33,795 bases of DNA, taken from an uncultured Chthonomonas sp. Lineage in GTDB: Bacteria > Armatimonadota > Chthonomonadetes > Chthonomonadales > CAJBBX01. Made by a program: the position numbers and the translations under genes. How positions within the stretch are numbered: position 1 is the stretch's first letter; the number at the start of each line of letters is the position of its first letter. The stretch spans positions 1 through 33,795 of the forward strand of contig CAISJD010000128.1 in NCBI GenBank assembly GCA_903885605.1. The letters run 5' to 3'. Under the pieces are notes generated by a model. That model was not told the DNA's origin and searched no databases. It saw only the letters and a program-made list of their open reading frames with translations. This document shows positions 1-33,795 of the stretch, in pieces.

Positions 1-1187
1 CCATGGACGGCGTCATCGGCGAGACGGAGTGGACGCCGCTCTATACGATCGGCGACGGTCCGGCCACGGGCGTCGTCTACCTGAACTGGGACGCCGAGTG
101 CCTCTACATCGGCATCAAGGCCGCCAAGCCCTGCTGGGCGGTGATCGACCTCGATGCCAACGGAGACGGCTGGCTCCGAGGCAACGATAACGTTGAGATT
201 TCGGTGGCGCCACGCGGCGTCGAAGGGGTGCCCGTCCTCTCGGCGCGTGTGCTCGACGCCGCCTCAGACAAGGACGCCCCGGTGTGGAACGCCAGGGCGG
301 CGGATGTCTCCCAGATCGGCATCGTTGTGGGCGATGCGGCAGGCGGCCAGGTAATGGAGGTCTCCATCCCGCGCGGCATGGTGGGCCTGGAGCCTCGGCC
401 CGGGGCCACCATCGGCTTCCGAGGCGATCTTCTGCCTCCCGGCGCCGCTCCGGCCGCCACGGCGCCCTACGAACCGCACCTGCTGCTGGAACTATCCCTG
501 GTAGCCAGCAAGGCGGCCGCCGCCACCGGCATCGTGCCCAGGCTGACGCTTGAGGACGACACCGTAGTCGCAGGCGCCACGCTCCGGGCGACCATGCAGG
601 TGATGAACCAGATCGACCAAGCACGCACCGTGCGATCGGTGACCTGGCAGGGGCAGGGCGCCGCGGCCGATATCGTCAAGTCCGTCCGCGAAGTCGCCGC
701 GCCGCCGGTGCCGGGCCTCGGCGACGTGAAGCTGCGCTACCAGACGGTGATCCCCGATACAGCGGTTCCGGGCTCATACCGCCTGAACTCGGCAGTGCAG
801 CTCGACAGTGCCACCGACGTGAGCGCCACAGCCAGCTTCGAGGTCGTGGAGGCCTACAAGCTCAGCGCGGTGATGGATCCGCCGTCGGTCACCATCCTCG
901 GGCCAGTGCAGGTCCGCTGCACGGTCGAGGTCGTCTGCAACGTATCGCGCTACTCATCGGCGGATCTGGAGATCAGCGCACCGGCGGCATTCGAGCTCAA
1001 GGGCAAGGCAAGGCGCCGCGTGAGCAGCCACAACGACGGCTCCGTGTCACGCGTCTCCTACCTCCTCACCGTACCTTCCGCCACCCAGGCGGGCGACTAT
1101 CCTGTGAGCTTCACGCTGACCTGGAAGGGCAAGACCTGGAAGTCGCAGGCCACCCTCAAGGTGACCCGGGCCGACGGCTCGAAGTAG
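1..1187 (+). CDS. Secreted-type CBM9/DOMON-like protein with Ig-like domains (5' end outside window)
   Basis: The frame is open from the window edge. The first Met (position 3) sits in MDGVIGETEW, which resembles the opening strand of CBM9/DOMON-like carbohydrate-binding domains (DG-x-I-x-E-x-EW), so it is probably internal and the true start and any signal peptide lie upstream. Residues about 1-165 look like that beta-sandwich (VYLNWDAECLYIGIKA, then DLDANGDGWLRGNDNVEI, a typical Asp-rich segment). Residues about 175-280 and 285-390 look like two further Ig-like beta domains, the last ending in a hydrophobic/Thr-rich strand pattern. No catalytic motif is visible. A 19-nt gap separates it from the downstream GH116-like gene, suggesting a shared transcript. 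A role in binding or displaying carbohydrate outside the cell is inferred from the fold only. Confidence 0.7.
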   Translation, partial: MDGVIGETEWTPLYTIGDGPATGVVYLNWDAECLYIGIKAAKPCWAVIDLDANGDGWLRGNDNVEISVAPRGVEGVPVLSARVLDAASDKDAPVWNARAADVSQIGIVVGDAAGGQVMEVSIPRGMVGLEPRPGATIGFRGDLLPPGAAPAATAPYEPHLLLELSLVASKAAAATGIVPRLTLEDDTVVAGATLRATMQVMNQIDQARTVRSVTWQGQGAAADIVKSVREVAAPPVPGLGDVKLRYQTVIPDTAVPGSYRLNSAVQLDSATDVSATASFEVVEAYKLSAVMDPPSVTILGPVQVRCTVEVVCNVSRYSSADLEISAPAAFELKGKARRRVSSHNDGSVSRVSYLLTVPSATQAGDYPVSFTLTWKGKTWKSQATLKVTRADGSK

Positions 1188-1206
1188 CGAACCGGGCACG
1201 AGGACC

Positions 1207-2982
1207 ATGCGCTCGGCATTCAGGAGGATGGCCCTGGTCATCCTCCTGCTCGGAGCCCGGCCGGCCCACGCGCGTCAGGAGCCGCCCGGCGAACCCCTGC
1301 CCATGGGCGGCATCGGTTGCGGCTACGTAACGCTACGGCCTGACGGCTCGTTCGGCCCGCTCTGCATAACGAATAACTGGGCTGCGCCGCTTGCGGCCGG
1401 GCCGGGTTGCTTCCTGGCAGTCTGGGCAAAGAGCGACGCCGGCGCCCGGGCGTCCGTGCTGGGATCTGCAGTGCCGCACGGCCTTCCGGCGGCGGCAGTC
1501 GGTGGCTTCGCGGACCTCTACCCCTTTGCGACTGCGGACCTGCCCGAGCTCGCGCCCAAGCTGCAGTGGAAGCTGGAGGCGTTCTCGGCCATCGCACCCA
1601 ACGATATTGGCTCCTCTGCCCTACCCGCCTGCTTCGTCACCGTCCGGCTGCTGAACACAGGACGGAGGCCCGTGCAGGCGGCCGCTCTACTCTCGTTCGA
1701 GAACGTCCTGGGCCTGGGAGCCACGGAAGCGGGTCGGCGAACCGACCTGCGGCGCGGCGGCAGCATAGCCCATATCCCGCTTGTCGAGGGCCAGGAGGGC
1801 CTCGGCATGGCCTCGGCGCCCCTGACGGCCACCGCGCCGGACAACCGCATGGCATACAACGCCCGCGGCACGCTAGCCGTCCTTGCTGAGAGGCAACAGA
1901 GGACCGATGTATGCAGTGTCGCGGCATGGGATGCGACGGCGCCGCCGGCCTGGTGGCCCCAGTTTGCCGCCGAGGGAGCCTTCACCAACGCGGCCGAGAC
2001 GGGCGATCCGACGAACCCCGCAGGGGTCGTGGCGCTTCGAGCCGAGGTGCTGCCCAACGAGACCCGATCCATCTCCTTCGTAGTGGCATGGCATACACCC
2101 AGGCTCTACCGGCCCGACGGTGACGAGGTCGGCCACGCCTACGAGCCGAGGTTCGAGAACGCAACAGCCGTTGCACGCTTTGCCCTGGCGAACCGCCCGG
2201 CGCTGGCGGCCGTGACGCAGGAGTGGCAGGCCGCCATAGTCCGCGCTCCTGCCACGCCCATGCTCAGGGTGGCGGCGCTCAGGTCTTGCAGATTCCTCAG
2301 CGCCCGATCGACCCTGGCTCGGCCAGGCAAGGGCCCGGCAGGATCATGCCCGACGTTCGGCCTCCTGACCGTGGCCTCCACCGGCACGGCCTCTGCGGTG
2401 GACCCGGCACGGCCGGGCGCGGCCGGGGCGATCGTCGCGACGCTCTTCCCTGCCCTGGTGGGTGGCGCCACATACCCGTCAGGCGCCCGGTGGCCCGGCT
2501 CCGCGGATGCCACCCCGGATGCCGGCGACGCGTACCATGCCTCGACGCAGGGCTGGGCGCCGTTCTGGAGGACCATGGGTTGCTCCTACGACGGCGACGC
2601 CGGGCTTCTGACCCTCGCGCCCGATGCATCGGCGCTGACGGGTCGCGGTGCGGTGCCCATGCTCTCGCCGCAGATGTGGGCGTCGGTCACGGGGCGCATT
2701 GACGACGAAGGGGTGCAACTCGATGTGCGCCTGGACCACCTATGGTCCACACGGTTGCAGGGCGGTATGGTGGACCTCCTGAGCAGCGCCGGGCGGCGCG
2801 CCGAGATTCGCGTCGTCGTCGTGCCGTGGAAGCTGGGCCGCAAGCCGGATGCGGCGCTCTACGCTGGAGACGATCCCATACCCATCTCCGGCGCGACGAT
2901 CGCCGAAGGCCGGCTCACAATCACGCTGAAGCAGCCGTGGAGCGCATCGACAGGCAGCCGACTGTCGATCGTCGTCCGCTGA
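1207..2982 (+). CDS. Exported GH116-like (GBA2-type) protein lacking the catalytic barrel
   Basis: 591 aa. The N-terminus (Arg-rich, then LVILLLGARPAHA) is a signal peptide. The mature protein opens with PMGGIGCGYVTLRPDG, the Gly-rich signature of the N-terminal beta domain of bile-acid beta-glucosidase/GH116 proteins, and continues as that domain to about residue 320. Near residues 440-480 there is a YHAS...W-FW...SYDGDAGLLTLAP segment like the C-terminal part of the same family, followed by a beta-rich tail. Only about 100 residues lie between, far too few for the (alpha/alpha)6 catalytic domain expected there, and no convincing catalytic acid motif was seen. It may be a binding or structural derivative. 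Start chosen at ATG 1207 (AGGA just upstream); an in-frame ATG at 1228 directly after AGGAGG is a poorer alternative. Confidence 0.7.
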   Translation: MRSAFRRMALVILLLGARPAHARQEPPGEPLPMGGIGCGYVTLRPDGSFGPLCITNNWAAPLAAGPGCFLAVWAKSDAGARASVLGSAVPHGLPAAAVGGFADLYPFATADLPELAPKLQWKLEAFSAIAPNDIGSSALPACFVTVRLLNTGRRPVQAAALLSFENVLGLGATEAGRRTDLRRGGSIAHIPLVEGQEGLGMASAPLTATAPDNRMAYNARGTLAVLAERQQRTDVCSVAAWDATAPPAWWPQFAAEGAFTNAAETGDPTNPAGVVALRAEVLPNETRSISFVVAWHTPRLYRPDGDEVGHAYEPRFENATAVARFALANRPALAAVTQEWQAAIVRAPATPMLRVAALRSCRFLSARSTLARPGKGPAGSCPTFGLLTVASTGTASAVDPARPGAAGAIVATLFPALVGGATYPSGARWPGSADATPDAGDAYHASTQGWAPFWRTMGCSYDGDAGLLTLAPDASALTGRGAVPMLSPQMWASVTGRIDDEGVQLDVRLDHLWSTRLQGGMVDLLSSAGRRAEIRVVVVPWKLGRKPDAALYAGDDPIPISGATIAEGRLTITLKQPWSASTGSRLSIVVR

Positions 2983-2990
2983 GGCCGGGC

Positions 2991-4142
2991 CTACCGCATA
3001 GCCTGCCCGGTAAGGGTTCTGGCGATGTCGTTGTACATGACGACCACCACCAGCGATACCAGGATCGCCACACCCACCATCTGCACGCGGTAGACCTCGC
3101 GCAGGGAGAGCCGGCGACGGCGTAGCTTCTCGAAGCCGAAGAGCATCAGGTGGCCGCCGTCGAGGACCGGGATCGGCAGGAGGTTCATGATGCCGAGGCC
3201 AAGGCTGAACTGCGCCGAGATCAGCGCAAGATGCGCAATCCCGAGGCGCTGCACAACCGTCGTCATCTGTCCCATGGCGATGGGCCCACCCAGGTTGTCG
3301 CCCAGGTCGGCCGGCTTGGCGAAGATCGAGCCTAGTTGCATCACGTAGGCAACGGTCAACACGGTGCCCGCCCGAATCGACTGCCCCACACCGAGGCGCT
3401 TCGGCTCGAAGTTCGGGGTGATGCCGATGAGGCCCGTAGGCTTGTTGTTGAAGGTCCTCAGCGCGTCGCCGGTAGCCGGCTCAGGCTTCACGTAGGCGAT
3501 GATCCGCTCACCGCGCCGGTCCACCCGAAGTGTCAGCTCCTTATTGATGCTACGGTGGATCGTGTCCACCATCTGCTCACCGGACCGCATAGCGACACCA
3601 TCAATCGATACGATCCGATCACCTATCCGAAGGCCCGCCCGGTACGCGGGCCCGCCTCGACGCACATCTGCCACCTGGGTGCTGGCTTTGCCGCCCGGCA
3701 GGCCGACCGTCATGCCGACGAGGCAGAAGAGCACATAGCCGAAGATCAGGCTCGCCACCGGTCCCGCGAGGATCACAAGGGCGCGCTGGTAGATCGGACG
3801 CGACGAAAAGAGGCCGGGATCGTCGCGATCGGGCGCCGGAACCTCCTCCTCGCCGGCTTCGCGGGCGCGACGCATGACGTCGGCCACAGGGTCGCCGTTC
3901 GAGACATCATCGGCCTCCATGCCCGCGATGCGCACGAAGCCGCCGATAGGTATGGCCCGGAGGTTGTAGACCGTGTCGCCGCGCTTGCAGATCCGCCAGA
4001 TGACGGGACCCCAGAAGAGCGAGAAGTCCTCCACCCGGATCTTGAAGGCCCGCGCCACTCCGAAGTGGCCCAACTCATGCGCGATCACCAGCAGGCTCAA
4101 GATCACGAGCAGGTAGGCAATGCCCGATACAACCTCACCCAT
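2991..4142 (-). CDS. rseP: RseP-type site-2 intramembrane zinc metalloprotease
   Basis: 383 aa, normal length for the M50 site-2 protease family. The zinc-binding HELGH (residues 22-26) lies in the first transmembrane helix; the second metal-ligand motif, NLLPIPVLDGGHL, is near the C-terminus, followed by a final hydrophobic helix. A PDZ domain (about residues 150-225, VADVRRGGPAYRAGLRIGDRI) sits between. The family cleaves membrane-anchored anti-sigma factors or remnant signal peptides inside the membrane. It starts 5 nt after the dxr stop, with GGGGGAG about 10 nt before ATG; the dxr-rseP pair is a widely conserved arrangement. The gene end nearly abuts the convergent GH116-like gene (8-nt gap). 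Confidence 0.95.
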   Translation of the reverse strand: MGEVVSGIAYLLVILSLLVIAHELGHFGVARAFKIRVEDFSLFWGPVIWRICKRGDTVYNLRAIPIGGFVRIAGMEADDVSNGDPVADVMRRAREAGEEEVPAPDRDDPGLFSSRPIYQRALVILAGPVASLIFGYVLFCLVGMTVGLPGGKASTQVADVRRGGPAYRAGLRIGDRIVSIDGVAMRSGEQMVDTIHRSINKELTLRVDRRGERIIAYVKPEPATGDALRTFNNKPTGLIGITPNFEPKRLGVGQSIRAGTVLTVAYVMQLGSIFAKPADLGDNLGGPIAMGQMTTVVQRLGIAHLALISAQFSLGLGIMNLLPIPVLDGGHLMLFGFEKLRRRRLSLREVYRVQMVGVAILVSLVVVVMYNDIARTLTGQAMR

Positions 4143-4147
4143 ATGCG

Positions 4148-5296
4148 CTAAGCTCCCCCGGCCGACCGCGCGGCGCGGCGGGCCCAGCTATCGGCCTCCA
4201 GCACGGCCTCGAGACTGGCCGCGCAAGGAGTATGCAGGTCCATCACGGACTGCACCGTATCCATAATACCGGTGTACGCGATACGGCGTTCCAAAAAGAG
4301 CGCCACGGCCTCTTCGTTGGCTGCGTTCATGACTGCGGGCATAGTGCCGCCCGCTCCCAGTGCCGCCAAGGCAACCCTCGGAGCCGGGAAACGGGCGTAG
4401 TCCACCGCCTCGAACGTGAGGCCGGTCGTCTGGGCCAGGTCGAGCCTCGGGAGGTGCGTCTGCACGCGCTCCGGATGCGTGAGAGCCACCTGGATGGGCA
4501 GGCGCATATCGGGCAGGCCGAGCTGGGCCAGCACAGAGCCGTCGGCGAACTGGACCAGCGAGTGGATGATGCTCTGCGGGTGGACCAGCAGGTCGATTCG
4601 CGAGGCGGGCACATCGAACAGCCAGCGCGCCTCAATAATCTCAAGGCCCTTGTTCATCAGCGTGGCGGAGTTGATGGTCACCAGGCCGCCCATGGTCCAG
4701 GTCGGGTGCTTGAGCGCCTGCTCCGGCGTGATCGAGGCGAAGCGCTCGGCGGGCATCGTGCGGAACGGGCCTCCACTGGCGGTAATGATCAGCTTCTCGA
4801 CCGTCGCCGGGTCCTTGTCGGCCAGGCACTGGAACAGGGCGGAATGCTCGCTGTCGATGGGCAGGATCGCCACGCCGGCCTCACGGGCCAGGAGCATGGT
4901 CTCCTCGCCCGCGGCCACGAGCACCTCTTTGCTGGCCAGCGCAATGGTCTTGCCTGCGCGGATGGCCGCGTGGGTCGGCGCGATGCCTATGGCGCCGGCA
5001 ACGGCCACCACGACCACGTCCGCCTCGGCCATGGAGGCCACTTCGCAGAGGCCCAAGACGCCGGATGCCACGGCGACTCCGGCGCCGGATACGCGTCGGC
5101 GCAGTTCGGCGGCGGCAGGCTCGTCCGCCACGGCCACATGTCCGACACCCCACTCGCGCGCCTGCCGCTCCAGCATCTCCACGCTGCGGTTGGCCGCCAG
5201 GCCCACCACGCGGAACCGGTCAGGCATCCGTCGGATGACATCCAGGGTCTGCGTGCCGATGGAGCCGGTCGAGCCTAGAATGACGATGTTGGTCAC
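4148..5296 (-). CDS. dxr: 1-deoxy-D-xylulose 5-phosphate reductoisomerase
   Basis: 382 aa, full length. It converts DXP to 2-C-methyl-D-erythritol 4-phosphate with NADPH, the committed step of the MEP isoprenoid pathway in the cytoplasm. Visible motifs: NADPH-binding GSTGSIG (residues 8-14), SKEVLVAAGE, the metal site DSEHSALFQ (148-156), SGGPFR, the flexible substrate loop HPTW (197-200), MNKGLE (214-219) and HPQSIIHS. The start is GTG at 5296, needed to begin directly at the first beta strand (TNIVILGSTG). It lies 4 nt after the stop of the upstream large exported protein and 5 nt before rseP, so the three are probably co-transcribed. Its product feeds the squalene genes hpnCDE further along the window. 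Confidence 0.97.
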   Translation of the reverse strand: MTNIVILGSTGSIGTQTLDVIRRMPDRFRVVGLAANRSVEMLERQAREWGVGHVAVADEPAAAELRRRVSGAGVAVASGVLGLCEVASMAEADVVVVAVAGAIGIAPTHAAIRAGKTIALASKEVLVAAGEETMLLAREAGVAILPIDSEHSALFQCLADKDPATVEKLIITASGGPFRTMPAERFASITPEQALKHPTWTMGGLVTINSATLMNKGLEIIEARWLFDVPASRIDLLVHPQSIIHSLVQFADGSVLAQLGLPDMRLPIQVALTHPERVQTHLPRLDLAQTTGLTFEAVDYARFPAPRVALAALGAGGTMPAVMNAANEEAVALFLERRIAYTGIMDTVQSVMDLHTPCAASLEAVLEADSWARRAARSAGGA

Positions 5297-5300
5297 TGGA

Positions 5301-8006
5301 CTAACGCCCCCTGACCGCTGCGGAGCGCGTCACGGCGATGATGACCTTGCCACGCACGCGCACCGCGGTTGCATTCTTGCCCGCCTCCACGTCCGACGCC
5401 TCGGCCACACGGCCGTTGACCACCGGCCTGGCTCCGTCGCCCACGCCGCCGAGCAGAACCCAGTAGGGCTTGTCAGGCCAGCCGGTGACCTCCACCTCGG
5501 CCGCGGTCGGCTCATCCTTCAGTACACGGACGGAGCCCGGCGCGTGGGCCGAGCCGCCGAACCGCCGGAGCAGGACCCGGTCGTAAATCTGCGGGCCATC
5601 CATTAGCTGGAAGGCGTTTGCCTGCACGGTGCCGGGGTTAATGGCCACGGCGTTGCGGCTCTGCGCGCGCGGCTCGAACGAGTCCGGCAGGAGGCCGGCC
5701 AGGTCGGGCTCATCGACGCCCCAGCTCTGCTGCATGCCGGAGATCGTGATCCCTTCGGCCAGCTTGCGCCAGGGCCCGCTCGGATCCAGGCGGGCGAGGC
5801 GGTAGAGGGCGTCCGAGTAGACGAGGCCGCACCACTGCACAGGAAGGCCCATCCAGTTCGGCGCCTGCCAGCCCGTGGCGCCGAGGACCGCGATGGTGCC
5901 GTAGAGCCCCACCGGCTCGCGGGTAGGCGGCGTCAGGTAGACGAAGGGGACGCCGGTCCATGCCCAGTACCGGGCGCGCTCAAGCATCTCACGCTCGCGG
6001 GTCAGCTCGTAGCCCAACGCATAGGCCCGAACCATGTGCGCCGACGCCAGGATGTCCGGCGTATGAAGCGGGCACTCCCACGTCTGCGCGCCGCGGGGCA
6101 CGGTGCCTTCGAACCGGGATTGCTTGCGCAGAGCGGCCAGAGCGCGGTCGACAAGGGCTCGGTCACCCGAGAAGACGGCCGCCACGAGCGCGTCAGCGAC
6201 GACGGCGCCTACGAGACCATTGGCCTCGTGTGAGAAGTGCGTCCTGGCGTAGTCCGTGGCGCCGGGCGCGGCACGGTAGATAAGGCGGCCATCCGCGGTC
6301 AGTCGGGCCAGCTGGCCGGCGGCATAGGCTCCGGCGGCTTCGGAGCTTCGCAGCGCCCCACCGAAGACCAACGGGGCTGCCGGGAGCCGCACGTGCGATA
6401 CCGCAGACGTGTAGCGTGAGGCAGGATCGACCAGGGCGACCGCTGCGGCTGCTGTCTGGCGAAGCTGGGCTGCCACGGAGGCATCGGAGACCTCGCCCGC
6501 CAGGCGCTGCATATAGGCAGCTGCGTCTGCGGCGGGCTGGGCGCCGAAGCCGGTGACGCCGGGCCAGTATGCGTGGCGCCACTGGTTGCCTGATCGAACC
6601 CCCGAGCTCAGCCAGCCCTGCGCAGCCTCGTGCAGGTAGCGGGCGCGGGTCGTGCGCATCGGCGGCTTGGCGGGCAGCCCACGCATCTCGACATACTTCT
6701 GCACGGCCGGAACCACGGTGCCGCCCGCGCCGCCGATGATCGTCGCCGTAGCCGTCACAGGACGTTGGGCTCGAAGCTTCAGTGGCTCGTAGGGCAGCAC
6801 CTGGCCGTCGTGGCGGCCCGTGCCGTCAGATCCGGGCAGGAGGAGCGCCATCAGGTGCTTTCGGGAGCCAAGGGTCCGGTCCGGCGAGTCGAACATCGCC
6901 GCCACGTCCGCCTCAGGCTTCCAGACCAGGCCGACATAGGCGCCGCCATTCTGTATGGCCATCAGCGGCAGCGTGACCTTCAGCGAGTCGGGTACGCGCC
7001 GCAGGGCCCCGGGGCCGATGATGTCGTCCTCGGAGCTACTCCTGTCGGGCTTCTCAAGGTACTCCAGACCGCAGAACAGGCCCTGGTTGCGTGGGGCGCC
7101 CGCCTTGCCCGCCAGGAGGCCGAGCATGGGCGCGTAGACCAGTCGTCGATCGGCGGAGGCCGCCAGCACCGTGCGGACCTCAACGGTACCCGCCGCGCGT
7201 CCGGCCGAGAACGTCTGCGTACAGGTCCAGACGGCCCCGTCGGCATCCGAGGCGCGAGCCGTGACGACGATCCGACCGCCCTGCAGCCTCGCCTTCGTGA
7301 CCGCCCTATCGCCGAACGCCAACCACCGGACGCCGGCATTGGTGTCATAGCCGATCAGCGCCCGCGTCAGGCCCACGGCCACCTGCTTGCCGGCCACCTG
7401 CACCGTGAAGGCGCCCAGCTTGCCGGCGGCGTGTGTGAGCAGCACCGCGCCGGAGGCCACCGAAGGACTGCCCGGAGCCGGGGCCGGCTCAGAAGGCACG
7501 GGCCACCGCGGCGCGGCGATGACCCTGCGCGGCGTGAGGGCCATGCTCTGAACCACGCAGGAGCCCTTGACGCCCGGCGGGTCGATGCGGAACCGATAGC
7601 CCGGGCCGAGGGCAGGCAGAGGCACCCGGACATCCTGCCAAACGCCCTTGCGGAGACCACATCTCACGGCGGCCGACTCGGTCGGACCCGTGCGGAAGTA
7701 GAAGACCTGGAGCGCGCCGCCCTCATCCGAGCGAGCCCGGACGTTGAGCCAGAGCGGCTGACCGGCAGGGAGGTCGATCGCTGGACCGATCGTGTACGGA
7801 TCGGGGCCGGAGATCGTGATGCGCATGCCGTCCGGCGTGCTCTCCAGACGGCTGATGTCGCTGGTGGGCTGCCAGCGGGCCACAGTACCTGCATTGCGGA
7901 AGTCGAACCCAACCGATTGCCCGGCGCACTCCGTCGCGCCCGTCACGAAGGCCAGTACGACGACAAGCCCCGCTCCGAGCCCGCCCAGACCTCTCCTGAG
8001 AGCCAT
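5301..8006 (-). CDS. Large exported protein, probable six-hairpin glycosidase-like
   Basis: 901 aa from ATG 8006, chosen because GGAGG lies 10 nt upstream and a clear signal peptide follows (Arg-rich, then LGAGLVVVLAFVTGATECAG). The open frame extends to 8156, but that part would run through the terminator hairpin and has no signal. Residues about 30-190 look like a carbohydrate-binding beta-sandwich (FDFRNAGTVARWQP...). Residues about 200-430 form another beta-rich region. From about 470 to 780 there is a helical region rich in Trp, His and Gly (HYA-type motifs such as WRHAYWPGVTGFG and FSHEANGLVGA) that resembles an (alpha/alpha)6 barrel. The last 100 residues are beta-rich. No known family or catalytic pair was identified with confidence. 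It is first in a tight tandem with dxr and rseP. Confidence 0.65.
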   Translation of the reverse strand: MALRRGLGGLGAGLVVVLAFVTGATECAGQSVGFDFRNAGTVARWQPTSDISRLESTPDGMRITISGPDPYTIGPAIDLPAGQPLWLNVRARSDEGGALQVFYFRTGPTESAAVRCGLRKGVWQDVRVPLPALGPGYRFRIDPPGVKGSCVVQSMALTPRRVIAAPRWPVPSEPAPAPGSPSVASGAVLLTHAAGKLGAFTVQVAGKQVAVGLTRALIGYDTNAGVRWLAFGDRAVTKARLQGGRIVVTARASDADGAVWTCTQTFSAGRAAGTVEVRTVLAASADRRLVYAPMLGLLAGKAGAPRNQGLFCGLEYLEKPDRSSSEDDIIGPGALRRVPDSLKVTLPLMAIQNGGAYVGLVWKPEADVAAMFDSPDRTLGSRKHLMALLLPGSDGTGRHDGQVLPYEPLKLRAQRPVTATATIIGGAGGTVVPAVQKYVEMRGLPAKPPMRTTRARYLHEAAQGWLSSGVRSGNQWRHAYWPGVTGFGAQPAADAAAYMQRLAGEVSDASVAAQLRQTAAAAVALVDPASRYTSAVSHVRLPAAPLVFGGALRSSEAAGAYAAGQLARLTADGRLIYRAAPGATDYARTHFSHEANGLVGAVVADALVAAVFSGDRALVDRALAALRKQSRFEGTVPRGAQTWECPLHTPDILASAHMVRAYALGYELTREREMLERARYWAWTGVPFVYLTPPTREPVGLYGTIAVLGATGWQAPNWMGLPVQWCGLVYSDALYRLARLDPSGPWRKLAEGITISGMQQSWGVDEPDLAGLLPDSFEPRAQSRNAVAINPGTVQANAFQLMDGPQIYDRVLLRRFGGSAHAPGSVRVLKDEPTAAEVEVTGWPDKPYWVLLGGVGDGARPVVNGRVAEASDVEAGKNATAVRVRGKVIIAVTRSAAVRGR

Positions 8007-8051
8007 TTCCACTCGACCTCCATGGGCGCCGACCGATGCGCCTACGCCGCC

Positions 8052-8104
8052 AAAATGCCGGAAAGGGGCCGACCGCAGTGGCCTGCCCCTTTCCATACTA
8101 CGCA
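8052..8104 (-). terminator. Intrinsic terminator after the PFOR/DHOD-like operon
   Basis: A perfect 10-bp inverted repeat, GGAAAGGGGC at 8060-8069 and GCCCCTTTCC at 8095-8104, encloses a second small stem (GGCC/GGTC) with a 5-nt loop. On the - strand it is followed after four bases by TTTT (8055-8052). It lies 19 nt beyond the stop of the DHOD-like gene and before the ribosome binding site of the next - strand gene, so it probably separates the two transcription units. Confidence 0.65.
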
Positions 8105-8122
8105 TGTCCCGACACTTTTCGG

Positions 8123-9136
8123 CTAGATGAGCTTGCCCGTGGGATCGTCGCTCCACGAAGCGAGGGCCTTCATATAGTTGGCTCGCTCGAAGGCGGCCGG
8201 CTCGCGGACGCTCTTCTGGCTCATACTACCGATCATCTGCTTGACGGAGGTGTACTCGCGCTCCTCCAGCCACGCCGTCAGAGCGGCAAGCAGCTCCTTG
8301 ATGCGGCTCGGGCCGTTGTGCATCAACTCGGCGGCGACCTGCACCACCGATGCGCCGGCCATGAGGGCCTTGATGACGTCCTCATGGCAATGCACGCCGC
8401 TTGTGAGCGCGATGTCGGCGCCGATGCGCCCATGGAGAATGGCCGTCCACCGGAGCGGCAGGCGCAGGTCGTCGGAGGTGCTGAGCACGACGCGCGGCAC
8501 CACCTCCAACGCCTCCAGGTCGAAGTCCGGCTGGTAGAAGCGGTTGAACAGCACGAGGCCGTCGGCGCCGGCTTCCACGATCCGGCTGAGCACGTTGGCG
8601 GGCGAACTGAAGTAGGGTCCCACCTTCACAGCCAGCGGGATCGTCACTTCGGCGCGCACAGCCTTCACGACATCGATGTACAGGCTCTCCACATCGGCCG
8701 AGGTGAGCTTCGGGTCGGTGGGGATGTAATAAACGTTGAGCTCCAGGGCGTCGGCGCCGGCTTCCTGGATGAGCTTGGCGTAGCGGGTCCAGCCGCCATC
8801 GGAGACGCCGTTTAGGCTTCCGATGATCGGAATGGAGGTGTTTTGCTTCGCATCGCGGATGAGGTTCAGGTACTCGTCCGGACCCACGTTGTAGTTGCCG
8901 AGGTCCGGGAAGTAGCTGAGAGCCTCGGCGAAGCTGTCCGTGCCGAACTCAAGGAAGTGGTCGAGCTGGTGGCTCTCCTGGTCGATCTGCTCCTCGAACA
9001 GCGAGTAGACCGTGATGGCCGGCGCACCGGCATCTTCCAAGCGCTTGACCTTGTCAAGCCCCTTGGAGAGCGGCGAGGCGGACGGCATGATGGGATGGGC
9101 GAGATCCAAGCCCAGGTAGTTGGTTCTGAGATCCAT
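8123..9136 (-). CDS. Dihydroorotate dehydrogenase-like flavoprotein
   Basis: 337 aa. The protein has the FMN-binding TIM-barrel pattern of class 1 dihydroorotate dehydrogenases: an opening [22 protein letters not shown]-type strand [10 protein letters not shown], the KVGPYF strand with its conserved Lys, and [25 protein letters not shown], the C-terminal phosphate/FMN-binding region. It belongs to the divergent DHOD-like group that often stands next to pyruvate:ferredoxin oxidoreductase genes, as here (35 nt after the PFOR stop), so it may not be the pyrimidine enzyme; its substrate is unknown. ATG 9136 is preceded by AGGAG 10 nt upstream. No Fe-S or membrane segment is visible, so it is probably cytoplasmic. 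Confidence 0.85.
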
Positions 9137-9171
9137 GTTCTTCAGGCTCCTAAGCGTGTTCTGGCTGCCGT

Positions 9172-12732
<3,561 letters not shown>

Positions 12733-12825
12733 CACGATTGCCCTTTCTGATCCGGCGCTACCCAGGCCCTAGTGCCCGAGCAGACCCGTGTGTGATAAGT
12801 CCGTGCGCCCACCGTCAGCGCAGAC

Positions 12826-13031
12826 AATAGAAAAGGGATGCCCGCTTAAGCGGACATCCCTATCGTGTTCTCGAAAGCCACTACATTGCCGAGGGTAACG
12901 GGGAGCGGACATGCCGGCCCGAGAGCCTGCACGCCACACGACCATTTCACCCGCTTGAGATGACGGCGCGTTCGCTCAGCCGCGAAGGCCGTCCCGGCGC
13001 CCCATTTGCAAATCACGTAGCGACCTCTTCG
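12826..13031 (-). ncRNA. Candidate structured small RNA, about 205 nt (6S-like layout)
   Basis: On the - strand an extended -10 (TGCTATACT, 13045-13037) would start transcription near 13031, and an intrinsic terminator ends it near 12827. Between them the 5' segment 13027-13017 pairs with 12884-12874 over 11 contiguous pairs (four G-U). After a small internal loop, TTGC (13011-13008) pairs with GCAA (12889-12886). Inside are plausible local hairpins, e.g. CAT-C-TCA pairing with TGA-A-ATG around a 6-nt loop. A long closing stem plus a 3' terminator hairpin resembles 6S RNA, but no family-specific motif was confirmed. The overlapping 111-codon - strand frame has no gene-like features. An alternative is a long leader or attenuator for the PFOR gene that starts at 12732. 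Confidence 0.4.
12827..12861 (-). terminator. Intrinsic terminator/attenuator hairpin upstream of PFOR
   Basis: AGGGATG (12834-12840) pairs with CATCCCT (12855-12861); after one mismatch the stem continues as the perfect palindrome CCGC-TTAA-GCGG (12842-12853). On the - strand the hairpin is followed immediately by TTTTCTATT. It lies about 95 nt before the PFOR start, so it either ends a separate upstream RNA or acts as an attenuator. Confidence 0.65.
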
Positions 13032-13036
13032 CAAGC

Positions 13037-13045
13037 AGTATAGCA
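13037..13045 (-). promoter_or_regulatory. Extended -10 promoter for the candidate small RNA
   Basis: TGCTATACT on the - strand matches TGn followed by a 5/6 match to TATAAT. No clear -35 is present, as is usual for extended -10 promoters. Confidence 0.4.
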
Positions 13046-13077
13046 CAACGGCGCCGCGCGAGGACCGCGGACGCGCT

Positions 13078-13107
13078 CTGAACGGCACCGAGCCCCGCAG
13101 GTATACT
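13078..13107 (+). promoter_or_regulatory. Probable promoter of the hpnCDE operon
   Basis: A -10 hexamer TATACT (13102-13107) lies 18 bp after a weak -35 candidate CTGAAC (13078-13083). Transcription would begin near 13114, just ahead of the GAGGAG ribosome binding site at 13123-13128. It is divergent from the small-RNA promoter about 60 bp away. Confidence 0.35.
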
Positions 13108-13139
13108 CGGCCAGACGCAACCGAGGAGCCCACATTCGG

Positions 13140-13205
13140 ATGTCGCAGAGTACGCCCAAGATGACCCGGACCGCGGCCCACAGCCCCCGGACAGCCCGGA
13201 AGTGA
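13140..13205 (+). CDS. 21-codon leader ORF coupled to hpnC
   Basis: ATG 13140 is preceded by GAGGAG with an 11-nt spacer. The frame encodes a basic 21-residue peptide (MSQSTPKMTRTAAHSPRTARK) and ends in a TGA that overlaps the GTG start of hpnC as GTGA. hpnC itself has no clear ribosome binding site, so its translation may depend on termination of this leader. The peptide has no recognisable function; it could equally be a chance frame. Confidence 0.35.
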   Translation: MSQSTPKMTRTAAHSPRTARK

Positions 13206-14113
13206 AGCCCATTCCCGGCGACGTGCCGGAGGCGGTCCGCCGTCATCTGGCGTCCGGAGCCACAGACCTCCGCCAAGGCGAGGCCTACACCCGTCGCCTC
13301 GCGCGTTCGCACTACGAGAACTTCCTGGTGGCCGGATGGTTCGTGCCCCGATCGCTGCGCCAGCCGTTCTACAACCTGTACGCCTACTGCCGCATCGCCG
13401 ACGACCTGGGCGACGAGGCGCACGGTGACGCGGCCCTGAAGCTGCTGGACTGGTGGGAAGAAGAACTTGAGGCCGCCTACGCCGGGCGGCCGGGTCATCC
13501 AGTCTTCGTAGCGCTTCAGGAGACCAATGCCCGCTTCGGCATCCCCATTGAGCCGTACAGCGACCTCCTCAGCGCCTTTCGGCAGGACCAGGTGAAGAAG
13601 CGCTACGGCGACCGCATCGACCTGCTGGACTACTGCAGGCGCTCCGCAAACCCGGTGGGCCGGCTCGTCCTCTACCTCGGCGACGCTCACGATCCGGAGA
13701 CGCTGCGCATGTCGGACGCCACCTGTACGGCGCTGCAGTTGGCCAACTTCTGGCAGGATGTGGTGCGCGATTATGCGATCGGGCGCGTCTACCTGCCGGC
13801 CTGCGACATGGCGCGCCACGGGGTGACTGAGGCAGACCTTGCCGGCCGACGGTCCACGCCCGCCTTCGCGGCGCTGCTGCGCGAGGAGTGCGCCTGGGCC
13901 TCCGAGCTGTTCGACGAAGGGGCTCCGCTATCTAGCGTGGTAGATCGCCGCCTGCGGCTCCCGCTGGAGCTCTTCACCGCCGCCGGCCGCGAGGTGTTGG
14001 AGGCGATCGGCCGTCAGGGCTACGACGTACTGACCTCGCGCCCCGTGGTGTGCAAGTCCCGCAAGGCCTCTCTGCTGCTCGATCACTGGTGGAGAGGGCT
14101 GTGGAGCCGGTGA
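13202..14113 (+). CDS. hpnC: Squalene synthase-like HpnC (hydroxysqualene synthase)
   Basis: 303 aa, trans-isoprenyl diphosphate synthase fold. In the three-enzyme HpnCDE route it converts presqualene diphosphate to hydroxysqualene. Features: an early SHYENFLV segment and FVPRSLRQPFYNLYAYCR typical of HpnC, first Asp-rich motif DDLGDE (residues 67-72), and the second region NFWQDVVRDYAIGRVYLP with its Asp-xxx-Asp. It starts with GTG 13202, the first possible start in the open frame, which overlaps the stop of a 21-codon leader ORF. Its TGA stop overlaps the GTG start of hpnD (GTGA at 14110-14113), indicating translational coupling. Cytoplasmic or peripheral membrane. Confidence 0.93.
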   Translation: MKPIPGDVPEAVRRHLASGATDLRQGEAYTRRLARSHYENFLVAGWFVPRSLRQPFYNLYAYCRIADDLGDEAHGDAALKLLDWWEEELEAAYAGRPGHPVFVALQETNARFGIPIEPYSDLLSAFRQDQVKKRYGDRIDLLDYCRRSANPVGRLVLYLGDAHDPETLRMSDATCTALQLANFWQDVVRDYAIGRVYLPACDMARHGVTEADLAGRRSTPAFAALLREECAWASELFDEGAPLSSVVDRRLRLPLELFTAAGREVLEAIGRQGYDVLTSRPVVCKSRKASLLLDHWWRGLWSR

Positions 14114-14994
14114 ACGTATCCCTCGAGGCATCCTACCGGCACTGTGACGCGCTGGCCAAACGCGAGGCCAAGAGCTTCTACCTCTCCTTCCGCGTGTTGC
14201 CGGAGGCCAAGCGACGAGCCATGTGCGCCGTCTACGCGGCCATGCGGCGCACCGACGACCTGGCCGACAGCGACCTGCCCACGGAGACCAAGCTGGCCCA
14301 GATCGACGAGTGGAGTGACACGCTGGCAGGCGCCTTCGCGGGCCGCATCGCCGGCGACCCCATGCTTCCGGCCTTCCATGACACGGTCAGCCGCTTCTCC
14401 ATCGAGCCCGACCTGTTCCGCCACCTCCTGGCAGGCGCCCGCATGGACCTCACCCAGACCCGCTACGCCACCATCGATGATCTGTCGCTCTACTGCTTCC
14501 GGGTGGCGGGAGTGGTGGGCCTCGTCTGCCTGCGCATCTGGGGTTGCTCGAACCGGGCCGAGGCCGACAAACTGGGCGAGGCCTGCGGGCTGGCCTTCCA
14601 ACTGACCAACATCCTGCGCGACGTGCGCGAGGACCGTGAGCGCGGCCGCATCTATCTGCCCGGGGACGAGATGCGGGCGGCAGGCGTGACGGAGGCCGAT
14701 CTGGCGGGACCGACACTGACCGAGCCTGTGCGTTCCCTGCTGGAGGGCATCGCGGACCGCGCCGAGGAGTGCTATCTCCGGGCCGCTCCGCTGGTCGCCA
14801 TGGTCGATGCCGACAGCCGCATCGGCTTCGTGGTGATGTACAGCACCTACCGCGCGCTGCTGCAAGCCATCCGACGGCGTGGGTGCGATGTGCTGACGCA
14901 GCGGGTCAGCGTGCCGGCCGCGACCAAGCTGGCCATCATGGCCCGGGCGATGGCGGAGACACGCCTCCTCGGCGGAGCGAGGCTCCATGGCTGA
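14110..14994 (+). CDS. hpnD: Presqualene diphosphate synthase HpnD
   Basis: 294 aa from GTG 14110. It condenses two farnesyl diphosphates to presqualene diphosphate. Both Mg-binding Asp-rich motifs are present: RRTDDLADS (DDLAD at residues 49-53) and NILRDVREDRERGRIYLP. The opening CDALAKREAKSFYLSFRVLP is characteristic of HpnD and phytoene synthase relatives. GTG 14110 overlaps the hpnC TGA; GGAGAGG at 14091-14097 is the nearest Shine-Dalgarno-like sequence. GTG 14101 is a possible earlier start, and the frame stays open to 14050. It ends 8 nt inside hpnE (start 14987). A phytoene synthase is the main alternative, made unlikely by the flanking hpnC and hpnE. Confidence 0.93.
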   Translation: MNVSLEASYRHCDALAKREAKSFYLSFRVLPEAKRRAMCAVYAAMRRTDDLADSDLPTETKLAQIDEWSDTLAGAFAGRIAGDPMLPAFHDTVSRFSIEPDLFRHLLAGARMDLTQTRYATIDDLSLYCFRVAGVVGLVCLRIWGCSNRAEADKLGEACGLAFQLTNILRDVREDRERGRIYLPGDEMRAAGVTEADLAGPTLTEPVRSLLEGIADRAEECYLRAAPLVAMVDADSRIGFVVMYSTYRALLQAIRRRGCDVLTQRVSVPAATKLAIMARAMAETRLLGGARLHG

Positions 14995-16456
14995 GGATGG
15001 GGCGGCCCCGTCGGCCCTTGTCGTGGGCGGCGGATTCGCCGGCGTCGCGGCCGCCGTTGCGCTGGCTGACCAGGGCGTTCGCGTGACGCTGCTGGAGCGG
15101 CGAAGGATGCTGGGCGGGCGCGCCTCCTCCTTCGTGGACGCCGCCACCGGGCTCACCCAGGATGCATGCCAGCACTGCACGCTCGGTTGCTGCACCCAGC
15201 TCGCGTCGCTCCTGGAGGCGCTGGGCGTTCACCGGCACATCCGATACCACGACACGATCGCCTTCCGCGACATCCGCGGCCGGCGGTGGGACTTGCACGG
15301 GACGCGAGCCCCGGCTCCGTTCCACGCCGCGAGGTCCTTCCTGGCCATGCCATTCCTCAGCGCGAACGAAAGGGCCGCCACGGCGCGCACGCTCCTGTCG
15401 CTACTGATGCGGCCGCAGACGGCGAGCGACTACGACACGACGCTTGGCTCGTGGCTCCGGAGCCACGGCTCTCCCGAGCGGGCCATCGAGGCGTTCATCG
15501 GGCCCGTGGTCGCGTCTGCCTGCAATGAGACGGTCGACGACGTTGCCCTCGGGTTCGCGCACAAGGTCCTGCGTGACGGCTTCCTTGCGGCGCGGACGGC
15601 CTTCCACCTGGGCATCGCAGACCGGCCCATGGGCGAACTCCTGACTGCGCCGGTCCAGACCTACCTCGCCGCGCGCGGCGGTGCGGCGCAGACCGGTTGC
15701 ACGCTGCGGCGGATTGGGTGCACTCCGGCCGGGGCGTGGGCCGCCGACACCGCCGATGGCCGCAGGTTCGTTGCGGACCGGCTGATCCTCGCCGTACCGT
15801 TTGATCAGGCGGCGCGCATCTGCGCAGGGATGGGTGACGCGGGCCAAGACCTGGCGGCTTCGTGGGAGGGGCTCCGCTGGTCCCCCATCGTTGGCGTCCA
15901 CCTCTGGTTCGACCGGCCGGTGGAGTGTCCGCCCGCGCTGGCCCTGCCCGGGTCTGCGAGCCAGTGGCTCTTCCACAAGTCCTCGTCGTTCGGACGGATG
16001 CCCGGCGAAGCCGCCTACCTCACGGCTGCGGTCAGCGCCGACCGTCGCATGGCGGACCTGCCTGCCCCAGATGTCGCTGCCCTGGTGGCCGACGAGGCCC
16101 GCGAGGCGCTGCCCGGCCTTCAGGGCGCCCGCCTTTGCCGTTTCCGCGTGGTGAAGGAACACAAGGCAACGTTCGCGGCCCTGCCCGGCGCTGAACGGCT
16201 GCGGCCAAGCCGGCGCACGCCCTTGCCGGGCCTCTACCTGGCGGGCGACTGGACCCGGACCGGCTGGCCCTCAACCATGGAGGGAGCCGTGCGCAGCGGC
16301 GCCATGGCGGCGGCGGAGGCGCTGGCCGACCTTGGCCTCCCGCGCCCTGCCGTGCCTCCCGACCTCGCCGCCGACTGGCCGGCCCGAGCCGCCATGCGCC
16401 TCGGGAGCCTGTTGGCCCGGCTGCCTCACTTGGGGTCGGGCAGGCGCTCCATATAG
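14987..16456 (+). CDS. hpnE: Hydroxysqualene reductase/desaturase-like HpnE
   Basis: 489 aa FAD-dependent amine-oxidase-fold protein. HpnE reduces hydroxysqualene to squalene. The N-terminal FAD Rossmann motif (VVGGGFAGVAAAVALADQG) is followed by LLERRRMLGGRASSF, and the C-terminal FAD-binding stretch is LYLAGDWTRTGWPSTMEGAV. The Cys-rich segment QDACQHCTLGCC replaces the commoner DNGQH-type sequence of the family. ATG 14987 lies within the end of hpnD. The last 31 bp overlap the 3' end of a convergent gene on the other strand. No squalene-hopene cyclase is in the window, so the fate of the squalene cannot be told from here. Confidence 0.92.
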   Translation: MAEDGAAPSALVVGGGFAGVAAAVALADQGVRVTLLERRRMLGGRASSFVDAATGLTQDACQHCTLGCCTQLASLLEALGVHRHIRYHDTIAFRDIRGRRWDLHGTRAPAPFHAARSFLAMPFLSANERAATARTLLSLLMRPQTASDYDTTLGSWLRSHGSPERAIEAFIGPVVASACNETVDDVALGFAHKVLRDGFLAARTAFHLGIADRPMGELLTAPVQTYLAARGGAAQTGCTLRRIGCTPAGAWAADTADGRRFVADRLILAVPFDQAARICAGMGDAGQDLAASWEGLRWSPIVGVHLWFDRPVECPPALALPGSASQWLFHKSSSFGRMPGEAAYLTAAVSADRRMADLPAPDVAALVADEAREALPGLQGARLCRFRVVKEHKATFAALPGAERLRPSRRTPLPGLYLAGDWTRTGWPSTMEGAVRSGAMAAAEALADLGLPRPAVPPDLAADWPARAAMRLGSLLARLPHLGSGRRSI

Positions 16457-17424
16457 ACGTATCCCTCTGCCGGCACCCATGTCGACCTCACGCGCTGGAG
16501 GAGGTCGGTGCCGACGACACCCACACCGGCGGGCAGGCCGGGAAGGGGCGGAATGAACGTGACGGCGGTCACTTTGGCGAACTTGTGCTTGCCGATGCGC
16601 AGCTCCGGCACCTCATAGACCCGCGCGACGCCGGGCCTTGAGCCGGGCACAGCCACCGCCAGTTCCTGGACGGGCTTCAGCTTGAGCGCCGCCACCACCC
16701 CGGCCGGCAGGACCGTGGCAGACGACGTGCTGCTCACGACCATGCTGCACGGCGGAGCGGTCCCGGCGGTGACTTCCAGCCCGATGCGGCCCTGCAGCTG
16801 CTTCACCGGCACGCGCTCGACCTTACCGACAATGCCGGCTGCAGGCAGGACGGCCAGTTCGGACCTGGAGGGATCGAGGCGCACAATGGGCGAGCCCAGC
16901 GCGCCCAAACCGATCCAGACGCGTGGCAGGTCGCCTGCCCCGGACGGGCTGAGGTGCTGCGCCATGTCGCCTACGATGGCGGGCACGTCGGCAAAAGAGG
17001 CGGTGCCGATGCGAACCAGCCGCAGCTTGAACGTGCGGCCGGTAAGCGGCCCCATGGAGGTGCCCACCGCCTCCTGCGGGTTGGCGGCCGGCGGCTCGGG
17101 TAACCCCGCATCGGACGCCACGACGCACTTGACGAGGCTCAGGTCAAAAACCGCCTCTTGACCCGTTCCGATGGCGCCTCCGGCCTTGATGACGACGGCG
17201 CCGCCCTTCAGTGCGTATGTGACCGTGGCAGGTAGCGGAGACGCAGCCTGGGGCGGGGTTGGCTGCGCCCCGGTGGGCGGCGGCGTGGCCTGCCCGGTTG
17301 CGGCCGCCGACGCGAGGCAGAGCGCCATGGCGAGGGTCGCAAGCCGGGCGTTGCCGATCAACCGAACCGACCGTTTAGACCTGCTGTCAGGCGAGGAGCC
17401 TGCTGTCATCATTGCCAAATGCAT
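16426..17424 (-). CDS. Exported retropepsin-like protein with lost catalytic residues
   Basis: 332 aa from ATG 17424 (other in-frame ATGs at 17412 and 17409; no strong ribosome binding site for any). A signal peptide (ARLATLAMALCLASAAATGQA) is followed by a Pro-rich linker. The rest looks like two aspartic-protease-type lobes. In lobe 1 the motif position reads F-D-L-S (D94), not D-T-G. In lobe 2, VVSSTSSATVLP (231-240) aligns with the family's VDTGASxTVLP but has Ser in place of the catalytic Asp. The end, VVGTDLLQRVRSTWVPAEGYVYME, matches the usual GMDLL...-P-G closing of such domains. Proteolysis is therefore unlikely; a binding role is an inference. The frame extends upstream to 17793, but that part overlaps the divergent G5/3D gene. 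Confidence 0.65.
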   Translation of the reverse strand: MHLAMMTAGSSPDSRSKRSVRLIGNARLATLAMALCLASAAATGQATPPPTGAQPTPPQAASPLPATVTYALKGGAVVIKAGGAIGTGQEAVFDLSLVKCVVASDAGLPEPPAANPQEAVGTSMGPLTGRTFKLRLVRIGTASFADVPAIVGDMAQHLSPSGAGDLPRVWIGLGALGSPIVRLDPSRSELAVLPAAGIVGKVERVPVKQLQGRIGLEVTAGTAPPCSMVVSSTSSATVLPAGVVAALKLKPVQELAVAVPGSRPGVARVYEVPELRIGKHKFAKVTAVTFIPPLPGLPAGVGVVGTDLLQRVRSTWVPAEGYVYMERLPDPK

Positions 17425-17488
17425 GCTGTTGTGTGCTATCCTAGTGGTCCGCTGGCGCCAATGATGCCGCCGAGCGTGTCGCATACGT

Positions 17489-17533
17489 CCCGGTCCAGTG
17501 TCCTCTACCCGCTGTGATCGCTGCAGGACCGGG
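17489..17533. repeat. 8-bp inverted repeat in a divergent intergenic region
   Basis: CCCGGTCC (17489-17496) and GGACCGGG (17526-17533) are perfect complements, 29 bp apart, between the retropepsin-like gene and the G5/3D gene. It could be an operator pair or a leader hairpin of the G5/3D transcript. Nothing else distinct was seen in 17425-17604 apart from the AGGAGG at 17591-17596. Confidence 0.4.
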
Positions 17534-17604
17534 ATGGATGGGCGTTGTCCTGTCTTGAATGGGATGACCGGCCCGTCCCTTCTGACACCCAGGAGGAACG
17601 AACG

Positions 17605-18297
17605 GTGTCCAAACCACCTTCCATACGTGCCGCCGGATGGCCTGCGTTCTGCTGGGCCGCCGCTGGGCTCGCGGCCGCGCTTATTGCGGCCTCTCCCCGA
17701 GCCTCCGCCTTCAGGTCCGATCCGCGCACCGGCGTCAGGGCCACCACAGAGACGAAGTCGGAGACTGTCCCGTACATTACCGTCAAGAAGCAAGATTCCA
17801 GCCTGAGCGCCGGCTCAAGCAAGACCGTCCAGTCCGGCAAGCCCGGCCTCGCCAGGGTCACATACAGCGTCGTTACCGAAGGAGATGCTCTGCCGGTGCG
17901 CCGCGAGGTCTCGCGAACAATCCTCCGCAAGCCCGTTCCCGAGGTGATCAGGGAGGGGTCCCGCCCCACCTATGCGCTTCGCGGCCGGCTCGCCTCCCGA
18001 GGAGGCATCGGAAGCCGCAGGGCCTACCAGATGACCGCCACAGGCTACAGCGCCTACGGCGGACCCGGGATCGGTAGCAGGGGCTCCTCGGGCCTGCCGG
18101 CCGGCTTCAGCATGGTAGCCGTCGACCCCAAGATCATCCCCATGGGCACCCGCCTCTACATCGAAGGGTACGGCTACGCCGTGGCCGGAGACACGGGCGG
18201 AGCCATACGGGGCCTCAGGATCGACCTGGGCCAGGACAGCCTGAACGGAGCCCGCCGCGTGGGCCGCAGGCACGTCGTGGTACACGTGCTGGACTAG
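17605..18297 (+). CDS. Exported G5 and 3D domain cell-wall protein (YabE-like)
   Basis: 230 aa from GTG 17605, chosen because AGGAGG lies 8 nt upstream and a signal/anchor segment follows (WPAFCWAAAGLAAALIAASPRASA). Residues about 50-120 look like a G5 domain (KSETVPYITVKKQDSSL... then PVPEVIREG). The C-terminus is a 3D domain with its three conserved aspartates, D174 (AVDPKIIPMGTRLYI), D196 (GDTGGAI) and D207 (LRIDLG). Such domains act on peptidoglycan as in YabE/RpfB and MltA relatives; no separate lysozyme-like catalytic domain is present. One nucleotide separates it from rsmA. The order G5/3D gene then rsmA also occurs in Firmicutes (yabE-rnmV-ksgA), supporting the YabE assignment. Confidence 0.85.
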   Translation: MSKPPSIRAAGWPAFCWAAAGLAAALIAASPRASAFRSDPRTGVRATTETKSETVPYITVKKQDSSLSAGSSKTVQSGKPGLARVTYSVVTEGDALPVRREVSRTILRKPVPEVIREGSRPTYALRGRLASRGGIGSRRAYQMTATGYSAYGGPGIGSRGSSGLPAGFSMVAVDPKIIPMGTRLYIEGYGYAVAGDTGGAIRGLRIDLGQDSLNGARRVGRRHVVVHVLD

Positions 18298-18298
18298 C

Positions 18299-19204
18299 GT
18301 GCCGGCCGACGGAGCCACCACGGGGCACGGCATCGACCCCGCCTCGCCCAACATGGCGGCCTCCCTGCTCCGCCAAGCCGGAGTACACCCCAAGAAGCGA
18401 TTCGGCCAGAACTTCCTGTGCGACGGGAACGTTCTGGCTCGGATCGCCGACGCCGCAGGCATCGCGCCAACGGACGGCGCCCTGGAGATTGGGCCCGGCC
18501 TCGGCGCGCTGACCCTCCGTCTGGCTGATCGGGCGCGTCACGTCACGGCGGTCGAGATCGACGCCGAGCTTCTCCCGGCGCTCCAAAAGGTCGTGGCCGG
18601 GCGCGACAACATCACGGTGGTCCACGCCGACTTCCTGCGGCTGCCCATGGAGGCGCTCCTATCGGACGCTTTCGGAGCCGAACCGGGCGTCGTCGTGGCC
18701 AACATCCCCTACAACATCACGGCCCCCATCGTGGAGCGCCTGATCGAGCATAAGGCGCGCATCCGCTCCGTCACGCTGCTGGTCCAGAAGGAAGTCGCGG
18801 ATCGCATGGCGGCGGCGGCCGGCGCCGAGGCCTACGGCTCGTTCTCCATCTTCTGCCAGTTCCACGCCCGTGTGACGGTCTGCGGGGCGGTCTCCAGGCG
18901 GCTCTTCATGCCGGTACCCGACGTCGAGAGCTCCATCGTTCGGCTCGACATGGTGGCGGGCGGCACCGAAGCGGTCTGCGATGCGGCGCTGATGGAGGCG
19001 GTGGTGCGCAGCGCGTTCGGGCAACGGCGCAAGAACCTCCGGAACGCCCTGAACAACGGAGGGCTGCTCCCCTCCCGCGAGGCGCTGGCCGACGCGGCGG
19101 AAGCTGCGGGCATCGACCTGATGCGGCGCGGCGAGACGCTCAGCGTCCGCGAGTTCGCCGCGCTCACCGATGCCATCGCCGCCGCCCGAGCCGCCCCAGG
19201 CTGA
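18299..19204 (+). CDS. rsmA: 16S rRNA (adenine1518/1519-N6)-dimethyltransferase
   Basis: 301 aa, normal length for RsmA/KsgA, which dimethylates two adjacent adenines near the 3' end of 16S rRNA late in small-subunit assembly. Motifs: KKRFGQNFLCD, SAM-binding LEIGPGLGALT, AVEID, and the methyl-transfer motif NIPYNITAPIV; the C-terminal domain has FGQRRKNLRNAL. The start is uncertain: GTG 18299, one base after the preceding stop, or ATG 18353 (MAASLLRQAGVHPKKRFGQ), which gives the more typical N-terminus; neither has a clear ribosome binding site. Its tight position behind the G5/3D gene suggests co-transcription. Confidence 0.96.
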   Translation: MPADGATTGHGIDPASPNMAASLLRQAGVHPKKRFGQNFLCDGNVLARIADAAGIAPTDGALEIGPGLGALTLRLADRARHVTAVEIDAELLPALQKVVAGRDNITVVHADFLRLPMEALLSDAFGAEPGVVVANIPYNITAPIVERLIEHKARIRSVTLLVQKEVADRMAAAAGAEAYGSFSIFCQFHARVTVCGAVSRRLFMPVPDVESSIVRLDMVAGGTEAVCDAALMEAVVRSAFGQRRKNLRNALNNGGLLPSREALADAAEAAGIDLMRRGETLSVREFAALTDAIAAARAAPG

Positions 19205-19239
19205 AGAGCCTTCCCGGGGGGCGGGCGACGGCGCAACGA

Positions 19240-19611
19240 CTACTCCCCGGCCTCCTGAAGCGCCAGCTTGGCGCCTCCGGCCACGCGGATCGCCAGCAGG
19301 TCGGCCTCCCGCGGGCTGATGCCCGTGGCGCCGGTGCTCGCATCCAGTTGCCCGCTCGCGGCGCCGCCTCCTGCGATGGGCCAGCTCAGGTCCACCCGGA
19401 CGTTCTTGGCATGGGCCAGGAAGCCGTGCGTCAGCGATACCACGTCCTTGGCGGCGCTGGGTGAGGTCACCTTGACGCTCAAGCGACGCATCGGATCGCC
19501 CTCAACCTCGTCCAGGCGGGTGGCGACGCCCCGCAGACGCGGCACGATCCTCTCCTCATACAGCGCCAGGTCGTGCTCCCGTACAAAGGACAGCGTAATC
19601 TCAAATGCCAT
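19240..19611 (-). CDS. Small hypothetical protein, 123 aa
   Basis: Not recognised. The start is well supported: AAGGAGGTG lies 6-8 nt before ATG 19611. The sequence begins MAFEITLSFVREHDLALYEE and has alternating beta-like and amphipathic helical stretches with a Gly/Ala/Ser-rich loop around residues 82-96 (AGGGAASGQLDASTGATG). No signal peptide, transmembrane segment or Cys motif is present, so it is probably soluble and cytoplasmic. It lies 24 nt after the aldo/keto reductase stop and is likely the last gene of that transcript; rsmA ends 36 bp away on the other strand. Confidence 0.7.
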   Translation of the reverse strand: MAFEITLSFVREHDLALYEERIVPRLRGVATRLDEVEGDPMRRLSVKVTSPSAAKDVVSLTHGFLAHAKNVRVDLSWPIAGGGAASGQLDASTGATGISPREADLLAIRVAGGAKLALQEAGE

Positions 19612-19635
19612 CTCGGCACCTCCTTATGTGAACAC

Positions 19636-20814
19636 CTAACCCCACAGGCGCCTACCCGCCTCACCGACGAGCGCGCTGTGAGTTTGCTTCACCAACTCGG
19701 AAACGGGCAGGTTCAGTGGACACCGCGGTACGCACTCGCCGCAATCCGTGCAGAAGTCGCCCTGAAGGCCGGGGAACCAGTGGCCCGCGCCGCCCGTGCG
19801 CCCGCCGGTCTCGGGGTCGCGCCGCTCAAACATGCCGTAACGGTAGCGTCCGAAGTCGGCCATGCCGTAGGCCGCGGCCATGTTCCGCAACCGCAGCACC
19901 TCCGGGATGTGGATGCCCTCCGGGCAGGGCAGGCACTGGTGGCAGAAGCTGCACCAGTTCGGCGCCAGGTCCTGCGCGGCGGCGTCCAGGCGCGCCACGG
20001 CCGCAGCCTCGGCGTCTGTGAGCGGCTCGCCGGAGAGACCGTGCAGGTGCGGCTCAAACTCGGCCGGGGAGGCCATGCCCAGCGAGAGCGTGTGGACCTC
20101 GGGCTGCGACAGGAGCCAACGCTGGTTCAGCGCCAGCGGCGTGAGCGGGCTGCATAGCTCCACCAGACGCGCGGGCGGATCGAAGAGCCTGCCGCCCTTG
20201 TCTGCCGGCGAAATGATGAAGACGCCCATGTCGCGGGCGGCGGCCTCCATCACAGCCGGGCGGTTGTACTGGTTCATGTAGTAGTAGTGCAGGTTGACCG
20301 ACTCGAAGGCGTCCGACCGAACCGCCCCCAGGATCGTCTCCAGCGGCCCGTGCGTCGAGAATCCGACGTGGCCCACCAGGCCCAGGCGCACGGCCTCGCG
20401 GGCGCCGTCCATCGGCCCGCCGGGCTTGAGGGACGCGGCGACAATCTCGTCGGTGTTCAGGCCATGCAGATCAAGGTTGTCGATGAACTCCACCTGAAGC
20501 CGTGTCAGGGACTCCCGGATGAGCGCCACGAACTCAGCGGCCGTCTCGGTCGGGCCGATCTTCGTGGTGAGTATGAACTCGTCACGGCGGATCACGCCCC
20601 GCTCGATGGCGCGGCCGATCTGCTCCTCGCTGGGCCCGTAGCCGCGGGCCGTCTCGATGTGGTTGATACCGAGGTCGAGGGCATGTCGAAGGGTAGCGTT
20701 GGTGCGCTCCTGCGTCGCCTCGGGGCTCTCCCCCGGCATGGGCGGGATCCGCATGGCGCCGAGCGTCAACACTGTGGTCTGCAAGCCGGTCTTGCCGAAA
20801 CGCCGGGTCAACAA
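19636..20814 (-). CDS. Aldo/keto reductase with C-terminal [4Fe-4S] ferredoxin-like domain
   Basis: 392 aa. Residues 1-280 form an aldo/keto reductase TIM barrel (MLTRRFGKTGL...). The expected tetrad is E54, Y59, K85 and H117; the usual Asp is Glu here (HIETARGYGPSEE). Two cysteine motifs follow: C288-C291-C294-C297-P and C355-C358-C361-C365-P, suggesting one or two Fe-S clusters and electron transfer with ferredoxin rather than plain NAD(P)H chemistry. The substrate is unknown. The start is TTG at 20814 with GGAG 10 nt upstream; no ATG or GTG start gives a complete barrel. It lies 75 bp after the oxidoreductase gene upstream and 24 bp before a small orphan. Confidence 0.88.
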   Translation of the reverse strand: MLTRRFGKTGLQTTVLTLGAMRIPPMPGESPEATQERTNATLRHALDLGINHIETARGYGPSEEQIGRAIERGVIRRDEFILTTKIGPTETAAEFVALIRESLTRLQVEFIDNLDLHGLNTDEIVAASLKPGGPMDGAREAVRLGLVGHVGFSTHGPLETILGAVRSDAFESVNLHYYYMNQYNRPAVMEAAARDMGVFIISPADKGGRLFDPPARLVELCSPLTPLALNQRWLLSQPEVHTLSLGMASPAEFEPHLHGLSGEPLTDAEAAAVARLDAAAQDLAPNWCSFCHQCLPCPEGIHIPEVLRLRNMAAAYGMADFGRYRYGMFERRDPETGGRTGGAGHWFPGLQGDFCTDCGECVPRCPLNLPVSELVKQTHSALVGEAGRRLWG

Positions 20815-20889
20815 GGGTGCGATGCTCCTATCCGTAAGGATTGCTTCCTAGATGATAAGGGATACGGCGGCTGATTGAGCGGCAGCGGG

Positions 20890-22164
20890 TCACTTGAGCC
20901 GCCACGGCGCCCGCATAGGGCGATGCTGCAGCCGGGCCGCTGCCGGATCGCCGACGATGGCGCACTTCGAAGGAGCCCACCTAATGGTACGTCCTGTACG
21001 CAGCGCAATGTCCGAGAGCTGACTTACCAGATCCGACCGGCACGCGGAATCGGCCGACGTGACCGTGGGGGCGCCGCTACGGATGGCCTCGAGGAAGTTG
21101 GCTCCGTGGTTGTCGCTGACCGTCAGGCGGGGCTCGCCGGGCCCGAGCTTCTCGTTCCGCAACGAGGCGGGCTCGATGCGTCCGAAGCCGCCGCGGCCCA
21201 CTTCGATGCGTCCGCGGTCGCCGATGAAGGTCGTCAGGTCGCCGCCGGGCGCCGTGAAGCGGAAGCGCTTGCCGTCGGCGAACCGGCCGCGCACGTCCCA
21301 TGTGAGCGGCGTGTCGAAGAGCCCGGCAGTGGGCCACGTCGCGGATCCGGTGTACTCCACAGGCACGGCATCAGGTCCGTCGCCCAGCGCCCAGAGCATA
21401 ATGTCCAGCGGGTGCGCGCCCCATCCGCCGATGAAGCCGACGGCGAAGTCGAGGATGTGGTACGAGCCCAGGCTGGTGCAGCGGTCGACCGTGTAGGGCG
21501 TGAGCGGAGCCGGGCCGAGGTACATCTCGTAGTCCAGATCGGCAGGGGGCGTGGCGGGCGTGGTGGAGCCGCCCTGCACGTTCGCCGGACAGATGATCTC
21601 CACGGCGCGTAGCTTGCCGAGCCTGCCGCTGCGGACCATCTCGCACGCCCAGCGCATATGCGGCATGGAGCGCTGCTGGGTGCCGTACTGGAACACCACG
21701 CCGTAGCGGCGAACCGCGTCGCGCAAGACCAGGTCCTGCTCGATGCTGACGCCCAGCGGCTTCTCCACGTAGACATGCTTGCCGTGGCGTATCGCCTCCA
21801 GCGCGGCGGGCACGTGCCAGTGATCGGGCGTGGCTACCACCACGGCGTCGATGCCGGGGTCGGCGCACAGGTCGCGGAAGTCGGCATAGGCCTTGCATCC
21901 CGTGGAACCGTAGGCCGCGTCGGTGGCGCGGGCGTGGCCCTCGCGGCGCGAGCGGTAGCAGTCGCTCACGGCGACCACGCGGCACTCCGGCAGTCCCCGG
22001 AAGCCATCCAGCAGCGACCCTCCCCTGCCGCCCACGCCGATGTGCGCCAAGGCCACACGCTTGCTGGGCGCCTGGGCGCCGAGCACGGAGGCGGGCACGA
22101 TGGCCGGGATCGCCAGCGCCGCCGCGGTCCGGGCCAGTTCGCGGCGCGACATGGGTGTGCTCAT
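20890..22164 (-). CDS. Tat-exported Gfo/Idh/MocA family oxidoreductase
   Basis: 424 aa. The N-terminus MSTPMSRRELARTAAALAIPAIV is a twin-arginine signal (R7-R8), so the protein is probably exported with bound NAD(P). The Rossmann start is VALAHIGVGGRGGSLLDGF; the family motif VEKPLG has the catalytic-region lysine K135, and ATPDHWH precedes it. The C-terminal alpha/beta domain includes DFAVGFIGGWGAHPLDIM. Members oxidise or reduce sugars and sugar derivatives; the exported group is common in carbohydrate-degrading bacteria of the Planctomycetes and Armatimonadota. The start overlaps the stop of the HEAT gene (ATGA, 22161-22164), implying coupled translation. Confidence 0.93.
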   Translation of the reverse strand: MSTPMSRRELARTAAALAIPAIVPASVLGAQAPSKRVALAHIGVGGRGGSLLDGFRGLPECRVVAVSDCYRSRREGHARATDAAYGSTGCKAYADFRDLCADPGIDAVVVATPDHWHVPAALEAIRHGKHVYVEKPLGVSIEQDLVLRDAVRRYGVVFQYGTQQRSMPHMRWACEMVRSGRLGKLRAVEIICPANVQGGSTTPATPPADLDYEMYLGPAPLTPYTVDRCTSLGSYHILDFAVGFIGGWGAHPLDIMLWALGDGPDAVPVEYTGSATWPTAGLFDTPLTWDVRGRFADGKRFRFTAPGGDLTTFIGDRGRIEVGRGGFGRIEPASLRNEKLGPGEPRLTVSDNHGANFLEAIRSGAPTVTSADSACRSDLVSQLSDIALRTGRTIRWAPSKCAIVGDPAAARLQHRPMRAPWRLK

Positions 22165-23885
22165 GGCTCCCTCCTCGAACGCTCGTAGATCTCAAACTCG
22201 CGCAGCGCGGGGCTGCGGCCGTACCAGCCCGTGATGCGAAGCTCCACGCTCGAGCAACGCGTCGGCTCAAGCTTGATCAGCAGGACATCCCCGTCGTACT
22301 GGGCGTCGGCGATCGATCGAACCGCCTTGCCGTCGAGGACGATCTCGAAGTCGCGCGGCGCGTAGTCGTGGTGCGCAAACGCGACGAGGCGAAGCAGGGC
22401 AACGGTGTGTGGAGCGGGCAGCGTGACGCGGATGCCGTAGGGACCGCGGTCGTCGGTCTCGTCCCAGTAGGTGGCCCGGTTGCCGTCTATGGCGCCGGCG
22501 GGACCGCCGCCCTGGCCATCAGGCACATTCTGCGTCGTGCTCTCGGCGCGGGCGCCCGATGCGAGGTTCGGCCCGAGGTCCATGCGCACCAGCGCCTCGG
22601 CGGCCCGGGCGCGGAGGACGGGATCGGGCGACGAGGCGAGGCTCGTGGCGGCGGCGCGGACCGCCGGATGCGGCGTACCGGCGAGAGCCTCTACCGAGGC
22701 CACCTGGGCGGCAGCGGCGTCGGCTGCGGTATCGGCTCGGTTCAGGTAGGGCTCCACGGCCTGAAGCGTCCCAACGCACGGCAGCGCGGCAAGGGCGGCC
22801 AGCAACAGGTGCAGCGTCTCGGCCCTGTCGGCCAGCGCCAGGGCCGATGCCACGGCCGGTGCGACGCTCGAGGCGTGCGCCTGACCGGCCTGCGGCGCGA
22901 CGCGAGCCAGGGCCCTCAGCGCAAGGGTCCGGTCGCGGGCCGTTGCTGCGCTTCGAGCGGCGGCCAGCAACGCCGGAGCCGGGTCAGCCGTCGTCCAGGC
23001 GCCCAGGGCCGCAACGGCGGCTGCGCGAGTGTCCGGGTCGGGCGACGACGCGGCCTGAGCCAGTTCGTCCAGTGCGGCGCGGCCTTCGCAGGCGCCCAGC
23101 ACGGGCAGCAACTCGACGCGCACGGCGCCCTGGGCCCGCCGCACGGCGCGCAGGACGGGCTCGGACCTGCGCAGGCGGCCGGCCATGCGCGTGAGGGCAT
23201 CGGTCACCGGACCGCGCTCCGCGGCCGCCACCTTGCCGTGCAGGAGCAATAGGCGCTCCAGTTCGGCCGTCCCGCCCCTGTCCGCCAGCCATGGCAGCAG
23301 GGCGCGGCGCGAGTCCGGCGTCCGCTCGGCTAGGGCCATCAGCTTGGCGACCTGCGCCGCGCCGCACCGGTCGGCCAGCGCCTCGTAGGCGAGTGTCGCC
23401 GGTAGGCCCGAATAGCGCGGAGCCAGCGTGGCCAGGGCATCGTCCACGCTCGGCGACGGCGCTGCCGCCAGCGAGGCGCGAATGGCCGGCGCGAGCTCAG
23501 GATGGCGCTTCGCGGCGTCCAGCAGGAGCCGAGCCACGCCCGCTCCCGGCGCACAAGCCGCGGCGCGGACGGCGGCTGCGGCCACGCCGGGCTGGTCCGA
23601 CGCCAGGGCAGCGGCGAGAGCCGCAGGCGGTGTGGGAAGCGAGCGGGCCGAAGCGGCGTTGAGCAGCGCGATGGTCCCGGACGGCGCCATAGTTGCCGCC
23701 TCCGGCAGGAGGCCAAGCACCACGCCGCTCGGGGCGGAGGAGAGATAGGCGACAGCCGCGCGGAGACGGGCAGGATCGGGGCCGCGAAGGCCGCGCCGGA
23801 GGAGGGCAGGTAGCGCGGCGGGCGCGGCGGCCTCCAGTTCGGCGGCGACGCGTGCGGTCTGCGCGGCCCCGCTCCCAACGCGCAC
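22161..23885 (-). CDS. HEAT-repeat protein with C-terminal discoidin (F5/8 type C) domain
   Basis: 574 aa from GTG 23885. Residues about 5-440 are Ala/Leu-rich helical repeats of the HEAT type (e.g. HPAVRAAATSLASSPDPVLR). Residues about 445-570 form a discoidin-like beta-sandwich (AIDGNRATYWDETDDRGPYGIRVTLPAPHTVALLRL... ending SPALREFEIYER) as used for carbohydrate binding. There is no signal peptide and the protein begins inside a repeat. It is in the same frame as the upstream ThuA gene, with only one TAG and two codons between them, so it may be the second half of that protein. Its stop overlaps the start of the Tat-exported oxidoreductase. Confidence 0.8.
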   Translation of the reverse strand: MRVGSGAAQTARVAAELEAAAPAALPALLRRGLRGPDPARLRAAVAYLSSAPSGVVLGLLPEAATMAPSGTIALLNAASARSLPTPPAALAAALASDQPGVAAAAVRAAACAPGAGVARLLLDAAKRHPELAPAIRASLAAAPSPSVDDALATLAPRYSGLPATLAYEALADRCGAAQVAKLMALAERTPDSRRALLPWLADRGGTAELERLLLLHGKVAAAERGPVTDALTRMAGRLRRSEPVLRAVRRAQGAVRVELLPVLGACEGRAALDELAQAASSPDPDTRAAAVAALGAWTTADPAPALLAAARSAATARDRTLALRALARVAPQAGQAHASSVAPAVASALALADRAETLHLLLAALAALPCVGTLQAVEPYLNRADTAADAAAAQVASVEALAGTPHPAVRAAATSLASSPDPVLRARAAEALVRMDLGPNLASGARAESTTQNVPDGQGGGPAGAIDGNRATYWDETDDRGPYGIRVTLPAPHTVALLRLVAFAHHDYAPRDFEIVLDGKAVRSIADAQYDGDVLLIKLEPTRCSSVELRITGWYGRSPALREFEIYERSRREP

Positions 23886-23891
23886 CGGCGG

Positions 23892-23894
23892 CTA
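23892..23894 (-). other. In-frame TAG between the ThuA and HEAT coding frames
   Basis: The frame reads ATLPV-TAG-PPVRVGSGAAQ. CAG to TAG would be one transition. HEAT-like sequence is present on both sides and only the upstream ORF has a signal peptide, which suggests a single 953-codon protein interrupted by amber. Confidence 0.85.
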
Positions 23895-25022
23895 TACGGG
23901 TAGTGTGGCCCGCAGGGCCGACGCCTCCTTGCCCGGTACGGACGTGAGCAGCGCCGCCACATCGGCGGTGAGGGCGGGCTCCTTCGCCAGGGCCGCCAAC
24001 GCCGGCACGTGGCCGGGAGCGGCCAGTTGGGCAAGGAGCCGCAGGGCCTGGCGGCGCCCGTCCAGCGTGGCGGCGGGATCAGCGGCCACGGCCAGCAGGC
24101 GCTTGGCGGCCGCCTGGGCGCCCGGCGTCCCTGAGTTCTGGCCCGCATCATGCTCCAGCGCCCAGACGATGCCGTTGGGGTCGCCCGGTCGCCAGGTGTG
24201 CAGGGCGGTCGCGGCCCAGTCGGCCTCGGCGGCGCCGAGGGGTGTCCGCGGAATCGGCTGCGTCACTGCGCCCGTGGCGGCCCACTCGGCGGCACGGGTC
24301 AGCAAGATGCCGAAGCCCGGAGCCGCCATGGCGTCCACGTCATGGCCCAGGGTGAGGCCACAGGTCCTGCCGCGCCCGATCTGCAGGGCGGTCAGGACAG
24401 GCTCGTCGCGCCCAGAGCCGCCGGCGGCGTCTGAGTAGGCCGTGGCCAGCACCTGCGCGCCGGGCTGAACGCCGGGTCGGTTCCAAAGCTCATCCCGCGT
24501 GATGAAGAGGCGAAGTCCGTGCGTGATGGGATGGCCCGCATCGGCCACCTGCACCACGAACCGATGCATGGCGCCATGTGAGGTGACGCCGTTGGTCCAA
24601 CTCGGTGCGGCGAGGCGCTGGTAGTCGGGCCAGTCGTAGAACGAACTCCCGCCGGCGTGGACCGTGAGCCATCCCCTGCCCGCGGGAACAAAGCCGGCGA
24701 TGGCCTTCCGGGCCGCCTCGGGCCACTGCGCGTCGCCCATGCCGAAGGTGTTCCAGTTGCTGACCACCAGTCGGTAGGGCGCCAGGGCCGCCGCCGTGAG
24801 CTCGCCGGGCCGCTCCGTAACGGTCACAGTGAACCGCCCAGTGGCCTCCAGCAAGGCCTTCAGGCGCGGCGTGGTGGTGCGCCAGTCGTGGTTGTTGCTG
24901 CCCGAGAGGAGCAGCGTGGGAATGCGCGGAGGCGATGCATGACCCGGCGCGGCCGAGACTGAGACGCATAGCGCGGCCGCGAAGGCGAGCCGGGCGCGGC
25001 GGATGCTGTGGGGTGCGCTCAA
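23892..25022 (-). CDS. Exported ThuA-domain protein
   Basis: 376 aa. A signal peptide (RARLAFAAALCVSVSAAPGHA) precedes a ThuA-type glutamine-amidotransferase-like fold: LLLSGSNNHDWRTTTPRLKALLE, VVSNWNTFG, GRGWLTVHAGGSSFYDWPDY, a GHPITHGL segment and GLTLGHDVDAM, ending about residue 255. The trehalose-utilisation family ThuA is implicated in sugar metabolism, but the biochemical role of exported members is unsettled. From residue about 310 the sequence becomes HEAT-like (RRQALRLLAQLAAPGHVPALAALA) and stops at TAG. The start overlaps the isomerase gene stop (25019-25022), so the two are translationally coupled. Confidence 0.88.
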   Translation of the reverse strand: MSAPHSIRRARLAFAAALCVSVSAAPGHASPPRIPTLLLSGSNNHDWRTTTPRLKALLEATGRFTVTVTERPGELTAAALAPYRLVVSNWNTFGMGDAQWPEAARKAIAGFVPAGRGWLTVHAGGSSFYDWPDYQRLAAPSWTNGVTSHGAMHRFVVQVADAGHPITHGLRLFITRDELWNRPGVQPGAQVLATAYSDAAGGSGRDEPVLTALQIGRGRTCGLTLGHDVDAMAAPGFGILLTRAAEWAATGAVTQPIPRTPLGAAEADWAATALHTWRPGDPNGIVWALEHDAGQNSGTPGAQAAAKRLLAVAADPAATLDGRRQALRLLAQLAAPGHVPALAALAKEPALTADVAALLTSVPGKEASALRATLPV

Positions 25023-26446
25023 CAGACCTGCTCCACGTCGATGCCCAGGAGGCTGCCCAGCTTGGCCAAGCGGCCGCCCACGTGGCCGATCCCCACGGCG
25101 CAGTGGTGGGCGGGACCCGCGCTGTTCCAGGCCTCCACGAAGCCGCGCGCGCCCAGCGGGAAGCGGTAGCGGCTGTTCGTGTTGCCGATCTCCATGATGG
25201 GCCCCGGCACGGACTCACCGTGTGCGACCACCAGCTTCAGTCCCTTGCGGCCGCCCTCGGCGACGGAGAGAAGCGTCACCGGCCCGTGCTTCACCGACAT
25301 CTCGACTGAGAGGCCGCGACCCACCTTGCCGTGGTAGACGCCCAGCGGCCGCACCTTCGTCTTGCCCTCGGCGATCGCGAGATGGCCCGGACCGTCGTGG
25401 CCCATCAGCACCACGTCATCGCGGTAGTCCATGGCGTAGTACTCCGTGAAGGAGCCGCCTGCACCCAGGGCGTCCATGATCTTCATGGCCTGGGCGTTCT
25501 TCACCTCGTACTCCCCGGCCACCGGGATGCCCCGGGCAGTGAGGAGGGAGTTGCCGAGGATGATAGAGGCGATGGCCTCCTCGTTCTCCGGCACGCCTGC
25601 GCCCATGTGGTAGTAGGCCATCGATCCCAGTCCGTGCGCCTCGACGAGCCGGTCCAGCGCCACCGAGGTGCGTGCGGCGGAGGCCAGGTCCTCCTCGGCG
25701 CAGTCGGGCTGCACGTCGAAGGCCTCACGGAAGTGCGCGACACGATCGGAGACCTCGCCGGAGGTCGCAGCGCCACGCAGGGCGGCCAGCTCATCGACCT
25801 CCACCATCTCGATGTGCCCGCCGAAGACCGCCGCCTGCAACGTGAGGTCGCTGTAGATATCGAGCATCCCGCCGTAGTAGTGGCCCATGACGCCGAGGGT
25901 GTTGCCCTGCATCACGGCGAGCACGCGGGCCGCGTCGATCCAGGCGTCGATCTCCTGCCAGGCGTGCGGGTCGTCGCGGAGGGTTCCGGTGACCTGATGG
26001 AACGCGATCCCGCAGCGGCGGAAGACGTTGGCGATCTCCGGAATGGGGCAGGCGGTGCAGTGGGCCAGCCACTCGCCGGTCATGGCCGCGCGGTCGTCCA
26101 TGGCGTTCAGGGCCGCGTAGTCGATGCTCGGCTCGGGAGCGAGGTTCAGGACCAGCACCGGGACCCCGGCACGGCGCACAACTGGAAGCACGGTGGAGGA
26201 GAGCGCATAGGTGGTGACATGGAGGACGATCAGGTCCACGTCGGCGCGGCGCAACCGCCGTCCGGCGTCGTGGGCGGCAGTGTAGTTGTCCACCAGCCCG
26301 ACGTTGACGACCTCCACTCCAGGCCGCCGCAGTCCGGCCTCAACCTCCGAGAGGTAACCCTCGAGCCGCTCCTTGAGGCCGCCGAACTGGGGCCAGTAGG
26401 CGTCCAATCCGATGCCGAAGAGGCCGATCCTTGCCGTGCTATCCAT
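25019..26446 (-). CDS. L-arabinose/L-fucose isomerase-like protein
   Basis: 475 aa from ATG 26446, chosen for AGGGGGA a few nt upstream and for starting directly at the first strand (MDSTARIGLFGIGLDAYWPQF); the open frame to 26683 crosses the divergent promoter. The fold matches the L-fucose/L-arabinose isomerase superfamily: DVDLIVLHVTTYA, GVMGHYYGGMLDIYSD, the metal-ligand region GEYEVKNAQAMKI and EYYAMDYRDDVVLMGHDGPGHL, and a C-terminal GPAHHCAVGIGHV with His. These enzymes interconvert aldoses and ketoses with Mn(II). The precise sugar cannot be read. It heads the - strand sugar cluster and is divergent from metX. Confidence 0.85.
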   Translation of the reverse strand: MDSTARIGLFGIGLDAYWPQFGGLKERLEGYLSEVEAGLRRPGVEVVNVGLVDNYTAAHDAGRRLRRADVDLIVLHVTTYALSSTVLPVVRRAGVPVLVLNLAPEPSIDYAALNAMDDRAAMTGEWLAHCTACPIPEIANVFRRCGIAFHQVTGTLRDDPHAWQEIDAWIDAARVLAVMQGNTLGVMGHYYGGMLDIYSDLTLQAAVFGGHIEMVEVDELAALRGAATSGEVSDRVAHFREAFDVQPDCAEEDLASAARTSVALDRLVEAHGLGSMAYYHMGAGVPENEEAIASIILGNSLLTARGIPVAGEYEVKNAQAMKIMDALGAGGSFTEYYAMDYRDDVVLMGHDGPGHLAIAEGKTKVRPLGVYHGKVGRGLSVEMSVKHGPVTLLSVAEGGRKGLKLVVAHGESVPGPIMEIGNTNSRYRFPLGARGFVEAWNSAGPAHHCAVGIGHVGGRLAKLGSLLGIDVEQVC

Positions 26447-26473
26447 GCCGTCCCCCTGATCTGCCGTGCTCTG

Positions 26474-26511
26474 CCGACACAAGGTACCGCACGCCGCGCC
26501 GGTTGTGTCGG
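26474..26511. promoter_or_regulatory. 9-bp inverted repeat, candidate operator of the sugar cluster
   Basis: CCGACACAA (26474-26482) and TTGTGTCGG (26503-26511) are perfect complements, with centres 29 bp apart, close to three helical turns. The element lies 27-65 bp upstream of the isomerase-like gene and just behind the metX promoter. It could bind a regulator of the sugar cluster or form a hairpin in its leader. Confidence 0.45.
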
Positions 26512-26535
26512 GTCCATGGGTGCAGAGGCCCTCAT

Positions 26536-26565
26536 TTGACCTCTCAGGAGGCCCAAAGCTATAAT
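26536..26565 (+). promoter_or_regulatory. Strong sigma-70-type promoter of metX
   Basis: TTGACC (26536-26541) and a perfect TATAAT (26560-26565) are separated by 18 bp. Transcription would start near 26572, giving a leader of about 44 nt before ATG 26616, too short for a SAM riboswitch. Confidence 0.75.
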
Positions 26566-26615
26566 CCCACGGTGGCGCCCGCAAGGGCCGAGTGAGAAAG
26601 AGAGCGAGCAGGCAC

Positions 26616-27779
26616 ATGGCGGAATCGATGCTGGCCGTCAGCGACGCAGGTTCTGTGGGTCTGGTGGACCGGCAGTTCTTCACCTTCGGGTCGCCTCAGG
26701 AGCCCTTCCGGCTGGAGGGTGGCGGCGTCCTTCCCGAGGTCACCCAGTGCTATGAGACCTACGGCACGCTGAACGCCTCCGGCACGAACGCCATCCTGAT
26801 CGAGCACGGCATCACCGGCAGTTCGCATGCCGCGGGCAAGTACCGCCTGGACAGCCCCTATGCCGGCTACTGGGAACTCCTCATTGGTCCCGGCAAGGCG
26901 CTGGACACCGACCACTACTTCGTGATCGCTCCCAACGCCCTGGGCGGATGCCGGGGCGCTACCGGACCGCAGAGCATCAACCCGCTCACCAACGCACCCT
27001 ACGCGGACAGCTTCCCCACCCTGACCATCCGCGACATGGTACGGGCCCAGCGGCCGCTCATCGACGCGCTGGGCGTGCGCCGCCTGCATCTGGTCACCGG
27101 CGGCAGCATGGGCGGAATGCAGGCGCTGGAGTGGGCCGTCACCTATCCCGAGCTGGTCGATGCGTGTTGCCCCGTGGCCTCGTCGGCCCGCAACTCGGCG
27201 CAAGCCATCGCATTCAATGAGTGTATGCGGCGGGCCATCCGGCTCGACCCCAACTGGCAGGGCGGACGCTACTACGGCGGCGAGCCGCCACGCGACGGGC
27301 TGGCCTTGGCTCGGATGATCGGCACCATCACCTATCTCTCCGATCCCATCATGCAGCGCATGTTCGGCCGGAAGTCGGCCCGCGAAGAGAGCGCAGCCGA
27401 GCACGACCTGCATATCCGCTTCGACGTGGAGCGCTACCTGCACGAGGAGGGTGAGAAGCTGATCCGCCGCTTCGACGCCAACACCTACGTCGTCGTCTCC
27501 CGCGCCATCGACCTGCACGACCTGAGCCGCGGCTATACCTCACTGGAGGCCGCCTACCAGCGCATCCAAGCCGTTATGCTGCTCATCGGCATCAGTTCCG
27601 ATATTCTTTTCTACCCACACCACATTGTCGAGATGGATCAGGCGCTACGCCGGTTGGGCGTCGATTCAACCTACTGGGAGATGGACAGCGACTACGGCCA
27701 CGACGCGTTCCTGGTAGAGCAGGACAAACTAGAACAGCCCTTGCGCGAACTGCTGGCCCGGCTGCCCGCACCCGCCTGA
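26616..27779 (+). CDS. metX: Homoserine O-acetyltransferase (alpha/beta hydrolase fold)
   Basis: 387 aa from ATG 26616 (GTG 26592 is also in frame). The enzyme transfers an acetyl (or succinyl) group to the homoserine hydroxyl, activating it for direct sulfhydrylation to homocysteine in methionine synthesis. Key features: opening FRLEGGGVLPEVTQCYETYG, LIEHGITGSSHAAG, nucleophile elbow GGSMGG with S164, D329 (SSDILF) and H362 (DYGHDAF), the family triad. Acetyl versus succinyl specificity cannot be settled from sequence by eye. It has its own near-consensus promoter and is followed 25 nt later by the GH123-like gene, to which transcription may read through. Confidence 0.95.
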   Translation: MAESMLAVSDAGSVGLVDRQFFTFGSPQEPFRLEGGGVLPEVTQCYETYGTLNASGTNAILIEHGITGSSHAAGKYRLDSPYAGYWELLIGPGKALDTDHYFVIAPNALGGCRGATGPQSINPLTNAPYADSFPTLTIRDMVRAQRPLIDALGVRRLHLVTGGSMGGMQALEWAVTYPELVDACCPVASSARNSAQAIAFNECMRRAIRLDPNWQGGRYYGGEPPRDGLALARMIGTITYLSDPIMQRMFGRKSAREESAAEHDLHIRFDVERYLHEEGEKLIRRFDANTYVVVSRAIDLHDLSRGYTSLEAAYQRIQAVMLLIGISSDILFYPHHIVEMDQALRRLGVDSTYWEMDSDYGHDAFLVEQDKLEQPLRELLARLPAPA

Positions 27780-27804
27780 GACACGCTACCTATCGGAGGC
27801 ACCC

Positions 27805-30800
27805 ATGAACCGACGATGCATCCTGGCCGCCCTGGCCCTGCTCCCTGTTGCCGGCGCGGCCCAGGCGCAGATGCTGCGGGAGAGCTTCGCCGGCGGGACG
27901 CGCCCCTCGCCCGCCGGATGGACGCTCGTGGGGAACGGCGAGTGGCGCAAGGCCGACCGCCACGGCGCGCGCGCGCTGGCGGCGATCGGCAACGGCGACG
28001 ACCAGTCGGCGTGGACGCGCAAGGTGCCGTGGCTCAAGCCGGGCACGCCCTACCGCATCGACTTCACGGCGTGCGCCACCCCCGGGTCAAGCCCGGCCAC
28101 GCTCGTATCCGGCCTCGACGTCTGCAACCGCGACTACACCGTGGGGCAGCCATGGCAGGACTATAGCTTCATCTTCACGACGCCGGCCGACGTCTCCCGC
28201 GCCTTCGCCCGTCTCGGCCAGTGGCACCTCAAGGGAGAGGTGCGCTTCCGCAACCTGAGCCTCTGCGCCGTCCAGCCGCTCCACAACCGGCAGGGCCGCC
28301 TCGCGCTGGGCGAAGGCGAGATGATCGGCGGCTCCACCTACCACTTCAGCGCGTCGCTGGGCGGACCGGCCTCCAACAGCTCGCGCTGCCTTGAGACGCA
28401 CACGGCCGCCTTCAACAGCAATCGCTGGTGCTTCGGGACGGGTAGCCAGGTGACCTACCGCCACGCCTTGCCGGGTGCGACGATGAAGGGCGGCTCGGTC
28501 CGAGTGAACGTGAACTACTACGTGGGCGGCGCGCTGGCCGTCGAGGCGTCCTCCAACGGCGGTTCGTGGACGCCGGCGGGCTCTGTTACGGGCATGAGAA
28601 CCGCCAGTATCGACCTGCCGGCCGGCCTCTTCCCCACCGACGACCTCCGGGTCCGGCTACGCGCGGTCAGCGCCACCGGGGCCGCAGGCAACTCGGCGCC
28701 CGGCGACCTGCAGATCGACCTCTACGAGATCACCGCTCCGCTGGAGCAGCCGCACGCCGACGTGCAGGGGTGGACCCGTTACGCCGCGCCTGAGCGGCTG
28801 GACCCGGCGCTGGAGGGTCGCATCGTCTCGGTCTCGGATGCCGCGTCCGCCGGCGCCGGAGCCGTGGTGGCGCTGACCAATCGCGGCGGCCGCGCGGCGC
28901 CCGTGCTGGCCCAGGCCACGGTCACCGGCGGAGACGGCTCCCGCTCGCTGGGCCGAGCCGTCAAGCTGACGCTGGCACCCGGACGGACCGCCATGGTGAC
29001 GTTGCCCTTCCGGCCGCCGACCACGGGCCGCTACCGGATCATGCTGGCCGCCCGCCCCTCCGCGGGCGGCTCACAGGGCTGGGCCGCGTCGGTGGACGGC
29101 GCTATCTCCGCTTACCAGCGCACCGACTACGGATCCCTCCTGGCTGACGGGTCCGCGGGCGCGCTCTGGTGGTGCGAAGCGGGCTTCAAGGTTCCGCCGG
29201 GACGTCCGGCGCCGCCTGCCTCCAGTCGAGTGCCGGCCGTCCGGCTCAACGCCGCCGGCGGCGAGCGCAGGCACACGCAGATCGTCTTCCGGCCCAAGCG
29301 CGACCTCGGCGCGGTCCGCGTGTCCGTCGGCCCGCTCCGCATGGACGGCGGCGGCGCCATCCCGACGGCGCGCGTGAGCCTCCGCGACGTAGGCTACGTC
29401 CGTGTGACTCAGGCCACCGACGCCTCGGCCCAGCCCGGCCTCTGGCCCGACCCTCTGGAGCCGCTGGAGGGCGGCCTCTGGCGACCGAAGCCGGGCATGA
29501 ACAACGCCCTCTGGCTCACCATCGAGACGCCGCGCGGCGCCAAGCCCGGTGACTACACCGGCCAGGTAACGCTAACGGGTAATGGCTGGTCGCAGGTTGT
29601 ACCGGTACGGCTCCACGTGTGGGCCTTCTCGCTGCCCAAGCGCACAGCGCTCCGCTCCGGCTTCGGCATCGACCCGAGCAACATCCGTCGGTACCATAAC
29701 ATCCAATCCGGCGAGGCCATGGCGAAGCAGTGGCAGCTCTACATGGAGGCCTTCGCCAAACGGCGCATCGCCCCGTACAACCCCATGGCCCTGGCGCCCT
29801 ATACCGTCAAGCTTGCTGGCACCCAATGGACCGGCGGCGTCCGGCGCGACGGCTCCGCGCCGCAGGGGAGCCGCTACCTGGAGATCACAGACGCCTCCGC
29901 CACCAGTGTGGCCGACGCGCGCTACGCCGACCTGATCGCCGTGACGCCCGGTCGACGGTACCGCCTGGCATGGCGCAGCCGGACCGGCGACCCGACGCAG
30001 GCCGCGCAGGTGAGCCTGGGCCAGCACGACAGCGCCCGCGGCTGGATGCCCGGCCGCAACATGGACCTGACCGTGGAGGGCAGCGCCGACTGGTCCGAGG
30101 GTTCGGTCGACATCACCACCAGCGTCACACCCAGCACGCGGTTCCTGAGCCTCGTCCTCAGGCCCACGCTCTGGACCGAGGACGGCCGCTTCACCGGTAC
30201 GGCGTCGTTTGATGATGTCCGGCTCACGTGCCTCGACGACGGCGCGGAGATGCTCACCGACGGCGGGTTTGAGTCGCAGGGCCTGCCGCGGGTCGAGATG
30301 GACTTCACCGAGTTCGACAAGGCGGCAGCGAGCTACCTCGACGGGTTAGGCTTCAACGCCTTCACCGCCAACGTGCCGGGCCTCGGCAACGGGCGGCACC
30401 CGAGCTACGACCAGGGCTCCTTTCTGGGATATGCCGCCGGGACGCCGGAGTACGAGACGCTCATGGCCGACTTCGGGCGGCAGTTCGAGGAGCACCTGAC
30501 GGCCAAGGGATGGCTGGGCAAGGCCTACGTCTACTGGTACGATGAGCCCGAGGTGAACGACTACCCATTCGTCGTGCAGGGCATGGAGCGGCTCCGCAAG
30601 TTCACGCCGCGGCTGAAGCGGATGCTCACCGAGGAGTTCCATTCGGAGCTGACCGGTCCCGTGCAGCTCTGGTGCCCCATCACGCCGGCCTACACGCCTG
30701 AGCCCGCACGGAAGCGCCAGGCGGCCGGCGACGAGGTCTGGTGGTACGTCTGCACCGGTCCCAAGGAGCCCTACTGCACGCTCTTCATCGACCATCCCGG

Positions 30801-31296
30801 CATCGAGATGCGCCAGTGGCTCTGGCAGACCTGGAAGTACGGCGTTCAGGGCATCCTGATCTGGGAGACCACCTACTGGAACAGCTGGCAGCAGTCGCCC
30901 GACAAGCCGCAGGACCCCTGGTCCGATCCCATGAGCTACGTCGCGGCCCCATCCGGCGTCTGGGGTAACGGCGACGGCCGCTTCTTCTACCCGCCGCGGC
31001 CCACGCCCGACGGCCGGGAGGTGGTGGCCGAGCCCGTCGTCTCACTGCGTTGGGAGATGCTGGGCGAGGGCATCCAGGACTGGGACCAGTTCCGCCTGCT
31101 GTCCGACCTGCTGAAGTCGCCCGGCAAGTCGCCGAAGGGCCTCGTGGCGGCGGCGCGGAAGCTGCTGACGGTCCCGACGGCCATCTGCAAGGACATGACG
31201 CACTTCACCGAGGACCCGCGCCTGCTGGACCGCCACCGCGATAAGGTGGCGCAGGCGATCGAGGCCCTGCTGGCCACCCGGGGCGCTCGGCGATGA
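27805..31296 (+). CDS. Secreted GH123/DUF4091-like glycoside hydrolase
   Basis: 1163 aa. GGAGG lies 5 nt before ATG 27805 and a signal peptide follows (ILAALALLPVAGAAQAQ). Residues about 25-310 contain two beta-sandwich modules (LRESFAGG..., then a second Trp/Asn-rich one); 320-600 are further beta modules; from about 620 comes a TIM-barrel-like region. YVYWYDEPEVNDY holds the adjacent Asp-Glu pair D913-E914, which matches the catalytic pair of GH123 beta-N-acetylgalactosaminidases. GILIWETTYWNSW (about residue 1020) and SLRWEMLGEGIQDWDQF are DUF4091/GH123 C-terminal signatures. An additional carbohydrate-binding-type insert (about 675-830) interrupts the barrel region. Substrate is inferred only from family. 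Its TGA overlaps the next gene's ATG. Confidence 0.85.
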   Translation: MNRRCILAALALLPVAGAAQAQMLRESFAGGTRPSPAGWTLVGNGEWRKADRHGARALAAIGNGDDQSAWTRKVPWLKPGTPYRIDFTACATPGSSPATLVSGLDVCNRDYTVGQPWQDYSFIFTTPADVSRAFARLGQWHLKGEVRFRNLSLCAVQPLHNRQGRLALGEGEMIGGSTYHFSASLGGPASNSSRCLETHTAAFNSNRWCFGTGSQVTYRHALPGATMKGGSVRVNVNYYVGGALAVEASSNGGSWTPAGSVTGMRTASIDLPAGLFPTDDLRVRLRAVSATGAAGNSAPGDLQIDLYEITAPLEQPHADVQGWTRYAAPERLDPALEGRIVSVSDAASAGAGAVVALTNRGGRAAPVLAQATVTGGDGSRSLGRAVKLTLAPGRTAMVTLPFRPPTTGRYRIMLAARPSAGGSQGWAASVDGAISAYQRTDYGSLLADGSAGALWWCEAGFKVPPGRPAPPASSRVPAVRLNAAGGERRHTQIVFRPKRDLGAVRVSVGPLRMDGGGAIPTARVSLRDVGYVRVTQATDASAQPGLWPDPLEPLEGGLWRPKPGMNNALWLTIETPRGAKPGDYTGQVTLTGNGWSQVVPVRLHVWAFSLPKRTALRSGFGIDPSNIRRYHNIQSGEAMAKQWQLYMEAFAKRRIAPYNPMALAPYTVKLAGTQWTGGVRRDGSAPQGSRYLEITDASATSVADARYADLIAVTPGRRYRLAWRSRTGDPTQAAQVSLGQHDSARGWMPGRNMDLTVEGSADWSEGSVDITTSVTPSTRFLSLVLRPTLWTEDGRFTGTASFDDVRLTCLDDGAEMLTDGGFESQGLPRVEMDFTEFDKAAASYLDGLGFNAFTANVPGLGNGRHPSYDQGSFLGYAAGTPEYETLMADFGRQFEEHLTAKGWLGKAYVYWYDEPEVNDYPFVVQGMERLRKFTPRLKRMLTEEFHSELTGPVQLWCPITPAYTPEPARKRQAAGDEVWWYVCTGPKEPYCTLFIDHPGIEMRQWLWQTWKYGVQGILIWETTYWNSWQQSPDKPQDPWSDPMSYVAAPSGVWGNGDGRFFYPPRPTPDGREVVAEPVVSLRWEMLGEGIQDWDQFRLLSDLLKSPGKSPKGLVAAARKLLTVPTAICKDMTHFTEDPRLLDRHRDKVAQAIEALLATRGARR

Positions 31297-32723
31297 TGCA
31301 GGTCGACCATGCGATCCGGCCGGTAGACCTCCTCCCGGCGATCGATCGGATGTGGGAGCTCAGCGCCGCCAAGATCCTGGCGGTGGACGCCCGCAGGCAG
31401 CCCGGCGACGGCGCGCCTGTCTTCACGGTCAACGGCCGCTACACAAGCCGGGGCTGGACCGAGTGGACGCAGGGCTTCGTCTACGGCAGCATGATCCTGC
31501 AGTTCGACGCCACGGACGACGCGGCCATGCTCGAACTGGGCCGCGAGCGCATCCGCCGGCACATGGCGCCGCACGTCACGCACATGGGCGTCCATGACCA
31601 CGGGTTCAACAACATCAGCACCTACGGGGCGCTCTGGCGGCTCATGAACGAGCGGCGGATCAAGGAGGAGGAGTACCTCCGCGACTTCCTTGAGATGGCG
31701 CTGGTCTGCAGCGGCGCGATCCAGGCCCGCCGCTGGACCGAGACCGGCGACGTGGGCGGCTTCATCTACTCGTTCAACGGGCCGCACTCGCTCTTCTCCG
31801 ACACGATCCGGTCGCTGCGCTCTCCGGCAGTGGCGCACCTGCTGGGCCATGTGCTGATGGAGGAGCGCGACACGCCGGTCTCGCTGCTGCAGCGGCTGGC
31901 AGACCATGCCGTCGCCACCGTGAAGTACAACGTCTGGTACGGCGAGGGCCGCGACGCCTACGACGTGCGCGGCCGCGTGGCCCACGAGGGCATCTTCAAC
32001 GTCAACGACGGCTCCTACCGCTGCCCCAGCACGCAGCAGGGCTACTCGCCCTTCAGCACCTGGACGCGGGGGCTGGCGTGGGTGCTGCTGGGTTCCGCCG
32101 AGCAGCTGGAGTTCCTCGATGCCCTGCCCGACGACCAGTTCGAGGCGCTCGGCGCCGTGCCCGCCTGCCCGGGCTCCGACACCGGAGACGACCGCCGGGC
32201 CGCCCTGAACGCCTGGCTGGAGCGGGCCGCGCTGGCCACGGCCGACTTCTACCTGCTGGCCACGGCCTCCGACGGCGTGCCGCCCTGGGACACCGGCGCG
32301 CCGGGCCTGGCACAGATGCCCGGCTGGGACCAACGGCCGTCGGACCCCACCGGCGCCTGCGAGCCCTTCGACAGCTCGGCGGCCGCCATCGCTGCGCAGG
32401 GATTGGTGCGGCTCGGCGTGCGGCGCACCGCGCAGGGCCACGCCGATGGCGCCCGGTACCTGGCGGCCGGCCTCATGGTGGCGCGGACGCTGCTGGACCC
32501 CACCTACCTCGCCCCGGAAGGCCACGAGGGACTGCTCCTCCACTCGGTCTACCACCGTCCCAACGGCTGGGACCATGTGCCCGACGGCTGCGCCATTCCG
32601 TGCGGCGAGGCCTCCATGTGGGGCGACTACCACCTGCGCGAACTGGCCCTGCTCGTCCAGCGGATGGCCCTGGACCGGCCCTACCTCACCTTCTTCGGTC
32701 CGGCGAGGCTCACAGGCCGATGA
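31293..32723 (+). CDS. GH88-family unsaturated glucuronyl hydrolase-like enzyme
   Basis: 476 aa, (alpha/alpha)6-barrel type. GH88 enzymes hydrate the 4,5 double bond of unsaturated uronic acids left by polysaccharide lyases, releasing the rest of the oligosaccharide. D102 in VHDHGF and D170 in LFSDTIRSL correspond to the two catalytic Asp positions; TWTRGLAWVLLG and GQGS-like FDSSAAAIAAQGL are family signatures. There is no signal peptide, so it should act in the cytoplasm on imported oligosaccharides. ATG 31293 overlaps the stop of the GH123-like gene (ATGA), and its own TGA overlaps the SDR start, so the three are co-translated. Confidence 0.87.
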   Translation: MMQVDHAIRPVDLLPAIDRMWELSAAKILAVDARRQPGDGAPVFTVNGRYTSRGWTEWTQGFVYGSMILQFDATDDAAMLELGRERIRRHMAPHVTHMGVHDHGFNNISTYGALWRLMNERRIKEEEYLRDFLEMALVCSGAIQARRWTETGDVGGFIYSFNGPHSLFSDTIRSLRSPAVAHLLGHVLMEERDTPVSLLQRLADHAVATVKYNVWYGEGRDAYDVRGRVAHEGIFNVNDGSYRCPSTQQGYSPFSTWTRGLAWVLLGSAEQLEFLDALPDDQFEALGAVPACPGSDTGDDRRAALNAWLERAALATADFYLLATASDGVPPWDTGAPGLAQMPGWDQRPSDPTGACEPFDSSAAAIAAQGLVRLGVRRTAQGHADGARYLAAGLMVARTLLDPTYLAPEGHEGLLLHSVYHRPNGWDHVPDGCAIPCGEASMWGDYHLRELALLVQRMALDRPYLTFFGPARLTGR

Positions 32724-33481
32724 GCGGCCGCGTGGCGCTGGTCACGGGCGGCGCACGGGGCATCGGCCTCGGCATCGCCCGGGCGCTGGCGGCCGACGGC
32801 TGGGACCTGGCGCTGGTGGGCCGCCGCACCGAGGCCGACGCCCGACCCGCGCTCGAGGAGATTGCGGCAGGCGGCTCGGAGGTTCGTTACTTCCAGTGCG
32901 ACCTGGCCGACGACGGCGAGCGCGGCGGCCTGGTCGCCGAACTGCGCAAATGCTACCCCGCTGTGCATCTGCTCATCAACAACGCAGGCGTGGCGCCCGC
33001 CGTCCGCGCCGACATCCTCGAGGCCGAGCCCGAGAGCTTCGACCGGCTTATCGGCGTCAACCTGCGCGGTCCCTACTTCCTGACGCAGGCCATCGCCCGG
33101 TGGATGCTGGAGGAGGAGGCGCCCGGCAGGTCCATCGTCTTTGTCACCTCTGTCTCGGCCGAGGCGGCCTCCGTCAACCGGGGCGACTACTGCATCAGCA
33201 AGGCGGGCCTCTCCATGGCCGCGCGGCTCTGGGCGGTCCGCCTGGCCCCGCACGGTGTGCCGGTCTACGAGGTGCGCCCCGGCATCATCGCCACGGACAT
33301 GACCGCCGGCGTCCGAGCCAGGTACGACGCCCTGCTCGCCGACGGCCTGGCGCTGCAAGCCCGCTGGGGCCAACCAGAGGACGTGGGCAAGGTGGTAGCC
33401 GCCATCGCCCGAGGCGACCTCCCCTACTCCACCGGCGCGATCATCCCCGTGGACGGCGGGATGTCCGTGCCGAGGCTGTAA
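32720..33481 (+). CDS. Short-chain dehydrogenase/reductase (SDR)
   Basis: 253 aa classical SDR. Motifs: cofactor-binding TGGARGIG (residues 9-16), NNAG (87-90), catalytic Ser in VTSVSAEA and Y157-x3-K161 (YCISK), and PVDGGMSVPRL at the end. R-R after the second strand (LVGRRTE) suggests NADP(H). It resembles FabG-type reductases, but placement directly after GH88 (4-nt overlap) suggests reduction of a uronate-derived keto sugar, as done by KduD-type SDRs; this is inference. ATG 32720 overlaps the GH88 stop. The open frame to 32078 lies inside GH88 and is not coding. Confidence 0.9.
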   Translation: MSGRVALVTGGARGIGLGIARALAADGWDLALVGRRTEADARPALEEIAAGGSEVRYFQCDLADDGERGGLVAELRKCYPAVHLLINNAGVAPAVRADILEAEPESFDRLIGVNLRGPYFLTQAIARWMLEEEAPGRSIVFVTSVSAEAASVNRGDYCISKAGLSMAARLWAVRLAPHGVPVYEVRPGIIATDMTAGVRARYDALLADGLALQARWGQPEDVGKVVAAIARGDLPYSTGAIIPVDGGMSVPRL

Positions 33482-33497
33482 GGGAGCGGAGCACCCA

Positions 33498-33795
33498 GCC
33501 GTCGGTCGAGCGCCGCGCCACCGCCAGGCGGGCAGGCGCACCGAGACCACGGCGGGCGGCCGCCGTCTGGGCCGTGTCCGTGGAGGTCCGTGATCGTCCG
33601 TGCTCGTCCGTGCCGCCGTAAGGCCCACACGGACCCACACGGACTTCCACGGACGAACACAGACGCGTAGCCCCCCGGCCGTCGGTCGAGCGCCGCGCCA
33701 CCGTCAGGCGGGCAGGCGTACCGAGACGACGGCGGCCGGCCGCCGTCTGGGCCGTGTCCGTGGAGGTCCGTGATCGTCCGTGCTCGTCCGTGCCG
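33498..33795. repeat. Tandem repeat, 180-bp period, two 118-bp copies
   Basis: Copy 1 is 33498-33615; copy 2 is 33678-33795, reaching the window edge, so further copies may follow. The copies differ at four positions. The 62 bp between them hold the reverse arm of a heptamer array. Copy 2 contains a perfect 20-bp palindrome (33728-33747), which is imperfect in copy 1. No gene was found in 33482-33795; frames through it are GC-rich and repetitive. Confidence 0.85.
33576..33664. repeat. Helically phased heptamer array in inverted orientation
   Basis: GTCCGTG occurs at 33576, 33586, 33596 and 33606, exactly 10 bp apart. Its complement CACGGAC follows at 33628, 33638 and 33648, with a one-base variant CACAGAC at 33658, again 10 bp apart. 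Copy 2 repeats the forward half at 33756, 33766, 33776 and 33786. The two halves could pair as a long imperfect hairpin or serve as a multi-site protein-binding array. Confidence 0.8.

Follow-up and report, generated by a model that had tools for sequence, protein, structure and literature searches.

The window analysed here, a stretch of 33,795 nucleotides, comes from the genome (211 contigs) of a Chthonomonas-like member of the Armatimonadota. A gene for pyruvate:ferredoxin/flavodoxin oxidoreductase (PFOR; TIGR02176 match) on the minus strand and hpnC (TIGR03464 match) on the plus strand start divergently in it, and a compact unit oriented toward PFOR is located between the two starts. PFOR connects glycolysis with ferredoxin-dependent metabolism. 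The original prediction, which left the strand unstated, considered this unit to be a small structured RNA similar to 6S RNA, a new RNA, or an attenuator-containing long leader of PFOR. All the elements that it named were found, on the minus strand (table 1): the extended −10, the closing stem of 11 pairs with a continuation of four pairs (13031–13028 with 12875–12872), the local hairpins, and a 12-pair intrinsic terminator followed by the U tract TTTCTATT. The unit length of about 205 nt was also confirmed.

Table 1. Features of the PFOR leader region, in positions of the window, from the promoter to the PFOR gene
Feature	Position	Strand	Basis
Extended −10 promoter TGCTATACT	13037..13045	minus	10/10 family PFOR genes have TGCTATAAT/TGCTATACT or a similar element in the same position
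Putative PFOR leader, assumed start to terminator end, ~200 nt	12834..13030	minus	Conservation in the genus; start-to-stem spacing
Shine-Dalgarno-like AAGAGG of the candidate leader ORF	13024..13029	minus	Sequence; invariant in three species
Candidate leader ORF: GTG, 56 codons, TAA in the terminator loop	12846..13016	minus	No excess of synonymous changes
Closing stem, 5′ strand	13015..13025	minus	No change among three species; pairing not clearly better than chance
Closing stem, 3′ strand	12876..12886	minus	Pairs with 13025–13015
Intrinsic terminator (putative attenuator) hairpin, 12 pairs, loop TTAA	12834..12861	minus	Stem invariant in three species; counterparts in four other genera
T-rich terminator tail	12826..12833	minus	Sequence
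Spacer to PFOR, with Shine-Dalgarno-like AGAAAGGG at 12747–12740	12733..12825	minus	~90% three-way identity
PFOR (pyruvate:ferredoxin/flavodoxin oxidoreductase)	9172..12732	minus	ATG 12732–12730; one in-frame TGA inside

The transcription start near 13030 is an assumption, placed 6 nt after the −10 hexamer. The 5′ strand of the closing stem overlaps the start signals of the candidate leader ORF, taking in the end of the Shine-Dalgarno-like sequence and the GU of the initiation codon. The terminator (−22.3 kcal/mol, a value that none of 100 shuffled leader sequences reached) lies about 100 nt ahead of PFOR, and no match to a consensus sigma-70 promoter was found in the spacer between them.

Some features of the flanking genes were recorded as well. 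On the plus strand, a conserved TATACT within CGCAGGTATACTCGG (13095–13113) probably serves hpnC as its −10 element, in a promoter facing away from the PFOR leader. The in-frame TGA of PFOR (10641–10636, minus strand) falls on the cysteine position of the CIQ-C-GKC ferredoxin motif, and the frame is open in congeners. Selenocysteine at this codon was rejected: selA was not found when sought in this connection, and the search for tRNA-Sec gave a tRNA-Ser as its best match, which makes a nonsense mutation or an assembly error likelier. Finally, the first 30 codons of PFOR (12732–12640, minus strand) have unusually conserved fourfold sites, with 18/18 identical in pairs within the genus, approximately 13/14 in the close pair G008/G010 and approximately 10/12 in G009/G011, compared with about 0.27–0.94, mostly 0.35–0.8, in later stretches of the gene.

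The arrangement ahead of PFOR was followed through 12 genomes of Chthonomonas-like Armatimonadota, ten of which contain PFOR. In all ten, a −10 element resembling TGCTATAMT (in the form TGTCATAAT in G008 and G010) precedes the gene, with the assumed start 248–361 nt upstream of PFOR. An intrinsic terminator follows in nine cases, G006 being the one without it. The stems of these nine terminators, which come from five genera, begin 164–174 nt after the assumed start, a nearly fixed distance, and their distance to PFOR ranges from 28 nt (G004) to 159 nt. Their energies lie between −14 and −38 kcal/mol and were matched by 0–2 of 100 shuffles. Among the genomes examined outside the family, no terminator-containing leader was seen before PFOR. 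Near the PFOR start, blastn gave a match to G030 (L005), which was dropped, as it is short and inside apparent coding sequence.

The gene on the other side of the leader is not constant. It may be hpnC, a pentapeptide-repeat protein, an ECF sigma factor, a PALP enzyme, an MFS transporter or a Cys/Met PLP enzyme, and PFOR is the only constant neighbor of the leader across genera. The promoter and the intrinsic terminator lie upstream of PFOR in the same direction, and in nine of the ten family genes this arrangement is kept with PFOR and not with the neighborhood. Since the upstream gene differs among genera while PFOR stays, the leader seems to be PFOR's own cis leader. The 28 nt of G004, which leave no room for a separate promoter, together with the missing terminator of G006, are most simply explained if the leader promoter serves PFOR. 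The predicted promoter and terminator, their nearly fixed spacing and the cis linkage to PFOR are thus well supported by the comparison of sequences.

Within the genus of the window, the stretch bounded by the −10 and the T tract shows 93–94% pairwise identity among three species and the leader body 91–92%, compared with approximately 70–78% at the fourfold sites of PFOR and 60–70% at those of hpnC; the upstream intergenic part varies between 57% and 86%. In the G008/G010 pair, the stretch of the leader ORF has two differences in 156 nt, against 23% at fourfold sites. The leader is therefore far better conserved than fourfold sites, both in the genus and in this pair. Between genera, alignment of the leader bodies fails outside the promoter and the part right before the terminator, and a search of 41 genomes with a covariance model built from the three genus species recognises those species only. 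Four genera (L093, L095, L096, L105, and L099) have a GCUAAG-like stretch about 5–20 nt ahead of the terminator, where it often forms a small hairpin, for instance UAGC-AAA-GCUA. The terminator stems of G010 and G008 (L099 and L100) carry one change per arm (GGGCGC..GCUCCC vs GGUCGC..GCGCCC), which move one mismatch while the strength of the stem stays similar.

The structural character of the unit was examined by comparison with shuffled sequences. The whole unit including the terminator folds with z = −2.6 in the window, a value that derives mainly from the terminator, because the fold without it is ordinary: z = −0.8 in the window, roughly −0.8 to −1.3 across the genus (three species) and +0.1 to −1.8 over nine leaders. 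The expected number of closing pairs was reached by 3% of the shuffles in the window and by 17–30% in most leaders besides that of the window, the congeners among them at 20–30%; for G009 the figure was 98%. Within the genus, pairing between the Shine-Dalgarno region and its partner strand has a P of about 0.25. AUGYCCGCU could act as an antiterminator by pairing with the 3′ arm of the terminator; the three species give P values of 0.25, 0.035 and 0.075 for this duplex, and no antiterminator pairing was significant against shuffles. The covariation term (alifold, three species) was 0, as the pairs hardly vary. Neither the closing stem nor the fold as a whole is therefore clearly above chance, with no stability beyond that of shuffles and no covariation. 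In consequence of the near-chance fold, the weak P values of stem and antiterminator and the absent covariation, a structured aptamer is possible but not supported.

As regards coding potential, the original statement that the gap has no good ORF is doubtful, since an ORF led by a Shine-Dalgarno-like sequence begins at +15 and ends within the terminator loop, but it shows no coding constraint. In several genera, likewise, a frame runs open to the terminator. The original prediction had counted a conserved protein-coding frame here among the findings that would speak against it; the frame is open, but with no sign of coding constraint. The ORFs of this kind that begin in the first 66 nt have their stop −11 to +19 nt from the start of the stem in the genus of the window, G007, G009, G011 and G008/G010, while G004 fails a strict test for a stop at the terminator. 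The position of the ORF start differs in G009 and G011. An ORF stopping at the terminator occurs with a frequency of 0.02–0.14 per leader in shuffles; the product of these frequencies over the leaders is small, which is only suggestive because the criteria were set after the data had been inspected. Changes in the ORF within the genus are mostly non-synonymous, and the comparison of G009 with G011 shows no third-position excess. Codon usage is unlike that of PFOR; the ORF frame has the best codon score of the frames in most leaders, though the scores are below zero. The leader peptides show no convincing homology across genera, the four tested matched no NCBIfam family, and there is no codon run for one amino acid shared among them, for which reason amino-acid attenuation was rejected.

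We consider that the feature is, with somewhat better than even likelihood, a leader at the 5′ end of PFOR mRNA that carries a transcription attenuator and occurs family-wide in these Armatimonadota; in this form the long leader of the original prediction is supported. RNA polymerase would start at the extended −10, transcribe a leader of about 170 nt and meet a strong intrinsic terminator approximately 100 nt before PFOR, so that PFOR mRNA would be made only by the polymerases that read through. The production of PFOR would then probably be decided after transcription has begun, and we infer that termination at the leader is regulated.

For the switch itself, the geometry of ORF stop and hairpin, taken together with attenuation of PFOR, makes coupling to the ribosome the likeliest solution, which we hold tentatively. 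A ribosome on the leader ORF would reach the stop in or at the hairpin and mask its 5′ arm, and the polymerase would pass. If translation lagged or was not initiated, the terminator would form and PFOR would stay off; the Shine-Dalgarno region can pair in the closing stem, and leader translation may thus fail to start. It is somewhat doubtful, in its full form, that a fast-changing leader ORF couples PFOR to translation, with the stop in or at the hairpin and the distance from start to terminator being kept instead of the sequence.

The E. coli pyrBI attenuator has a similar order of a promoter, a leader ORF (a candidate one in the PFOR leader) overlapping an intrinsic terminator and a structural gene shortly downstream, also with no run of regulatory codons. 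It differs in operon, phylum and sequence; a UTP-sensitive pause is known for none of the leaders described here, and dependence on translation is putative in them. The leader-peptide attenuators of trp, his and ilv share a leader of 150–200 nt, the usual length in amino-acid operons, with a Shine-Dalgarno-led ORF, in the PFOR case a candidate, and a terminator, whereas the PFOR leader has no regulatory codon run or supported antiterminator. In pyrBI the terminator is located within the leader ORF, a leader gene of 135 bp (PMC4824070). An intrinsic terminator is suppressed by ribosomes positioned at, or close to, a stop codon a few bases ahead of it, and this suppression is lost once translation is uncoupled (PMC4824070). 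The stop codon of the candidate ORF in the PFOR leader overlaps the terminator, in contrast to amino-acid attenuators, whose stop codons lie >20 bp before it (PMC4824070).

Other readings of the unit have to be weighed against a cis leader. A stand-alone small RNA of about 200 nt, acting in trans from its own promoter and terminator while PFOR is transcribed from another promoter, would agree with a complete transcription unit that has a strong terminator, with its nearly constant length in five genera and with strong short-term conservation of nucleotides free of a coding pattern. We nevertheless regard it as unlikely: the unit follows PFOR through the changes of the upstream gene, no promoter consensus lies between terminator and PFOR, where G004 has 28 nt only, and G006 has no terminator. 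Moreover, neither folding nor covariation supports the new structured RNA that had been envisaged, and no Rfam family, riboswitches included, matched the locus at gathering scores; a search with permissive E values gave only weak, chance-like matches to the terminator. That the unit could be a second 6S RNA is extremely improbable. Its length, long closing stem and strong promoter are 6S-like, yet there is no 6S match here even at E up to 10, nor any match to RF00013 in the related leaders, and the predicted fold is branched, not a single long hairpin with a central bubble. A 6S candidate of this genome is located on another contig (L001 1501–1681, G000 contig C196; 34.4 bits, under the Rfam cut-off); the family genomes, with one exception, likewise have a candidate elsewhere, several of them above the cut-off. 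The 6S genes of this family score low in general.

The two other alternatives concern what lies between promoter and terminator. A switch in which a folded aptamer or RNA-binding protein, and not the ribosome, controls the attenuator would be compatible with the attenuator half of our explanation. It would account for conservation at the level of nucleotides, third positions included, in the genus and in G008/G010, for the closing stem and hairpins that are invariant in the genus and for the possible antiterminator (P 0.035–0.25). With z values of +0.1 to −1.8 once the terminator is removed, no informative covariation, no riboswitch match and no conservation between genera, we judge it rather unlikely. 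A functional small-protein gene upstream of PFOR, closed by an ordinary terminator, would explain the open, Shine-Dalgarno-led frame of most leaders; the dominance of non-synonymous changes, peptides that cannot be aligned between genera and the lack of a protein family match make it quite improbable. A PFOR leader with an attenuator stays the preferred reading, with the ribosome as the likeliest, though tentative, switch.

In a literature search covering few subscription journals, no published report of PFOR attenuation was found, nor any work on RNA regulation in Armatimonadota. The putative attenuator architecture is new for a PFOR gene, its general kind being already known. If the attenuator is real, its geometry would be maintained in this family while its sequence turns over, and searches based on sequence or structure, such as Rfam, would miss attenuators of this sort.
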